A stretch of DNA of 64,000 bases, taken from NCBI RefSeq assembly GCF_000711885.1, contig NZ_JONK01000019.1, positions 1 through 64,000 of the forward strand, written 5' to 3'. Of this stretch, positions 1 through 64,000 are shown piece by piece. The notes under the pieces were generated by a model. The model did not search any database. It was not told the origin of the DNA and worked only from the letters and a program-made list of their open reading frames with translations. Within the stretch, counting starts at the first letter, position 1. Each line of letters opens with the position of its first letter. This DNA is from Chromobacterium haemolyticum DSM 19808 (GTDB lineage Bacteria > Pseudomonadota > Gammaproteobacteria > Burkholderiales > Chromobacteriaceae). The position numbers were made by a program, and so were the translations under genes.

Positions 1-329
1 TGACTGATCGCAAAGGAGCCCTCACAGCGCTGGCGCGCTGCCAGAGTGGGCTCAAGCGGGTGCAAAGCCTGCTGTGCGACAGCGGTTACGTGGGCCAGCC
101 CTTCGCGCAGGGAGTGCGGGAGATTCTGGGCGGGTATGTGACGGTACAGATCGCGAAGAGAAGCGAGCTGCATACGTTCAAGGTGATGCCAAAACGATGG
201 ATTGTGGAGCGCAGCTTCGCTTGGTTGGAAAAGAGCAGAAGGCTGTGGAAGAACTGTGAGCGGAAACTCAATACCAGCTTGCAGTTCATCCACTTGGCTT
301 TCCTGGCTCTATTGCTCCGGAGATCGTAA
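1..329 (+). pseudogene. IS5-family transposase, C-terminal part (cut by window start)
   Basis: The reading frame is open from the first bases of the window to a TAA at 327-329. It encodes the end of a DDE transposase of the IS5 family: the block LCDSGYVG carries the second catalytic Asp, and RWIVERSFAWLEKSRRLW carries the catalytic Glu of the R-Y-x(2)-E-x(3)-like C-terminal motif. The N-terminal half lies outside the window, so it cannot be judged whether the gene is intact. The stop overlaps a sequence, GATCGTAAACAGGTTCT (322-338), that looks like the terminal inverted repeat of the element, because the same sequence recurs at the ends of the small repeats nearby. Confidence 0.8.
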
Positions 330-338
330 ACAGGTTCT

Positions 339-535
339 AAGAACCTGTTCAAAGTCTCGCTCTGGCTCGCGAGACTTGAGCAGGCTTTTAAAGCCTGTTC
401 ACGTTCTCGCGAGCTAAGGTGAGACAAGGCGAAAACGGCTGAGAAAACGGAGTGTACACACGGTACATGAGCATTTCGAAGCCGTACTCACCGTGTAACG
501 CCCCACGACGCACAGCGGATCGTAAACAGGTTCTA
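339..535. repeat. Small palindromic/MITE-like repeats behind the IS end
   Basis: Two short non-coding elements lie in tandem. At about 341-385 CCTGTTCAAAGTCTCGC faces GCGAGACTTGAGCAGG, forming a roughly 45-bp palindrome. At about 391-535 follows a longer unit starting with GCCTGTTCACG and ending with GATCGTAAACAGGTTCTA, the same end as the neighbouring IS. The core of this unit (about 430-465, containing GGCGAAAACGGCT and GAGTGTACACACGGTACAT) recurs in inverted orientation at 38455-38596. The element runs into the stop codon of the lysR gene. Confidence 0.7.
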
Positions 536-1453
536 AACCCCTGCCGGCGCGGCCAGCCGTTGGCTAATCACGCCCAGTTCGGCCTTCAGACTGTCGACGA
601 AGCGCTCCAGCAAAGGAGAGACGGGACGGTGCAACGGTCGCACAAGGTTGACCGCGAACGGAATGGACACGCTGAAGCGCCTCATGGCGAGGCCCGCGCC
701 TGCGTAATCCAGCGCGGTCAACGGATTAACCACGGCCACGCCAATGCCCTGCCGCGCCATGGCGCATACCGAGGCGGCGCTATGCGTCTCCACCACCATG
801 CGCCGCTTGACCCCCCTCTCGGAGAACACCTGATCCAGCTGTTGCCGATAGCTATCAGTCGCCGCCAGGCTGATGAAGGCTTCGCCCTCGAAGTCTTCTG
901 GCGCCAGCACCGTCTTGCTCAATAAGCGATGCCCTTCCGGCAACACGCACAACTCGTCCGCCTGCAGCAGGGGCTCCACCCTGGTTCCCGCCGGCGCGTG
1001 CGCGCTCTCGCTCAAACCCAGGTCATGGCGTTGCGCCGCCAGCCACTCCTCCAGCAACGGCGATTCCTGCGGCGCGATGTTCAGGCTGATGCCCGGCGCT
1101 TGCGACAAAAAACGCCGACACACCGCCGGCAATAGCGATTGAGCGAAAACAGGCAAACAGACAATCGACAATTGCCCTTGTTCGAACTGGCGAATCGCCG
1201 CCGCGCTGCTGACGATGCGCTCCAGGCCCTGATAACTGCGCTGCACTTCCTCGAACAACAGCAGCCCCTGCGCGCTAGGCCGCAAGCGGCCGCGGCTGCG
1301 CTCGAACAAGGCCATGCCCAGCAATTGTTCGCAGCGCGCCAGTTCGCGGCTGACCGTGGGCTGCGAAGTGCGCAGCAAAACGGCCGCCTCGGTAACACTG
1401 CCGGTGGTCATCACCGCGCGAAACACTTCGATATGGCGCAGGCTGATGTCCAT
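533..1453 (-). CDS. lysR: LysR-family transcriptional regulator, probably of lysA
   Basis: This 306-residue protein has a typical LysR-type winged helix-turn-helix at residues 4-63 (FRAVMTTGSVTEAAVLLRTSQPTVSRELARCE across the HTH, quoted in parts: SVTEAAVLLRTSQPTVSREL), followed by a two-lobe effector-binding domain. It is divergent from a diaminopimelate decarboxylase gene with a 92-bp gap. That is the arrangement of enterobacterial lysR-lysA, where LysR activates lysA in response to diaminopimelate and lysine. The role is inferred from this context. The stop codon TAG lies at the boundary with a mobile repeat that ends at the same bases, so transcription read-out downstream was probably changed by that insertion. 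Confidence 0.75.
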   Translation of the reverse strand: MDISLRHIEVFRAVMTTGSVTEAAVLLRTSQPTVSRELARCEQLLGMALFERSRGRLRPSAQGLLLFEEVQRSYQGLERIVSSAAAIRQFEQGQLSIVCLPVFAQSLLPAVCRRFLSQAPGISLNIAPQESPLLEEWLAAQRHDLGLSESAHAPAGTRVEPLLQADELCVLPEGHRLLSKTVLAPEDFEGEAFISLAATDSYRQQLDQVFSERGVKRRMVVETHSAASVCAMARQGIGVAVVNPLTALDYAGAGLAMRRFSVSIPFAVNLVRPLHRPVSPLLERFVDSLKAELGVISQRLAAPAGV

Positions 1454-1475
1454 TCCGCCTCCTCTTTAAAGCAAC

Positions 1476-1531
1476 TTGGCGATCCATATCATAAATGAAA
1501 GAGGTAGCGATAATTTGATATTTTATTTTTG
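1476..1531. promoter_or_regulatory. lysR-lysA divergent control region
   Basis: The AT-rich intergenic stretch contains ATATCA (about 1485-1490) and TGATAT (about 1517-1522) in inverted orientation, about 26 bases apart. It is the only AT-rich patch between the divergent genes and is the natural place for a LysR-type binding site and both promoters. No exact T-N11-A box can be fixed by eye. Confidence 0.3.
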
Positions 1532-1545
1532 CCGGGCCACGCGCC

Positions 1546-2823
1546 ATGATGCTTCTGTCTGCCACCCCTAGCCAACGCCACGCCATGAAATGCTTTGACG
1601 CCCGCCAACTGACAGAACTCGCCCGCCAGTACGGCAGCCCGCTCTGGGTTTACCACGCCGACACCATTCGCCGGCGCATCGCCGAACTGAAGCGCTTCGA
1701 CGTGATCCGCTATGCGCAAAAAGCCAACTCCAATATCCATATCCTCAGCTTGATGCGAGAACAGGGCGTGAAAGTGGACGCGGTGTCGCTGGGCGAAATC
1801 GAGCGCGCGCTCGCCGCCGGCTACAAGGCCGACTCCGCCGAGCCCTCCGACATCGTCTTCACCGCCGACGTGCTGGACCGCGCCACGCTGGAACGCGTGG
1901 CGGCCGCGGGCATCGCGGTCAACGCCGGTTCCATCGACATGCTGCGTCAGCTGGGCGCGGCCTCGCCCGGCCATAGGGTCTGGCTGCGCATCAACCCCGG
2001 TTTTGGCCACGGCCATAGCCAGAAAACCAATACCGGCGGCGAGAACAGCAAGCACGGCATCTGGCATGAGCAAGTGTCCGACGCGCTGGACGTGATCCGT
2101 CAGTTCGGCCTTCATCTGGTGGGCCTGCACATGCACATTGGTTCGGGCGTTGATTACGGCCACCTGCAGCAGGTCTGCGGCGCCATGGTCAAGCTGGCGA
2201 CTGGACTGGGGCACGACATCGAAGCGATCTCCGCCGGCGGCGGCCTGTCCATTCCTTACCGCGACGGCGACGCACGCATCGATACCACGCATTACTTCGA
2301 ACTATGGGACGAGGCGCGGCGGCGGATCGCCGCGCATCTGGGGCATCCGGTGCGGCTGGAAATCGAGCCGGGCCGTTTCCTAGTAGCGGAATCCGGAGCC
2401 CTGATCTCCGAGGTGAGAGCGGTCAAGACCATGGGCAGTCGACGTTTCGTGTTGGTGGACGCGGGATTCAACGATTTGATGCGACCCGCCATGTACGGCA
2501 GCCATCACGATATTTCCGTCCTGGGCCCGGACGGAACGGAAAAATCAGGCGCGCGCGCGCCCTGCGTGGTGGCCGGACCCTTGTGCGAATCGGGGGACGT
2601 CTTCACCCAACAGGAAGGCGGCGTGGTGGAAAGCCGCCCGCTGCCGGACGCGCAGGTAGGGGACCTGCTGGTATTTCACGACGCCGGCGCCTACGGCGCC
2701 ACCATGTCGTCTAACTACAATAGCCGGCCGTTGCTGGCCGAAGCCTTGATCGACGGGTCTTCCAGCCGCCTGATCCGCCGCCGCCAAACCATGGCGGAAT
2801 TGTTGGAGCTGGAGCGAGTCTAG
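1546..2823 (+). CDS. lysA: Diaminopimelate decarboxylase LysA
   Basis: This PLP enzyme converts meso-diaminopimelate to L-lysine and CO2, the last step of lysine synthesis in the cytoplasm. The protein (425 aa) is a fold-III decarboxylase. YAQKANSN holds the PLP lysine (about K59), HMHIGSG and SAGGGLS bind the cofactor phosphate, EPGRFLV follows, and GPLCESGD supplies the second-subunit active-site cysteine. Stretches such as GFGHGHSQKTNTGGENSKHG are close to the Escherichia coli enzyme as I remember it. Start choice is uncertain: ATG at 1546 or at 1585, neither with a clear ribosome binding site. The divergent lysR gene supports the call. Confidence 0.93.
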   Translation: MMLLSATPSQRHAMKCFDARQLTELARQYGSPLWVYHADTIRRRIAELKRFDVIRYAQKANSNIHILSLMREQGVKVDAVSLGEIERALAAGYKADSAEPSDIVFTADVLDRATLERVAAAGIAVNAGSIDMLRQLGAASPGHRVWLRINPGFGHGHSQKTNTGGENSKHGIWHEQVSDALDVIRQFGLHLVGLHMHIGSGVDYGHLQQVCGAMVKLATGLGHDIEAISAGGGLSIPYRDGDARIDTTHYFELWDEARRRIAAHLGHPVRLEIEPGRFLVAESGALISEVRAVKTMGSRRFVLVDAGFNDLMRPAMYGSHHDISVLGPDGTEKSGARAPCVVAGPLCESGDVFTQQEGGVVESRPLPDAQVGDLLVFHDAGAYGATMSSNYNSRPLLAEALIDGSSSRLIRRRQTMAELLELERV

Positions 2824-2830
2824 GCCAGGG

Positions 2831-3127
2831 TCAACTAAGCTTCAGGTCGTCCAGCGTCTGCTGGAAGGCCTGATAAATATCCTGATAACTGGCGTAGCCG
2901 TTGAACACCCCCACCACCTGGGGCGATTGCAAGCCGCGCGCCAGCAGTTGCCGGCCGCGGCGCGAACGCGGGCTCAGAGCCCGCAGCCGCTGGCTGCGCT
3001 CGTCCCAATACACCAGCTTGGCTTCGTCCGCGCCTTCAAGCCGTGAAATCAATTTGTCCACCTGCTCCGCCGGTTGCAGCATCATGCGGTGGGAGAGCCT
3101 CTTGCCAAGTGCGGATGCATATTCCAT
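2831..3127 (-). CDS. Small hypothetical protein
   Basis: This 98-aa soluble protein has no signal peptide or membrane segment and contains several Arg/Gln-rich helices (RLRALSPRSRRGRQLLARGL). I do not recognise a family. It ends 8 bp from the convergent lysA stop and has an ATG start at 3127. Codon positions show the GC bias of neighbouring genes, which supports it being coding. The function is unknown. Confidence 0.5.
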   Translation of the reverse strand: MEYASALGKRLSHRMMLQPAEQVDKLISRLEGADEAKLVYWDERSQRLRALSPRSRRGRQLLARGLQSPQVVGVFNGYASYQDIYQAFQQTLDDLKLS

Positions 3128-3313
3128 GAGTCATGTCCGGTGCTTCGCAGTGGGCCGGCGTGCGATCCTTACTGCTGATTGGAAAAACCTTGCCGGCCCC
3201 AGCCTTTAGGAAGGCAGTTAGCCGGCAACACCGTAAATTTTTCTCAATAAGGGAATACGCCACAATCGGATTAATCTTAAATTTCTGGCGAAAACGCTGG
3301 TCGGCACAAATGA

Positions 3314-3336
3314 CAAAAGGGCGCCGAAGCGCCCCC
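3314..3336 (-). terminator. Rho-independent terminator of the BON-domain gene
   Basis: On the minus strand the stem GGGCGC, the tetraloop TTCG, GCGCCC and then TTTTG lie about 30 bp behind the stop of the gene at 3365-3658. Confidence 0.7.
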
Positions 3337-3364
3337 TGATGCTGCTGATCCAGGCCGTTCTCGC

Positions 3365-3658
3365 CTAGTTTTTCAGTACCATATTGTTGATGACGAACTT
3401 CACACCCGGCACTTTTTCGGCAATTTGCCCTGCTTTGAACATTTGCTGGTCGTCGGTCATGCCACCTTCAATCGTCACCTCGCTCTTCTTGCTGCTCACC
3501 TTCAAACCAAGCCCCTGCAATTCGGCATCGCCGTTCAAGGCCTGCTGCACGCTGGCGGCCAGCTCCTCATCCGTCGGCGGGGTCTGTTCGGCGTAAGCCG
3601 GCAGGCCGGCGGACAGCAAGGTGGTCAACAGCAAGGCGCGGATGCAAAAACGTTTCAT
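3365..3658 (-). CDS. Periplasmic BON-domain protein
   Basis: This 97-aa protein has a signal peptide (MKRFCIRALLLTTLLSAGLPAYA, cleavage after AYA) followed by a single BON domain (about residues 30-95). The domain has the usual pattern of an N-terminal helix (LAASVQQALNGDAEL), the strands LKVSSKKSEVTIEGGM and a C-terminal VPGVKFVINNMVL. BON domains bind phospholipid or help stabilise the envelope (as in OsmY and DolP), so an envelope-stress role is plausible but inferred. It is divergent from mltA. Confidence 0.75.
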   Translation of the reverse strand: MKRFCIRALLLTTLLSAGLPAYAEQTPPTDEELAASVQQALNGDAELQGLGLKVSSKKSEVTIEGGMTDDQQMFKAGQIAEKVPGVKFVINNMVLKN

Positions 3659-3899
3659 CAGATTCTCCAGTGATATGGCTCAAGCCCAAGCTTCAGCGCG
3701 AATGTTTTACCGCATACTAGCGAGGAAACTTTTCAATTTTGTTGCCGGTCCATGACAACGCGGCATGACGCTTCCGGCCGTTGGCGCCGCCGCAACATTC
3801 GCCGCGGGCATCATTGCCCCGTCATGTGCGTCCCAGCGTAAAATCAGACCGAATTTGCAGCGCGTCGCTGCCTTAGCCCTGTTTCAGAGAACCTACCGC

Positions 3900-5129
3900 A
3901 TGTTTAGAAAATGGCTGTTGTTACTGCTCGTCGTTGGCCTGGCCGCCTGCTCTACCTCCAGCCCGCCGGGCAAGCCAGGCGGCGCGGCGCGTGAAAGCGA
4001 CGCGCCCACCTCGCTGCCGGCCTGGAGCCAGCAAGAACTGGGCGATACCCTCGTCGCGCTGAAGCAAAGCTGTAAAGCCATTGCCAGAAAGCCGGGCTGG
4101 TCCGAAGTGTGCAGGCAAGCCAACGGCATTGCCGCCGACAACGCTCAGGCTGTGCGCCAATTCTTTGAAAATCGCTTTGCCGCCTGGAAGGTCAACGACG
4201 GCAGCCGCGACAGCGGTTTGATCACCGGTTATTACGAGCCGCTGCTCAGCGGCAGCCGGACGCGCAGCGAACGCACTCCCTGGCCGGTGTATGGCATTCC
4301 AGCGGACTTCTACAGCGTGGACGTTCCGGCCTCCCTCCGCGGCAAATCCAGCCTGACTGCGCGCCGCAGCGGTCCCAACCGACTGGCGCTGAGCGCGGCC
4401 GGCGACATTGAGATCCGCCCTGCCGACTTTCCCGCCGACAGCCGCGGCACGCGGCTGAAAGGCAGGCTGGATGGCAAGCGCCTGCTGCCTTATTACACCC
4501 GCGCCGAAATCAACCAGGGCAAGGGTGTGGCCAACGCGCCCATCCTCGCCTGGGTCGAAGATCCGGTGGAGTTGTTCTTCCTGCAAGTGCAAGGTTCGGG
4601 CCGCATCCAGTTGGACGACGGCAGCTTCATCCACGTCGGCTACGCCGAACAAAACGGTTACGGCTACCAATCGATCGGCAAATGGCTGGTGGACAAGGGG
4701 GAGTTGACCCTGGGCGACGCATCGATGCAGGGCATCAAGGACTGGCTGGCCCGCAACCCGCAACGCCGGCAGGAGCTGTTCGCGGTGAACCCCAGCTATG
4801 TGTTCTTCAAAAGCTTGCCGGGCGACAACGGCGGGCCAATGGGCGCGCTGGGCGTACCGCTGACCGGGGGCTACAGCATCGCGGTAGACCCGCGCTACAT
4901 CCCGCTGGGCGCGCCGGTCTACCTGGTCACCACTTGGCCTCACTCCACCCAGCCGTTGACGCGGCTGGTGCACGCACAGGATACCGGCAGCGCGATCAAG
5001 GGCGCGGTGCGCGCCGATTTCTTCTGGGGTTACGGCACCGAAGCCGGCATGTACGCCGGCAGAATGAAGCAGCAAGGCAATCTGTGGATGCTGCTGCCCA
5101 AAGGCATGAACCCGTCCCAGGCCCTGTAA
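3900..5129 (+). CDS. mltA: Membrane-bound lytic murein transglycosylase A
   Basis: This outer-membrane lipoprotein (409 aa) cleaves the MurNAc-GlcNAc bond of peptidoglycan to give 1,6-anhydro products during wall turnover. The chosen ATG at 3900 gives a lipoprotein signal with lipobox GLAAC (Cys about residue 20); the frame is open further upstream to 3765, but that would bury the signal. The MltA barrel domain includes GLITGYYEPLLSGS and the 3D domain near the C-terminus has DPRYIPLG and AQDTGSAIKGAVRADFFWGYG with the conserved aspartates. Length matches the family. Confidence 0.93.
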   Translation: MFRKWLLLLLVVGLAACSTSSPPGKPGGAARESDAPTSLPAWSQQELGDTLVALKQSCKAIARKPGWSEVCRQANGIAADNAQAVRQFFENRFAAWKVNDGSRDSGLITGYYEPLLSGSRTRSERTPWPVYGIPADFYSVDVPASLRGKSSLTARRSGPNRLALSAAGDIEIRPADFPADSRGTRLKGRLDGKRLLPYYTRAEINQGKGVANAPILAWVEDPVELFFLQVQGSGRIQLDDGSFIHVGYAEQNGYGYQSIGKWLVDKGELTLGDASMQGIKDWLARNPQRRQELFAVNPSYVFFKSLPGDNGGPMGALGVPLTGGYSIAVDPRYIPLGAPVYLVTTWPHSTQPLTRLVHAQDTGSAIKGAVRADFFWGYGTEAGMYAGRMKQQGNLWMLLPKGMNPSQAL

Positions 5130-5600
5130 GCTGTTAAGCTCCCGGCGGCGCGCGCGTGCCAGCGCCGCCGCCTTCTTCCGTTCCCAACAGCCGCAAACCT
5201 CGCCCTCCTCCGGCGATCCACCCTCTTTGTTCTCTCCGCCCGCGGCATGGGCGACGCTTCGTCCAAGCTGACGCGGCGAGCGTCTTGCCACCTAGCCTCT
5301 CCGCATTAGAGCCGGTTCAAAGCCTGCTGCGCGTCGTCTATGCGGCTACGAATCCGTACGAAGAACCCTCTCGCTCTTCCCCTGCGCAAGCGCGTCTGTA
5401 ATGGCCCCTTGCAGTCACAGTCCCATAGAACCCTTTTCAGGCAAGGCTTTCCTGCATCCAAAGCATTATTCCATTCAAATTATCTTTTATTGAATTTTCC
5501 TAATATTGACTTTAATCAAACGTCGAACAACACGAAATAAATAAGATTTTCGAAATTTTATATTTTTACGTTTTTATTGTTTTGTTCGATGGAGATGAAA
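5130..5600. other. Intergenic region ahead of the tyrosine decarboxylation cluster
   Basis: This stretch of about 470 bp has no convincing gene. The first part is GC-rich, with an imperfect hairpin after mltA near 5143-5170. At about 5308-5325 a short sequence, GCCGGTTCAAAGCCTG, resembles an end of the small mobile repeats elsewhere in the window. The last 140 bp are strongly AT-rich and carry the ANR/FNR-like box described separately, so they are the likely promoter region of the antiporter-tdc operon. Confidence 0.55.
5506..5519. promoter_or_regulatory. ANR/FNR-like box upstream of tyrosine decarboxylation cluster
   Basis: TTGAC-TTTA-ATCAA matches the FNR/ANR consensus TTGAT-N4-ATCAA with one mismatch. 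It lies 82 bp before the chosen start of the antiporter gene, in an AT-rich promoter region. The half-sites are identical to those of the boxes ahead of arcD (47696-47709) and of the DUF3149 gene (48262-48275). Low-oxygen induction is inferred. Confidence 0.6.
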
Positions 5601-7067
5601 ATGACGACAATAGATAAGACGCCTCCCAAGATCAGCGTCTTTGCCTTTGTCATGATCACCGCCGCCGTGGTCGTCAGCGTCCGCACGCTGCCAATGACGG
5701 CTCAACCGGGGATGATGACGATTTTCCTGACCTTGGCGGCCGCGCTGCTGTTTCTGGTGCCCACCGCCCTGGTGTCCGCTGAACTGGCCACCGCCTGGCC
5801 GCAGGATGGCGGCCTGTTCATCTGGGTTCGCGAAGCCTTTGGCGAGCGCATGGGCTTTGTCGCAGTGTGGATGCAGTGGATACAGATGGTGTTCGGCATG
5901 ACCTCCATCATCATGATCATCGCCGCCACTTTCGCCTATGTGTTCGACCCTGCCCTCGCCAGCAACAAGTTCTACATGCTGGCGATGATCGTGGGCATCT
6001 GGTGGGCCTGCACCTTGGTGAACATGCGCGGCGTGAAAACCCTGGGCTGGGTGTCCACCATCTGCGTGAGCCTGGGCGTCTTCATGCCCGGCGTGGTGCT
6101 GATCGGTTGCGGCATCGCCTATCTGGCCGGCGGCCATCCCATCATGACCGACGTGTCCTGGAGCTGGAACAACCTGGTCCCCAGCTTTAGCGACAGCGGC
6201 ACGCTCGGCCTCTTCATCGGCTTCATTTTCGTGGTGATGGGCATGGAGGTGTCCGCGTCCAACGTCTCCTCCATCAAAGACGCCCGGCGCAATTATCCCA
6301 TTGCCATCATTCTGGTGTCGGTGATCATGGTATTGCTGTCCGTGATCGGCTCCGCGGCGATCTTCATCGCCATTCCCAAGGAAAAAATCTCGATGACCGC
6401 CGGCTTGATGCAGGCCTTCGAGCTCTACTTCAATCAATGGGGCATGGGCTGGCTGGCTCCTGTCATAGGCCTGTGCATCGGCCTGGGTCTGGTGGGCCAG
6501 GTGAACTCCTGGGTGCTGGGCCCGGTGCGCGGCTTGCAAGCCACCGCGGACTCCGGCGCACTGCCCAAATTCCTGCAGACGACCAACCGCCACGGCGTGC
6601 CGGTCACTCTGGTGCTGATCCAGGCAGCGGCCATTACCGTCGTCGGCGTGCTGATCACCGTGATGCCGAACGTGGATAACTTCTACTTCATGCTGATGGG
6701 CCTGACCGGGCTCGTCTATCTGGTGGCCTATCTGTTCATGTTCTCCGCCGCCATCTACCTGCGTTACAAGCGTCCGGACGTGGAACGCAGTTTCCGAGTG
6801 CCCGGAGGCAACGCGGGCATGTGGGTCTGCTCCGGCCTGGGCATCGTCATCTCGCTGCTGGCCGGCTACCTGGGTTTCATCCCGCCGGGCAGCTTCCATG
6901 GCTCCTCCCACGAATACCTGCAATTCCAGCTCATCGGGCTCGCCATCATGCTGGTGATTCCCTTCCTGGTGTACGCCTATGGCCAAAAAGCCAAGCACGC
7001 CCGCTCCGCCGGCGTTGCGCCGCGCACCTCTCCCGCCAGCAAAGCGCGTCCCGCCGAAGGCAAATGA
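5601..7067 (+). CDS. APC-family amino acid antiporter, probably tyrosine/tyramine exchange (GadC-like)
   Basis: This inner-membrane protein (488 aa from ATG 5601, about 12 hydrophobic segments) is of the glutamate:GABA antiporter branch of the APC superfamily. ISVFAFVMITAAVVVSVR starts TM1, and TWPQDGGLFIWVREAFG contains the conserved GG(L/I)xxW loop. I chose 5601 because GGAG sits six bases before it; in-frame ATGs at 5589 and an earlier start at 5577 lack this. It lies 36 bp before a tyrosine decarboxylase gene and is probably co-transcribed, so I infer that it exchanges tyrosine for tyramine. Another amine or amino acid pair is possible. Confidence 0.78.
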   Translation: MTTIDKTPPKISVFAFVMITAAVVVSVRTLPMTAQPGMMTIFLTLAAALLFLVPTALVSAELATAWPQDGGLFIWVREAFGERMGFVAVWMQWIQMVFGMTSIIMIIAATFAYVFDPALASNKFYMLAMIVGIWWACTLVNMRGVKTLGWVSTICVSLGVFMPGVVLIGCGIAYLAGGHPIMTDVSWSWNNLVPSFSDSGTLGLFIGFIFVVMGMEVSASNVSSIKDARRNYPIAIILVSVIMVLLSVIGSAAIFIAIPKEKISMTAGLMQAFELYFNQWGMGWLAPVIGLCIGLGLVGQVNSWVLGPVRGLQATADSGALPKFLQTTNRHGVPVTLVLIQAAAITVVGVLITVMPNVDNFYFMLMGLTGLVYLVAYLFMFSAAIYLRYKRPDVERSFRVPGGNAGMWVCSGLGIVISLLAGYLGFIPPGSFHGSSHEYLQFQLIGLAIMLVIPFLVYAYGQKAKHARSAGVAPRTSPASKARPAEGK

Positions 7068-7103
7068 GCCGCTTATGCCCCTAAATTACAAGGTTAATCT
7101 GTT

Positions 7104-9032
7104 ATGAACACTCCGAACGCCTCCCCGCTTAACGTCGATGCCCTGTTCATCGGCCCCAAATCCGAAAACCGCGTGTTCTTCAAGGAAATGATGGAATACG
7201 CCGTGTCTGAACACCTGCACTGGCGCGCGGACTTCCATCCGGAAGACCCGGCGCTGGTCACCCCGGTGGAGCAGCACGCCGGCGATTTCCGCCAGACCCT
7301 GTACCGAACCGAAGGCATCCTGCGTCAGCTGTCCTCCAAGCTGAAAAACACCTCGGTGCCCTGGTTCTCCCCGCGCTATCTGGGCCACATGAATGCGGAC
7401 ACGCTGATGGTGTCCAACCTGGCCTACGTGATGACCATGATGTACAACCCCAACAACTGCGCGCACGAAGCCTCGCCCACCACCACCGAACTGGAAGTGG
7501 AGGCCGGCCTCGACCTGTGCCGGATGTTCGGCTACGACCCCAAACGCAGCTGGGGCCACATCACGTCCGGCGGCACCGTGGCCAACTACGAAGGCATGTG
7601 GGTGGCGCGTAATCTGAAGACCATTCCGCTGGCCATCGCCCAGCATGAAAAAGCCCGCGATCTGGTCGCCGGCAAGAGCGAGAAGGAACTGTTGAACCTA
7701 TCGCCCAGCGCTGTGCTGGACCTGACCGACGAATTGAAAAAGCGCGGCCTGTTTGAAGAAGTGCGCGCCTTGTCCTGCCGCGGCGTCGGCATCAAGCAAG
7801 GTTCGCTGGGCAAGATCCTGGTGCCGCAATCCAAGCACTACTCGTGGATGAAGGCGATGGACGTGCTGGGCATCGGCCAGGAACACATCGTGCCGCTGCC
7901 TGTGGACGAAAACTACCGCACCGACGTCGCCAAGATGCGCGAGATCACCTTCCGCCTGATCGAGGAAGGCCATCCCATCCTGGCCATGGTGTCCGTGGTG
8001 GGCACCACGGAGGAAGGCTCGATCGACCATGTCGACGAGGTGATCAAGCTGCGCGCCGAATGCGAACGGAAATACGGCGCCTCCTTCTACGTGCACGTGG
8101 ACGCGGCCTACGGCGGCTATGTGCGCGCGATGTTCCTCGATGAGGACAACCGCTTCATGGACTACGACGCGCTGCTGGCCCGCTACCGCGCCGAAGACAT
8201 CATCCCGGCCGGCGTCACCTGGCCCAAGCGCGAAGTTTACGAAGGCTTCAAAGCGATGGCGGAAGCGGACTCCATCACCGTGGATCCGCACAAGGTGGGC
8301 TACATCCAGTACGCGGCCGGCGCCGTCTGTATGAAGGACAAGCGCATCGTCGACCTGATCTCCTACCACGCGGCCTATGTGTTCGAAGAAGTGGACGAAG
8401 CCGAAGGCGCCGACACCAAGGTGGTGCTGGGCTCCTCCATCATGGAAGGCTCCAAGGCCGGCGCCACCGCCGCCGCGGTATGGGCGGCCCACCGCCTGGT
8501 GCCGCTGAACATCGGCGGCTACGGCAAAGTGATTGGCCGCGGCATCGTGACCGCGGACTGGTTCGCCCAGCGCCTGGCCTCCGCCAAGCCGCTGACCATT
8601 GGCCGCCGCCGTTTCGAAGTGCGCCCCATCATGCACCCGGACTTCCACATGGTGAACTTCACCTTCAAGGAAATCGGCAACGACAGCCTGGAAGACCACA
8701 ACCGGCTGAACAAGAAGATGTACGAGATCTGCTCCTACGCTTCAGGCCGCACCTACACCAACGATTTCCTGACCTCCTCCACCTCCTTGTCCGTGGAAGA
8801 GTACGGCGACACCCCTTGGCACTACGTGGCTAGCCGCGGCTTCAGCCGGGCCGAATGGGACAAGGTGGAAAGCGTCTACATCCTGCGCGCCGCCGTGATG
8901 ACCCACTTCCTGCGCAAAGCAGAGGATTTCGACGCCTACTGGGAACAGTTGCGCGAGGTCTTCGCCGCCAAGCTGGCCCAGATCGTGGACATGGAAGACA
9001 AAACCGGCGCCGACACCCTGATCGCGGCCTGA
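7104..9032 (+). CDS. tdc: Tyrosine decarboxylase (PLP-dependent, group II)
   Basis: This cytoplasmic enzyme (642 aa) converts L-tyrosine to tyramine and CO2, consuming a proton. The family features are LFIGPKSEN at the N-terminus, SPTTTELE and HITSGGTVANYEGMW in the large domain, YVHVDAAYGGY with the cofactor-pairing Asp, and VDPHKVGY with the PLP lysine at about K397. The sequence follows the enterococcal TDC pattern over its length (VPQSKHYSW, MEGSKAGATAAAVWAAH, NDFLTSSTS). Some homologues also accept phenylalanine. Context with an antiporter, TyrP and TyrS supports tyrosine as substrate. Confidence 0.9.
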   Translation: MNTPNASPLNVDALFIGPKSENRVFFKEMMEYAVSEHLHWRADFHPEDPALVTPVEQHAGDFRQTLYRTEGILRQLSSKLKNTSVPWFSPRYLGHMNADTLMVSNLAYVMTMMYNPNNCAHEASPTTTELEVEAGLDLCRMFGYDPKRSWGHITSGGTVANYEGMWVARNLKTIPLAIAQHEKARDLVAGKSEKELLNLSPSAVLDLTDELKKRGLFEEVRALSCRGVGIKQGSLGKILVPQSKHYSWMKAMDVLGIGQEHIVPLPVDENYRTDVAKMREITFRLIEEGHPILAMVSVVGTTEEGSIDHVDEVIKLRAECERKYGASFYVHVDAAYGGYVRAMFLDEDNRFMDYDALLARYRAEDIIPAGVTWPKREVYEGFKAMAEADSITVDPHKVGYIQYAAGAVCMKDKRIVDLISYHAAYVFEEVDEAEGADTKVVLGSSIMEGSKAGATAAAVWAAHRLVPLNIGGYGKVIGRGIVTADWFAQRLASAKPLTIGRRRFEVRPIMHPDFHMVNFTFKEIGNDSLEDHNRLNKKMYEICSYASGRTYTNDFLTSSTSLSVEEYGDTPWHYVASRGFSRAEWDKVESVYILRAAVMTHFLRKAEDFDAYWEQLREVFAAKLAQIVDMEDKTGADTLIAA

Positions 9033-9040
9033 TCCACCTC

Positions 9041-9068
9041 CGCTCCCGGCTTGGCCGGGAGCGTTTTT
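9041..9068 (+). terminator. Rho-independent terminator after tdc
   Basis: CGCTCCCGGC, loop TTG, GCCGGGAGCG and a run of seven T lie 9 bp after the tdc stop. It should partly separate the antiporter-tdc pair from tyrP. Confidence 0.9.
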
Positions 9069-9156
9069 TTCATCACCAGACCCAATACCGACTATGAGTT
9101 TGTCCGGTTTTTACGAACGCATCCTTCTCTTCATCAAGGATGGTTGAGGATTCCAC

Positions 9157-10386
9157 ATGCAAGTCAATTTCAAGGCCATAGGGGCCACCTTGCTGATTTC
9201 CGGCACAATGCTGGGCGCCGGCATGCTGGCGCTGCCGCTGGTGTCCGCCGGCATGGGTTTCGGCTACGCCTGCCTGACCCTGTTTCTGATCTGGGCGTTG
9301 ATGACCTACACCGGCCTGATGCTGCTGGAGGTCTGCCTGTCCTTTCCCGAAGGCTACGGCTTCGACGCCATCGCCCGCTCGCTGTTCAAGGCCAAGGGCA
9401 GCTATCTGATCAACGCCAGCCTGCTGCTCTTGCTCTACGCGCTCTCCTCCGCCTATATCTCCGGCGGCGGCTCCACCTATCAATCCAGCCTGCACCAGTA
9501 CCTGGGCCTAAGCCTGTCTCCCGCCCAGGTCTCGCTGGTCTTCACCGTCCTGATCGGCGGCATCGTCTTCGCCAGCACCACGGCGGTGGACAAGGTCAAC
9601 CGGCTGCTGTTCAGCCTGAACATCCTGATCTTTCTGGCGCTAAGCGCGGTCATCCAGCCCTACGTCGACACCGGCAATCTGTCGGAAAGCACGGATTCCG
9701 CCAAATACATGCTGGCCGCCATCCCCATGTTTCTGACCGCCTTCGGGTTTCACGGCAGCGTGCCCAGCATGGTCAAATACCTGGGCCGCGACCAGCCTCG
9801 CACGCTGCGCAACGTCTTCATCGCCGGCAGCCTGATCCCCATGGGCGTCTACCTGCTGTGGGTGTTCAACACCCTGGGCACGCTGCCGCGCTATGGCAGC
9901 CACAGCTTCCAGGCGATCTCCGCTCATAATGGATCGGTGGGCATGTTTCTGGACGAATTCCACGCGCTGGTGCCCACGCCGCAAGTGCCATCCCTGCTGT
10001 CCGCCTTCTCGTCCATCGCGCTGTTCACCTCCTATCTTTGCGTATCGCTCGGCTTGTTCGACGCCATGGCCAGCACTCTGAAACGCGGCGACAGCCTGCG
10101 GCAGCGGCTGCAAACCGCGCTGATCACTTATCTGCCGCCGCTGGGCTTCGCGCTGTTCTTCCCCGGCGGCTTCGTCGCCGCGCTGGGCGCCGCCGCCATT
10201 TTCCTGGTGGTGCTCGCCATCCTGTTCCCGGCGCTGGCCCTGATCAAGCTGCGTAGCCAGGACAACTACCAACCCGACTACCAAGTCAGCGGCGGCGGCA
10301 CCCTGCACTGGGCGATAGGCGGTTCAGGCCTCGCCATCATCCTGTTCCAGATCTTGGTGATGCAAGGACTGCTGCCCGTGTTCTGA
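9157..10386 (+). CDS. tyrP: Aromatic amino acid permease, TyrP-like (HAAAP family)
   Basis: This inner-membrane protein (409 aa, about 11 hydrophobic segments) belongs to the hydroxy/aromatic amino acid permease family. The N-terminal [20 protein letters not shown] is the family signature and [15 protein letters not shown] is the conserved internal loop. It imports tyrosine with protons in the related TyrP proteins. The start ATG at 9157 follows GGTTGAGGA. It is placed between tdc and tyrS, as the tyrosine permease is in enterococcal tyramine clusters. Confidence 0.85.
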
Positions 10387-10457
10387 CGGCGCCTCCGCGC
10401 CGTCGTCCGGACGCGCGGCCAACACGGCCGCGCGCCGCAATCATGGAGGTAAACGAA

Positions 10458-11732
10458 ATGAAGCAATCGACCCTGATCCGGGATCTGCAGCAACGCGGCC
10501 TGATCTCGCAGGTCACCGACGCGGACGCGCTCGACGCGCTGCTGTCCCGGGAAACGGTCACCCTGTACTGCGGTTTCGACCCCACAGCCGATAGCCTGCA
10601 CCTGGGCCACCTGGTACCGCTGCTGCTGCTCAAGCGCTTCCAGATGGCCGGGCACCGCCCCATCGCCCTGGTGGGCGGCGCCACCGGCATGATAGGCGAC
10701 CCCAGCTTCAAGGCCAGCGAGCGCAAGCTCAACACCTCGGAGGTGGTGGCCGGCTGGGTGGACAAAATCCGCCGTCAGGTGGAGCCCTTCCTCAGCTTCG
10801 AAGGCGACAATGCCGCCCTGATGGCCAACAACCACGAATGGTTCGCCAGCATGAGCGCGCTGGATTTCCTCCGCGATGTCGGCAAGCATTTCTCAGTCAA
10901 CGCCATGATCAAGAAGGAGTCCGTACAGCAGCGGATCCACCGCGACGATGTCGGCATCTCCTTCACCGAGTTCGCCTACAGCCTGCTCCAGAGCCACGAC
11001 TACGTTGAGCTGAACCGCCGTTTCGGCTGCAAGCTGCAGATCGGCGGCTCCGACCAATGGGGCAACATCACCGCCGGCGTCGACCTGGTCAGACGGGTGA
11101 ACCAGCAGCAGGCCTTCGGCCTGACCATGCCCTTGATCACTAATAGCGATGGCACCAAGTTCGGCAAGAGCGAAGGCAACGCGGTCTGGCTGGACCCGAA
11201 CAAGTGCTCGCCCTACGCCTTCTACCAGTTCTGGCTGGGCGCGGCCGATGCCGACGTCTACCGCTTTCTGCGCTACTTCACCTTTTTGTCCAATGAAGAG
11301 ATCCAGGCCATCGAGGCCGAAGACCGCGCCTCCGGCGGCAAGCCGCGGGCTCAGCGCATCCTGGCCGAGCAAGTCACCGAGCTGGTGCACGGGCCGGCCG
11401 CGCTCGCCGCCGCTCAGCGGATCACGCTTAGTCTGTTCGACAACGACGTGGAAGGCCTCAGCGCCGCGGACTTTGCTCAACTGGCCCAGGACGGCATGCC
11501 GCGGCTGGCCCTGCCACCGCAATCCACCCCGCTGATCGACGCCTTGGCGGCCAGCGGCCTGGCCGCGTCCAAAAGCGAGGCCCGCACGCTGCTGCAAAGC
11601 GGCGCGGTCAGCGTTAACGGCGCCAGAACGGAAGCGCTGGAAGCTCGGCTGGAACAGGCCGATCGCCGCCATCAACGCTATACCTTGTTGCGGCGCGGCA
11701 AGAAACAGTACTGTCTGTTGATTTGGGAATAA
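10458..11732 (+). CDS. tyrS: Tyrosyl-tRNA synthetase
   Basis: This class I aminoacyl-tRNA synthetase (424 aa) charges tRNA-Tyr. The motifs are HLGH at about 48-51 (HIGH), KFGKS at about 234-238 (KMSKS), GGSDQWGN at the tyrosine site and a C-terminal S4 RNA-binding domain ([18 protein letters not shown]). ATG 10458 is chosen over 10443 because GGAGGT lies at the proper distance. In tyramine-producing Gram-positives a dedicated tyrS accompanies tdc, so this is probably an extra copy tied to tyrosine availability; whether another tyrS exists cannot be seen here. Confidence 0.93.
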
Positions 11733-11754
11733 ACGCGAGAAACCGCGTGAAACG

Positions 11755-11820
11755 GCCCGGACGCTGAAGCGCCGGGCTCGCCCCGCCCCAAGCCTGACGG
11801 CGAACGGGCGGGGCTGCTGG
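11755..11820. terminator. Convergent hairpins between tyrS and gntR
   Basis: Two inverted repeats lie in the 107-bp convergent gap: GCCCGG...CGCT/AGCG...CCGGGC at about 11755-11779, and GCCCCGCCC facing GGGCGGGGC at about 11780-11816. Neither has a strong T-tract. Confidence 0.4.
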
Positions 11821-11839
11821 CCTCGAATCGGCCAACGAA

Positions 11840-12541
11840 CTAGCGGGGCTGGAAGGCTTCCGTGCTCAATCCTTCCACCACCTGCATCACGTGGGAATAG
11901 TGCTGATCCAGCAATTGCAAGGTCCGGTCCGCATCCCTGGCCAACACGGCCTGCATGATGGCCTGATGCTCGCCCTCGTCGCTGTAACGCTTGGAGGACG
12001 GCAAAGCCGGATCAAACCAGATATGCCGATAGCGCTCCAAGCGGTTGTACAAGGACTCCATCACCTCCACAATCACCGGCGAGTGGCTGCCGCTGATAAT
12101 GGCCAGGTGGAACGCCATGTGGCGGTCCGCCCAGTCCTGAAGATCCACATCCGCGTCGTTCAGATCTATTCGGCTCAAACGGTGGTAGCTGGCCAACACC
12201 TCCAGTTCCCATGCCTCGTCTCCCTGCTCCAGCGAGCGGCGCACCGCCTCCTCCGCCAGCACTCGGCGCACCAGCAGAATGTCGTAAAGCTCATGGCGGG
12301 AAATCGGCGCCACCCAAAAACCGCGCTGCGGCTCCATCACCACGTATTTGCACCAGCTCAGGCGCAACAGCGCCTCCCGGATCGGAGAGCCTCCGGCGTC
12401 GTAACGCGCCTTGAGGTCATGCAACAGCAATTTCTGCGACGGGCGGTATACGCCCAACAGAATGTCCCGTCGCAACTCCTGGAATACCTTGTCGGCCAAT
12501 GTGGCGTTACTGCTTGCCGCTTTTTTTTCCTTCTGTGGCAT
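11840..12541 (-). CDS. GntR/FadR-subfamily transcriptional regulator
   Basis: This 233-aa DNA-binding regulator has a winged HTH at about residues 15-82 (LADKVFQELRRDILLGVYRP, then GGSPIREALLRL) and an FCD ligand-binding domain (about 90-225) with the acidic/histidine metal-site pattern (DRHMAFHLAI, EHQAIMQAVL). It is convergent with tyrS. The ligand and targets are unknown; regulation of the neighbouring tyrosine genes is possible but nothing in the sequence proves it. The N-terminus is lysine-rich (MPQKEKKAASS). Confidence 0.8.
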   Translation of the reverse strand: MPQKEKKAASSNATLADKVFQELRRDILLGVYRPSQKLLLHDLKARYDAGGSPIREALLRLSWCKYVVMEPQRGFWVAPISRHELYDILLVRRVLAEEAVRRSLEQGDEAWELEVLASYHRLSRIDLNDADVDLQDWADRHMAFHLAIISGSHSPVIVEVMESLYNRLERYRHIWFDPALPSSKRYSDEGEHQAIMQAVLARDADRTLQLLDQHYSHVMQVVEGLSTEAFQPR

Positions 12542-12741
12542 TCGGTTTTTTCCACATGAGAGCGCGCAATAACGCGCGAAACGCTAGATAGTAACTGAAA
12601 ACGACGTCGCATATTGATTTTCCCCATCGGAACAGGGGGGAAATAGCTAAAAGCTACGTCTATCCGGCACGGAAATCCGCAATCAGGGAAGCATTCAACG
12701 AAGAGACGGGCGAGATGGCAATAACGGGGCGGCCGACCAAA
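12542..12741. other. Intergenic region between gntR and the displaced tRNA terminator
   Basis: No gene or RNA is supported here. It holds the upstream region of the gntR gene (with GCGCGCAATAACGCGC as a short palindrome near 12569-12584) and, before phage integration, would have been the downstream flank of the tRNA-CAU gene. Confidence 0.4.
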
Positions 12742-12770
12742 ACAAAAAAGCCGACCTAAGCGTCGGCTTC
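12742..12770 (-). terminator. Original tRNA terminator, now separated from its gene by the prophage
   Basis: Read on the minus strand, AAGCCGAC, loop, GTCGGCTT and then TTTTTGTTTT form an intrinsic terminator 44 bp beyond the attL copy of the tRNA 3' end. Removing the prophage would place it directly behind the tRNA gene. Confidence 0.65.
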
Positions 12771-12813
12771 TGATTTGAATCGCCAAGAACCGCCGTGTTT
12801 AGCGAGGAAGTCT

Positions 12814-12861
12814 TGGTGGGCCCCCGGGGAGTCGAACCCCGCACCAACGGATTATGAGTCC
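12814..12861 (-). repeat. attL: 48-bp duplicate of the tRNA 3' part
   Basis: The 48 bases are identical to 27063-27110 and cover the tRNA from the CCA end to the anticodon stem. The sequence beyond does not continue the tRNA, so this is an attachment-site remnant and not a functional tRNA. It marks the left border of the prophage. Confidence 0.92.
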
Positions 12862-12907
12862 ATACCAACAGGCAACTTTGCCTCACAATGCATAACTTTA
12901 CAAAGGC

Positions 12908-13087
12908 TTAGTCACTATCATCTAACTTTACAGCTTCATCGGCCGACAATAGCGTTGATCCTTCGTTGTACTTCTTGTCCCACTCCTCGCTTCCCCACTC
13001 CATCCCAACTTGCGCTGCATCAAGCCATTCTCGCTCTTCCTGAGTAAGCGGCGAATAGTACACATCTACTCGTTTTCTATTGGGCAT
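12908..13087 (-). CDS. Small acidic prophage protein
   Basis: This 59-aa protein starting at ATG 13087 has GGGGAG six bases upstream, a good ribosome binding site that belongs to the edge of the 160-bp hairpin repeat. A longer reading frame to 13135 would start inside the repeat and is rejected. The sequence is rich in acidic and aromatic residues (EEREWLDAAQVGMEWGSEEW). I do not recognise it. It is the last gene before attL. Confidence 0.5.
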   Translation of the reverse strand: MPNRKRVDVYYSPLTQEEREWLDAAQVGMEWGSEEWDKKYNEGSTLLSADEAVKLDDSD

Positions 13088-13090
13088 TGT

Positions 13091-13250
13091 CGGCTCCCCG
13101 AGCATAAGACCGTCGAGCCTTGCCCCACACCCCACAAACGACCGCGTTTGATCCTCGGGGGCTGGGGTGAACTACCCCAGCCCCTCATTCAGCGTATGGG
13201 GCCGTATGCTTGTCAAGGGCGAGGCAAGTGGCCTCTGGCCACCCTTGACA
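13091..13250. repeat. Multi-hairpin direct repeat, copy A
   Basis: About 160 bp shares most bases with copy B (14938-15095). It contains a perfect 11-bp stem, GGGGCTGGGGT / ACCCCAGCCCC with a short loop (about 13163-13188), and a long stem, TGTCAAGGG / CCCTTGACA (13211-13250), enclosing GTGGCC/GGCCAC. Clusters of strong hairpins like this are typical of filamentous phage intergenic regions (replication origin and packaging signal). That role is inferred. Confidence 0.85.
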
Positions 13251-13280
13251 AGGGCCGTTTCATTCGACATCGATGTGTCT

Positions 13281-14726
13281 TCAAAGCAAAGTTCCATCGG
13301 GCATGGGGTCAAGTTCTGGAATAAGTCTTGTAAGAGTTCCTTTGAATAGCGGTCTGTATGGGCCTTTGTTAAATCCTTCATTCTGTATCAAGGTTTTAAA
13401 AACTCCATTTCTTGATACGTCTTGCATGATCATTTCAAACTGTTGACTGCCATATATTCGATATGGACACGTTTCCAACAGAGATTTGTCTAGACGTTCT
13501 TTGGTTAGCCTCTCCACTACCATGTCATTCAGCATTTTTTTGAAGGCTGGATTTTCTATGCGCCAATTCTCTAATGTAACAACTACATTACATATTGGAA
13601 GTTCCCCAACTTCAAAATCTGGAATCTTGCCTTCTTTTGCATCATTGATATTTTTGTAGTTTTGAATTACTGCATCAGCTAGTTTATTTATATCGAATGA
13701 TAATGTTTCACCATCAAAGTTGATTTGAGACTTAATGGTCAAACGCTTTGTTTTGCATTCGATGAATGCGAGGCCAGTCGCGTCAATCAACTTCCAGTCG
13801 ACACCAAGGTGTTCTTTGCCTTTTGATATTTTATATTGTGCTTCATGTATTATCTTAAACGATTCATGTGGGAGGGTCTCCTTTAGCACATCACCAATGT
13901 AATTTTCAAATGCATCGCCCCATGCCTCTGAGAATTTTTTCTCTTGACGTATGTCGTAATATATACCGCTTGTAATTCTCCAAATCAAGAACTGCTGACT
14001 TATCCCTAAAATTTTTTCAGGATACCCCTTGTCGAAAATTAATGGCTTTTCCCTTAGTGGGTTGAACGCAAATTGCCATTCCTCTTCATTTATTTGATTC
14101 GCCGCTGCACGTTCTTTTATGTCCTCAATCGAATCCGCTGTTATTTTGAAAAAAGAAATATCAGCTCCAGGTTTTATTCCTGGCGTTTGTGAGTAATTAG
14201 ACGACAGTATGTGAGCGGAACCACGAATAGACCCCGCAACAGCCAATCCAATTTTGTATAAATCTTGGATGGATATTTTTAGTCTATTTTCGACAATTTC
14301 TTTTAGAGGACCGTGCTCCATGATTTTAGCGTAACGAACAAATCTAAGGATAAAGTTGTCATCTTGCCATGGTATTTGTTGGTGAGAAATCGCATGCAAC
14401 TTTTTGAATGCGTCACCTGTGGATTTTACGGTTTTTTCCGACGTTAGTGCTGATGCTTTTCTAATGTATTTTATGCATAATTCCAAGTCAAATTTTTGTT
14501 TTGAATGTCTTTTTTCAGGGAGCTGTATAGTTCCTACGCAGTTTAATATTATTTCGCGCGCAAGGATGTCGATCTCCCATGGGAATGCTTGACTTGCTAT
14601 TTTGTTGCCAGTGTTTATTGGCTTCTCATCACCAATTTTTGACGTGGCATGCCATATTTTTATCAGGCATAGATACATATTTTTATTGCTTAAATATTTT
14701 CGGAGCTTGTTGTGGTATATATTCAT
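13281..14726 (-). CDS. Putative PD-(D/E)XK nuclease-like protein, prophage cargo
   Basis: This 481-aa soluble protein belongs to no family I can name. The C-terminal half contains a pattern fitting a PD-(D/E)XK nuclease core: GNAF-like AWGDAFENYIGDVL (about residues 265-280), then VDWKL with D310 and FIECKTKRL with E323-x-K325, followed by a helix region. The N-terminal 250 residues are largely helical. Base composition is far richer in AT than the phage and chromosome, indicating separate acquisition. The gene stands alone between the two copies of a 160-bp repeat. A defence nuclease (phage restriction or superinfection exclusion) is my inference; a different nuclease role is possible. Confidence 0.6.
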   Translation of the reverse strand: MNIYHNKLRKYLSNKNMYLCLIKIWHATSKIGDEKPINTGNKIASQAFPWEIDILAREIILNCVGTIQLPEKRHSKQKFDLELCIKYIRKASALTSEKTVKSTGDAFKKLHAISHQQIPWQDDNFILRFVRYAKIMEHGPLKEIVENRLKISIQDLYKIGLAVAGSIRGSAHILSSNYSQTPGIKPGADISFFKITADSIEDIKERAAANQINEEEWQFAFNPLREKPLIFDKGYPEKILGISQQFLIWRITSGIYYDIRQEKKFSEAWGDAFENYIGDVLKETLPHESFKIIHEAQYKISKGKEHLGVDWKLIDATGLAFIECKTKRLTIKSQINFDGETLSFDINKLADAVIQNYKNINDAKEGKIPDFEVGELPICNVVVTLENWRIENPAFKKMLNDMVVERLTKERLDKSLLETCPYRIYGSQQFEMIMQDVSRNGVFKTLIQNEGFNKGPYRPLFKGTLTRLIPELDPMPDGTLL

Positions 14727-14784
14727 TTTTTTGTGCCGCTATGTTTGCGTTCTTTGTGCTTTGACTTTTAAAATATATAATGGC

Positions 14785-14803
14785 TTTACAATTTAAATGT
14801 AAA
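14785..14803. promoter_or_regulatory. Operator-like inverted repeat before the nuclease gene
   Basis: TTTACA-ATTTAAA-TGTAAA lies 59 bp upstream of the start at 14726, inside a very AT-rich promoter region that also contains TATATAA-like hexamers (14772-14779). It could bind a repressor of the cargo gene. Confidence 0.4.
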
Positions 14804-14822
14804 ATTTTTTACCTGTTCTGAA

Positions 14823-14936
14823 CTAAAGCTCCTCACGACAACAACTATTTGTCATTGCCAACAAGGCCTGCACAGTGTTTGGGTCGTTTTTGATTCTTCT
14901 TGAGTGGCGCTCAATGCTTGCCAGCGTATAACGCAA
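14823..14936 (-). CDS. Possible 37-aa peptide behind repeat copy B
   Basis: A TTG start at 14936 follows GGGGGAG of the repeat edge at proper spacing. The frame reads RYTLASIERHSRRIKNDPNT and ends at TAG 14823-14825. The arrangement copies that of the 59-aa gene behind repeat copy A, although the peptides are unrelated. The start codon is weak and no homologue is known to me. Confidence 0.25.
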   Translation of the reverse strand: MRYTLASIERHSRRIKNDPNTVQALLAMTNSCCREEL

Positions 14937-14937
14937 T

Positions 14938-15095
14938 CGGCTCCCCCAGCATAAGACCGTGGGGCCTTGCCCCACACCCGACAAACGACCGCGTTTGATC
15001 CTCGGGGGCTGGGGTAAGTACCCCAGCCCCTTACTGAGCGTATAGAACCAGTGCTTGTCAAGGGCAAGACAAGTGGCCTACGGCCACCCTTGACA
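14938..15095. repeat. Multi-hairpin direct repeat, copy B
   Basis: This second copy of the 160-bp repeat is in the same orientation as copy A. The 11-bp stem GGGGCTGGGGT / ACCCCAGCCCC is perfect here too, with loop AAGT instead of GAACT-like bases, and the TGTCAAGGG / CCCTTGACA stem is conserved. Stems are kept while loops differ, which points to selection on structure. Together the two copies bracket the nuclease-like gene. Confidence 0.85.
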
Positions 15096-15211
15096 AACAA
15101 CCACAATGGGTGAGGAGCTAGCCATCGTACCACCATTTAGCAAAGATTCATCTAGGCAGACCTTACCCACCTCATGTGGTCTGTAATCCTGAAGAAATGT
15201 CATTTAAGCGA

Positions 15212-15239
15212 ATCAGGGGCGGCCAAAGCCGCCCCTGAT
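15212..15239. terminator. Strong terminator hairpin behind the XRE-ImmA operon
   Basis: ATCAGGGGCGGC and GCCGCCCCTGAT form a perfect 12-bp stem with a 4-base loop, about 48 bp behind the stop of the XRE-ImmA gene. The following bases on either strand are moderately T-rich (CGTTTTA on the plus strand). Confidence 0.65.
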
Positions 15240-15286
15240 CGTTTTACTGCTACACATCAAATTAACAATTTGAGTTCAGCATAATG

Positions 15287-16507
15287 CTATGCGTTACCAC
15301 TTCGCGCATTTGGAAAGGCAACAATATTATTTTTCAACTCATTTACTTTACTATCTTTTACTTTTTTCTCATTCAGCTTTAGCAACTCAAGACTGAGAAT
15401 GTTCGATGGAGCATCTGAAAAATACCCTTTAGGCAAACTACAAATATCAGCGCAATCATCAGCGGAAAGAGCAGCCACATCCAAAAATGAAGCTTTGCTA
15501 TAAATAGAATTTTCAATGAGCATACTTACAGCTCTTGGCACCAGTCGTATTTTCTCAAAGGGAATATCTTGATCAAGAGGCTCCCCTCTTCGCCATCCCC
15601 TCGCACTATAACTTTTCCAAAGTCTTAATGCATAGCTCTCGTCAATAATTCCAAGCTGTTTGCTTCTAAAAATCATTGCCGCAATAGAAACTTTCCAACG
15701 CCTTTTCAACGCTAGAAAAGTATCCAGCGATGGATTGTATACTTCGTTCGAAAAACTTTCAGCAGGCAACAAGAAAGCACCTGCGAATCTATCAGCCTGT
15801 GCCTCTATAATCTTGTGTCTTTTATTGAAGTCAATTTCACTCACGTATCGATGCAGAACAATATGACCAAGCTCATGTGCAGCATCAAACCGCGACCGAA
15901 TACTATTAGCTTTATCGGCGGCCAAGTAAACATATGGCCGCTGATCGGATGAAAACCATTTGGAAACCCCATCCATTTTTATATGGCCCAGACAATCTCG
16001 AACCATTATCACGCCTGCATTCTCCATGAACAATGTAGTATCGGAGATGGGGCCAAGACCAAGAGCAAATAGCCTTCTACACTCCAAAGCTATTTCCTCT
16101 ATATCTTCATCAGAAATTTTTAAATAATCACGCTCACCAATAGGCTTAACCTTAACCTCTGGGAAGTTAATATAATCTTGTATTTCTAGAGAAATCTCAT
16201 TTAACCATTTCAGCTTTGTTAATGCAACTTCCCTAGCTGTTTTTGTTGCAGCACAATTACTACGAAAAAAAGCTGGTTGATCCCCATATTCAGGCACAGG
16301 TTTCATAAAGAAATTAAGAGGGAAATTAAGGGCCTCCGAAACACTTTCCAAAGATAATGTTTCGGGCTTTTGCAGCCCGGCCTCCCATCTACTTAATGTA
16401 GGTGCCGATACAGAAGAAATTTGAGCGAGCGCAGTAAGCGTAAGCCCACGGGTTGCTCTAGCCTGCTTCAATCGTTCAGGCTGGAAAGTTTCAATGCCAG
16501 AACGCAT
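15287..16507 (-). CDS. XRE-family regulator fused to ImmA/IrrE metallopeptidase domain
   Basis: This 406-aa protein has an HTH_XRE domain at about residues 8-62 (LKQARATRGLTLTALAQIS, then SAPTLSRWEAGLQ) followed by a COG2856 Zn-peptidase domain with HELGH at about 210-214 and QADRFAGAFLLP downstream. ATG 16507 is preferred over the frame's earlier start at 16561 because AGAGGTAC lies just upstream and the HTH begins at once. ImmA cleaves phage/ICE repressors, and XRE-COG2856 proteins also occur in toxin-antitoxin-like and defence pairs. The gene follows its partner with a 14-bp gap, behind a strong operator. GC is low for the region. Confidence 0.85.
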   Translation of the reverse strand: MRSGIETFQPERLKQARATRGLTLTALAQISSVSAPTLSRWEAGLQKPETLSLESVSEALNFPLNFFMKPVPEYGDQPAFFRSNCAATKTAREVALTKLKWLNEISLEIQDYINFPEVKVKPIGERDYLKISDEDIEEIALECRRLFALGLGPISDTTLFMENAGVIMVRDCLGHIKMDGVSKWFSSDQRPYVYLAADKANSIRSRFDAAHELGHIVLHRYVSEIDFNKRHKIIEAQADRFAGAFLLPAESFSNEVYNPSLDTFLALKRRWKVSIAAMIFRSKQLGIIDESYALRLWKSYSARGWRRGEPLDQDIPFEKIRLVPRAVSMLIENSIYSKASFLDVAALSADDCADICSLPKGYFSDAPSNILSLELLKLNEKKVKDSKVNELKNNIVAFPNARSGNA

Positions 16508-16521
16508 TTTTGTACCTCTAA

Positions 16522-17157
16522 TTACTCGTTGTCGCGGAGATTTTTCTTTAATGTAACCCAAGCCATATCTGGCACATCCATTTCAACTGCACCATGGAAT
16601 CCCGCCAAAACCTGAGAAACCGAATCAAAGAAATGCCATCCCTTTAGATTAGTATAAGGAACACCAATGTAAATATCTTTTGGGACGGTCTGAGCTTCTT
16701 CCCGCTCAGGGTTAATGGTAACCACCAGAGCTCCTAAACCATCAGCAGGTTTTTGAGTGGAAGAAGAAAAAAGGTCCATATTCATTGGTTCTAGATAACC
16801 ATTCAAAGCAGCAATCAGCTTCCGATGCTTTGCAGGGCGTGGAATTTTGTTCTTAAACCCAACACTAATTCTTCCGTATCGGATTTCAGCTGAGCTAATC
16901 AATGAATAGCGCTCACCTTTCGGATCGGTATGTGCAGCGACACTCTGTAACCCAACAGCTTGTGCAGCTTCTCGCAACGCTCGATTTTGGTAATAGTGTC
17001 GAAGCTGCCCCCTCACCCGCCCACGCTCAGGAGTATCACAACCACGCTCAGAGTCAACATGCGCTTGGAAATATGCCGACTCAAGCCGTTCGACAGACTC
17101 CTTGAAAAATTGCTCAGGTGTGTTATGGACAATGTAGTCCAAGAGGTCCAGCTTCAT
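16522..17157 (-). CDS. Unknown 211-aa protein, partner of the XRE-ImmA gene
   Basis: This soluble protein has no signal or membrane segment and no motif I recognise. The N-terminus reads LDLLDYIVHNTPEQFFKESV, the middle is basic, and the C-terminal part contains PKDIYIGVPYTNLKGWHFFDS. It is the first gene of a two-gene operon with the XRE-ImmA protein, so they probably work together. By analogy with other XRE-COG2856 operons it may be an effector or a substrate of the peptidase, but this is only inference. The start ATG at 17157 has no perfect ribosome binding site. Confidence 0.65.
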   Translation of the reverse strand: MKLDLLDYIVHNTPEQFFKESVERLESAYFQAHVDSERGCDTPERGRVRGQLRHYYQNRALREAAQAVGLQSVAAHTDPKGERYSLISSAEIRYGRISVGFKNKIPRPAKHRKLIAALNGYLEPMNMDLFSSSTQKPADGLGALVVTINPEREEAQTVPKDIYIGVPYTNLKGWHFFDSVSQVLAGFHGAVEMDVPDMAWVTLKKNLRDNE

Positions 17158-17197
17158 ACCATACCCCCATCACGTTGCGATAATTGGATTATCTACA

Positions 17198-17223
17198 CAT
17201 TTTCTTGCGTTTTCAAGAAAATG
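17198..17223. promoter_or_regulatory. Perfect 26-bp operator upstream of the XRE-ImmA operon
   Basis: The arms CATTTTCTTG and CAAGAAAATG are exact inverted repeats separated by CGTTTT, 41 bp upstream of the start at 17157. The symmetry and position fit autoregulation by the XRE domain. Confidence 0.65.
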
Positions 17224-17279
17224 TTATGGAAATACGTATGAGAAATGTCCCCTAGACACCCGAAATACCACACACCCCA

Positions 17280-17420
17280 TCAATCTCCCGACTCTTGCTC
17301 ACTCGATATCTTGGGACGTTTACCCGCTCTCTTGGAGACCCTCTGCCTCCCTGCACACAATGCAATCAACGCAAACACAACGACAACGACAATGAGTCCT
17401 ACAAGCGACTCCGCTGCCAT
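17280..17420 (-). CDS. 46-aa single-pass membrane protein of the prophage
   Basis: ATG at 17418-17420 is preceded by AAAGGAGAG at good distance, and the frame ends at TGA 17280-17282. The product begins MAAESLVGLIVVVVVFALIA, one transmembrane helix, then a basic and polar tail (RQRVSKRAGKRPKI). Size, topology and place after the morphogenesis genes are like minor coat proteins (pVII/pIX) or small inner-membrane phage proteins. The strong ribosome binding site is the main support. Confidence 0.6.
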   Translation of the reverse strand: MAAESLVGLIVVVVVFALIALCAGRQRVSKRAGKRPKISSEQESGD

Positions 17421-17444
17421 ACCACTCTCCTTTCTTGAAGCCCA

Positions 17445-17470
17445 CAGGAGTTTCGCATGCGAAACTCCTG
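17445..17470. promoter_or_regulatory. Perfect phage palindrome 1
   Basis: CAGGAG, the 14-base core TTTCGCATGCGAAA and CTCCTG form a perfect 26-bp palindrome 25 bp upstream of the 46-aa gene. There is no T-tract behind it on either strand, so it is not an ordinary intrinsic terminator. It shares its core with palindrome 2 at 22275-22302. Confidence 0.7.
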
Positions 17471-17620
17471 CTCCCCAGCCAGATCGTTTGCAATTCCCAA
17501 CCCAGCGGCTAGCCGTTTTCGCCTCGTACAGCTAGCGGCCTAGATCGGCTTGCACGGTACGCTATGACTGTCTGTACAAAGCAAGCAGCGTTCTCGTATC
17601 AAAAACACCATACAGGCCAC
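17471..17620. other. Phage intergenic region after the morphogenesis block
   Basis: About 150 bp without a supported gene. It holds the palindrome CGGCTAGCCG (about 17509-17518) and a further GCTAGC (17531-17536). It may contribute to transcription control or origin function, but nothing decisive is visible. Confidence 0.3.
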
Positions 17621-17875
17621 CTACTCGTCTCGTTGCAACAACTTGCATCGGGCCTCTGTCAACGGCAAGTACTCGATCTGGTATCCCTCTTTTTCCCATA
17701 TAGGGCGTTTTTCCGCAAGAAACTGCGCATTCGCCTTATTGTCACGAACCATCATGAGCCGATGTCCTTCAGGTGTCGTCACGAGGTAGGCATAGGTGGC
17801 GTAGGTGTACTCGGTCAAGTTCAGAGGACCATCCGGCGTCGGCATGATAATCGGCTCTCGCTTGTGGTCTGACAT
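17621..17875 (-). CDS. Small phage protein, 84 aa
   Basis: A soluble 84-aa protein with TPEGHRLMMVRDNKANAQFLAEKRPIWEKEGY in its middle part (quoted in parts: GHRLMMVRDNKANAQFLAEK). It has no recognised family. Its start lies 1 bp after the stop of the 42-aa membrane protein gene, so both are translated from the morphogenesis mRNA. Function unknown. Confidence 0.6.
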   Translation of the reverse strand: MSDHKREPIIMPTPDGPLNLTEYTYATYAYLVTTPEGHRLMMVRDNKANAQFLAEKRPIWEKEGYQIEYLPLTEARCKLLQRDE

Positions 17876-17876
17876 G

Positions 17877-18005
17877 TCATGCCTCCAGAATCAAACGACG
17901 AATCAGCCAGAGCACAGTTGCCAAGGCCAGCCAGAAGTAGCGGGTTTGCCAGAAGATGCTGCGGTGGCGTTCGTCCCATGCCACCAAAATCCAGTTCAAA
18001 AGCAT
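17877..18005 (-). CDS. Small phage membrane protein, 42 aa
   Basis: ATG at 18005 has AAAGGA six bases upstream and opens a 42-aa product beginning MLLNWILVAWDERHRSIFWQ, followed by one hydrophobic helix (FWLALATVLWLIRRLIL). Longer frames reaching 18113 or 18129 lack a ribosome binding site and are rejected. It may be a minor virion or assembly protein. Confidence 0.6.
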   Translation of the reverse strand: MLLNWILVAWDERHRSIFWQTRYFWLALATVLWLIRRLILEA

Positions 18006-18125
18006 GATGGTTCCTTTCAGTTGTCGATGCTTCACGGCATCGTGCTCGGTCCTGCGCTGTTGCCGCCGTGGCATGCTGTCCTCGCTCCGCTGCGGGAGCT
18101 GCCACGGCGGCAACAGCGGAGGGGA

Positions 18126-19418
18126 TCAAATCGGCGTGGCATCCTCGACTTGCACCAACACCACTATTTCGCTGTTGCTCAATTGCTTCGCGTTGCTCAC
18201 AGCCCAGGATGTGAAGGGGAAGAAGCTGCGGTCTTGTGTCTCCTTCTGTGTCTTGAGGCCGCCGATGACGTATACGTCGCCGGGCTTGGCATCAAAAGTC
18301 GTGGTCAGGTTGCGCGTCATAAGCGTGGGCGAGCTATTGACCCCAGTCTTGGTGGGAACGAAGTTGGAGACCTCCTGGTTAAGTTGCAGGCTGACCACTT
18401 CACCACGAATCTGCGGCCGGGCCTCGATCACGATCCCTGACGGCTTGTAATCGACGGATTGGAGCGGGTTGCCCTTGTTGTCGTAGCTGACCTGGCCAAG
18501 AACGGGAACGTTCTCCCCGGACTGGAAGCGAGTTTGCTGGCCATCTGCGGCCAACACATCCGGGCGCGTGACGACATTGAACCGGCTATCCGTGGCGAAC
18601 AGCTCGGCCAGAACATCCAGCGATGTGGACTGCAAGCGGAATACCGACGAGCCGGCCACAGCCGCGTCAGCCGCTCCGATATGTAGCGACAGCTTTTGCG
18701 AAGCACTGCGAATGACGGCCCCCAGGTTGAATCCCTCGGTGCTGCCGCCACTGACCTCGTAAACGACCGCCCGGACACGCACTTGCTTGGCCGGCGTATC
18801 CAGGCTGGCGAGATAGCCTTTCAGCTTGGCTACTTCCTCTTCGGTGCCGTTGAAAACCAGCGTATCGGTCGGCCGGCTTTGCAAGCTCAACGGGGAGTCA
18901 CCTTTGTCGTTACTGGCCTTGGGGGTACCGTCGCTACGCGGAGCCGGGCGGTTTTGTACGAAGTGGCCGGTAGCGAACAAACCGCCGATCAAGTCGCCCA
19001 GGTAGTTGGCATCACGATAACGCGGGTGATAAATGAACACTTGGTCGGCAATGGGCTTTTCACCGTCTTCGCGCAATCGAATGAAGTCCACGCCGCTACG
19101 CCGCTCCACGACGAAACCGGCGCTACGCATCGCCTCCAGGAACATGCTCTTTGCCTGTGCAGGCGGGATGCGCTCTAGCGACATGGTGAATACCGCATCC
19201 GACTTGGCTGCCTTAGGATCAATGACGAATGGCGACTTCTGGATTTGGGTGTAATAGGCCATCACGAAGTCGCTGACCGGGATACGGTCAAAGGTCATCG
19301 AAATGGCGGAAATCGGTTTACCAAATGCTGCGGCGGGCGGTAACAGCGTGGCTAGGCATAAGCCCGGCACAATGGAACCCAGCAAGGACAGAGCAGCCAG
19401 CGGGCGCGAAACATTCAT
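18126..19418 (-). CDS. Phage secretin (pIV-like outer-membrane channel)
   Basis: A 430-aa protein with a signal peptide (LPPAAA cleavage region), N-domains typical of type II/III secretins (DRIPVSDFVMAYY, FIYHPRYRDANYLGDLIGGL) and a C-terminal secretin domain with VPVLGQ, GIVIEARPQI and the conserved FDAKPGDVYVIGGL. It would form the outer-membrane gate for virion extrusion, so this phage does not depend on a host secretin. The start overlaps the end of the Zot gene by 4 bp. Confidence 0.9.
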   Translation of the reverse strand: MNVSRPLAALSLLGSIVPGLCLATLLPPAAAFGKPISAISMTFDRIPVSDFVMAYYTQIQKSPFVIDPKAAKSDAVFTMSLERIPPAQAKSMFLEAMRSAGFVVERRSGVDFIRLREDGEKPIADQVFIYHPRYRDANYLGDLIGGLFATGHFVQNRPAPRSDGTPKASNDKGDSPLSLQSRPTDTLVFNGTEEEVAKLKGYLASLDTPAKQVRVRAVVYEVSGGSTEGFNLGAVIRSASQKLSLHIGAADAAVAGSSVFRLQSTSLDVLAELFATDSRFNVVTRPDVLAADGQQTRFQSGENVPVLGQVSYDNKGNPLQSVDYKPSGIVIEARPQIRGEVVSLQLNQEVSNFVPTKTGVNSSPTLMTRNLTTTFDAKPGDVYVIGGLKTQKETQDRSFFPFTSWAVSNAKQLSNSEIVVLVQVEDATPI

Positions 19419-20524
19419 TTGGGCAACGCCTCCCCGAGCAACGATGAATCACTCTTGGCCGAACCAGACGAAAACGAGACTGCCTGGCCATCTACCTCGG
19501 CAGAGGTGGCAAATCCGTCAGGCACGAATCTAGTCGGCGTCACCGTTTGGATGCCTTCCGGGGTTCTGACCAGCACACGTATGCTCTCCCCGGAAGACAA
19601 GTAGCCCACGAGGGCTACCCTGTTTTTCCGCGAAGAAGGCTTACCGACAGATAGCTTGTCCTCCAGCAAGCCGGAGGATGAAGCATTGGCTGTTTGCTTG
19701 GTTTGCGGTGCCGCCGGCTTGTGGGAATCACCCAGCAGATAGGGAGCAAACACACTGTATAAGCCGTAAAGGCCAGCAGCTGGCGCAAGCAGCGCGCAGC
19801 TGAAAACCAGCGCGTTTTTCTTGGTAAAGAGTGTGGCACGCCCATCTACCTTGACCTCTTTACCGACGCCGCCGACATGCGAGTCATACAGCCCGAAGTA
19901 ATCTTTGTCGTACTTGGCCTGATACTGGCTGATGACATCTTTGATGCGCATCTTGTGGCCTTCGTAAATGGTGATCACATAGCGATTCTTCCAATACGGG
20001 ATGGCCGCGAGCGCGGTATGTTTTTTCATGTGGAAAGTCTGCTGAATCGTAGCTTTGACAAAGCGGTTCAGCGATGTATCGATGTCCTGGCAGAGAAAGA
20101 CCAGATCGCAGGTCACACCCGTGACCGGGTGGGCATAGTGCCGATGCATGCGGAAGAACTTCTTGTGCTCTTCGGATAGCTTGCGATCCGGGCCATGGGT
20201 TTCCCAGGCCTCATCGATCACCACTAGATCGCCGGGTCTGACGAAGCTATCGACCTCGCCATTGGTGGCCAGCAGCAACTCGGGATCAAAGAAAAAATTC
20301 GGTGCCAGGATGATATCCGGTGTGAGCGGGATGATTTCTCCGAGTGTCGCCTCTAGTTTGGCAAGCGCCTTCCGCTCGATCAGGTCGTGAATCTTGTCCT
20401 GCCGGATGTTGCGGATATTGGTGAGCACCCGCCGCCCCTGGGCGATGGCGGGGACGATCACCGATTTGACCGCTTCGAATGACTTGCCAGAGCCTTGCAA
20501 GCCGCAATAAACGTACATGGCCAT
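19415..20524 (-). CDS. zot: Zot/pI-family assembly ATPase
   Basis: This inner-membrane assembly protein (369 aa) drives filamentous virion extrusion. Walker A is GLQGSGKS at residues 8-15 and Walker B is LVVIDEAW near 105. A single membrane segment (ALVFSCALLAPAAGLYGLY, about 239-257) separates the cytoplasmic ATPase from a periplasmic C-terminal part. It is the hallmark inovirus protein. It lies between the DUF2523 and the secretin genes. Confidence 0.95.
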   Translation of the reverse strand: MAMYVYCGLQGSGKSFEAVKSVIVPAIAQGRRVLTNIRNIRQDKIHDLIERKALAKLEATLGEIIPLTPDIILAPNFFFDPELLLATNGEVDSFVRPGDLVVIDEAWETHGPDRKLSEEHKKFFRMHRHYAHPVTGVTCDLVFLCQDIDTSLNRFVKATIQQTFHMKKHTALAAIPYWKNRYVITIYEGHKMRIKDVISQYQAKYDKDYFGLYDSHVGGVGKEVKVDGRATLFTKKNALVFSCALLAPAAGLYGLYSVFAPYLLGDSHKPAAPQTKQTANASSSGLLEDKLSVGKPSSRKNRVALVGYLSSGESIRVLVRTPEGIQTVTPTRFVPDGFATSAEVDGQAVSFSSGSAKSDSSLLGEALPK

Positions 20525-20535
20525 GATGGAGTTCC

Positions 20536-20823
20536 TTAGCCGATGACTGGCAAGCGCCGGATGAGAAAACGGCTGATAGAGGCGCTAACGATCAGCGGCA
20601 AACCATATTGAAGTTGCAGGAGACTGGCGTAGTACCAGACGCCTGCCGGCACAGCCCGAATCAAGCCGGACAGATTTAACGCATTGGGTAGTGCATAGCT
20701 GATGACTTCGGCCAAGATTTTCACTACGAAGAACATGCCAAAGGCGACCACGAACTTGACCAGGACCGAGCGGAAAACCCATCCCAAGGCGGTCCAGATT
20801 GCCGATTGCAGAAATGCCCACAT
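20536..20823 (-). CDS. Inovirus membrane protein, DUF2523 (pVI-like)
   Basis: The 95-aa product from ATG 20823 begins MWAFLQSAIWTALGWVFRSV and has three hydrophobic stretches ending in a basic tail (RFLIRRLPVIG). DUF2523 proteins occupy this place, between the adsorption protein and Zot, and correspond to virion minor protein pVI. The start is 2 bp behind the preceding stop; the longer frame to 20919 would overlap that gene and is rejected. Confidence 0.85.
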   Translation of the reverse strand: MWAFLQSAIWTALGWVFRSVLVKFVVAFGMFFVVKILAEVISYALPNALNLSGLIRAVPAGVWYYASLLQLQYGLPLIVSASISRFLIRRLPVIG

Positions 20824-20825
20824 GG

Positions 20826-22157
20826 CTATGCCCTCAATACGATAAAAAACGCCACCAGCCCCCAGCAGGCAGCAAAGACAGGCTCCAGAATGGGACGAAC
20901 CTTCTCGAGCATGGCGCATTGCTCATCCAAGTGATGCACCGCTCCTTCTCGGAAAAAGGACAAATCCAGATCAACTGAAGGGCATTGACCATCGCCGGAG
21001 GGCAAGGTCACACCCTTCAATGGGTTCAAGGCATCAATGACGGGCTGCATGATCTGTAAACCGGTAGGCGTCTCTTCCAACTGCGGTTCAGCTACCGTCG
21101 GCGCAGTTCCAAGATCGACGGTTGCGCCTTGGCTACCGGTGCCCGTATTGGTAGTAGCGCCAGTACCACCCCATGTTCCAGGCAGAGTAATTGATGGGTC
21201 CCAATATGGCGTCCCGGGGCGGGCATCGGCCCAGCCGGCCGGAGCCTGATCATTAGAGCCAACCGCAATAGGAGCTAATGCCCCGCTCAGCGGAGTAGAT
21301 ACACCAGTAGCCTTGATATCGGATGCGCTGATCGAATTGGGACGAGATAACTCCGGAGGCCATGCAAGACCTGGCGCACGCTGTCGCGCATCATCTATTG
21401 CTGAAGAAAGCGCGGCGGCAATGAGTGCAGGGTTCACTTGATCATTGGCACGAGAGTCCGGCAAGTCTGATGCTGCAAGAGTATTGCTAGTGATTGGCCG
21501 AGGTTGATAGCGTAGGTCCTTCAACAGCTTGGGAGGGGTCTTCTCCATGATAAGGACCAGTTGGTAGATATGGTTATCACCGACATAGCCAAGTCCTGTG
21601 CAGGCTGAAACGCTATAGCCAGAAGCATCCAGAGTGCCACGGGGGCAGTTGCAAACAGTGTCCGGCGTTGGACAAGCATATTGCTTGGTACGCAGGAAGA
21701 TCGCGGTGTCACCATTGGGACGATTAGCAAAGACTGCATCGTTGGGGTAGCCCATCACCATCAGAGCATCCACCAGGCTGGATGAAGGTAAGGCACGTGT
21801 TGGCATCTGCGACAGGTCCATACTCGGACCAGAGAATGTAACGCTGGCACCGTCACCATGTACCAATACCCCTGGCGTTTGCTCATCGAATACCCCGGTA
21901 TTCACGGCCATCATCAGCGGCGCCGCTAGCACTACTGACTTCCCCAAGTATCGGACAGCTGACGAACGGGCAACCGTTCGCATGATCTGTGCGCCAAGCT
22001 GGGTATTCACTTTGAGCGTGGCCAGTTTGTCAGCCAATGCAGCGCCCATTGCTGCGTTGACAGCAACAGATGAGGACGGCATTCCATTCACCAGAGCAGA
22101 GCCGGCTAAAGCGCACTGAGACAGCACAATGGCAGCGCCACATAGTAAACGCTTCAT
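20826..22157 (-). CDS. Adsorption protein, TspB-like (pIII equivalent)
   Basis: A 443-aa secreted protein from ATG 22157 with a signal peptide (MKRLLCGAAIVLSQCALA). The middle is low-complexity and rich in Pro, Thr, Gly (GTGATTNTGTGSQGA), and the C-terminus has CPSVDLDLSFFREGAVHHLD, a Cys pair and a terminal membrane anchor (VFAACWGLVAFFIVLRA). This layout matches the TspB family carried by Neisseria filamentous phages and the position of pIII, which binds the host pilus. The receptor is unknown. Confidence 0.82.
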   Translation of the reverse strand: MKRLLCGAAIVLSQCALAGSALVNGMPSSSVAVNAAMGAALADKLATLKVNTQLGAQIMRTVARSSAVRYLGKSVVLAAPLMMAVNTGVFDEQTPGVLVHGDGASVTFSGPSMDLSQMPTRALPSSSLVDALMVMGYPNDAVFANRPNGDTAIFLRTKQYACPTPDTVCNCPRGTLDASGYSVSACTGLGYVGDNHIYQLVLIMEKTPPKLLKDLRYQPRPITSNTLAASDLPDSRANDQVNPALIAAALSSAIDDARQRAPGLAWPPELSRPNSISASDIKATGVSTPLSGALAPIAVGSNDQAPAGWADARPGTPYWDPSITLPGTWGGTGATTNTGTGSQGATVDLGTAPTVAEPQLEETPTGLQIMQPVIDALNPLKGVTLPSGDGQCPSVDLDLSFFREGAVHHLDEQCAMLEKVRPILEPVFAACWGLVAFFIVLRA

Positions 22158-22274
22158 ATGGATTTGAACCCTTGGACCACAGCGTTCCCGCAAGAGACTC
22201 CCAGTGCGAAAGCAGCCAAATACCACCATTCAGCAGCCATGTGCATTCCTTCAACAGATTGATCAGTCGAAATG

Positions 22275-22302
22275 CCCGGACTTTCGCATGCGAAAGTCCG
22301 GG
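22275..22302. promoter_or_regulatory. Perfect phage palindrome 2 behind the coat gene
   Basis: CCCGGAC, the core TTCGCATGCGAA and GTCCGGG (with flanking T/A completing TTTCGCATGCGAAA) form a perfect 28-bp palindrome 10 bp after the coat gene stop. In Ff phages a strong hairpin at this place ends the abundant coat transcript. Here there is no real T-tract, only CATTTCG. Confidence 0.7.
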
Positions 22303-22311
22303 GCCGAGCGC

Positions 22312-22560
22312 TTAGCCCTTCATGCGCTTACGTACAGCATCGAAAGCGAAGCCGATGGCAACCAGGCCGATCATGCTGATGCAGATCGAGGCAACGGCTT
22401 GGGCTACCTTAGCGACAGGGAATGCAGCCACGAAACTGTCGATGAGCGCCGCAGTATCCACGCCGCTAGTAGCCGGAGCTGGGTCAGCAGCAAAGGCGAG
22501 CGCCGGGACGGCCAAGATGGCAACCAGAGCGAGTTTTTTGATATGAGCATTGGTGTGCAT
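22312..22560 (-). CDS. Major coat protein (pVIII-like)
   Basis: An 82-aa preprotein with signal peptide (LALVAILAVPALAFA, cleavage after AFA) giving a mature protein of about 58 residues: acidic/neutral N-terminus, one transmembrane helix (ICISMIGLVAIGFAF) and a basic C-terminus (RKRMKG) that contacts DNA. This is the pattern of inovirus major coat proteins. It stands between a small membrane protein and a strong palindrome. An AAAAGGAAAA ribosome binding site precedes the start. Confidence 0.9.
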   Translation of the reverse strand: MHTNAHIKKLALVAILAVPALAFAADPAPATSGVDTAALIDSFVAAFPVAKVAQAVASICISMIGLVAIGFAFDAVRKRMKG

Positions 22561-22572
22561 TGCGTTTTCCTT

Positions 22573-22815
22573 TTAAACACGGGTTTTGAACGGTTTGAAC
22601 AAGAAGGCCCCATAGCGGGCAATAACCCAGCTCGATACAACCATGGCAAAGGCGAACGCCCAGAAAACGCCAGCTGTTTGCCAGTTGACCGATTGGGATT
22701 TCTGCATCGCGGCATACTCCTGCGGCGAAAGCAGTACGAGGGTCTGGCATTGCTCGATCTGGATCGTATCCAGATGCAGCAAGCCGGACTCATCAGAGCG
22801 GACGCACTGAGCCAT
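22573..22815 (-). CDS. Small phage membrane protein, 80 aa (minor coat candidate)
   Basis: From ATG 22815 the product has a polar N-terminal half (HLDTIQIEQCQTLVLLSPQE) and one membrane helix (VFWAFAFAMVVSSWVIARYG). Its start overlaps the end of rep by 23 bp, showing translational coupling. It resembles small inovirus proteins ahead of the coat gene (pIX/pVII position). The longer frame to 22890 lies inside rep and is not favoured. Confidence 0.65.
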   Translation of the reverse strand: MAQCVRSDESGLLHLDTIQIEQCQTLVLLSPQEYAAMQKSQSVNWQTAGVFWAFAFAMVVSSWVIARYGAFLFKPFKTRV

Positions 22816-24652
22816 GGGGTGGCCTTCGCGGGTGCGTCGCAGAATTGGATAACCGGGGGAAAGTTGGGTCTGAACTGAAATCCAGCCCAACGCTATCCGA
22901 TCGATTCACGAGGCCGGGCAGCTGTGGGCTGTTTGCCCCTCCTCTCACATCGGCCCTAGCTTCGACAAAAGTGGGTTCCGTACAGTTATTGACACTAGTC
23001 CAAGGCTCGCTGTGCTCGCGGTTTGGTACAAACTCGACCGTCCAGTCATGGAGTCTGGATTTGATGAGGACGCCATCCTCGCAATCGGCTACGCCCAGGA
23101 TGCGGACACCGATATCCTCGCCATAGCGGTTAGTGCGGCCGGTTTCGCGGCTCAGCCGGATGGGCAAATCACCCAGCTTCAGTCCGGTTCCACCTAGTAC
23201 CCGCACGAAGCCTGCCCAATCTCCGGCGTCGGCGGCTTCCGCTGCGCGGCGGATCACTTCGCTGTCTATTTCGATATCATCATTAGTGGCGATTCGGCGC
23301 AGCTCGCGCCAGAGCGTGACGGGCGCGACACCAACTTGCTGGAACTGGCGATTTCTCCAGCACCACGCCCAACCCTGCACACGCTCGGCCGCAGTGACCG
23401 TATCCATGCCGTCAAAGTTGACGCCCACCGGCTCGCCATCGCTTTTCTTGCCATCCACGTTCTTGCAGACATACTTGGCAACGTAGCCGGCGGCCGAACC
23501 GCGCGCCCAATCGATTTCGATGCACTTGAAGCGGGCCTCGACATTGCCGGCCAGCTCCTCGCGGTCTTCACGAGTGGCGTATTCGCGGAAGATCGCGGCC
23601 AATTCGTCGGCCTGATTTGCCGGAATGAACAGCAGCAGATGCCAATGCGGGCAGCCATCATGGTGCGGTTCTGCGATTCTGAAACCGTAGGGGGAAATCT
23701 CGCGGCGATGTAGCTTCGAACGGATGTAGGAATAGACGCGGGATAGGTATTGCTGGGCTTGCCGTGGGGTGCTGCCGTTATATTTTGGATTCTTGATTAC
23801 TCTGCCCTTATCGAGCTTGCGGAAAGCATGAAAGCGGGATGGGCAGGTAATCGTCAGAAAAAGCGCTGCGTGCCCCAGGGAACGGGCAATCGCCTCGAAA
23901 CCCACAATGCGGGTCATCAACTCCGCCCGACGAACATCTGGATTCGAGACAGACAGGTCGGCCAACTCGGCCAACGTGAACTCGTCGCCCAGTTCATTGA
24001 AAGCCACGAGGCTTTCCAGCAACGAGCGGTTGCGGCAGCGTTGCGAGCGGAAGCGGGTCAAAGTGTCATCAGACACATATAGCCCGGTTCGCTGATTGAC
24101 CAGGCCGGTACGGATAGCTTCCGCCTCTACCTTGCGGGCCACGCCACGCCGGAACACCTTCCGCCAGAAACCTTCATCAATCAGGCGCTTGAAAATGCTT
24201 TCGTAAGTCACGCTCCGCTTGCCTGGCTGTGGTAGCCTCGTGCAGCCCTCTGGCGCATCTCCATCATCGAAGAAGAAAACATCGCGCTCTGCCAGGTAGT
24301 CGGCCAGGCGCTGGAAAAGTGATATGTAGTCGGAGCCATTGCACAGGCGCTGCACGGAGAGAATGTGCTGCACGGTTTCCTTTGCGGCCTGGCATAGTTC
24401 CGCATCGCTGGCCCCCAGCTTGAGAGCGCCGCCGATTTCCACGAGGTGATCACGGCAGTCTTGCACGTACAGGTTGGCGGCACGACGGGCATCGCCGTCG
24501 TACCGGAACTCCTCGGAAAAAAGCAGCTTGTTATGCTGCCGCCGAATCCGCTTGGCGAACTGGGTGGGAACGGCACGGAGCCAGCTATCCACCCACTCAC
24601 GATCTTCCACGAGGCAGGCGCGGCGGTATTCGAGTGACAGCGGATGCAGCAT
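22793..24652 (-). CDS. HUH replication initiation endonuclease, P2 gpA type
   Basis: This 619-aa protein nicks the phage double-stranded form and starts rolling-circle replication. It fits the Phage_GPA family: LFLTITCPSRFH (motif 1), PHWHLLLF with the metal-binding His-x-His at about 333, and GYVAKYVCKN at about 385-394 with two catalytic tyrosines. Many inoviruses use shorter Rep proteins, so the GPA type is a sign of mosaicism with P2-like phages. It is coupled with the ssDNA-binding gene upstream (2-bp gap). Confidence 0.9.
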   Translation of the reverse strand: MLHPLSLEYRRACLVEDREWVDSWLRAVPTQFAKRIRRQHNKLLFSEEFRYDGDARRAANLYVQDCRDHLVEIGGALKLGASDAELCQAAKETVQHILSVQRLCNGSDYISLFQRLADYLAERDVFFFDDGDAPEGCTRLPQPGKRSVTYESIFKRLIDEGFWRKVFRRGVARKVEAEAIRTGLVNQRTGLYVSDDTLTRFRSQRCRNRSLLESLVAFNELGDEFTLAELADLSVSNPDVRRAELMTRIVGFEAIARSLGHAALFLTITCPSRFHAFRKLDKGRVIKNPKYNGSTPRQAQQYLSRVYSYIRSKLHRREISPYGFRIAEPHHDGCPHWHLLLFIPANQADELAAIFREYATREDREELAGNVEARFKCIEIDWARGSAAGYVAKYVCKNVDGKKSDGEPVGVNFDGMDTVTAAERVQGWAWCWRNRQFQQVGVAPVTLWRELRRIATNDDIEIDSEVIRRAAEAADAGDWAGFVRVLGGTGLKLGDLPIRLSRETGRTNRYGEDIGVRILGVADCEDGVLIKSRLHDWTVEFVPNREHSEPWTSVNNCTEPTFVEARADVRGGANSPQLPGLVNRSDSVGLDFSSDPTFPRLSNSATHPRRPPHGSVRPL

Positions 24653-24654
24653 GA

Positions 24655-24972
24655 TTAGTCCTCGATGGCGTAGTAGCTATTCACAACTGGCCGGCGAGAA
24701 AAGCGCTCGCCAGTTTCCTTGTCGGTGTAGACAAACGATTTGCCACGATAGCCACCGCAGCTCACAAGGCATTCGATAGTCTCTCCCGATTGGCCTATCC
24801 GCTTTTTCGAACGAACTTCAACAGTAGCCGGCGGGCTGTATTCATCTGGTGCCGGCAGAGTGACTTCGGTGTAGAAAAATTCCTCCGACTTACGGATCGT
24901 ATTCACCCGTCCGCGCAGAACAGACTGATTGGGCTTCAAATTCAGCTTGATGGCTTCTTGAGGGGTGCTCAT
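24655..24972 (-). CDS. Phage ssDNA-binding protein (pV-like)
   Basis: A 105-aa basic/polar protein with an OB-fold-like strand pattern (SVLRGRVNTIRKSEEFFYTE, then ATVEVRSKKRI and ETIECLVSCGGYRGKSF). Size, place just ahead of rep and composition match gene V-type proteins that coat the phage single strand and switch from replication to assembly. The family is assigned by context; sequence similarity to Ff pV is not visible by eye. Confidence 0.6.
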   Translation of the reverse strand: MSTPQEAIKLNLKPNQSVLRGRVNTIRKSEEFFYTEVTLPAPDEYSPPATVEVRSKKRIGQSGETIECLVSCGGYRGKSFVYTDKETGERFSRRPVVNSYYAIED

Positions 24973-25010
24973 TTCGATTCCTTCCTTAAAGATTCATATG
25001 TACGTGGGGC

Positions 25011-25283
25011 TTAAGAGAATTCTTTTTCCAGGCAGCGCTTTCGCAGAAGCTCCAAATTGACCAAGGAGTACTTGCCAACAGAAACAACGGGTAGGTAGCC
25101 CTTGTTGACAAAGCCAACTACGACCCCGATAGGGAGCCCTACTAGCTCTGCAAAGCGCTCTCTAGTCACCAACGGAGGAGCATAGTTGTGCGACGAGGCT
25201 GCAACGGAAGTCACGCCCATCAACGGCGAAGGTGGTTGTGCGGCATGCGGCCATGTACTATGACTGGATGTAATTTGGGACAT
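25011..25283 (-). CDS. Cox/excisionase-like DNA-binding protein
   Basis: A 90-aa protein whose C-terminal half is an HTH of the excisionase/MerR-like class: VTRERFAELVGLPIGVVVGF followed by a wing and YSLVNLELLRKRCLEKE. It is divergent from the repressor-like gene at 25350, with operators in between. I infer the early regulator or directionality factor, like P2 Cox, that competes with the repressor and assists excision. It is the first gene of the phage lytic strand. Confidence 0.65.
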   Translation of the reverse strand: MSQITSSHSTWPHAAQPPSPLMGVTSVAASSHNYAPPLVTRERFAELVGLPIGVVVGFVNKGYLPVVSVGKYSLVNLELLRKRCLEKEFS

Positions 25284-25349
25284 AGTGTAAATTTAGCTCC
25301 ATGCAAAATCTGCATGGTGCGAAATTACCATCAACGGTAAGAATACGCA
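25284..25349. promoter_or_regulatory. Lysogeny-control region with operators
   Basis: The 66-bp divergent gap contains CCATGCA-AAATC-TGCATGG (25299-25317), a perfect 7-bp inverted repeat, and the smaller TACC-ATCAAC-GGTA nearby (25327-25340). These are natural binding sites for the repressor and Cox proteins. Confidence 0.6.
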
Positions 25350-25994
25350 ATGAGCAACGAGACAAAAATCGAGGAACGGCTGCGTGCCGCCATTGAACAG
25401 ATCGCGCCCAACCAAACAGCTCGTTATGACCTGCTGAGCACAGCGACCAGGATTGCAAGACACAAGTGGGTGAACTGGGTTAACAGGAGACAAAGCCTCT
25501 CAGTCGAGATGCTGGAAGCATTCCTGACTGGCTGGCCGGAGATGGCAAGTTGGATAGCAACTGGTGCTGGGACAAAGCCAAGCCCGCATATGGATGGGAT
25601 CGACGAGATAGTGCTTGGTCGAAACGATCAAGGGCAATCTGTAACAAATATTCCCCACGCAGTATCCCAGTACGGCAAAGGCACCCCACCTGCATTTGAG
25701 TGGGGTTATGACGGTAGTGGCCCGCGCGAACTGGCTATGAACATCTTGCACGTGATGGGCATGTCGTCTCCGGTAGCCGATTACTTCGCGAGACATTTCA
25801 CAGAGCGGTTTCTATTGGGCATCCCACAAGAAGGAGGAAGTATCGATATCAAGCTGGTTCAAAACTGGCTGCAAGAAATCAAAGAGGATATCCAGAAGAA
25901 GACAGATGAACATCGCAGGCTTGAAGAGCTCAGGCAAGCACATGAGGCGCAGGTCAGAGACGCGATGGAGAAATTCAATGCAGGAAAGGAATAA
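25350..25994 (+). CDS. Prophage repressor-like protein with DUF6166-type domain
   Basis: A 214-aa protein. The N-terminal 70 residues resemble a lambda-like HTH (TATRIARHKWVNWVNRRQSL, then LEAFLTGWPEMASWI, a typical XRE ending). The middle holds FEWGYDGSGPRELAMNIL, a motif known from small proteins of mobile elements (DUF6166, by memory). The C-terminus is a charged coiled coil (EEIKEDI-like, KKTDEHRRLEELRQAHEAQV). Position beside the integrase and divergent from the Cox-like gene indicates the lysogeny repressor. It precedes int by 11 bp, so the two are co-transcribed. Confidence 0.65.
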   Translation: MSNETKIEERLRAAIEQIAPNQTARYDLLSTATRIARHKWVNWVNRRQSLSVEMLEAFLTGWPEMASWIATGAGTKPSPHMDGIDEIVLGRNDQGQSVTNIPHAVSQYGKGTPPAFEWGYDGSGPRELAMNILHVMGMSSPVADYFARHFTERFLLGIPQEGGSIDIKLVQNWLQEIKEDIQKKTDEHRRLEELRQAHEAQVRDAMEKFNAGKE

Positions 25995-26005
25995 CAAAGT
26001 ATCAA

Positions 26006-27013
26006 ATGGCAATCAAACCGGTGAAGACAGGCTGGCAGGTCAACATCCAGCCAGGAGGAAGGGGGGCCAAGAGGCTTAAGAAGACATTTCCCACGAAAGC
26101 AGAAGCTATAGCGTGGGAACGATATGTAAGGGCAAAGGTCCAGCAGGAGCCCGAGTGGGCTCCTGCCAAGAAAGACCCTCGCTCACTCTCCGAACTTGTT
26201 GACCTCTGGTTTCAGCACCATGGTTCAGGCTTACGATCTGGACAGGGCACGTACCAAAGGCTACTGCTCATGTGCCAAGCGATGGGCAATCCACGCGCCG
26301 AGACTTTTTCCGCAGACCTATTTGCGGCCTACAGGGCAAACCGGCTCGCGGATGGAATCTCCGCCAGCAACATGAATCGTGAGCATGCCTACATGAGAGC
26401 CGTTTTTAACGAGCTAACCAGGCTTGGCTTATGGAAAAAGGAAAATCCGCTCCAGAAGTTACGCTCCTTCAAGATACAAGAGCGGGAACTCTCATACCTA
26501 ACCGCAGAGCAGATACAAGCTCTGCTCCAAGCATTGCAAACCGGCCGTAACCAGCACGTCCAGCTCATCGCCAAGGTGTGCTTGGCAACTGGCGCGCGCT
26601 GGGGAGAGGCTGAGGCCCTTCGCAGATCGCAAGTCAGGAATGGGGTGATCCAGTTTGTACAAACCAAATCATCCAAGGCGAGAGCCATACCTATTACATC
26701 GGAACTAGAGAAAGAACTGTGCGATCACCATCGGGAACACGGCAATGGAGAGAGGCTGTTTGAAACCGCCTTCTCAGCATTTCGAGAAGGGGTGGAGCGC
26801 GCCAGCCTGACGCTGCCGGCGGGACAGCTGACCCACGTCCTTCGCCACAGCTTTGCCAGTCACTTCATGATGAACGGCGGCAACATCCTGGTGCTGCAAA
26901 GGGCGCTGGGCCACCACAACCTCACCATGACCATGCGGTACGCCCATCTTTCACCCGACCATTTGAGCGAAACTCGCGAGCTGAACCCGCTACGCGCGTT
27001 GAACCTTTGTTGA
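26006..27013 (+). CDS. int: Tyrosine recombinase integrase (P2-like)
   Basis: A 335-aa phage integrase that recombines attP with the tRNA gene. It has an N-terminal arm-binding region (basic RLKKTFPTKAEAIAWE), a SAM-like core-binding domain and a catalytic domain with ARWGEAEAL (Arg I), THVLRHSFASH (His-x-x-Arg), LGHHNLTMTMRYAH (His and nucleophile Tyr). The gene ends 49 bp before attR and reads towards it, the standard place. Both P2-type Int and P2-type Rep occur here. Confidence 0.95.
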   Translation: MAIKPVKTGWQVNIQPGGRGAKRLKKTFPTKAEAIAWERYVRAKVQQEPEWAPAKKDPRSLSELVDLWFQHHGSGLRSGQGTYQRLLLMCQAMGNPRAETFSADLFAAYRANRLADGISASNMNREHAYMRAVFNELTRLGLWKKENPLQKLRSFKIQERELSYLTAEQIQALLQALQTGRNQHVQLIAKVCLATGARWGEAEALRRSQVRNGVIQFVQTKSSKARAIPITSELEKELCDHHREHGNGERLFETAFSAFREGVERASLTLPAGQLTHVLRHSFASHFMMNGGNILVLQRALGHHNLTMTMRYAHLSPDHLSETRELNPLRALNLC

Positions 27014-27027
27014 ACCCGACAAAGCAA

Positions 27028-27055
27028 AAGGGGTTGCGCTTGCGCGCAACCCCTT
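27028..27055. terminator. Bidirectional terminator at the right prophage edge
   Basis: AAGGGGTTGCGC and GCGCAACCCCTT form a 12-bp stem with a 4-base loop between int and attR. On the minus strand it is followed by TTTTGCTTT, so it can also end the tRNA transcript whose own terminator was displaced. Confidence 0.8.
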
Positions 27056-27062
27056 GATTGTC

Positions 27063-27141
<79 letters not shown>

Positions 27142-27170
27142 AGAGCTGCGCATTATACCAGCCCAAAAGC

Positions 27171-27208
27171 AAAACCCCAAGCGTCTAATACCGACGGCTT
27201 GGGGTTTT
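27171..27208. terminator. Terminator hairpin between rpoD and the tRNA
   Basis: AAAACCCCAAGC and GCTTGGGGTTTT pair around a 14-base loop. The T-run serves rpoD on the minus strand. Confidence 0.75.
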
Positions 27209-27250
27209 CGTCCAGCGCAGGCTGTTAGCCTAAACCGGCGTCACATCGAA

Positions 27251-29182
27251 TCACTGACCGCCCGGCTCGTTGTCCAGGAAGCTGCGCAGACGTTCCGAAC
27301 GGGTCGGGTGACGCAGCTTGCGCAGAGCCTTGGCTTCGATCTGGCGGATGCGCTCGCGAGTCACGTCAAACTGCTTGCCCACCTCTTCCAGCGTGTGGTC
27401 GGTGTTCATGTCGATGCCGAAACGCATGCGCAACACCTTGGCCTCACGCGGGGTCAGCGTGTCCAGCACTTCCTTGGTGGCGTCCTTCAGGCTGGAATAC
27501 ATCGCAGCGTCGGACGGCGCCAGGTTGTTCTGGTCTTCGATGAAATCGCCAAGATGGGAATCGTCGTCGTCGCCGATCGGGGTTTCCATGGAGATGGGCT
27601 CCTTGGAAATCTTCATGATCTTGCGAATCTTCTCTTCCGGCATCTCCATCTTTTCCGCCAGCTCGGCCGGGTCCGGCTCATGGCCGGTTTCCTGCAGAAT
27701 CTGACGGCTGATGCGATTCATCTTGTTGATGGTCTCGATCATGTGCACCGGAATACGAATGGTGCGCGCCTGGTCCGCGATGGAGCGGGTGATCGCCTGG
27801 CGAATCCACCAGGTGGCGTAGGTCGAGAACTTGTAGCCGCGGCGGTATTCGAACTTGTCCACCGCCTTCATCAAACCGATATTGCCTTCCTGGATCAGAT
27901 CGAGGAACTGCAGGCCGCGGTTGGTGTACTTCTTGGCGATGGAGATCACCAGACGCAGGTTGGCCTCGATCATCTCTTTCTTGGCGCGGCGCGCCTTGGA
28001 TTCGCCCGCCGACATCTGGCGATTGATTTCCTTAAGCGCCTTGATCGGCAGCATCGCGCGATCCTGCAACTCGGACAGCTTGGTCTGCTTCTCGATGATC
28101 GCGTGTTTGAAGCGGGTCAACGCCTCCGCCCAGCCCTTGCCCGAATGGATCTCGTTTTCCACCCAATCAAGATTGGTCTCGTTGCCAGGGAACACCTTGA
28201 TGAAGTGAGCACGCTCCATGCGCACGCGGCTGACACAGATATCCTGGATGTCGCGCTCGTAAGTGCGGATTTCGTTGACGCGGCTGCGCAGCGAGTCGCA
28301 CAGGCTTTCCACTTGGCGGGTGGAGAAGCGCACCAGCATGAACTCAGTGGTGATCGCGTCTTGCAGCTCCAGGTATTCCTTGCTCTGCGCACCCTTGGCG
28401 GAGAGCACCTTGACCATCTTGTCAAACAACATGCGCACGCCGGCGAAGTGCTCCAGTGCATGCTGCTTCAGCTCTTCGAGGTTGATACCGGCGGCGTCGG
28501 CGGCGTCGCCTTCCTCCTCCTCTTCTTCCTCTTCCTCTTCGGCCTCGGCGTCGAGCAACTCGTCCTCGTCCGCCTGCGCGGCGAACGCGGCCTCCTCCTC
28601 GGACGGAGCGTTCAGATCGATGAAGCCGTCAACCACCTCGTCCACGCGCACTTCGTCGCGGCCGACGCGTTCCACCAGCTCCAACACTTCGGCGATGGTG
28701 CCCGGACAAGCTGAAATCGCCTGGATCATGTACTTCAGGCCGTCTTCGATCCGCTTGGCGATTTCGATCTCGCCTTCGCGGGTCAGCAACTCCACCGAAC
28801 CCATTTCGCGCATATACATGCGCACCGGATCCGTGGTGCGGCCAAATTCGGAATCCACCGAGGACAGCGCCGCTTCGGCTTCTTCCACGGCGTCTTCATC
28901 GGCCACCGGCGGAGTGGCGTCGGACATCAGCAGGGTGTCCGCATCCGGCGCTTCGTCGTAAACCTGGATGCCCAGACCGGAAATCATCGTGATGATGTTT
29001 TCGATCTGCTCTGCGTCGGACACGTCTTCCGGCAGGTGGTCGTTGATTTCCGCGTAGGTCAGATACCCACGCTCTTTACCCAAGGCGATCAGCTGGCGCA
29101 GGCGTTTACGCTGCTCTTCCAGGCTCATCACTTCGGTTTCGTTTTCCTGCACGTCTTTTTGATTTTCGGGAGAGGCCGCCAT
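27251..29182 (-). CDS. rpoD: Primary sigma factor RpoD (sigma-70)
   Basis: The housekeeping sigma factor (643 aa) directs RNA polymerase to -10/-35 promoters. Region 1.1 is recognisable ([15 protein letters not shown]), region 1.2 has [15 protein letters not shown], region 2 has [23 protein letters not shown]-type sequence, 2.4 has [12 protein letters not shown] and 4.2 has [23 protein letters not shown] 29182 is chosen for its AGGAAG site. The non-conserved insert carries a run of eleven glutamates (about residues 235-246). It ends the rpsU-yqeY-dnaG-rpoD operon. Confidence 0.98.
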
Positions 29183-29317
29183 TTCGCTTCCTGCTTGAAA
29201 TAAGCCGAAAAAAACAGTTGATAATAACACAAGCAAACAACGCTGTTTGTGTAGCCCTGCGGGGCGCTTTTAAAGCCACGGCATCGCTTTCGGCAATCTG
29301 CCGGGGCGGCGACATCG

Positions 29318-31102
29318 TCAAGCGTTTGGCGCCAGCAAATCCCGCAGCAATTCCCCTAGCAATCTGACTTCTTCCGGAGTCAGGCCTTCGTTCCGGTCCT
29401 TTTGTTTTAGCCGTTCCACCTGAGTTTGATGCAGCATTTTCAGGAGCTTGGCAGCGCCGTCCTGAAACTGCTGTCTATCTTCCTCGCTGGGATCGGCGAA
29501 CTCGTCCGGGTCCTGCATGGCCTGCTGCAGAACACTATCCACCAGCCCTTCGTATGGAGTGCCGCGCAGGCTTTCCATCAATTGCGCCGTATTCGGCGGC
29601 TGGTCGTGCCCTTGCACGCATTCGGCCAACATGGCAAAACAGGCAAGCTCGTCGGACAGTGCCATACTGTCCGGCAAACGCACATCGCCGGCCCAACCAG
29701 GGTTCAATAGCAGCCATTTGATCAGGCGCGTCACCATGGAGGACTGTGGCGGGCGATGCGATACCTCCGGCAAACGGTGCTCCCGCTTGCCTTTGCGCTC
29801 CGACTTCCGTTGGCCCGTCGTCAACATGTCGAATTCGTCGACATCCACACCGGCGAGTTCCGCCAGTCTTTTCTTGATGATGAAGCCCAGGGCCGGAGCG
29901 GCAATCTGCGCCAGAAGGGGCGCGGCCTGACGGATCAGATCGGCCTTGCCTTCCGGCGTGGTCAGGTTCACCTCGCGACACAATTCGCGGGTGAAATAAA
30001 CGGACAGAGGCAAGCTCTGCTCTTCCAATACTTTTTCAAAGGCCTCGGCGCCGAACTCGCGGATATAGCTGTCCGGGTCATGTTCCTGCGGCAGGAACAG
30101 AAAATTCAGCGCCTTGCCGTCCTGCAATTGCGGCAGGCTGTTTTCCAGCGCTCGCCAGGCGGCCTTTTGGCCAGCCTTATCGCCATCGAAACAGAAGTAA
30201 ACTTGGTCGGCGTGGCGCATCAACTTGCGCACGTGTTCGCCGGTGGTGGCGGTACCCAGCGTGGCCACCGCATAGCCGACTCCAAATTGAGCCAGCGCCA
30301 CCACATCCATATAGCCTTCGACCACCAGCACGCGGTTTTTATCCCGTATCGCCTGGCGCGCCTCGTAGAGGCCGTACAGTTCCCGGCCCTTCTCGAACAA
30401 GGGCGTTTCCGGCGAGTTCAGGTACTTGGGCTCGCCCTTGCCCATCACCCGGCCGCCAAAGCCGATGATGGCGCCGCGCTGGTTGCGGATCGGGAACATC
30501 ACCCGATCGCGGAATCGGTCGTAACGCTGGCCCTTCTCTTCGTTGACGATGACCAAGCCGGTATCGACCAGCTTGTCGTCCTGGTAATCCGGAAAAACCG
30601 TTTCCAGGTTCTGCCAGCCGTCCGGGGCGAAGCCAAGGCCGAAGCGACCGGCCACTTCGCCGCTCAAACCCCGGCCTTTCAGATAGGAAATGGCGTTGGG
30701 CGCGGACTTCAGCTGCTGTTTGTAGTAGCCTGCCGCCATTTGCATCATCTGCTCCAGCGACAGTTTGCGTTCGCGTGCGGCGCGGCTGGCCTCTGGATTG
30801 GCGTGAGCGCGGCTGTCCGGCACCTGCATGCCGATGCCTTCCGCCAGCAGCTTCACGGCGTCGACGAAGCCCAGCCCTTGGTATTCCATCACGAAGCCGA
30901 TGGCCGAACCGTGAGCGCCGCAGCCAAAGCAGTGATAAAACTGCTTGGACGGGCTCACCGTGAACGACGGCGACTTTTCCTTATGAAACGGGCAGCAGGC
31001 CAGATAGTTCTGGCCCCCCTTTTTCAAAGGGACGTAACGATCCACCACGTCGACGATATCGACGCGGGACAACAACTGATCAACAAAATCCTGAGGGATC
31101 AA
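29318..31102 (-). CDS. dnaG: DNA primase
   Basis: The primase (594 aa) makes RNA primers at the replication fork. It has the N-terminal CHC2 zinc finger (CCPFHKEKSPSF, FYHCFGCGAHG), the TOPRIM catalytic core (VLVVEGYMDVVALAQFG and CFDGDKAGQKAA) and a C-terminal DnaB-binding domain. The start is a TTG at 31102 with a weak ribosome binding site; no better in-frame ATG is present upstream. A rare start would keep primase low within the operon. Confidence 0.97.
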   Translation of the reverse strand: MIPQDFVDQLLSRVDIVDVVDRYVPLKKGGQNYLACCPFHKEKSPSFTVSPSKQFYHCFGCGAHGSAIGFVMEYQGLGFVDAVKLLAEGIGMQVPDSRAHANPEASRAARERKLSLEQMMQMAAGYYKQQLKSAPNAISYLKGRGLSGEVAGRFGLGFAPDGWQNLETVFPDYQDDKLVDTGLVIVNEEKGQRYDRFRDRVMFPIRNQRGAIIGFGGRVMGKGEPKYLNSPETPLFEKGRELYGLYEARQAIRDKNRVLVVEGYMDVVALAQFGVGYAVATLGTATTGEHVRKLMRHADQVYFCFDGDKAGQKAAWRALENSLPQLQDGKALNFLFLPQEHDPDSYIREFGAEAFEKVLEEQSLPLSVYFTRELCREVNLTTPEGKADLIRQAAPLLAQIAAPALGFIIKKRLAELAGVDVDEFDMLTTGQRKSERKGKREHRLPEVSHRPPQSSMVTRLIKWLLLNPGWAGDVRLPDSMALSDELACFAMLAECVQGHDQPPNTAQLMESLRGTPYEGLVDSVLQQAMQDPDEFADPSEEDRQQFQDGAAKLLKMLHQTQVERLKQKDRNEGLTPEEVRLLGELLRDLLAPNA

Positions 31103-31148
31103 GCAAGGTCACCGTTGGCTCGGGCCGACAAAGCGGCCCGAAGCGGGC

Positions 31149-31595
31149 TCAACCGGCCAGCTTGGCCTTGATGCAGGCGGACACCTGCGCCATGTCGGCA
31201 CGGCCGGCCAATTGCGGCCGCAGCAGCCCCATCACCTTGCCCATGTCCTGCATGCCGGCGGCGCCGCTGTCGGCGACGGCCTTGGCCACCAGAACGTCAA
31301 TCTCCTCGGCGGACAGTTGCTGCGGCATATAGGCCATCAGCACGTCCATCTCGAATTTTTCCTTGTCGGCCAGGTCCTGGCGCTGAGCCGCCTCGTACTG
31401 GCTGATCGAATCTCGGCGCTGCTTGAGCATCTTGTCGATGACGGCCACAACGCCGGCGTCGTCCAGCTCCACCCGCTCGTCCACTTCCTTCTGCTTGATG
31501 GCCGCCAGCAACAGGCGGATGGCCGCCAGTTTGTCGCTTTCCCGCGCTTTCATTGCAGATTTCATGTCGTCGCTGATTCGCTGCTTGAGGCTCAT
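31149..31595 (-). CDS. yqeY: GatB/YqeY-domain protein
   Basis: A 148-aa helical protein of the YqeY family (RISDDMKSAMKARESDKLAA, DMGKVMGLLRPQLAGRADM). The domain is like the tRNA-binding tail of GatB, but the free-standing protein has no proven role. It is typically found between rpsU and dnaG in beta- and gammaproteobacteria, as here. Confidence 0.92.
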   Translation of the reverse strand: MSLKQRISDDMKSAMKARESDKLAAIRLLLAAIKQKEVDERVELDDAGVVAVIDKMLKQRRDSISQYEAAQRQDLADKEKFEMDVLMAYMPQQLSAEEIDVLVAKAVADSGAAGMQDMGKVMGLLRPQLAGRADMAQVSACIKAKLAG

Positions 31596-31736
31596 TGCTT
31601 GCTTTCCGGAAGATGACCGCCACCCGTCGCGGGCGGCGAGTGCGCACTTGAGAGAGAGTCAAACCCTGATGACATTGGTTTTGAAAAGCTCAAAACCCAT
31701 GCCGTCAGAGTCTGCTAACGGGGAACTACAAATGGC

Positions 31737-31759
31737 AAAACCGCAGGCTAGGCCTGCGG
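31737..31759 (-). terminator. Attenuating terminator behind rpsU
   Basis: CCGCAGGC, loop, GCCTGCGG followed by TTTTGCC on the minus strand lies 26 bp behind rpsU. In the E. coli operon a terminator at this place limits dnaG and rpoD expression relative to S21. Confidence 0.8.
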
Positions 31760-31784
31760 TCCTGCTTACTGACCAGACGAACTC

Positions 31785-31997
31785 TTAGTAGAGTTTCGGC
31801 GGCAGCATTTGGCTGCGGATGCGCTTGTAGTGGCGCTTAACAGCAGCGGCGTGCTTGCGCTTGCGCTCGGCAGTCGGTTTTTCGTAGAACTCGCGGGCGC
31901 GCAGTTCGGTCAGCAGACCGGTTTTTTCCACCGCGCGCTTGAAGCGACGCATTGCAACTTCAAACGGCTCGTTCTCTTTAACACGAATGTTCGGCAT
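31785..31997 (-). CDS. rpsU: 30S ribosomal protein S21
   Basis: This 70-aa basic protein matches bS21 throughout ([40 protein letters not shown]). It helps initiation on the small ribosomal subunit. It opens the macromolecular synthesis operon. Confidence 0.97.
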
Positions 31998-32126
31998 TGA
32001 ATCTAGTATCCTTAGTTCCTAGCGCCCAGACGTGACTGGGGCTATAAAAAACAGCATTTTAACAACGTTACGCGGTTTGGAAAAGTCTGAAGCGTTCCGA
32101 CCAAGCAATCTGTGGCGCTTTACGCA

Positions 32127-32921
32127 TCACGGCTTGACGGAAGAAATCACCCCCTCACTAGGAGAACTAGGTACTGCACTATAAAAACGTTTCGGCATCC
32201 GGCCGGCAAGATATGCCGAGCGGCCTGCTTCTACAGCCTGTTTCATGGCGTGCGCCATCAACACCGGTTGTTGCGCGGCGGCAATCGCGGTGTTCATCAG
32301 CACGCCATCGCAGCCCAGTTCCATCGCGATTGCCGCGTCGGACGCGGTGCCGACGCCGGCGTCAACCAGCACGGGAACCTTGGACTGCTCAATAATCAAC
32401 TTCAAATTCCACGGATTCAGAATCCCCATCCCGGAGCCAATCAGGCTGGCCAGCGGCATGATGGCGCAGCAGCCTATTTGCTCCAACTCGCGGGCGATAA
32501 TGGGATCATCCGAGGTATACACCATGACGTCGAACCCCTCGGCCACCAATACTTCAGCCGCTTTAAGGGTTTCCTTGACGTTGGGGAACAAGGTATTCGG
32601 ATCGCCCAGCACTTCCAGCTTGACAAAACGATGGTCGTCCAAAAGCTCTCTGGCCAGGCGCAAAGTGCGAATGGCATCGACGGCGGAATAACATCCCGCC
32701 GTGTTGGGGAGAAGGTTATACCGGTTTTTGGGCAAAAAGTCCAGCAAATTGGGTTCGCCGGCGTTCTGCCCCAGGTTGACTCGGCGAATGGCGACGGTGA
32801 CGATTTCCGTTCCCGACGCGTCGAGCGCCTGCGCCGTCTCCTCAAAATCCCGATACTTGCCGGTCCCCACCAGCAAACGCGAATTGTAAGCCTTGCCTGC
32901 GATGATCAGTTGATCCGCCAC
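32127..32921 (-). CDS. thiG: Thiazole synthase ThiG
   Basis: The enzyme (264 aa) forms the thiazole ring of thiamine from deoxyxylulose phosphate, dehydroglycine and ThiS thiocarboxylate. The TIM-barrel motifs are [10 protein letters not shown], the lysine-containing [20 protein letters not shown] and [15 protein letters not shown]. It follows thiS with a short gap and probably shares its transcript. No thiO, thiE or thiC is in the window. Confidence 0.96.
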
Positions 32922-32947
32922 TCCTGCACCTCTATCAGCTTTGCCGC

Positions 32948-33151
32948 TCAGCCTCCGCCGACGGCCACCACGATTTCGAGTTCGTCGCCGTCGGCCAGCC
33001 CGGTGGTCGGATACTGGCTGCGCGGCACGATCTCGCCATTCTTTTCCAGCGCCACGCGCTTGCCGGCAAGGTCCAGCGCCGCCACCAGCTCGGCCACGTT
33101 GGCCACGTCGGCCAGTTCGCGGCCCTCGCCGTTGATCTTGAGTTTCAGCAT
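32948..33151 (-). CDS. thiS: Sulfur carrier protein ThiS
   Basis: A 67-aa ubiquitin-fold protein ending in Gly-Gly(-Gly), the site of adenylation and thiocarboxylate formation (sequence ends [11 protein letters not shown]). It donates sulfur to ThiG. The start ATG at 33151 abuts the spoT stop. Confidence 0.93.
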
Positions 33152-33152
33152 C

Positions 33153-35309
33153 TCATCTCCGTTGCACGCGCTGCACCACCGGCAGCACGCGAATAGCGCT
33201 CAGCACCCGCTCTAGGTGCTCGACGCCCTCCACCTGCAAGCGGAAGTGGATATTGAACAGACCGTCGCCATCGCGGCTACTGTCCTGGGTGTCGGCGCTT
33301 TCGATATTGGCCGAAGCCTGCGAGATCGCGGTGGCGATATCCGCCAGCGCGCCGCGCTCGTTGCGGGACAACACGCCAACGGTAACGCCGAACATACGGT
33401 CGCGTTGCGCCTCCCAATTGACGTCAAGAAGCTTGTCGTGATCCGCCCGCCGCGCGTTCGGACACCCCTTGCGGTGGATAACCAGGCCTTGGCCCTTCGT
33501 GATCACGCCCAGAATCTCGTCGCCCGGCAGCGGGTTGCAGCAGGGCGACAGCTGCACCATTCCGCCCTCGTTGCCGCGTATGGTCACGGGGCCTACTTTC
33601 ACTTCCTCGCCCAGCCGTTCGCCAGCCAGCTCCAGCAAGCGCCGCGCCACCACGATGGGCATCAGCTTGCCGGCCCCGATATCGGCCAGCACGTCTTGAT
33701 GAGAAGCGAGCTTCTCGCCGAAAGCGGCCAGATACTCCACCCACAGCTCATCGCTCAGCGCCAACGGCGTCACCGCCAGCGCCCCTATCGCTTGCTTGAG
33801 CAGCTTCTCGCCCAAGCCCACCGCCTCTTCCTGCTGCAGGCTCTTCAGATAGTTGCGAATGCCTGAACGCGCCCGCCCGCTCTGCACGAAGGTCAGCCAG
33901 GACGGATTGGGCTTGGCCTGGGTGGAGGTAATGATTTCCACGGTATCGCCGTTGCGTAGCACGGTGCGCAAAGGCACCAACGCGTGATTGACGCGCGCGG
34001 CGATGCAGCGATGGCCGATGTCGGTGTGCACCGCGTAGGCGAAGTCCACCGGCGTCGCGCCCTGAGGCATCACCATGATCTTGCCCTTGGGCGTGAATAC
34101 GTAGACCTCGTCCGGGAACAGGTCGATCTTGATATGCTCGAGGAATTCGACCGGATCGTCGCTCTCCTCCTGCATGTCCATGATTTTCTGCAGCCACTGA
34201 TGGGTGCGCTGCTGGGCGGTGTTAACACCATCGCCGCTCTTGTACATCCAGTGCGAGGCCACGCCGGCCTCGGCCACGCTATTCATCTCGCGGGTGCGGA
34301 TCTGCATCTCCACCGGCGTGCCATAGGGGCCGAACAAGGTGGTGTGCAGGCTCTGGTAGCCATTGCCCTTGGGAATGGCGATGTAATCCTTGAATTTGCC
34401 GGGAATCGGCTTGTACAGACTGTGCAAGGCGCCCAGCGCCAGGTAACAGCCCGGGATGTCGTTGACGACGACGCGGAAGCCGTAAATGTCCAGCACCTCG
34501 GAAAACGACAGGTGTTTTTCCTGCATTTTCTTGTAGATGCTGTAGAGGTTTTTCTCCCGCCCCTTGATCGTGGCTTCGATATTGCTTTGCACCAGCTTCT
34601 GACTGACGGACTGCAAAATCTTGGTCACCACTTCGCGGCGGTTGCCGCGCGCGGCGCGCACCGCCTTGGACAGCACGCCGTAGCGATGCGGATGCAGGTG
34701 CTTGAACGCCAGGTCCTGGAGTTCGCGATAAACCTTGTTGAGGCCGATGCGATTGGCGATCGGCGCGTAGATCTCCAGGGTTTCCAGCGCGATGCGTCGC
34801 CGCTTGTCTTCGCGCATCGAGTCCAGCGTGCGCATATTGTGCAGGCGGTCCGCCAGCTTGACGATGATGACGCGGATATCGCGCGCCATCGCCAGCACCA
34901 TTTTGCGGAAGCTTTCCGCTTGCGCGGTTTCCTTGGTCTGGTATTCCAGCCTCTCCAACTTGGAAAGGCCGTCCACCAGATCGGCGATGATCTTGCCGAA
35001 CTTTTCGATCAGCGTCGGCTTGGTGACGCCGGTGTCTTCCAGCACATCGTGGAGCAATGCGGCGGCGAGCCCCTGCACGTCCAGCCGCCACTCGGCCAGC
35101 ATGCCGGCCACCGCCAGCGGGTGGGTGATGTAAGGTTCGCCGCTCTTGCGGGTTTGCCCTTCGTGCGCCGCGCGGCTGACCTCGAAAGCCTGCCGCAACA
35201 GCTGGACGTCCTCCGGCTTGAGATAACGCGCGACAGACTCGAAAAACGCTTGCGCTTCGCTGTCGATCAGGGCGTTATAGTCGATTTCATCCTCGATGCC
35301 GGTTGCCAT
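33153..35309 (-). CDS. spoT: Bifunctional (p)ppGpp synthase/hydrolase
   Basis: A 718-aa Rel/SpoT protein controlling the stringent response. The HD hydrolase is intact (HPLAVAGML, LLHDVLEDT, KLADRLHNMRTL), the synthetase has YGFRVVVNDIPGCYLALGAL and GYQSLHTTLFGPYG, then TGS (VYVFTPKGKIMVMPQGATP), helical and ACT domains (MFGVTVGVLSRNERGALADI). The intact HD argues for a bifunctional enzyme and not RelA. It lies behind rpoZ and gmk as usual. Confidence 0.96.
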   Translation of the reverse strand: MATGIEDEIDYNALIDSEAQAFFESVARYLKPEDVQLLRQAFEVSRAAHEGQTRKSGEPYITHPLAVAGMLAEWRLDVQGLAAALLHDVLEDTGVTKPTLIEKFGKIIADLVDGLSKLERLEYQTKETAQAESFRKMVLAMARDIRVIIVKLADRLHNMRTLDSMREDKRRRIALETLEIYAPIANRIGLNKVYRELQDLAFKHLHPHRYGVLSKAVRAARGNRREVVTKILQSVSQKLVQSNIEATIKGREKNLYSIYKKMQEKHLSFSEVLDIYGFRVVVNDIPGCYLALGALHSLYKPIPGKFKDYIAIPKGNGYQSLHTTLFGPYGTPVEMQIRTREMNSVAEAGVASHWMYKSGDGVNTAQQRTHQWLQKIMDMQEESDDPVEFLEHIKIDLFPDEVYVFTPKGKIMVMPQGATPVDFAYAVHTDIGHRCIAARVNHALVPLRTVLRNGDTVEIITSTQAKPNPSWLTFVQSGRARSGIRNYLKSLQQEEAVGLGEKLLKQAIGALAVTPLALSDELWVEYLAAFGEKLASHQDVLADIGAGKLMPIVVARRLLELAGERLGEEVKVGPVTIRGNEGGMVQLSPCCNPLPGDEILGVITKGQGLVIHRKGCPNARRADHDKLLDVNWEAQRDRMFGVTVGVLSRNERGALADIATAISQASANIESADTQDSSRDGDGLFNIHFRLQVEGVEHLERVLSAIRVLPVVQRVQRR

Positions 35310-35329
35310 AACCCACCACCCACTTGCAA

Positions 35330-35536
35330 TCAGGCTTTGCCGCGGCTCAGAACTTCCTTGCCAACATGGCCGGCGGCGATTTCACGCAGCGCGACAACGG
35401 TGGGCTTATGGCGGCCGGCTTCAACGAAGGGGCTGGCGCCGGAAGCCACTTGACGCGCGCGGTAGGCTGCGGCCAGGGTCAGGTCGAAACGGTTCTGGAT
35501 GCGGTCCAGGCAATCGTCAACAGTAATACGGGCCAT
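35330..35536 (-). CDS. rpoZ: RNA polymerase omega subunit
   Basis: A 68-aa omega protein ([30 protein letters not shown]) that assists RNA polymerase assembly and forms a ppGpp binding site with beta'. It sits between gmk and spoT. Confidence 0.96.
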
Positions 35537-35653
35537 ATGCTTTCTTTCTCAAAGTTGCCAAGGGCATTGTCGGTCGCCGTTCTTGCGGCGGCAACAACGC
35601 CCAGAGGGATCACTATATCTAAATTTTAGTCGACTCACCAACAAACGGACGGA

Positions 35654-36280
35654 TCAGCCGGCCTGTCCCATCCGCGCCAGCATCGCCGCCAGCTTGCGGC
35701 GCTGGATGGCGCTGCGCAGCCGATTGGCGCGCACGACGCTGATCAAATCGAGGCGAGCGCGTTCGAAATCGTCGTTGACCACGATGTAGTCGTACTCGGC
35801 GATCTTGTCGATCTCGGCGCGAGCGGAGGCCAGCCGGCGGCGGATCACATCCTCGCTGTCGGTGGCGCGGCCGCGCAGCCGGCGCTCCAGTTCTTCGATA
35901 GACGGCGGCGCGATGAAAATGCCGATCGCCTCGGGAAAGACCTTGCGCACCTGCTCGGCGCCCTGCCAATCGATTTCCAGCAGGATGTCCTGCCCCACGT
36001 CCAGGCGGCTGCGTATCCACGGCGCGCTGGTGCCGTAATAGTTGCCGTAGACTTCCGCGTACTCGAGGAAATCGCCGCGCTCTATCATGGACTTGAACGT
36101 GGCCTGATCGACGAAATGGTAATGCTTGCCGTCCACCTCGCCCTTGCGCGGCGCGCGCGTGCTATAAGAAATGGACAGCTCCACGGATGGCTCCGCCTGG
36201 AGCAAGGCCGTGACCAGCGAGGTTTTCCCCGCGCCGGAAGGAGCGACCACGATAAAGATATTACCGGTTGGCTGGCTCAT
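35654..36280 (-). CDS. gmk: Guanylate kinase
   Basis: It phosphorylates GMP to GDP (208 aa). The P-loop is APSGAGKTSLV (residues about 10-20), GMP binding uses SISYSTRAPRKGEVDGKHY and the lid region DFLEYAEVYGNYYGT. ATG 36280 with MSQPTGNIF is preferred over the frame start at 36352, which adds an unusual extension. It heads the gmk-rpoZ-spoT block. Confidence 0.96.
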   Translation of the reverse strand: MSQPTGNIFIVVAPSGAGKTSLVTALLQAEPSVELSISYSTRAPRKGEVDGKHYHFVDQATFKSMIERGDFLEYAEVYGNYYGTSAPWIRSRLDVGQDILLEIDWQGAEQVRKVFPEAIGIFIAPPSIEELERRLRGRATDSEDVIRRRLASARAEIDKIAEYDYIVVNDDFERARLDLISVVRANRLRSAIQRRKLAAMLARMGQAG

Positions 36281-36445
36281 GAAAAGGCGCTTTCCTGCCA
36301 AATGAGTAATTCTCCAGAATACCATAAGCGGGCTGTTGCTGTTAATCGCCAAGTTATTTTCACATCAAGATTTAGGTAAATCTCTTCAGGCTGAATAAAA
36401 TGGCTCGTTTTTTTCCTACCTATCTCCCTTGGAGCGCGTTTCGCC

Positions 36446-37741
36446 ATGCAATTCCTTGACAGCTTCTTCAAGCTGAAAGAACACGGCACCACGGTGAAGA
36501 CCGAAGTCATCGCCGGCTTTACCACCTTCTTGACCATGGCTTACATCATCCTGGTCAACCCGCTGATCCTGTCGAGCACCGGCATGGACTTGAACGCCGT
36601 CTTCGTGGCCACCTGTCTGGCCGCCGCCCTCGGCACCTCCATCATGGGCCTGGTGGCCAATTACCCAATCGCGCTGGCGCCGGGCATGGGTCTGAACGCC
36701 TACTTCACCTTCAGCGTGGTCAAGGGCATGGGGCTCTCTTGGGAAACCGGGCTGGGCGCGGTGTTCATCTCCGGCATCGTGTTCCTGGCGGTGAGCCTGT
36801 TCCGCGTGCGCGAGGCCATCGTCAACGCCATCCCGCAATCGCTGAAATTCGCCATTTCCGCCGGCGTAGGCATGTTCCTGGCCATCATCGCGCTGAAGAA
36901 CGCCGGCGTGATCGCGCCGCACCCGGAAACCTATCTGACCCTGGGCGACATCCACAAACCCACCACCCTGCTGGCCGTCCTGGGCTTCTTCCTGATCGTG
37001 GCGCTGGAATACCGCAAGGTGCCGGGCTCCATCATCATCGGCATCCTGGTGGTGACGGTGCTGTCCATCGCCATGGGCTTGTCTCCGTTCAAGGGCGTGG
37101 TGGCGCCGGTGCCCAGCATGGCGCCCACCTTCATGAAGATGGATATCGCCGGCGCGCTGCAAGCCGGTCTGATCGGCGTGATCTTCGTGTTCTTCTTCGT
37201 GGATCTGTTCGACACCACCGGCACTTTGGTGGGCGTATCCCATCGCGCCGGCCTGCTCAAGGACGGCAAATTGCCGCGCCTGAAGCGCGCGCTGTTGGCT
37301 GATTCGGTGGCGATCACCGCCGGCGCGGTGATGGGCACTTCGTCCACCACCGCCTATGTGGAATCCGCCGCCGGCACCGCCGTGGGCGGCCGCACCGGCC
37401 TGACCGCCATGGTGGTGGCGCTGCTGTTCCTGGCCTCGCTGTGGCTGTCGCCTTTGGCCGCCACCGTACCCGCCTACGCCACCGCGCCGGCGCTGTGCTA
37501 CGTGGCGGTGCTGATGGCTCGCGGCCTGGCCGAGATCGACTGGAGCAATCTGACCGAATCCGCGCCGGCGGTGATGACCGCGCTGGCGATGCCGTTCACT
37601 TTCTCCATCGCCGACGGCATCGCCTTCGGCTTCATCAGCTATACGGTGATCAAGATCCTGGCCGGTCGTTTCTCCGACCTGAAACTGCCGGTGTTGGTCA
37701 TCGCCGCGCTGTGGATCTTCAAGCTGGCTTTCTTCCACTGA
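36446..37741 (+). CDS. NCS2-family purine permease (AzgA/PbuG branch)
   Basis: An inner-membrane transporter (431 aa, about 12-14 segments) for hypoxanthine, guanine or adenine. Signature parts are GFTTFLTMAYIILVNP at the N-terminus, ALAPGMGLNAYFTFSVVKGM, FFFVDLFDTTGTLVGVS and GTSSTTAYVESAAG. Substrate within the purines cannot be read off. The next gene in the same direction is apt, a purine salvage enzyme, which fits adenine or hypoxanthine uptake. Confidence 0.9.
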   Translation: MQFLDSFFKLKEHGTTVKTEVIAGFTTFLTMAYIILVNPLILSSTGMDLNAVFVATCLAAALGTSIMGLVANYPIALAPGMGLNAYFTFSVVKGMGLSWETGLGAVFISGIVFLAVSLFRVREAIVNAIPQSLKFAISAGVGMFLAIIALKNAGVIAPHPETYLTLGDIHKPTTLLAVLGFFLIVALEYRKVPGSIIIGILVVTVLSIAMGLSPFKGVVAPVPSMAPTFMKMDIAGALQAGLIGVIFVFFFVDLFDTTGTLVGVSHRAGLLKDGKLPRLKRALLADSVAITAGAVMGTSSTTAYVESAAGTAVGGRTGLTAMVVALLFLASLWLSPLAATVPAYATAPALCYVAVLMARGLAEIDWSNLTESAPAVMTALAMPFTFSIADGIAFGFISYTVIKILAGRFSDLKLPVLVIAALWIFKLAFFH

Positions 37742-37767
37742 AACGTCAATAATTGATGCGGACTCCT

Positions 37768-37799
37768 AGCCTGCCGCGCTGCGCGGCGGGCTTTTTCTT
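37768..37799 (+). terminator. Terminator after the purine permease gene
   Basis: GCCTGCCGCGC and GCGCGGCGGGC (one mismatch) followed by TTTTTCTTG. Confidence 0.8.
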
Positions 37800-37844
37800 G
37801 TGGGCCGCGCGGCGATTCTCTTCATTTAGAAGTACAATAAGGCC

Positions 37845-38393
37845 ATGGAAAACCTTAGCAATCTCGACTACTCCAGCTATCTGAAAGGCTGGATCCGCAC
37901 TGTGCCCAACTGGCCGCAACAAGGCGTGATGTTCCGCGACATCACCCCGCTGCTGCAGAACCCCAAAACCTTCCGCATGCTGATCGACATCTATGTGCAC
38001 CGCTACATGATGGAGAAGGTGGACCTGGTGGCCGGCCTGGACGCGCGCGGCTTCATCATCGGCTCGGTGCTGGCTTACGAGTTGAACGTAGGCTTTGTGC
38101 CTATCCGCAAGCGCGGCAAGCTGCCTTTCACCACGGTGGAAGAGGAATACGAGCTGGAATACGGCAACGCCGCGGTGGAAATGCACACCGACGCCTGCAA
38201 GCCGGGCGACCGCGTAATCCTGATCGACGACCTGGTGGCCACCGGCGGCACCATGATGGCCGGCTACAAGCTGCTCAAGCGCATGGGCGCCGACGTGTTG
38301 GAAGCCGCCGCCATCATTGAGTTGCCCGAGCTGGGCGGCGGCAAGCTGGTGCGCGACGGCGGCTTGGAGTTGTTCACCGTCTGCGCTTACTGA
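37845..38393 (+). CDS. apt: Adenine phosphoribosyltransferase
   Basis: It salvages adenine to AMP with PRPP (182 aa). The type I PRTase PRPP loop is [17 protein letters not shown], preceded by [11 protein letters not shown] and [14 protein letters not shown], all typical of Apt. ATAAGG precedes the ATG at 37845. A terminator separates it from the purine permease upstream. Confidence 0.96.
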
Positions 38394-38415
38394 GCCGGGT
38401 TCGCCCGTCATGCGA

Positions 38416-38439
38416 ACGGAGCCCTTGGGCTCCGTTTTT
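38416..38439 (+). terminator. Terminator after apt
   Basis: ACGGAGCCC and GGGCTCCGT with a short loop, followed by TTTTTGTTT. Confidence 0.85.
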
Positions 38440-38454
38440 GTTTGGCCGCGACCT

Positions 38455-38596
38455 AGACCTGTTTACGATCGAATACCCGTCGTGAAACGTGGCTCGGTGA
38501 GCGCACCTTCAAAATACTCATGTACCGTGTGTACACTCCGCTTTTGAGCCGTTTTCGCCTTGCCTCGCCCTTGCTCGCGAGATCGTAAATAGGTCC
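38455..38596 (-). mobile_element. MITE-like element with IS5-type terminal repeats
   Basis: A 142-bp non-coding element bounded by GACCTGTTTACGATC (38456-38470) and GATCGTAAATAGGTC (38581-38595), an inverted repeat with 14 of 15 matches. These ends match the end of the IS5-family remnant at 322-338. The core, with GGAGTGTACACACGGTACAT on the minus strand, matches the repeat at 391-535. It ends one base before the stop codon of the gene at 38597. Confidence 0.75.
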
Positions 38597-39364
38597 TTAA
38601 TCCGCCTCCACCGACACCTTCAAGGCCTGGCCGCGCGCACTCAGCTTCAGCGGCGCGCCGGCGGTGCTGGGCAACTTGCTATCCACCGAGGCCGCCGCGC
38701 CGCGCACTTCGTACTGCAGCGTTGCGGACTTCGGCAGCGTCAGCGCCAACTTGCCGGTGGTGGCGTCCAACGACAAGGAACCGCTGGGCTTGGCGTCGGT
38801 CAGCCTCACTTTCGCCTTCACCGCCTGGCCATCTAAGGCCATGTCGCGGCTGCTGCCCTCGAAAGCCAGCGTCAACGCCTGCCCCTTGAACGCCAGCTTG
38901 TCGTAAGCGCCCTTGGCCTGCGCCCTGATCGCGTCGGCGGACATGGAGAGGCTGGCAGCCTTGCCCTCCAGAGTCAGATCCACCGCTTTGCTGTCCACCC
39001 GGATCGCAGAATAAGCGCCGCGGATCGAACCCTTGACCGCGGCCAGCCCCAACTCCACCTGCTTGCCCGGTTTCAGATTGCCCGCGATCTCCAGCCCGCA
39101 GCCGGCGTCCAGCAGTTTGTTGTTGAGCTTGACCGTGATCGTGACCACGCCGCCTTCGCGCCGCACTTGGGCACTGCACTGCTTCGCGTCCCAATTGCTT
39201 TTGTTCAGATCAAGCTGATACGGCCGTTTGTCGTCCACACTCAGTTTGAGCACGGCGGCGTCTCCCTTGATCACCAGCTTTTCAATCGGCGCTTCCGCCG
39301 CGTGAACCGCCCCGCCACACGCCATGCCCGTCAACATCAGCAACCGCATTGCCTCACGCATCAT
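38597..39364 (-). CDS. Exported adhesin-domain-like protein (DUF4097/DUF2807 type)
   Basis: A 255-aa secreted protein. ATG 39364 (MMREAMRLLML) follows AAAGGGGA and gives a signal peptide with cleavage after VHAA. The remainder is a beta-helix-like run of repeated strands (IRVDSKAVDLTLEGKAASLS, AYDKLAFKGQALTLAFEGSS), as in putative auto-transporter adhesin head domains. It is the last gene of the PadR-HAAS block and shares fold type with the C-terminal part of the gene at 39749. Its function is unknown. Confidence 0.7.
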   Translation of the reverse strand: MMREAMRLLMLTGMACGGAVHAAEAPIEKLVIKGDAAVLKLSVDDKRPYQLDLNKSNWDAKQCSAQVRREGGVVTITVKLNNKLLDAGCGLEIAGNLKPGKQVELGLAAVKGSIRGAYSAIRVDSKAVDLTLEGKAASLSMSADAIRAQAKGAYDKLAFKGQALTLAFEGSSRDMALDGQAVKAKVRLTDAKPSGSLSLDATTGKLALTLPKSATLQYEVRGAAASVDSKLPSTAGAPLKLSARGQALKVSVEAD

Positions 39365-39420
39365 CACGTTCCCCTTTCTCAAGTTGAAACCGCCGCCGCG
39401 GCCGGCGGCGCTTGTTTTCG

Positions 39421-39714
39421 TCACTGCATGAACAGCCAGTACATCGCGATAACGCCGCAAGCCGCCGCCATCCCGCCCACCGCATGGCGGGCTAGCCGCG
39501 CCCACTGAGCGCTCGCCCCCCCTTGGCGCGCAAAGGCCGAAACGGTGCGCCTCCGGGAGTCCGCCAGCGCGGCGATCAGGCGGCTCTCATTGCGCTGGTC
39601 TGCCACCGCGTCGCGAATGTATTCGCGATAGTCGCTCAGAATCTTGCGCAGCTCGGATTCGGGCAAGCGCTCCATGGTCAGTTGCAATTGTTGAATGCAT
39701 GCATCGTGTTTCAT
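39421..39714 (-). CDS. Small membrane protein with HAAS-like N-terminus
   Basis: A 97-aa protein with an N-terminal helix pair reminiscent of the HAAS/DUF1700 signal domain (MERLPESELRKILSDYREYI) and one C-terminal membrane helix (AVGGMAAACGVIAMYWLFM). It lies between the larger HAAS protein and the exported protein gene, all in one direction with short gaps, so it is likely part of the same PadR-controlled operon. Confidence 0.65.
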   Translation of the reverse strand: MKHDACIQQLQLTMERLPESELRKILSDYREYIRDAVADQRNESRLIAALADSRRRTVSAFARQGGASAQWARLARHAVGGMAAACGVIAMYWLFMQ

Positions 39715-39748
39715 GTTTCTCTCCCAAATCCAGTCAAAACAACACTCG

Positions 39749-40837
39749 TCACACCGCTTTGCCGCTCGGACTTCTGCCCGCCACCAAGTCGATCTGGTAG
39801 CGGACGTAGCGCACCAGCCCGAGCCAAGTCAGCCGCGTCAGCCATACGCAAAACACCAGCCCCAATCCCCCAACCAGCAACAACACGAATCCGCTGACCG
39901 CCGCCGAACTCTGCAGCGACAAGCCCGGAATGCCATCGATCTCGATATGATCTTTGCCGTCTTTCAGCGACAACCGGTTATCCTTGATCACCAGCGAGCT
40001 CTCTCCGTCGCTCAACACCAGATCGGCGGCTTGTCCGGCTTCGCCGGCGGCGGCGGAAGCTTCCTCCGAGATCATCCGCCAGCGCAGCGAGCGGCCATCC
40101 CCGTCCTGGGCCAGCACCATGCTCTCTCCGCCGTCAGATGTCAGCGTCAGCGCGCGCAGTTGCCCGCGCTCCAAGCTGACGGAGCGTTCGCCCTCTCGCT
40201 TGATCGACTGCCTGGCCGCCGGATTGCTGGCATCCACTTTCATCTCCCCGCCGTCGTAGCTCACTCGCACCGGATCGCCGGTTCGCAATTGCAGGCTGGC
40301 GGTTTCGTCTTCTTCCAGCGTCAGCAACAGCCTCCCCTGTTTCAGGGTCACGCCATGCACCGGCTTCCCTTCGGCTTGAACTTTGAACTCGATCTTGCCG
40401 TTCTCCGGCGAAAGGCTCGGCTCCAGTTCCGGCCAGCCGAACAGGCTATTGCCCCCCCAAGCCGCCACCAGCGCCACACCGGCTATCAACAGGCTGCCGG
40501 ACACCATGTAGCCTATGGACAGGCATAGCAGGTAGAGCATGAACGGCAGCGCCAGGAAGAAATTCAGCACGCCCAGGCCGGCAACCGAGGCCACCACCCT
40601 CATCAAATTGCCGAAGGAACGATGGTTCTCCCATTGGCGGTAATGCGCCTGCGCTTTTAGCTCCTTGGCCAGCTTCTGCGGGCTGCCCAAAGCGGCAACC
40701 ACGTCATCCTCGGCGCGGCCGGCTTCTTGCGCGTCGCTGAAATACTCTTGGTAGTCGGCGACGATTTCACGGATCTCCTCCGCCGGCATGCCGGCCAGAG
40801 CCTGTTCCAACTGCTCCAAAAACACTTTGCGATTCAT
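39749..40837 (-). CDS. HAAS (DUF1700) membrane protein with DUF4097-like exported domain
   Basis: A 362-aa inner-membrane protein. Residues 1-65 are a HAAS signalling domain (LEQLEQALAGMPAEEIREIV, DYQEYFSDAQEAGRAEDDVV, GSPQKLAKELKAQ). Two or three membrane helices follow (about 80-135), then a beta-rich domain and a last membrane helix near the C-terminus (VSGFVLLLVGGLGLVFCVWL). ATG 40837 overlaps the stop of padR by 4 bp (ATGA), which shows coupling. HAAS proteins with PadR partners are linked to envelope stress sensing; the signal here is unknown. Confidence 0.8.
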   Translation of the reverse strand: MNRKVFLEQLEQALAGMPAEEIREIVADYQEYFSDAQEAGRAEDDVVAALGSPQKLAKELKAQAHYRQWENHRSFGNLMRVVASVAGLGVLNFFLALPFMLYLLCLSIGYMVSGSLLIAGVALVAAWGGNSLFGWPELEPSLSPENGKIEFKVQAEGKPVHGVTLKQGRLLLTLEEDETASLQLRTGDPVRVSYDGGEMKVDASNPAARQSIKREGERSVSLERGQLRALTLTSDGGESMVLAQDGDGRSLRWRMISEEASAAAGEAGQAADLVLSDGESSLVIKDNRLSLKDGKDHIEIDGIPGLSLQSSAAVSGFVLLLVGGLGLVFCVWLTRLTWLGLVRYVRYQIDLVAGRSPSGKAV

Positions 40838-41178
40838 GCTTGTCGTTCTCCTGGCTGGCCGGCCGCCGGCAGGCGACTCAGCACGCTGTCCACTTCGCTG
40901 ACGAACTCCTGCCACTCGCGTCGCATCAGCTCCAGTTCCCGCTTTCCCGCCTCGGTCAGCGCGTAATACTTGCGCGACGGTCCAGACGCGGATTCCACCA
41001 GATAGGTGCTGACCCAGGACTCGTTCTGTAGCCGGCGCATCAGCGGGTAGATCGTCCCTTCGCTGATTTCCATCGTGCGCGACAAGGTGCTGACCAATTC
41101 GTAGGCATAGCTATCGGACTGAGCCAATACCGCCAATACGCACATGTCCAGGGTCCCCTTCTTCAACTGGGTTTTCAT
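40834..41178 (-). CDS. PadR-family transcriptional regulator
   Basis: A 114-aa winged-helix regulator (LKKGTLDMCVLAVLAQSDSY, EGTIYPLMRRLQNESWVST, KYYALTEAGKRELELM). ATG 41178 is chosen over the frame start at 41217, as MKTQLKKGTLDM is the family's usual beginning. It leads the HAAS operon and probably represses it through the two inverted repeats directly upstream. Confidence 0.9.
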   Translation of the reverse strand: MKTQLKKGTLDMCVLAVLAQSDSYAYELVSTLSRTMEISEGTIYPLMRRLQNESWVSTYLVESASGPSRKYYALTEAGKRELELMRREWQEFVSEVDSVLSRLPAAGQPGERQA

Positions 41179-41496
41179 CTTGCCTTCCTTGAAACCGCCC
41201 GGTCCCACCCGCCCCACTACCTTGCATTACAAGATAGCTAATTGGACCAAGGCATCAATCTGCTTGTGGTTGCACTATACAAACCACTACCTTGTACCGC
41301 AAGGTATCTTTCATTACACAATGACAAATAGTTCTTGCTGCGGCTTTCTCGCAACACGTCATATAGTCATCACTGACATCATATTGCATTGCAAAATACA
41401 TCTTGCCATCCATAATTCAACAACAATAATGACATTGAACTAACCGTGTACCAGCCCGGTATCCACCAACCGGCCACTCTCTCAATGGGGATTTCG
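41179..41496. promoter_or_regulatory. Divergent control region with two PadR operators
   Basis: The AT-rich 318-bp gap holds TACCTTG-TACCG-CAAGGTA (41288-41306), a perfect inverted repeat, and TACCTTG-CATTA-CAAGATA (41218-41236) with one mismatch, 70 bp apart. The second lies 40 bp upstream of padR. A PadR dimer could bind both and also affect the divergent patatin-like gene. Confidence 0.65.
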
Positions 41497-42534
41497 ATGG
41501 CAAAAGCAAGCAGGCCCAGCATTGCGCTGGTCTTGGGCGGCGGCGCGCCCAACGCAACTTTGATGGCCGGCGCGCTGGTCGCGCTGATGGAGGCCGGCGT
41601 CGAATTCGACATCATCTCCACCTCCGGCGCCGGCGCTATTGTCGGCCTCTTGTACGCGGCGCCGCGCAAGGGCTCGCCGCTGGACAATTTACGCCGGCTG
41701 GCCGATCTAGGCGTATCCGATCCGATTTACCGGCTGCTGCCGATCAACTACAAGGTGTTCAACAAACCCGGCCCGGCCGCCGACATGTGGCGTAGCTGGC
41801 AAAGCCAAAATCCGCTGCTGCAATCCATTCAGCAGCAAGCCGACCAAGGCCCCTGGCAACGCCTGCTGGCCGATTGGACATCGCTGCTGCTGGCCACGCT
41901 CTGCCCCAGCGATCTGGGCCCCAACAGCCAAGGCCTGTGCGCGCACGTGCCCTTCATCGAAGAAATCGTGGATTTCGACCGCCTCAAGACCATTGCGCCG
42001 CAGTTTTACCTGAACGCGTACAACATCACCCGCGGCGAGATGCGCTGCTGGGACAAGAGCGAGATCGGCCACGAGCATTTCCTGGCCGCGCTGTCCTTTC
42101 CCTTCATCTACCCGCCTTATCCCCTGGCCGACGGCGACTACATCGAAGGCGCGGCCATAGACACGCTGAACTTCAAGCAGTTGTTCCGCGATCACCCGCA
42201 CATCGACTACACCCTGGTGTTCGACGTGCTGGGCAGCGACAGACTATTGCACCCGCCACGCGGCTTATACGACGCCTGGGTGCAATCCATCATCACCCCG
42301 CTGACCGAAATCGCGCGCGACGACCTGAAGCTGTTCGAGGCACTGCACAATAAGGACGACCAAGGCCGGCCGCGCACCGAGGTGCTGAAGATCCAGTTCG
42401 ACAAGCTGATCGACCCGAAACGCCGCGCGGAGGAGTTGGACTGGTCGCACTCCAATCTGTCTCAACTCTATGAGATCGGCTATCAAGCCGGGCAGGACCT
42501 GCTCCGCCAACACCGCGCCAAGCTGCTGGGCTAG
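41497..42534 (+). CDS. Patatin-like protein, apparently lacking the catalytic serine
   Basis: A 345-aa protein with the patatin fold beginnings: LVLGGGAPNATLMAGALVAL (oxyanion-loop region) and FDIISTSGAGAIVGLLYAA (nucleophile elbow). In active patatins the elbow reads G-T-S-x-G; aligning on AGAIVG puts Gly at the Ser position. The catalytic Asp region DG(G/A) reads YIEGAAIDTLNF with Glu. The length and C-terminal part resemble bacterial patatin-like phospholipases. I infer a diverged, perhaps non-hydrolytic member. ATG 41497 has GGGGA upstream. Confidence 0.7.
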   Translation: MAKASRPSIALVLGGGAPNATLMAGALVALMEAGVEFDIISTSGAGAIVGLLYAAPRKGSPLDNLRRLADLGVSDPIYRLLPINYKVFNKPGPAADMWRSWQSQNPLLQSIQQQADQGPWQRLLADWTSLLLATLCPSDLGPNSQGLCAHVPFIEEIVDFDRLKTIAPQFYLNAYNITRGEMRCWDKSEIGHEHFLAALSFPFIYPPYPLADGDYIEGAAIDTLNFKQLFRDHPHIDYTLVFDVLGSDRLLHPPRGLYDAWVQSIITPLTEIARDDLKLFEALHNKDDQGRPRTEVLKIQFDKLIDPKRRAEELDWSHSNLSQLYEIGYQAGQDLLRQHRAKLLG

Positions 42535-42548
42535 AGCCAGGCGAGGCA

Positions 42549-42579
42549 ATAAAAAAGGGCTGCCTGACGGCAGCCCTTG
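42549..42579 (-). terminator. Terminator of the arc operon
   Basis: On the minus strand AAGGGCTGCC, loop, GGCAGCCCTT and a run of T (TTTTTTATT) lie behind arcC. Confidence 0.9.
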
Positions 42580-42603
42580 ACGCTTGGTTAAGCGCAGACG
42601 GCA

Positions 42604-43548
42604 TCAATACCAGCTGATGCCGGCCTTCTCGGTGGAAATCACGGTGCCGGCCTCGCCCTTGACGATTTTCTCGATGTCTTCCAGCGCGCCGATCACCGCT
42701 TTCTTGCCGGTCAGGCGGGCGAATTCGCAAGCAGCCTCCACTTTCGGGCCCATCGATCCGGCGGCGAAGCCCAGCTTGTCCATTTCGTCCGGATGCGCCT
42801 GCTTGATCGCTTTGGCTTCCGGCGTGCCCCAACCGACAAACACGCTCTTCACGTCGGTGGCGATCACGAAGTAGTCAGCGTCGATTTCGCGCGCCAGCAA
42901 GGCAGAGGCCAGATCCTTATCGATCACCGCTTCCACGCCCACCAGCTTGTCGCCCTCGTACATGGTGGGAATGCCGCCGCCGCCGGCCGCAATCACCACC
43001 ACGCCTTTTTCGATCAGCCATTTGATCGGGCGCATTTCGAAGATGCGCTTCGGTTTCGGGCTGGGCACCACGCGGCGGAAATATTCGCCGTCGGCCTTCA
43101 CCGTCCAGCCTTTTTCCGCCGCCAGCTTGTCGGCTTCTTCCTTGCTGTAGACCGGGCCGACAAACTTGGTCGGGTTCTTGAACGCCGGGTCGTTGGCGTC
43201 CACTTCGGTCTGGGTCAGGATGGTGGCGATGGGCACTTCGAACGGCAACACATTGCCGAGTTCCTGCTCAACCATGTAGCCGATCATGCCTTCGGTCTGC
43301 GCGCCCAGCACATCCAGCGGATAGGGCGTCACTTTTTCGTCCACATGGCGGGCATAAGCATCGTTCTGCAGGCCCAGCAGGCCCACTTGCGGCCCGTTGC
43401 CGTGGCACATCACCAGGTTGTGACCCAGCCGGGTCACGCTGGCCAGTTGTTCCGCGGCCACTTTAACGTTGGCGCGTTGGTTGTCGGCGGTCATGGCCTC
43501 GCCGCGACGTTGCAGGGCATTGCCGCCCAGAGCTACGACGACTCGCAT
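42604..43548 (-). CDS. arcC: Carbamate kinase
   Basis: The last enzyme of the arginine deiminase pathway turns carbamoyl phosphate and ADP into ATP, ammonia and CO2 (314 aa). The amino acid kinase motifs are [14 protein letters not shown] at the start, [18 protein letters not shown] and [10 protein letters not shown]. It is the last gene of arcDABC. Confidence 0.97.
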
Positions 43549-43675
43549 ATTCAGTTCCTTTTTACTCCCGCGCCCACCGTCTGATACAGCGTGCGCGCTT
43601 GAAAACGAAACCGGCCAAGGTTCCCGGTCAGGGGAGCCTTGGCCGGCGGATCATCTGGATGATGCTAAGCGGCTA

Positions 43676-44686
43676 TCAGTCGCCCAGCGTGGCCACCAGG
43701 ATGGCCTTGATGGTGTGCATGCGGTTCTCGGCCTGCTCGAAAGCGATGCAAGCTTCGGACTCGAACACGTCTTCGGTCACTTCGATGCCGTTGGCCAGGT
43801 CCGGGTATTGCGCGGCGATTTCCTTGCCCACCTTGGTTTCGCTGTTGTGGTAGGCCGGCAGGCAGTGCATGAACTTCACCTGCGGATTTTCGGCGGCTGC
43901 CATCAGCGCGGCATTCACTTGGTAAGGCTTCAGCAGCTTGATGCGTTCGGCCCAGACTTCGGCCGGCTCGCCCATGGACACCCATACGTCGGTGTGGACG
44001 AAGTCGGTGCCCTTGACCGCGGCTTTGGCATCTTCGGTCAAAGTGATGCGCGCGCCGGTCTTGACGGCGATTTCGCGGCACTGAGCCACCAGCTCGTCGG
44101 TCGGCCACAGGTGCTTGGGCGCGCCGATGCGCACGTCCATGCCCAGCTTGGCGCCGATCACCAGCAGGGAGTTGCCCATATTGTTGCGGGCGTCGCCCAG
44201 GTAGGTGTAGCTGATCTGGGAGATGGGCTTGTCGCTGTTTTCCCACATGGTCAGCACGTCGGCCAGCATCTGGGTCGGGTGCCATTCATCGGTCAGGCCG
44301 TTGTATACCGGCACGCCGGCGAACTTGGCCAGCTCGGTTTCCACCATGTGCTGGTCGAAGCCGCGGTATTCGATCGCGTCGTACATGCGGCCCAACACGC
44401 GGGCGGTGTCCTTCATCGATTCCTTGATGCCGATTTGCGAACCGGACGGCCCAAGGTAAGTCACGTTGGCACCCTGGTCGTAGCAGGCCACTTCGAAAGC
44501 GCAGCGGGTGCGGGTCGAGGTTTTTTCAAAGATCAGGGCGATGTTCTTGCCCTTCAGGTGCTGCTGTTCGGTGCCGGTGTACTTGGCGCGCTTCAGGTCG
44601 CGGGCCAGGTCGAGCATGTAGCGGATTTCGCGCGGGGTGAAGTCCAGCATGCGGAGGAAGTTACGGTTGCGCAGATTGAAAGCCAT
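43676..44686 (-). CDS. arcB: Catabolic ornithine carbamoyltransferase
   Basis: It converts citrulline and phosphate to ornithine and carbamoyl phosphate (336 aa). [14 protein letters not shown] is the carbamoyl-phosphate loop, [12 protein letters not shown] and [10 protein letters not shown] are substrate motifs. ATG 44686 is preceded by CAGGAGC; the longer frame to 44809 is rejected. Place within arcDABC makes it the catabolic enzyme. Confidence 0.96.
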
Positions 44687-44819
44687 GATATTGCTCCTGA
44701 TTAGAGTCTGGGCAAGCCGGCCGTCGTTTCCGGGGAAACCGGCGGTCAACCTGTCTTTTTGCACATGAATCTTGGATTTTCCTCCCGGCCGCGCCCGCGG
44801 CCGGGACACTACAGCTGAA

Positions 44820-46052
44820 TTACAGTTTCACTTCGTCGCGAGTGATCGGGCAGGTCATGCAGTGACCGCCGCCGCGGCCGCGGCCCAATTCGGAAGCCGG
44901 AATCTCGATCACTTCCACCCCGTGCTCGCGCATCAGGCGGTTGGTGTAGGTGTTGCGGTCGTAGGCCACCACCACGCGGCGATCCAGCGCCACCACGTTA
45001 TTGCCGTCGTCCCACTGCTCGCGTTCGCGCTGGTAGGCGTCGCCGCCGGTCTGGATCACGCGGATTTCCTTGAGACCCAGCGCCTGGCGCACCACTTCCA
45101 CCAGATGCACGCCTTCATGGCGTTCGAAACGGATTTCGCCTTCGCGGTCGCCCACGTACATGCTGGTGCATGTGATGTCGTCCACCACGTCCGGGAACAG
45201 CGACAGCAGATCGATGTCCAGGAAGCTGAACACCGTATCCAGGTGCATCGCCGCGCGGGACTTCGGCATCTGGCATGCGATCACGCGAGTGGCGCCGCCT
45301 TCCTTGCCCAGCACGCGCTTGGCCACTTGCACCACAGCCTGCGGGCTGGTGCGTTCCCCCATGCCGATCAGGACCACGCCGTTGCCGATAGGCATCACGT
45401 CGCCGCCTTCCAGCGTGGCCGGGCCATGCTCCTGGTCACAATCGCCCCACCATACTTTCACCTTGCCGGCGAACATCGGGTGGAATTTGTAGATGGATTG
45501 CAGGATCAGCGTTTCCTGACGGCGCGCCGGCCAGTACATCGGGTTCAACGTGACGCCTTCATAGATCCAGCAAGACGGGTCACGCTGGAACAGGCTGTTA
45601 GGCACCGGCGGCAGTACGAATTCAGACTGGTCCAGATAGCCGCCGAACAGGCCTTTCGGATCAAACGGCAGTTCGAACTTGGCGATACCGCCCACCAGAT
45701 GCTCGGCCAGTTGCGACGAAGGCATTTCGTCCAGCCAGCTGCGCAGGTCGCGCAACATGCCGATACCTACGTTGTCGGCCTTGACCTTGCGATCCAGAAT
45801 CCAGGCGCGGGAGGCCTTGTCGTCCAATACTTTGGCCAGCGCATCGTGCACTTCCACCACTTCGATGCCGCGGGAGCGCATTTGCTCAACCATGTAGGCG
45901 TGGTCTTTCTGTGCGCGCTCTACCCAGATGACGTCGTCGAACAGCAGGCCGTGGCAGTTGTCCGGGGTCAGGCGCTTATGCGCCAGGCCGGGACGGCACA
46001 CCATCACAGTTCGCAACTTGCCACACTCGGAATGAACACCAAACTTGGTCAT
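44820..46052 (-). CDS. arcA: Arginine deiminase
   Basis: It hydrolyses arginine to citrulline and ammonia (410 aa). Family motifs are [25 protein letters not shown]-like [34 protein letters not shown] with substrate residues, [10 protein letters not shown] (catalytic His) and [10 protein letters not shown] with the nucleophilic Cys near the C-terminus. It stands between arcD and arcB. Confidence 0.97.
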
Positions 46053-46139
46053 GACAAACTCCTTAATGATATTGGGGGAGCTGGTGGAGGCCCGAGGATC
46101 TCGCGCGCCTCCGGTAATCTTCTTACTTCTAAATCCGAC

Positions 46140-47576
46140 TTAGAGCGTCAGCGCTCCGGTGAGCAACTCGTAGCCGGCGAACAAACCCGCCACCACGATC
46201 AGCGCAGCCAGTACCGCTTCCGGACCGGTGAACGCTTTCTCGCCGCGTTCCTTGCGAGCCCACAGGTAGAACAGCAGACCCGGGGCGTACAGCACCATCG
46301 ACAGGAACAGATACTTCAGGCCGGCGGCGTAGATCAGCCAGATGCCGTAGACCGAAGCGATGGTGGCGATGCCGAACTCTTTGCCGCTGGACTCGCCCTG
46401 GGCGTAGCCCTCGCCGCGCTTGGCCACCAGCAAGGCATAGCCGGCGCACAGCAGGTAGGGAATCAGAATCATCGAGGTGGCCAGCGACAGCAGCGCCAGG
46501 TAACCCGCGGAACTGAACAGCGTGATGATCAGGAACAGTTGGATCAGACCGTTGGTCAGCCACAGCGAGGCGGCCGGAGAACCATTGGCGTTGGTGGTAC
46601 CGAATACCTTGGGCATCACGCCGTCCTTGCCTGCCAGGTAGGGTGCTTCGGAAGCCAGCAGCGTCCAAGCCAACAACGCGCCGCCCACGGAGATCACCAG
46701 ACCGGCGTTCATCAAGTTGGCGCCCCAGGGACCGATGGCTTTTTCCAGCACATAGGCGGTGGACGGGTTTTTCAGCGCGGCCAGTTCAGCCTGGGTCATG
46801 ACGCCCAGCGACAGCACAGACACCGCAACCAGCAAGGCGATGGTCAGCAGGAAACCAATCACAGTGGCCTTGCCCACTTCTTTCATGTTTTCCGCACGGC
46901 TGGAGAACATCGATGCGCCTTCGATGCCGATGAACACCCATACCGTCACCAACATGGTGCTCTTCACTTGGTCGACAACCGAGCCGAGTTTGGTCGAGCC
47001 CCAGAAATCCAGGTTAAAGGTATCCACTTTGAAGGCGAAGATAACCAACAGGATGAACAACGCCAGCGGGACCAGTTTGGCTACGGTGGTGATGGTGTTG
47101 ATGAAGGCAGCGCCGTGCACGCCGCGCAGCACTAGGAAGTGCAAGGCCCACAACAGGATGGATGCGCAGACGATGGCGGTGGTGGTATTGCCCTCGCCGA
47201 ACACAGGGAACCAGAAGGCCAGCGCCGAGAACATCACCACAAAATAGGATACGTTGCCGATCCAGGCTGAAATCCAGTAACCCCAGGCCGAGTTGAAGCC
47301 CATGTAGTTGCCAAAACCCGCCTTGGCGTAGCCATAAACGCCGCCTTCAACTTCCGGCTTGCGGTTGGCCAGCATCTGGAAGGCAAATGCCAGAGTCAAC
47401 ATCCCGAAGAAGGTAATCACCCAACCGATCAAGATAGCGCCGGCTCCGGCACCCGCCGCCATGTTCTGAGGCAGCGAGAAGATGCCGCCACCGATCATGG
47501 AGCCCACCACCAGAGCGGTCAGCGCGCCAAGCTTGAGCTTGGGAGCGCCGCCTTGGGTTTCAGTTTCCGTAGACAT
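46140..47576 (-). CDS. arcD: Arginine:ornithine antiporter
   Basis: An inner-membrane APC-family exchanger (478 aa, 12-13 segments) that brings in arginine for ornithine without energy cost. GALTALVVGSMIGGGIFSLP is the TM1 signature and EGGVYGYAKAGFGNYMGF follows. ATG 47576 with MSTETETQGG is preferred to 47609. It is the first gene of arcDABC and lies downstream of an ANR/FNR-like box. Confidence 0.93.
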   Translation of the reverse strand: MSTETETQGGAPKLKLGALTALVVGSMIGGGIFSLPQNMAAGAGAGAILIGWVITFFGMLTLAFAFQMLANRKPEVEGGVYGYAKAGFGNYMGFNSAWGYWISAWIGNVSYFVVMFSALAFWFPVFGEGNTTTAIVCASILLWALHFLVLRGVHGAAFINTITTVAKLVPLALFILLVIFAFKVDTFNLDFWGSTKLGSVVDQVKSTMLVTVWVFIGIEGASMFSSRAENMKEVGKATVIGFLLTIALLVAVSVLSLGVMTQAELAALKNPSTAYVLEKAIGPWGANLMNAGLVISVGGALLAWTLLASEAPYLAGKDGVMPKVFGTTNANGSPAASLWLTNGLIQLFLIITLFSSAGYLALLSLATSMILIPYLLCAGYALLVAKRGEGYAQGESSGKEFGIATIASVYGIWLIYAAGLKYLFLSMVLYAPGLLFYLWARKERGEKAFTGPEAVLAALIVVAGLFAGYELLTGALTL

Positions 47577-48057
47577 TTTCGTTCTCCGTGAGAGTACATT
47601 AACCTGCAAATCTGTTGTTATATAATTAAATTCTTATCATCTGAGACAATGGTATACCTCGGATTTAGTGATCGCCAGAACAGTCGAACATCCGTTTGAC
47701 CTGCATCAAATAGCTTCCCCTGCCCTATCTCACCCACTATGGCAATAGAACAAAAGCTTTATAGAACTCACCCATAAGAATGACAAAATAATAAAATGTG
47801 CAGCGCACAAAATATTTGCTTACTTTTCTTTTAAATAATTATTAATTATTGCTGCGTGAAATATTGCGGGAGACAATTCAGAAAGGGGATATTCCGGCAA
47901 GCAGAAATCAAGACAAGCGCCTATCGACGTGATAAGCGATAAAAGAACGCGGGATCAAGAACAAGGCGTAAAACGTAAAAAAAAGTGGATGCGGCCCACC
48001 ACCGCACCCACCAACACACACATCAAGAGGATAAACACATGCTGTTTGCTCGGACGC
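47577..48057. other. Promoter region of the arc operon
   Basis: 480 bp with no supported gene. It is AT-rich between about 47740 and 47850 and contains the ANR/FNR-like box near arcD, which is its only clear element. Polypurine stretches occur near 47950-48000 but no RNA or peptide gene could be supported. Confidence 0.5.
47696..47709. promoter_or_regulatory. ANR/FNR-like box upstream of arcD
   Basis: TTGAC-CTGC-ATCAA, one mismatch from the FNR/ANR consensus, lies 120 bp before the arcD start. ANR control of arcDABC is established in Pseudomonas; here it is inferred from the site. Confidence 0.7.
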
Positions 48058-48186
48058 TCACTCCGGCTTTTTCACGTTCTTGAAAATCGCCACCAGAGCG
48101 CCTAGCACCACCAGGGTAGTCACCACAATGGTCACCAAGCTTAAAATGCCGACATCGTCGGAGAGAAGCAGAGTCAGAAGTTCCAT
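48058..48186 (-). CDS. 42-aa DUF3149 membrane protein
   Basis: ATG 48186 is preceded by AAAAGGAG and the frame stops at TGA 48058-48060. The product starts MELLTLLLSDDVGILSLVTI, has one membrane helix (LVTIVVTTLVVLGALVAIF) and a basic tail. Size and the LLSDDVGILSL beginning match DUF3149 proteins as I remember them. An ANR/FNR-like box lies 76 bp upstream, so it may be an anaerobically induced small membrane protein upstream of the arc operon. Confidence 0.75.
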   Translation of the reverse strand: MELLTLLLSDDVGILSLVTIVVTTLVVLGALVAIFKNVKKPE

Positions 48187-48261
48187 CGCCACTCCTTTTC
48201 CGGGGCCACGCCCCATATAGGTTTCTTGACCCTCATCTTAGCCAGTTGGGGCGCCCGCCCA

Positions 48262-48275
48262 TTGACCCAAATCAA
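48262..48275. promoter_or_regulatory. ANR/FNR-like box upstream of the DUF3149 gene
   Basis: TTGAC-CCAA-ATCAA has the same half-sites as the boxes at 47696 and 5506. It lies 76 bp upstream of the 42-aa gene on the same strand. Confidence 0.6.
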
Positions 48276-48304
48276 ATGGCATGCCTCACAAATTTGATGC
48301 AAGA

Positions 48305-48337
48305 CAAATAAAAAGCCCCTGGCTCTAGCCAGGGGCT
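48305..48337 (-). terminator. Terminator of the iron-sulfur reductase gene
   Basis: AGCCCCTGGC, loop TAGA, GCCAGGGGCT and TTTTTATTT on the minus strand. Confidence 0.9.
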
Positions 48338-48449
48338 CATTTCCTAAAAATCAGCAACTTATATCATTACAGTTGCTCGAAAAGCGATACAGTCCGGATC
48401 CGTTCCATCTCAAAAATTAGCGCTCGTCATCCACGTCGAGCCGATGCGC

Positions 48450-49478
48450 TCACTTGCTGCCGCCCATATCCTTGGACAGGAAAAACGCGTCGGAAAAGAA
48501 TTCATCCTCCGGCAAGCCGCGTTCGCGCGTGAAGCTGCCGTGCGCGGCCTCTACCATCAGCGGCGCGCCGCAAGCGTAAACCTGATAGCCGGACAAATTT
48601 TCGAAATCCTCCAGCACCGCCTGATGAACGAAGCCGGTACGGCCCGCCCACTCGTCTGTCGGCAGCGCGTCGGACAATACCGGTATGAAGGTGATGTTGG
48701 GGTTCTGCGCCTGCCAGGCCCCGGCCAGTTCCGCCATATAGAGGTCGGCCTTGGTCCGCGCGCCCCAATAGAACACCATCTCGCGCTGGATTCCGCTGTG
48801 GATCGCATGCTCGATAATGCCCTTGACCGGGGCGAAGCCGGTGCCGCTGGCCACGAAGAGGATGGGCTTGTCGGAATCCTCGCGCAGGAAGAAGGAGCCC
48901 AGCGGGCCCTTGAAGCGCATGATTTCGCGTTCCTTCATCTGACTGAACACGTAGTCGGAGAACGAACCGCCAGGTTGATGACGGATGTGCAACTCTAGAA
49001 AAGCGTCGTCATGCGGCGCGTTGGCGATGGAGAAGCTGCGCTTCTTTCCATCCTTCATCAGGATGTCGATGTATTGACCAGCCTTGAACTGCAGGCGCTC
49101 CGATACCGGCAACTTGAGCTTGAGCACCGCCACGTCGTGGATTTTCTCGATTTTCTCTACACGGCACGGCAAGGTCTTGATCTGGATATCGCCCGCTCCA
49201 GCCACTTCGCGAGCCTCGATGGTGATGTCGCCCTGAGGGCGGGCACAACAGAACAGAGCCAGCCCCTGGGCGCGTTCGGCCTCGGTCAGGGCTTTTTCCT
49301 GGAAACCATCCTGGCTCACTTCTCCATCCACTACCTTGCCTTTGCAGGCGCCGCATGCCCCGTCGCGGCAGCCGTAGGGCAGGCCCACTCCCTGACGCAA
49401 AGCCGCTTCCAATACGGTTTCATGCGGCTCGACGCCAAATGTATGCCCGCTGGGGAGCACTTTCACCTGCGCTGTCAT
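48450..49478 (-). CDS. 2Fe-2S/FAD reductase, CDP-6-deoxyglucoseen reductase type
   Basis: A 342-aa electron-transfer flavoprotein: plant-type ferredoxin domain with Cys ligands in GCRDGACGACKGKV and LFCCARPQGD (residues 1-95), FAD domain with RSFSIANAP (about 148-156) and an NAD domain with FVASGTGFAPVKGIIE and YACGAPLMVEA. This build is that of AscD/RfbI-like reductases, widely present in betaproteobacteria as general oxygenase or sugar-deoxygenation reductases. No partner oxygenase is next to it, so the acceptor is unknown. Confidence 0.88.
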   Translation of the reverse strand: MTAQVKVLPSGHTFGVEPHETVLEAALRQGVGLPYGCRDGACGACKGKVVDGEVSQDGFQEKALTEAERAQGLALFCCARPQGDITIEAREVAGAGDIQIKTLPCRVEKIEKIHDVAVLKLKLPVSERLQFKAGQYIDILMKDGKKRSFSIANAPHDDAFLELHIRHQPGGSFSDYVFSQMKEREIMRFKGPLGSFFLREDSDKPILFVASGTGFAPVKGIIEHAIHSGIQREMVFYWGARTKADLYMAELAGAWQAQNPNITFIPVLSDALPTDEWAGRTGFVHQAVLEDFENLSGYQVYACGAPLMVEAAHGSFTRERGLPEDEFFSDAFFLSKDMGGSK

Positions 49479-49507
49479 CTGTTTCCTCTACTCAATATCT
49501 GGCTAAA

Positions 49508-50437
49508 ATGCGCATCATGCGAACCCTGATGATCATCGGCGCCGGCGATGTCGCACGCCGCACTTTGCCGGAACTGACCCGCCGCTGGCGAGTGCTGGCG
49601 CTATGCCGCTCAAGCGCGAGCGCCGAAGCGCTGCGCCGGCAGGGCGTCACGCCCATCCGGGGCGATCTGGACAACCCCGTCACTTTGCGCCGATTGGCCG
49701 GCCTGGCCGACGATCTGCTGCTGACCGCTCCCCCCCAGGAAACCGGCCGCAAGGACTTGCGCATGCGCAAGTTGTTGTCTGCGTTGGCAAAAGGTTGCAG
49801 GATACCACAGCGCCTAGTCTATATCAGCACCAGCGGCGTGTACGGCAATGCCGATGGCGCTTTGCTGGATGAAGGTGCCCGTCCTCGCCCGCACAACGAT
49901 CGCGCCTTCCGACGCTTGGACGCCGAAACCCAATTGCGAAGCTTTGCCGCAGCCCACGGCAGTCAACTGACCGTGTTGCGCGCGCCGGGCATCTACGCCG
50001 ACAACCGCCTTCCGCTGAGCCGTTTCGCCTCGCAAACGCCGCTGATCCGCCCAGAAGAGGACAGCTGGAGCAATCACATCCACGCCGACGACCTTGCCGC
50101 CGCCTGCGTGGCGGCATTGCGGCAATGCCGCGGCGGCCCTCGCGTATACAACGCCAGCGACGATCAGCCGCTTCCAATCAGCGAATGGTACCGCCGGCTC
50201 GCCGCCACGCTTGACCTGGTCTTGCCGCCCTTGCTGCCGCGCGAGGAAGTCCGCGCCCAGGTCTCCGCTGGTCTATGGTCGTATATGATGGAGTCCAGGC
50301 AGTTGGACAACAGGCGTTTGCGCCGGGAATTGCTGCCGGTACTCCGCTGGCCCGACACTGCCGTCTACCTGGCGGCGCTGGCCCAAGCGCCGGAACGCAT
50401 CGCCGTCGCGCTCGCCTCGGCGGCCAAGATTCGGTAA
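49508..50437 (+). CDS. NAD(P)-dependent epimerase/dehydratase family protein
   Basis: A 309-aa Rossmann-fold protein (TLMIIGAGDVARRTLPEL gives the nucleotide site), with VYISTSGVYGNADG carrying the SDR serine and tyrosine region and HIHADDLAAACVAAL typical of extended SDRs. It resembles YeeZ/GalE-like proteins of betaproteobacteria. Substrate unknown. It starts 30 bp from the divergent reductase and lies before trmB. Confidence 0.82.
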   Translation: MRIMRTLMIIGAGDVARRTLPELTRRWRVLALCRSSASAEALRRQGVTPIRGDLDNPVTLRRLAGLADDLLLTAPPQETGRKDLRMRKLLSALAKGCRIPQRLVYISTSGVYGNADGALLDEGARPRPHNDRAFRRLDAETQLRSFAAAHGSQLTVLRAPGIYADNRLPLSRFASQTPLIRPEEDSWSNHIHADDLAAACVAALRQCRGGPRVYNASDDQPLPISEWYRRLAATLDLVLPPLLPREEVRAQVSAGLWSYMMESRQLDNRRLRRELLPVLRWPDTAVYLAALAQAPERIAVALASAAKIR

Positions 50438-50473
50438 CATCGCGGTTTTTTTGAGTTTTCAGCAGGCTTCTCT

Positions 50474-51154
50474 ATGGAAAATCCGGCATTTCAACGCGCC
50501 ATCCGCAGCTTCGTCCTGCGCCAAGGCCATCTGTCCCCCGGCCAGCAACGCGCGATGGACGAAGGCATGCCGCGCTGGGGCATAGAATACCGCCCCGAGC
50601 GCATCGATCTGGAGCAGGCCTTCGGCCGCGCCGCGCCCAAAATTCTGGAGATCGGCTTTGGCATGGGCGGCGCCACCGCCGAAATCGCCGCCGCCAATCC
50701 GGATCAAGACTACCTGGGCGTGGAAGTGCACTCTCCCGGCGTCGGCAATCTGTGCAAGCTGATCGCGGAAAAAGAATTGAGCAATCTGCGCATCATCCGA
50801 CACGACGCGGTGGAAGTGCTGGATCACATGCTGGCCGACGGCAGCCTGGATGGAGTGCATATTTTCTTCCCCGACCCCTGGCACAAGAAACGCCACAACA
50901 AACGGCGCTTGATCCAGGCGCCGCTGGTGGAGAAGCTGATCACCAAGCTCAAGCCGGGCGGCTACCTGCACGCCGCCACCGATTGGGAAGACTACGCCTT
51001 GCAAATCATGGACGTGTTCAGCAGCCAGCCGCAGCTGGTCAATACCGCCGATGGCTACGCGCCACGCCCGGACTACCGCCCGCTGACCAAGTTCGAGGCC
51101 CGCGGCATCAAACTGGGCCACGGCGTGTGGGACGTCATTTTCCGCCGCCTCTGA
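50474..51154 (+). CDS. trmB: tRNA (guanine46-N7)-methyltransferase
   Basis: A class I SAM methyltransferase (226 aa) forming m7G46 in tRNA variable loops. Motifs: [20 protein letters not shown] (family N-terminus), LEIGFGMGG for SAM binding, [20 protein letters not shown] (catalytic Asp-Pro-Trp), and [16 protein letters not shown] at the end. Confidence 0.96.
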
Positions 51155-51191
51155 TCCCCTCTCACGCCCGTCGCAAGCGGCGGGCGTCAGC

Positions 51192-51292
51192 GCCTGTTCA
51201 AAAGCTCTCCGGCCAGAGAGAGATCATGAACACGTTCTGAGCACGTACCCGCCGGGCCACGCATCACGCAGCGCGGTAGTCTTTGAACAGGC
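51192..51292. repeat. 101-bp repeat with CCTGTTCAAA ends
   Basis: GCCTGTTCAAA (51192-51202) and TTTGAACAGGC (51282-51292) are a perfect 11-bp inverted terminal repeat around a non-coding core. The ends match those of the small palindrome at 341-385. The element abuts the stop codon of the glutathione peroxidase gene. Confidence 0.6.
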
Positions 51293-51294
51293 TC

Positions 51295-51780
51295 TCAGCC
51301 GGCTCGCGGCAATAAAGCCTCGATATCCTCCAGCAACTCGTGCGGCTCCACCGCCGGCTCGTAACGCTTGACCACCCTTCCCTTCGCATCGATCAGGAAT
51401 TTGGTGAAGTTCCACTTCACCGGGTGTGGATGGGTGGAGTCTGCTTGAGTCAGCCAGCGCCACAGCGGATGAGCCCGCGGCCCGTTAACCTCCACCTTCG
51501 CGAACATGGGGAAATCCACCTCGAAGCGCGTCCGGCAAAAACGCTCGATCTCGGCCTCGTCGCCCGGCTCCTGGCCGCCGAACTGATTGCAGGGGAATCC
51601 CAGCACAACCAGCCCGCGGCCGCCCAAGCCTTGCTGCAAATCCTGCAAGCCGGCGTACTGCCGGGTGTAGCCGCACTCGCTGGCGGTATTCACCACCAAC
51701 GTCACTTGACCGGTGTACGCCGACAGCGGCTGTTCGCTGCCGTCTATGCGCGCGGCGGTGAAGTCGTAAAGCGTGGTCAT
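51295..51780 (-). CDS. Glutathione peroxidase family protein
   Basis: A 161-aa thiol peroxidase reducing peroxides. NTASECGYTRQYAGLQ has the peroxidatic Cys in the selenocysteine position, LGFPCNQFGGQEPG has the resolving-Cys region and VKWNFTKFLID the Trp/Asn of the catalytic tetrad. ATG 51780 (MTTLYDFTA) is the usual family start. Electron donor is likely thioredoxin in Cys-type bacterial members. Confidence 0.92.
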   Translation of the reverse strand: MTTLYDFTAARIDGSEQPLSAYTGQVTLVVNTASECGYTRQYAGLQDLQQGLGGRGLVVLGFPCNQFGGQEPGDEAEIERFCRTRFEVDFPMFAKVEVNGPRAHPLWRWLTQADSTHPHPVKWNFTKFLIDAKGRVVKRYEPAVEPHELLEDIEALLPRAG

Positions 51781-51836
51781 GGCCACCTCCGTCTCGTATA
51801 ATGAGCGCTCCCGAGAATCCACTCAGGCACTATCCG

Positions 51837-52316
51837 ATGTTGTTCAATCCCAGCCGGCAGGACGCCCGGCGCTTCTTCTTCGACACCTGGCAGAAATCCA
51901 AATCCGGGACGGACTTGTCCGATCTGGAAAAAATGGTGCTCCCCATTCTTATAGACCACCCGGAGTATCACGCCATTCTGGATCGGCCGGAACAGTATAT
52001 GGAACAGGAGTGGACTCCGGAAATGGGCCAGAGCAATCCCTTCCTGCACCTGGGCCTGCATGTGGCTATTGAGGAACAACGCTCCATCGACCAGCCCTTC
52101 GGCATCCGCTCCTTGTACGCCCAGCTAGCGCTGCGCCACGGCAGCGAACATCTGGCTCAGCACGCGATGATGGATTGTCTCGGCGAAATGATCTGGCACG
52201 CTCAGCGCCATGGCGGCGGACCGGACGTGAACCGCTACATAGGCTGTATTCGCGGCAAGTTGGGCATGGGAGCGGAGGAGCAGCCCCGCATCAACCCAAA
52301 TGACATCCCAGACTGA
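51837..52316 (+). CDS. DUF1841 family protein
   Basis: A 159-aa soluble protein starting MLFNPSRQDARRFFFDTWQK, the usual DUF1841 beginning, with HPEYHAILDRPEQYMEQEW and NPFLHLGLHVAIEEQRSIDQ after it. An upstream in-frame ATG at 51801 overlaps a TATAAT hexamer (51796-51801) and is less likely. Function of the family is unknown. Confidence 0.82.
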   Translation: MLFNPSRQDARRFFFDTWQKSKSGTDLSDLEKMVLPILIDHPEYHAILDRPEQYMEQEWTPEMGQSNPFLHLGLHVAIEEQRSIDQPFGIRSLYAQLALRHGSEHLAQHAMMDCLGEMIWHAQRHGGGPDVNRYIGCIRGKLGMGAEEQPRINPNDIPD

Positions 52317-52349
52317 CGCCGCACGCCCGACAAGCGCTTGCTCATGACC

Positions 52350-52374
52350 AACGCCCGGCTCAGCCGGGCGTTTT
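52350..52374 (+). terminator. Terminator after the DUF1841 gene
   Basis: ACGCCCGGCT and AGCCGGGCGT followed by TTT. Confidence 0.8.
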
Positions 52375-52575
52375 GCATTGCCCGGCGACAGGCAAAAAAA
52401 GAGCCGTGGGGGGAAACCCTCCACGGCGATCAAGCGGGGCAGCTCGTACTGGCAAAGCCAGAAGAGCAGCTTCATGCTATTCCCACAATAAACAAAATGC
52501 AAATAGTTTTTCAACAGTTAACAACAAATAAAATATTGAATCATTTATATAAATATAATATTTAAAATGAATCAT
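52375..52575. other. Intergenic region with a GC hairpin and an AT-rich tail
   Basis: No gene is supported. GCCGTGGGGG faces CCTCCACGGC (about 52403-52427) as a strong hairpin of unknown role, and 52500-52575 is nearly pure AT. Confidence 0.4.
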
Positions 52576-52602
52576 TAAAAAAAGCCGGCCTTAGCCGGCT
52601 TG
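52576..52602 (-). terminator. Terminator of the hydroxyacid dehydrogenase gene
   Basis: AAGCCGGC, loop, GCCGGCTT and TTTTTAATG on the minus strand. Confidence 0.8.
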
Positions 52603-52622
52603 AAGCCTGAAACGAACGCGTC

Positions 52623-53573
52623 TCACAACAAACGATTGCGCTCTATGCCCGCTACAAAGGCCGCGATATTGTCCACCAGCTGCGCGGCCAGACGCTCCAT
52701 CGCCTGCCGGCTGGCCCAGCCCACATGAGGGGTGACAATCAAATTGGGCAAGCGGGTTTTCAACAGAGGGTTGCCATGTACCGGCGGCTCTTCGCTCAGC
52801 ACGTCGAAACCCGCGCCGCCCAGCTGCCCGTATTTCAGCGCAGCCACCAGGTCCTCCTCGTTAACCAGGCCCCCACGCGCGGTGTTGATCAACAAGGCGC
52901 CGGGCTTCATCAGCATCAGCTCCGGCTGGGCGATCAAGTCCCGGGTTTCCTCGGTCAGCGGGCAATGCAGCGAAATCACATCGGCCTGCGCCAAGGCCTC
53001 GGCAAAAGCCACATGACCGGAGCGCAACGCCTTCGCGCCTTTGCGCTCGACGAACAACACTTCCATGCCAAGCGCGCCGGCCATCTCCGCCAGGCGCAGG
53101 CCAATACCGCCCGCGCCGACAATCCCCAGGGTCGCGCCGCGCAAATCGCGGATCGGCGCGCCGAAATGGCAGAACTGTCTGGATTGCTGCCACACCCCTG
53201 CGGCGACGTCGCGCTGATAAGCCGGCAGGTTCTTGGCCAGGGCCAGCATCAGGGTCAGCGCGTGTTCGGCCACGGTGTCGTCGCCATAATGACGGATATT
53301 GCAGACCGCGATGCCCAGCTCGCGACAGGCGTCCAGGTCGATATGGTTGTAGCCCGTGGCGGCCACCGCCACCAGCTTAAGCCCGGGCAATTGCTCCAGG
53401 GTTTCCCGACGCAACGGCACCTTGTTGGTGATGACGATGTCCGCCCCCGAGCAATTCATCGCCGCGTCTTCGACGCTGGTGGAGGGGAACTCGTGATATT
53501 CGGACGGGAACGGCAAAAGCGGAACCGGGACAGGCAAGCTGTCCCGGTCAAGAAACACGACGGAGTGGGTCAT
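52623..53573 (-). CDS. D-2-hydroxyacid dehydrogenase (glycerate dehydrogenase-like)
   Basis: A 316-aa NAD-dependent enzyme of the HprA type, reducing hydroxypyruvate or glyoxylate. The NAD site is LGIVGAGGIGLRLAEMAGAL, the catalytic residues lie in INTARGGLVNEEDL (Arg), GAGFDVLSEEPP (Glu) and TPHVGWAS (His). Exact substrate is not proven. It overlaps no neighbour and probably shares a transcript with the DUF2189 gene upstream (12-bp gap). Confidence 0.88.
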   Translation of the reverse strand: MTHSVVFLDRDSLPVPVPLLPFPSEYHEFPSTSVEDAAMNCSGADIVITNKVPLRRETLEQLPGLKLVAVAATGYNHIDLDACRELGIAVCNIRHYGDDTVAEHALTLMLALAKNLPAYQRDVAAGVWQQSRQFCHFGAPIRDLRGATLGIVGAGGIGLRLAEMAGALGMEVLFVERKGAKALRSGHVAFAEALAQADVISLHCPLTEETRDLIAQPELMLMKPGALLINTARGGLVNEEDLVAALKYGQLGGAGFDVLSEEPPVHGNPLLKTRLPNLIVTPHVGWASRQAMERLAAQLVDNIAAFVAGIERNRLL

Positions 53574-53584
53574 CGGCTATTCAG

Positions 53585-54367
53585 TCATCTCTCGAAAGTG
53601 ATCAAATCGCGGTAAGCATGCCAGCTGGCCAGCGCCAGAACCGGCATGATGATGATCAGGCCCAGGAAATAAGTCGCAAAGCCCACCGCGCTCAGCGTCA
53701 CAATGATAGCCGCCCATATGCCCATCGTCAGCAGATTCTTCAGCACCGCCTGCACGCTGGCGATCATGGCGGTGACGGTGTCCACCTCCTTATCCAGCAT
53801 CAAGGGGATAGAGACCACGCTGACCGAAAATACCACCTGAGCAAACAGGAAGCCCACCGCGAAGTAAGCCACCAGGAAAGCGAGATTGTCCGGATTGAAG
53901 GCATTGACCACAATGTCATTCAAGGATGGCAAGGCGGCGGTGTCGTAGAACAGCGCGAACATCAGCAAAGACACTCTGAACCAGCCGAACACCAGCACCG
54001 CCAGCAAGGCCGCGTACAAGGTGAAAGCCGGCAAGTTGACGCGCCAGGCCGCCATGCTGTGCGCCAGCTTGACCCGTCCATGACCGTCGAAAGCCTCCAT
54101 CTGCTTGGCGATGTCGTACAGACCTATCGCCAGAAAGGGGCCGGCCAACAGGAAAATGGTGGCGAAGGTGATGATCAGCTCAGGAGAGTGTTCGGAGTAC
54201 AAGGTCAGCAAATACCCCATCAATACGAATACCGCGCCGTAAAACAGGCAGTCGGCCGGGGCTTTTTGAAAATCGCGGAAGCCTTTTTTCAGCCATTGCA
54301 ACGGCCGGGAGGTTTCCACCCTGCGCGCAACCGGGCGATCGCGCGGGATATCGTGAGTCGCGTCCAT
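53585..54367 (-). CDS. DUF2189 membrane protein
   Basis: A 260-aa inner-membrane protein with about six hydrophobic segments and the DUF2189 beginning WLKKGFRDFQKAPADCLFYG, followed by GPFLAIGLYDIAKQME. The family is unstudied and is sometimes linked to cytochrome c oxidase clusters; no such link is visible here. Confidence 0.85.
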   Translation of the reverse strand: MDATHDIPRDRPVARRVETSRPLQWLKKGFRDFQKAPADCLFYGAVFVLMGYLLTLYSEHSPELIITFATIFLLAGPFLAIGLYDIAKQMEAFDGHGRVKLAHSMAAWRVNLPAFTLYAALLAVLVFGWFRVSLLMFALFYDTAALPSLNDIVVNAFNPDNLAFLVAYFAVGFLFAQVVFSVSVVSIPLMLDKEVDTVTAMIASVQAVLKNLLTMGIWAAIIVTLSAVGFATYFLGLIIIMPVLALASWHAYRDLITFER

Positions 54368-54554
54368 GACAAGTCCCCCTCAAGGATACGATGCGAGGCA
54401 GCCCCCGCATCCTTACCGTTATACGCCACGCGTCGCAAAACACAAGCTGGCCGTCCGGCTGCTATAATCCCGCGATTGCCACGGCCCTTGACGCGCGCCG
54501 CGCTTCGCGCCGCCGGGCCGGGCCTCATCCCGCGCTTGCGCGAAAGGACATCTC

Positions 54555-54881
54555 ATGAGCGAACTGATTATCGAAGAACTGGCGATCGGCGACGGCGCCG
54601 AAGCCGTCAGCGGCCAGGAAGTCACCGTGCACTACACTGGCTGGCTGACCGACGGCACCAAGTTCGATTCCAGCAAGGACCGTTTCCAGCCGTTCAGCTT
54701 CCCGCTGGGCGCCGGCTATGTGATCAAGGGCTGGGACCAAGGCGTGGCCGGCATGAAAGTGGGCGGCAAACGCAAGCTGACCATCCCGGCCGAGCTGGGC
54801 TACGGCGCGCGCGGCGCCGGCGGCGTGATTCCTCCCAACGCCACTCTGGTGTTCGAGGTGGAGCTCTTGCAAGTGGGTTGA
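54555..54881 (+). CDS. FKBP-type peptidyl-prolyl isomerase
   Basis: A 108-aa single-domain cytoplasmic [44 protein letters not shown] and [20 protein letters not shown] are the standard binding-pocket segments. It has no signal peptide. AAAGGA precedes the start. Confidence 0.95.
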
Positions 54882-54902
54882 ACCCCTGCTGTGCAAGGAC
54901 GT

Positions 54903-54931
54903 AAAAAAAGCTTCCCCAGGGAAGCTTTTTT
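54903..54931. terminator. Bidirectional terminator between fkbp and dedA
   Basis: AAAAAAAGCTTCCC and GGGAAGCTTTTTT pair across a 2-base loop, with T-runs on both strands between convergent genes. Confidence 0.92.
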
Positions 54932-54948
54932 CATTGGATGGCGCGGGC

Positions 54949-55569
54949 TTATTTCTTCACGCACTGATGCTGACGACGGCGGCGCATCCAGACGAAAGCC
55001 ACGCCCAGCAGCAAGGCGGCCACCACCGCCAGAATGCCGGCCTGCCCGCGATGCACCATGGTCATCAACCACTCGCGGTTGGCGGCGCCGTAATAGCCCA
55101 GATACACCCATACCGGCACCGAGATCAGGGCGGCGAAGCCGTCCATCAGCAAGAAACGCCAGTAGGAAACGCGGCGAGTCATGCCGGCGGTAATGAAAAT
55201 GGGAGAGCGCAGTCCGGGTAGAAAACGGGCAACGAACAGTACCCAATTGCCGTACTTTTCGAACTTCTCCTGCACCGCTTCAAAACGCTCTTGAGTCAGG
55301 ATCCGCGCGATGGGCCGGAACTTCAGCACCCGGTTGCCAAACACTCGCCCGGCGGTGAACATGATGCCGTCGCCTGCCAGCACCCCGGCCATGCCGACGA
55401 GAAACATCCAATGCACATTGGTGTAGCCTAGGCCGGAAATAATACCGCCGGCCACCAAGGTGATGTCTTCGGGAATCGGCACGCCGAAGCCGCATACCAG
55501 CAACACGGTGAATACGGCGACATAGCCGTAGCCAGTGAAAAAATCGAGAAGTATTTGCAGAGTGTCCAT
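54949..55569 (-). CDS. DedA-family membrane protein
   Basis: A 206-aa inner-membrane protein. GFGVPIPEDITLVAGGIISG has the acidic residue of the family and FVARFLPGLRSPIFITAGM its re-entrant arginine motif. DedA proteins are proposed lipid (undecaprenyl phosphate) transporters. The C-terminal end is very basic (RRRRQHQCVKK). Confidence 0.92.
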   Translation of the reverse strand: MDTLQILLDFFTGYGYVAVFTVLLVCGFGVPIPEDITLVAGGIISGLGYTNVHWMFLVGMAGVLAGDGIMFTAGRVFGNRVLKFRPIARILTQERFEAVQEKFEKYGNWVLFVARFLPGLRSPIFITAGMTRRVSYWRFLLMDGFAALISVPVWVYLGYYGAANREWLMTMVHRGQAGILAVVAALLLGVAFVWMRRRRQHQCVKK

Positions 55570-55682
55570 TTTGTTCCGCTTGCCGCCATGTCTCCGTTCA
55601 GGACGATCCTGGCGCGGCTGCGTTATCGGGGTACATCACCAGGGGCTTATAATAGCACACCTCCAACGCAGACTTTCTTGAC

Positions 55683-56756
55683 ATGACTCGCCCTATCCAG
55701 GTGGAAATCCACCGCGCCGCCATCCGCCACAACTACCTGCTTTCCCGCGCCCAGGCCCCTCAAGCCAAGGCATACGCCGTGCTCAAGGCCAATGCCTACG
55801 GCCATGGACTGCTGGATGCGGTCCAAGCCTTGGCCGATGTCGCCGACGGCTTCGCCCTGCTCAATATCGAGGACGCCGTCCGCTTGCGCGAAGCGGGCAT
55901 CCAACAGGACATCGTACTGCTGGAAGGCGCTTTCGACGCCGAGGAAGCCGCGGCGATGGCGCATTACCGGCTAGGCGGCGCGGTACATTCCCAACAACAG
56001 ATAAGCTGGCTGGCCAAAGGTTCCGCCAAACAGCCGGTTTCCGTTTGGCTGAAGATCAATAGCGGCATGAACCGGCTGGGCTTCACCCCGGCGGAGGCCC
56101 CCGCCGCGCTCGCGCAATTGCGCGCTCAACCCGGCGCGCGCGTCGATGCGCTGATGACCCACTTCGCCACCGCCGACGACGACTACGGCGTCGCCGAACA
56201 ATGGGGGCGCTTCCAGCCCTTGATCGCGCCCAGCGCGCTGCCAGTCAGCGCCGCCAACTCCGCCGCGCTGTTCCGCCACCCGCATACCCACGGCGCCATC
56301 GTGCGCCCCGGCATCGCGCTCTACGGCTGTTCTCCCTTCGCCGACATCGACGCCGCCGGCTTGGGCCTACAGGCGGCGATGACGCTGAGCAGCCGGGTCA
56401 TCGCGGAGCAAAAGGTGCCAGCCGGCGACGCCGTCGGCTACGGTCGACGCCTAGTGGCCGAACGCGACATGCGCGTCGGCATCGTCGCTTGCGGCTACGC
56501 CGACGGCTATCCGCGCATCGCCGACAACGGCACGCCGGTCGCGGTGGATGGCCTGCCCAGCGGCATCGTCGGCCGGGTATCCATGGACATGCTGGCGGTG
56601 GACCTGAGCGCACTGCCTCAAGCCGGCATTGGCAGCCGGGTTGAACTGTGGGGCCCTCAAGTGCCGATAGAACAAGTCGCCGCCGGCGCGGGCACTTTGG
56701 GCTACGAACTGATGTGCGCAGTGGCGCCGAGAGTGCCGCGCGTCGTCAATAACTGA
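55683..56756 (+). CDS. alr: Alanine racemase
   Basis: A PLP enzyme (357 aa) supplying D-alanine for peptidoglycan. AVLKANAYGHG contains the PLP lysine (about K36), MNRLGF and RPGIALYG follow, and GYADGYPR and VSMDMLAVDL carry second-subunit residues. The 3' end overlaps the convergent rhombosortase gene by 55 bp. Confidence 0.95.
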   Translation: MTRPIQVEIHRAAIRHNYLLSRAQAPQAKAYAVLKANAYGHGLLDAVQALADVADGFALLNIEDAVRLREAGIQQDIVLLEGAFDAEEAAAMAHYRLGGAVHSQQQISWLAKGSAKQPVSVWLKINSGMNRLGFTPAEAPAALAQLRAQPGARVDALMTHFATADDDYGVAEQWGRFQPLIAPSALPVSAANSAALFRHPHTHGAIVRPGIALYGCSPFADIDAAGLGLQAAMTLSSRVIAEQKVPAGDAVGYGRRLVAERDMRVGIVACGYADGYPRIADNGTPVAVDGLPSGIVGRVSMDMLAVDLSALPQAGIGSRVELWGPQVPIEQVAAGAGTLGYELMCAVAPRVPRVVNN

Positions 56757-57292
56757 GCCCGGCGCAGCCAGCCGCAGGCGGCCAACATACCCAAGACCGC
56801 GCCGCTCCAATGCGCCGACGTCAAGACCGGCTCGCCGCCGCTCCAATTGCCTGGAAACAGGCTTTGCCACACCAGCCGGGCCAGCAGGGCGGCCAGCCAT
56901 AAGCCGCGCCAGCGCGGCTGCGTCAGTGCCAGCGCCGCCCACCAGCAATACACCAGGCCGGATGCGCCGACAAAAGCCTGCGGCGTCGGCCACAGCCACT
57001 GCATGACGGCGATTAGCGGCGGCGCCGCCAGCGCCAACCCCAGCAGCAGCGACGCCCGTCCCTGCCCCAAGCAGGCCAGCACAGCCAGCGCCGCGCTGTT
57101 TAAGCAGGCGTGGCGCGCGTCGGCATGCACCCAGCCGCCGCTCAGCGCCCGCCACCACTCCTCGGCGTTCCAAGGCTCGAAACGCCACGCCAGCGCCCCC
57201 GCGCCCCAAGGCGCGGCCAGCGGCAGCAGGACGACGAGGCATAAACCCAGCTGCAGCCGGCCGGCCAGGGTCTTCAGCGCTTGCGGCGCCAC
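56702..57292 (-). CDS. rrtA: Rhombosortase (rhomboid-family intramembrane protease)
   Basis: A 196-aa polytopic membrane protein with five to six helices. GGWVHADARHACLNSAALAV is the rhomboid helix-2 His/Asn element, VGASGLVYCW contains the Gly-x-Ser-Gly nucleophile and TSAHWSGAVLGML the catalytic His. Short six-helix size fits rhombosortases, which process proteins with GlyGly-CTERM tails. The GTG start at 57292 overlaps by 19 bp the stop of the exeM-like gene, whose product ends in such a tail. Confidence 0.85.
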   Translation of the reverse strand: MAPQALKTLAGRLQLGLCLVVLLPLAAPWGAGALAWRFEPWNAEEWWRALSGGWVHADARHACLNSAALAVLACLGQGRASLLLGLALAAPPLIAVMQWLWPTPQAFVGASGLVYCWWAALALTQPRWRGLWLAALLARLVWQSLFPGNWSGGEPVLTSAHWSGAVLGMLAACGWLRRAQLLTTRGTLGATAHISS

Positions 57293-59217
57293 AGCGCCGT
57301 CGCTCCTAATGCGCCCAAGCCCAGCAGCAACGCCAGGCCGCCTTCGTCCGCTGCCGCCACCGCGTTGCCGCGACGCGCCACGTCGACGTACAAGGGATCA
57401 TGATCCGAAGAACGGTAAGCGTCCGCCGCGTAGTATTTCTGCTGCTGCTCCGCGCTCCTGAACTCGCTGCTGTACTCCAGCGCCGTCGGCTCATCGGCGT
57501 TGATGTGCCACTCCCCGGCGGCCAGCACCATGGAGCTCAGCGGCTTATCGGCCAAGGCATGGTCCAGGTTGCCGGATTCACCGTTGAATACATAGGAATA
57601 GGCATCGCGGCTCCAACGCGTCAGCAGGTTGTTGAAGCCCGCGTTTTCAAAGGCACGGATCGGATCTTCCTTGGCGTAGGAATTCATATCGCCCAGCAAT
57701 AGCATGCCGTCGTTAGGGCCGGGCTGCGGACGGGTGGCGTACCACGCCATCAGATCGCGCACCGCCTGCACCCGGGTCAGATTGCAATTGCCCTGACCGT
57801 CGCCCTTATCCACGTCGGCCTGCCCGTCCACTACCATGTCCGCGCAGCTGCTGCCCTTGGACTTCAGATGGTTGACCGCCACGGTGACCCGGGTCTTGCT
57901 CTTGGCGTCCAGCACAAAAGTCTGCAACAAGGCCGGCCGGTTCTTCTGCGGATTGCCTACCACCCTCACCTCGGCCTTGCCCTCCGCCGTCACCACGGTC
58001 GGACGGTAGATCAGGCCGGTGGTGATCGCGTCGCTGCCCACTTGCGGCAGGCCGGGGTTGGCGAATTGATATTGCTTGGGCTGGGGTTGGCCCTGATTTA
58101 GCGCATTCACCAAGTCCTGAATCGCCGAGTAGCGGTCGAAGCCATCATTCTCGATTTCCATCAGGCCCACTACATCAGCGTCCAATTGACGAATCGCGGC
58201 CACGATCTTGGCGCGTTGGCGCTCGAAATCCTGCTGAGTCTTGGCGCCGCGCGGCGTCGGAAACCCCTTGCCTTGGCCGTCGCCATTGAAGAAGTTGAGC
58301 ACATTGAAGCTGGCGAAGCGCACGCTCTCCGGCTTACGCTTGGGCGCGCCGGGGCGCGGATTACTGGCCACCACGCTCGGCGCGGCCAGCGGTTGCAGCC
58401 GATATTTGCCAAAGGCGTAGCTGACCACGCCGGTCACGCCGTCCAGACGGTCGCCGCTGCGCAAGGTCTGGCTGGCGGACAAGCCGCCGGGCGCCGGCAG
58501 CCAGGCATTGGCGTTTTGGATCTGCAGGCCGTCGTCCAGGGTCAGCTTGTCCAATTGATTGGCCTCGGTCAGCGCCTTGGCTTCGGCGCTGCCGGGCAGA
58601 AAACGCTGGGTGGCGGTCCACAGCCGCGGCTGGCTGGACAGCGTCAGCTCGCCGTAGCGGCCATAGTCGTAATTGGCGGCGACGTAGACCGGTCCTTCCA
58701 GGCGCACGGCCATGCCGGCCAGCGCCTCCAGCTGAGCGCTGGATTGCAAGGGCAGCCGCAACGTGGCGTAGCTCAAGGGCTCGCTGTAAGCGCACTGCTC
58801 CACCGCGGCGATCGTGGCCGGGGTGATCTGGGTTTCGCTGGCGGCGTCGCCCTTGCGGCTGTACTCGGACACTTTGCCAGTGACGCGCACCACATCGCCG
58901 GGTTTAAGCGTCGGCGCCGCCAGATTGCCGAGAAACACGAAGATGCCTTCCGAGGTGGTCGGGTCGGCATCCTGATCCCGCACCTCTTCTTGCAGGTAGA
59001 AGCCTCGCAATTGCCCGGCCCCGGTGAAGGCACCGCTGACGACGCCTTCCACAGTGACGGTCTTGCCCTGCATGGGGCTTCCGACGACGCGGCCCTGCAC
59101 ATCATGGATTAAAGTGGCGCCGGCGGCGCCGCAAGCGGCCTGGGCCAAGACCGGAGTCGCCAACGCCACTGCCATGGCGATAGGGCTCAAGGTCCTGAAT
59201 GCTGTTGCTGTTTTCAT
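57274..59217 (-). CDS. ExeM/NucH-family extracellular endonuclease with GlyGly-CTERM tail
   Basis: A 647-aa secreted nuclease. It has a signal peptide (ALATPVLAQA), an OB-type N-terminal domain (TVEGVVSGAF, FYLQEEVRDQDADPTTSEG) and an endonuclease/exonuclease/phosphatase domain with FASFNVLNFF, LMEIEND, VNHLKSKG, LLLGDMNSY and SSDHDPLYVDV (active-site Asn, Glu, His, Asp, His). The C-terminus EGGLALLLGLGALGATALWR then RKR is a GlyGly motif, membrane helix and basic end, the GlyGly-CTERM sorting signal. DNA degradation outside the cell or biofilm turnover is likely. Confidence 0.9.
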   Translation of the reverse strand: MKTATAFRTLSPIAMAVALATPVLAQAACGAAGATLIHDVQGRVVGSPMQGKTVTVEGVVSGAFTGAGQLRGFYLQEEVRDQDADPTTSEGIFVFLGNLAAPTLKPGDVVRVTGKVSEYSRKGDAASETQITPATIAAVEQCAYSEPLSYATLRLPLQSSAQLEALAGMAVRLEGPVYVAANYDYGRYGELTLSSQPRLWTATQRFLPGSAEAKALTEANQLDKLTLDDGLQIQNANAWLPAPGGLSASQTLRSGDRLDGVTGVVSYAFGKYRLQPLAAPSVVASNPRPGAPKRKPESVRFASFNVLNFFNGDGQGKGFPTPRGAKTQQDFERQRAKIVAAIRQLDADVVGLMEIENDGFDRYSAIQDLVNALNQGQPQPKQYQFANPGLPQVGSDAITTGLIYRPTVVTAEGKAEVRVVGNPQKNRPALLQTFVLDAKSKTRVTVAVNHLKSKGSSCADMVVDGQADVDKGDGQGNCNLTRVQAVRDLMAWYATRPQPGPNDGMLLLGDMNSYAKEDPIRAFENAGFNNLLTRWSRDAYSYVFNGESGNLDHALADKPLSSMVLAAGEWHINADEPTALEYSSEFRSAEQQQKYYAADAYRSSDHDPLYVDVARRGNAVAAADEGGLALLLGLGALGATALWRRKR

Positions 59218-59366
59218 GGTCTGGGTTCATCACGAGCGTAAGGAGCGCTGATTCTAACCAGAGCGCAATGACAAAAAGATGTCATTAGATACAGTTGCAC
59301 GCAAAGTCGCTATCTGTATGTTTTTCCTGAAAACAGTAAGCTCCGCATCTTTCCAAATCCAGGCAA

Positions 59367-59402
59367 TAAAAAAACGCCAAACAAACAATGTATGGCGTTT
59401 TC
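59367..59402 (-). terminator. Terminator of the glmM operon
   Basis: AAAACGCCA and TGGCGTTTT pair around a 13-base loop, followed on the minus strand by TTTTTTATT. Confidence 0.75.
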
Positions 59403-59434
59403 ATGCTGATGCCGGCACTTGCCGGCTGTGGCAA

Positions 59435-60769
59435 TCAGGCGACGCTCTGGATCGCCGCCGCAATGGACTGCGCCCACTGATCGGCCAGAGCCTTGTCGTC
59501 GGCTTCCACCATCACCCTCACCACCGGCTCAGTGCCGGACGGACGCAACACCACGCGGCCGCGGCCTTGCAAAGCCTGCTCGGCGGCGGCCAGCGACGCC
59601 GCGGAGGCGCTCTTCCAATCGCAGCCGTTATGGCGAACATTGATCAGCGTCTGCGGATACGGCTGCCAGTCGCTGCAGGCGTCGGCCAGGCTCATGCCCA
59701 GATCCGTCAGGCTAGCCAGGACTTGCAAGCTGGAAATGATGCCGTCGCCGGTAGAGTGGCAGTCCAGGCACAAGATATGGCCGGAAGCTTCGCCGCCCAC
59801 CTGCCAACCTTTGCCATGCAGCATTTCCAGCACATAGCGGTCGCCCACCTTGGCGCGGCCAAACTCCACGCCCAATTTGTTTAGCGCCAGTTCCATCGCC
59901 AGATTGGTCATCACCGTGCCGACCACGCCGCCCTTGAGCTCGCCCCTGGCCGCGCGCGCCTTGGCGATCACGTAGATCAGCTGATCGCCGTCGTACACGG
60001 TGCCTTCGCGGTCCACCATGATCAGCCGGTCGCCGTCGCCGTCCAGCGCGATGCCGTAGTCGGCGTGGTGCTCCAGCACCGCTACCTGCAAAGTCTTGGG
60101 ATAGGTGGCGCCCACCTTCTCGTTGATGTTGTAGCCGTCCGGCTCGCCGCCGATGGTGACCACCTCCGCGCCCAGTTCATGGAACACCTTGGGCGCTACG
60201 TGGTAAGTGGCGCCGTGGGCGCAATCCACCACCAGCTTCAAGCCCTTGAGATCGCGATCGTTGGGAAAGCTGCTCTTGCAGAACTCGATGTAGCGCTCCA
60301 CCGCGCCCTCGATGCGACGCACCCGGCCCAATTGTTCGGACGGATTGGTCGCCATCGGCTGCTCCAGCATCGCCTCGATTTCCAACTCAACGGCATCGTC
60401 CAGCTTCTTGCCGCCTTCGGCGAAGAACTTGATGCCGTTATCCTGGAAGGGATTATGCGAAGCGGAGATCATCACCCCGGCCTCGAGACGCAGCGCGCGG
60501 GTCAGGTAGGCGATGCCCGGCGTCGGCAACGGGCCGGTCAGCAGCACATTGACGCCGGCGGCGGAAAAGCCGGCTTGCAGCGCCGCTTCCAGCATATAGC
60601 CGGAAATTCGGGTGTCCTTGCCGATCAAGACCGTAGGACGATGCGCCTTGTCGTGGTCGACCAAAACGCGGCCGGCGGCATAGCCCAGTTTCATCACGAA
60701 TTCAGGCGTAATCGGGAATTGACCGACCTCGCCGCGCACGCCATCGGTGCCAAAGTATTTACGGCTCAT
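59435..60769 (-). CDS. glmM: Phosphoglucosamine mutase
   Basis: It interconverts glucosamine-6- and -1-phosphate for UDP-GlcNAc synthesis (444 aa). [13 protein letters not shown] starts the fold, [14 protein letters not shown] holds the phosphoserine (about S101), [11 protein letters not shown] binds Mg and [12 protein letters not shown] binds phosphate. It is the last gene of rlmE-ftsH-folP-glmM. Confidence 0.97.
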
Positions 60770-60852
60770 GTTTCTCTCTCGAATCCGGCCGGCTTCTGGC
60801 CAACCGCTGTAATCGCTACGCCGGCTATTGTGCGCCAGACACCCCTTTCAGT

Positions 60853-61707
60853 TCAAACTTTCAAGGCATCCAGCACTTGCAAGGCCTGGCGCGTGGCCTT
60901 CACGTCATGCACGCGAATGATGCGCGCGCCGCGCCGCGCCGACTCCAGCGCCACTGCCACGCTGGCGCCCAGCCGCTCCGCCGGTGTCGCTTCGCCAGTG
61001 ATCGCGCCCAGCATGGATTTGCGGCTCAAACCCACCAGTAACGGCGCGCCGGCGGCGCGTTCAATCTCCGGCAGTCCGCGCAGCAAGGCCAGATTGTGTT
61101 CCAGCGTCTTGCCGAAACCAAAGCCGGGGTCAACCAGCAGCCTGCCGCGGGCGATGCCAACATCCAGACAAAGCTGGACACGGCGCGCCAGATAGCCGGC
61201 CACTTCAGCCACCACGTCCGCGTATTCCGGCCGATCCTGCATCGTGTCCGGGTTGCCCTGCTTGTGCATCAGACAAATTGCGGCATCCGAAGCCGCCACC
61301 AACTCCAACGCGCCCGCGTCTTCCAACGCAGACACATCGTTGACCAGATCCACCGCGCCCATGGCCAGCGCCTCGCGCATGACCACAGTGCGCCGCGTGT
61401 CCAGCGACAGCGGCGCGCCTAGCTCTCGCAAACGCTCCAACACCGGCAGCACCCGCTCCATTTCCTGTTCAGGGGTGACATGAGGCGCGTTCGGTCGTGT
61501 CGATTCGCCGCCGATATCGAGAATGGCCGCGCCGTCCGCCAGCATTTGCTCGGAGTGGCTCAGCGCCTGGTCCAAGGCGTTGAAACGCCCGCCGTCGGAA
61601 AAGGAGTCCGGGGTGACGTTCAGAATGCCCATCACCAGGGGACGGGACAGATCGAGCGTGAAGCGCCCGCATTGCAAAGAGGGTTTCATGATCTGAACTA
61701 CACTCAT
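60853..61707 (-). CDS. folP: Dihydropteroate synthase
   Basis: The folate enzyme (284 aa) joining p-aminobenzoate to pterin pyrophosphate; it is the sulfonamide target. MGILNVTPDSFSDGG, DIGGESTRPNA, LVDPGFGFGKT and LLVGLSRKSMLG are the substrate loops. Start could be 61707 or the ATG at 61689 (MKPSLQC). Confidence 0.96.
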   Translation of the reverse strand: MSVVQIMKPSLQCGRFTLDLSRPLVMGILNVTPDSFSDGGRFNALDQALSHSEQMLADGAAILDIGGESTRPNAPHVTPEQEMERVLPVLERLRELGAPLSLDTRRTVVMREALAMGAVDLVNDVSALEDAGALELVAASDAAICLMHKQGNPDTMQDRPEYADVVAEVAGYLARRVQLCLDVGIARGRLLVDPGFGFGKTLEHNLALLRGLPEIERAAGAPLLVGLSRKSMLGAITGEATPAERLGASVAVALESARRGARIIRVHDVKATRQALQVLDALKV

Positions 61708-61727
61708 GGATGGAGGGGTGTTGTCGC

Positions 61728-61766
61728 AAAAAAGCCGGGCAAGCCTGTCAAGGCTTGCCCGGCTTG
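61728..61766 (-). terminator. Terminator after ftsH
   Basis: GCCGGGCAAGCC, loop, GGCTTGCCCGGC and TTTTTTGCG on the minus strand between ftsH and folP. Confidence 0.88.
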
Positions 61767-61779
61767 ATGACCGAGGGAC

Positions 61780-63690
<1,911 letters not shown>

Positions 63691-63773
63691 GAGTAGCGGA
63701 CTCCTCTGTGCCCTGACTTTTTGGTTGCTTGTCTAGATATTTGCTTTGATTGTACGCCGCGAGCCACTTTATG

Positions 63774-64000
63774 TCAGCGTCGGCCTTTGCCCAGCAGGTA
63801 AATTTCGCTGGAACGGTCGCGCGACGCTTTCGGCTTGCGGGTGACTACCTCGTCGAACAGCTCGCGCATGGACTTGAGATAGGCTTGGAAATCGCTGCCC
63901 TGGAACACTTTGACGAGAAAATGGCCGCCAGGTTTCAAATGATCTCGCGCAAATTCCAACGCCAGCTCGCACAACAGAAAACTTCTGGCCTGGTCAATGG
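63774..64000 (-). CDS. rlmE: 23S rRNA (uridine2552-2'-O)-methyltransferase, C-terminal part
   Basis: The frame enters from the window's right edge and ends at 63774. It encodes the end of RlmE/Fts[26 protein letters not shown] with the catalytic Lys, and [20 protein letters not shown]. It is the first gene before ftsH, as in other proteobacteria. The N-terminus is outside the window. Confidence 0.93.

Follow-up and report, generated by a model that had tools for sequence, protein, structure and literature searches.

Direct repeats of an intergenic hairpin module around a nuclease gene in a Chromobacterium inovirus prophage, and their possible use as alternative replication sites

The prophage and its accessory genes

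The window (the whole 64,000-nucleotide stretch of Chromobacterium haemolyticum DSM 19808 DNA analysed here) contains, at a tRNA-Met gene, an inovirus prophage of 14,249 bp (14.25 kb), inside which lie the direct repeats that are the subject of this study. The left end of the prophage is a 48-bp att repeat (12814..12861) that exactly matches 27063-27110, the 3' end of the tRNA-Met gene (27063-27141, - strand), and the right att repeat is thus part of the tRNA gene itself. Beside the tRNA gene lies a tyrosine integrase (26006..27013, + strand; Pfam Phage_integrase E 2.3e-20). The other protein-coding genes described here are all on the - strand. They include a Rep of the P2/GPA type, an HUH rolling-circle endonuclease (22793..24652; Pfam Phage_GPA E 5.5e-78), a Zot-family (pI-like) assembly ATPase (19415..20524; Pfam Zot E 1.5e-18, phrog_197) and a pIV-like secretin (18126..19418; Pfam Secretin, phrog_1012). 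Size and position make an 82-aa ORF at 22312..22560, which has no family match, the candidate for the major coat protein, and position likewise points to 20826..22229 as a candidate pIII-like minor coat protein (phrog_3942/7187, no assigned function). It is the combination of tRNA-Met att repeats, integrase, Rep, coat candidates, Zot and secretin that identifies the element as an inovirus prophage, in agreement with the phage context that an earlier, sequence-only reading had proposed for the repeats. An IMG/VR contig of the same 14,249 bp has an identical gene set at 100% identity.

Two accessory loci are recognisable. Between the secretin and the right-hand repeat (copy B) stand adjacent genes of the Rosmerta (RmrTA) pair: RmrA, an HTH and ImmA-type protease protein of the antitoxin family (15287..16561; PADLOC RmrA E 4.7e-171), and RmrT, of the toxin family (16522..17157; PADLOC RmrT E 2.6e-75). 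According to PMC10440598, the Rosmerta family includes members whose anti-phage activity has been tested. The second locus, between the two repeats, is the cargo gene (13281..14726), which encodes a 481-aa protein assigned as a PD-(D/E)XK nuclease on the basis of NCBIfam NF047931 and a sequence motif. Beyond the left-hand repeat (copy A) and directly adjoining it, translation gives a small ORF of 59 aa (12908..13087), which is kept beside the corresponding module in two related elements, G017 and G030 (tblastn, 89% and 57% identity).

The cargo had been described beforehand as low in GC and nuclease-like, and both descriptions hold. Its GC content is 0.376, whereas the phage core has 0.57 and the host stretch 0.617. 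Residues 90-437 align with the antiphage protein GapS1 (NCBIfam NF047931; E 5.4e-18), yet the score of 65.1 bits is far below the curated cut-off of 320, which places the cargo outside GapS1 as the family is defined. The motif VDW..D..IECK, which we take to be a PD-(D/E)XK-type active site, is identical in the cargo and in three plasmid homologues with 26-29% identity. On these similarities, the cargo is a probable anti-virus gene, encoding a PD-(D/E)XK nuclease distantly related to GapS1. No homologue was present in the phage collection, the 150 genomes searched yielded the gene from its own genome and from none of the 149 others, and the 21 plasmid records found are all below 60% identity, with the best-covered ones at 26-29%. 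A single-sequence fold of the protein has a mean pLDDT of 34, too low to use.

Structure and conservation of the repeated module

The repeats lie where the sequence-only reading had placed them, copy A at 13091-13250 and copy B at 14938-15095, in the same orientation and 1,847 bp apart; BLAST, covariance model and alignment all support both. In a pairwise alignment the copies agree at 142 of 157 aligned bases (90.4% identity), and the local alignment score is 222, compared with a mean of 17.3 (sd 2.4, max 29) for 1000 shuffles. When the whole 5.03-Mb genome was searched by BLAST with copy A at E<=0.001, the matches were 13091-13250 (100%) and 14938-15095 (88%, E 8e-51), with no third copy.

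Each copy contains four hairpins, numbered 1 to 4 in order; a short link with CCTC separates the second from the third, and a spacer the third from the fourth. The coordinates of the hairpins and of the link motif refer to the + strand. Hairpin 1 is at 13112..13128 in copy A, where two positions are unpaired, and at 14959..14975 in copy B, where it is intact. Hairpin 2 (CAAACG/CGTTTG in copy A) is at 13135..13150 and 14982..14997, and hairpin 3 is at 13158..13184 and 15005..15030; both are supported by folding and covariance. In the link, comparison with the P2 origin picks out CCTCGG as a proposed nick motif (13153..13158 in copy A, 15000..15005 in copy B). Hairpin 4, supported by covariance, spans 13210..13251 in copy A (TTGTCAAGGG/CCCTTGACAA) and 15055..15096 in copy B; by extension from Ff, our guess is that it is a packaging-signal candidate. 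The longest exact match between the copies is 35 bases, a core that includes hairpin 2 and the CCTCGG motif.

DNA folding was carried out on six pieces of the module, with hairpins 1-3 taken on both strands and hairpins 3-4 on the + strand; each piece had greater stability than any of its 200 shuffles, with z scores from -3.1 to -7.2. Copy A forms 32 of the 34 modelled pairs and copy B all 34. In an alignment of ten modules, 90% of cells pair and compensatory changes occur in 14 of 34 pairs, against a shuffled mean of 6.7, with none of 500 shuffles reaching 14; these scores are favoured by the fitting of the alignment to the covariance model's own structure. Sliding the partner strand along the same alignment lowers all five measures. 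The expectation of conserved stems with varied loops is thus borne out for hairpins 2, 3 and 4, and fails for hairpin 1, the stem of which is broken in copy A.

Strong hairpins on both sides of a foreign, low-GC gene could also be explained as transcription terminators that insulate it, with no part in the type of circle produced. In favour of this are the folding energies themselves and a statement in PMC10334589 that implicates the M13 packaging-signal region in the end of gene IV transcription. However, terminator-like sites in 12900-15400 number 3, against a shuffle mean of 2.4, the one site that overlaps a copy is weak and lies at the end of copy A, and conservation covers the CCTC link as well as the stems. 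As terminator-like sites are no commoner than in shuffles, we dropped insulation as the main role of the module and consider it very improbable.

Relatives of the module and the candidate origin

Relatives of the module were sought by BLAST or with a covariance model built on six sequences. Homologues with covarying hairpins were found in seven other inovirus-like elements, with one match each in G017, G019 and G059 (whole-genome BLAST) and in G289, G135, G113 and G031 (whole-genome covariance search), and in all seven Rep and Zot adjoin the module. Single matches are also present in two short elements, G040 and G030. Direct duplication is seen in one of the eight module-bearing inovirus-like elements, the window prophage.

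More widely, matches are sparse. With stricter filters, the covariance search of the order-level sample returned 15 of 399 genomes at E<=0.01, including the source genome, and model R2 applied to the class-level sample returned 1 of 369 at E<=0.001, again the source genome. Model R1, run on 80 GPA-Rep viral loci (the best of at least 599), gave one match at E<=0.1, from Pseudogulbenkiania. The exact-core pattern occurs in two viral contigs (that of the prophage itself and one from Pseudogulbenkiania) and six genome contigs (one of them Pseudogulbenkiania), while the phage DNA collection contained no match to copy B and the viral contigs no type-II core pattern. Another of the six, L063, was set aside as a chance match to the core; the other parts of the module are absent and the covariance model does not match it. 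Weaker covariance matches are found in G223, G387, G186, G379 and G419, and a match of 42 bits in G010, where Zot is on a separate contig. The sparseness of matches across these collections indicates that a narrow set of elements carries the module.

The Rep protein has the features expected of an enzyme that would act at such a site. Aligned to the P2 A protein (33% identity, 430 columns), it has the HUH motif HDGCPHWH and two tyrosines, Y390 and Y394 (Y-x3-Y), as in the two-tyrosine Reps of P2 and PSP3 in the GPA family. The P2 record annotates the origin nick inside CCTCGG, just 3' of a GCGGC/GCCGC hairpin, and in PSP3 a GGGCGC/GCGCCC hairpin is followed by TCTCGG. The same arrangement, a hairpin directly before (C/T)CTCGG, is present in both copies of the module, where a search for a Rep nick site had been suggested. 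In nine of the ten aligned modules, hairpin 2 is followed, at a distance of a few bases at most, by CCTC, and in seven, including copies A and B, this is part of an exact CCTCGG; CCTC is absent from the G113 module. In G031, which is outside the ten, TCTCGG lies within the hairpin-2 region instead of following it. Among 35 of the 80 GPA-Rep viral loci mentioned above, eight have a hairpin plus (C/T)CTCGG near rep (seven in rep sense, one opposite), compared with 1 and 2 for the reversed motif in the same loci; in the other 27 the combination was not found near rep.

On the strength of the P2-like hairpin and CCTCGG motif, together with an HUH Rep carrying Y390 and Y394, we consider it quite likely that the module is the Rep origin region, and we infer that Rep nicks at CCTCGG. 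It would then provide an origin model for one group of GPA-type inoviruses. The proposal that the repeats are rolling-circle origin or packaging regions stands to the extent that the module is an inovirus intergenic region and a probable Rep origin, but it does not extend to all inoviruses with a GPA Rep. When 25 sources were searched with model R1, 16 had no match: the contig of L037, a near relative, stops before the module site, L063 has the core only, and the remaining 14 carry GPA-type Reps. Two of the 14 are clear inoviruses in which the module was not found, G014 (L047) and Vibrio phage Vaf1 (L057), and with model R2 and filters off the best score among the G014, Vaf1, G056 and G037 loci was 10.8 bits. 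G014 is from the same genus as the window; its coat, Zot, pIII and secretin are 47-65% identical to those of the prophage, and its coat, Zot and secretin are, among the loci compared, the nearest after G017 and L037. The module is thus not general to GPA-Rep inoviruses, and in those without it the origin has either diverged or is located elsewhere.

There are also differences from P2 and PSP3 in the placement of the site. Theirs is inside the rep gene on the sense strand (the P2 motif is annotated on the + strand, that of its A gene), whereas the window has two such sites, each in a copy of the intergenic module and on the antisense strand. The strand of the module that carries the motif, where there is one, is antisense to the phage genes, and so opposite to the rep sense, in each of the eight inovirus-like elements that have the module. 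Either Rep nicks the motif strand, which would give an antisense virion, or the nick falls on the opposite strand at the same spot. An antisense virion strand is not known for Ff phages. Third-codon skew is alike in phage core and host, giving no virion-strand signal. The circles predicted below would be identical for either nicked strand.

Predicted alternative circles and the origin of the duplication

A recent tandem duplication was considered as the history of the repeats and rejected. Copies A and B are 90.4% identical to each other, hardly more than each is to the lone module of G017 (89.2% for A, 88.5% for B). This near-equidistance suggests that copy B probably derives from another phage, and makes no recent exchange between A and B evident. 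In G017, a single-module phage, the module has an accessory slot on one side and, on the other, the small ORF adjoining att, and the 225 bp to the left of copy A are 92% identical to it. By this comparison, copy A occupies the ancestral place, and the addition is a unit of module plus nuclease, "origin + cargo".

We propose that A and B represent variants of an inovirus intergenic region at which the P2-type Rep would nick and rejoin DNA, and which is perhaps also a packaging signal, the second unit of origin and GapS1-like nuclease having been inserted beside the original one. The excised 14.25-kb circle would then have two Rep sites in direct orientation. A round that started at one site and ended at the other would produce either a phage circle of 12.4 kb that lacks the nuclease or a circle of 1.85 kb that contains it together with a single hybrid origin; without termination at the first site met, the full genome would be made, and both copies would be retained as long as the prophage stays integrated. 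If hairpin 1 is needed for starting, B could be the main start site and A mainly a stop, favouring the cargo-free 12.4-kb circle. We put the probability that Rep acts at both copies to give circles with or without the nuclease at roughly 0.47, a little below even.

The closest precedents are engineered. Constructs of f1 with two origins were reportedly made by Dotto and Horiuchi in 1981. According to two further sources, a segment between two pII cut sites replicates as a circle in Ff-nano (PMC4403547), and split f1 origins give rise to miniphagemids (PMC10334589). As proposed for the window, nick sites in direct orientation bracket a segment in these two-origin and split-origin constructs, where starting at one and stopping at the other yields a separate, packaged circle. 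However, the f1 constructs are artificial and depend on the pII of Ff, whereas the window has a natural prophage, with a P2-like motif around a defence-like gene. If its Rep does use both sites, a natural filamentous phage would be the equal of the engineered two-origin f1, its defence gene being optional in each round of replication and perhaps exported by itself in a short particle. Small phages would thereby have a simple means of replacing their defence genes rapidly, and their satellites a simple way to arise. A literature search, which was not exhaustive, found no report of a natural inovirus with duplicated origins bracketing a defence gene.

The sequence-only reading compared the locus with RS1 and CTXphi, where, as in the window, the replication regions of a filamentous phage are repeated and one segment is optional. 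RS1 comes with replication and regulatory genes of its own and is mobilised by a helper, whereas the cargo of the window is one nuclease gene inside the phage itself. With this single recognisable gene between the copies and no replication or regulatory genes of its own, the segment was not retained as an RS1-type satellite; the cargo contributes no phage-like genes, and the comparison survives as a loose analogy.

The chief rival to two-site Rep action is that the repeats are the scar of homologous recombination, in which an incoming circle brought the nuclease and an intergenic region that recombined with the phage's own; the copies would now serve as homology alone, or one would be inert, and Rep would not use both. 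The roughly equal distances among A, B and the G017 module are what would be expected of a unit from another phage, and the degraded hairpin 1 of copy A also fits. Vibrio filamentous prophages resemble the window in having a variable locus of accessory genes, often for defence, near the prophage border, and the survey describing it (PMC11630473) points to homologous recombination, in hosts infected by more than one such phage, as a likely means of exchanging accessory loci; the parts of PMC11630473 cited here, however, describe no duplicated origin flanking that locus, unlike the window. What speaks against a mere scar is the 35-base core, hairpin 2 and CCTCGG included, which is unchanged between A and B and suggests selection on both. 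We regard the scar as rather unlikely but a serious contender. Alternative circles made by Rep are, by analogy with the engineered f1 systems, the best supported of the functions considered; we infer both the use of the two sites and the two types of circle.

The short elements G040 and G030 bear on how the module travels. G040 is a 4.6-kb element at guaA, bounded by 78-bp repeats, that contains a 116-aa ORF, the module and an Olokun pair (OloA E 1e-87, OloB E 4e-184). A 575-bp stretch that includes the ORF and the module shares 91% identity with the G059 inovirus. Within the 4.6 kb we saw neither an integrase nor Rep or Zot; a search of the genome for GPA Rep gave no match, and its one Zot gene is on a different contig. 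G030 is a 4.7-kb element at tRNA-Met with the order att, integrase, KfrA-like gene, module, small ORF, att, in a genome where neither GPA Rep nor Zot was found. Occurrence of the repeat apart from phage genes had been named as evidence against a phage role, and the outcome is divided: the G040 and G030 modules have no Rep or Zot nearby, but each element keeps one phage-family ORF. With that ORF and their att-repeat bounds, both look like satellites or deletion remnants.

The layout of G030, in a genome without GPA Rep and Zot, lends some plausibility to a reading of the window as two overlapping elements, with copy A, the 59-aa ORF and att forming the end of a short G030-like element beside, or recombined with, a phage that owns copy B. 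In G017, however, the ORF and single module belong to the phage, whose flank is 92% identical to that of the window, and no integrase-like ORF was found between A and B. We give this reading very little credence.

Defence-like genes surround the module in four of the seven elements in which neighbouring genes were inspected (window, G019, G059 and G040). The accessory genes are Rosmerta and the GapS1-like nuclease in the window prophage, an AbiL pair in G019 and GmrSD-N and AAA genes in G059; two module-adjacent genes each in G017 and G289 gave no informative match on searching, and the neighbour in G030 is the KfrA-like gene. A bolder and improbable extension would make the origin/packaging module and a defence gene together a mobile cassette, released by Rep as a small circle, packaged in phage coat, and spread by recombination between modules or by life as an att-bounded satellite; the G040 Olokun element and the G030 tRNA-Met element would be candidates for such att-bounded defence satellites. 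Finally, in three genomes from a different family, a more distant form of the module occurs as inverted pairs that flank a relaxase element without Zot, which suggests that the module type may extend beyond phages.

Strand of the proposed nick motif

The strand of the hairpin module that bears the P2-like motif, the proposed nick site, is antisense to the phage genes in eight of eight module-bearing inovirus-like elements (the window prophage and the loci L038, L039, L042, L046, L050, L090 and L092). Nicking of this strand would give virions with antisense DNA, a polarity that is not known from Ff.

Modules in genomes or elements without Zot, and an inovirus without the module

In genome G040, a 4.6-kb att-bounded element at the 3' end of guaA (L091 8874–13558) contains an Olokun defence pair, an inovirus origin module and a 116-aa ORF, and no integrase, Rep or Zot was seen within it. 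The stretch that includes its module is 91% identical to the G059 inovirus. This element is possibly an inovirus satellite carrying defence genes, or a remnant. The att-bounded element of G030, 4.7 kb in length and located at tRNA-Met (L040 4966–9667), holds one origin module, a small phage ORF, an integrase and a KfrA-like gene; neither GPA Rep nor Zot was found across the G030 genome.

A related hairpin module occurs as inverted pairs about 6 kb apart in three genomes, all of which lack Zot (L093 6542–13160, L094 6774–13267 and L096 6573–12766). In L093, the one locus of the three whose genes were annotated, a TrwC-type relaxase gene lies between the inverted modules, adjoined by an integrase-like ORF.

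The inovirus of G014 (L047), which belongs to the same genus as the window, is without the module. Just past its secretin gene, a 14-base stretch (5661–5674) matches the motif and the start of hairpin 3, with no hairpin seen ahead of it.

Accessory genes and the source genome

A Rosmerta pair (RmrA/RmrT) is encoded at 15287–17157 of the window, between module copy B and the secretin gene, and the prophage therefore carries two defence-like loci. The accessory slot of the G017 element is occupied by a two-gene unit (314 aa and 193 aa; L038 5260–6788), for which Pfam, PADLOC and NCBIfam gave no informative match; the 193-aa protein appears by eye to be membrane-bound.

Elsewhere in the source genome, a second Zot gene (contig C6, 119968–120495) is probably part of another inovirus, which might act in trans. 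In the window, a short open frame of 37 codons with a TTG start, found by eye (14818–14931, minus strand), begins directly after copy B, as the 59-aa ORF does after copy A, and may be a truncated leftover.
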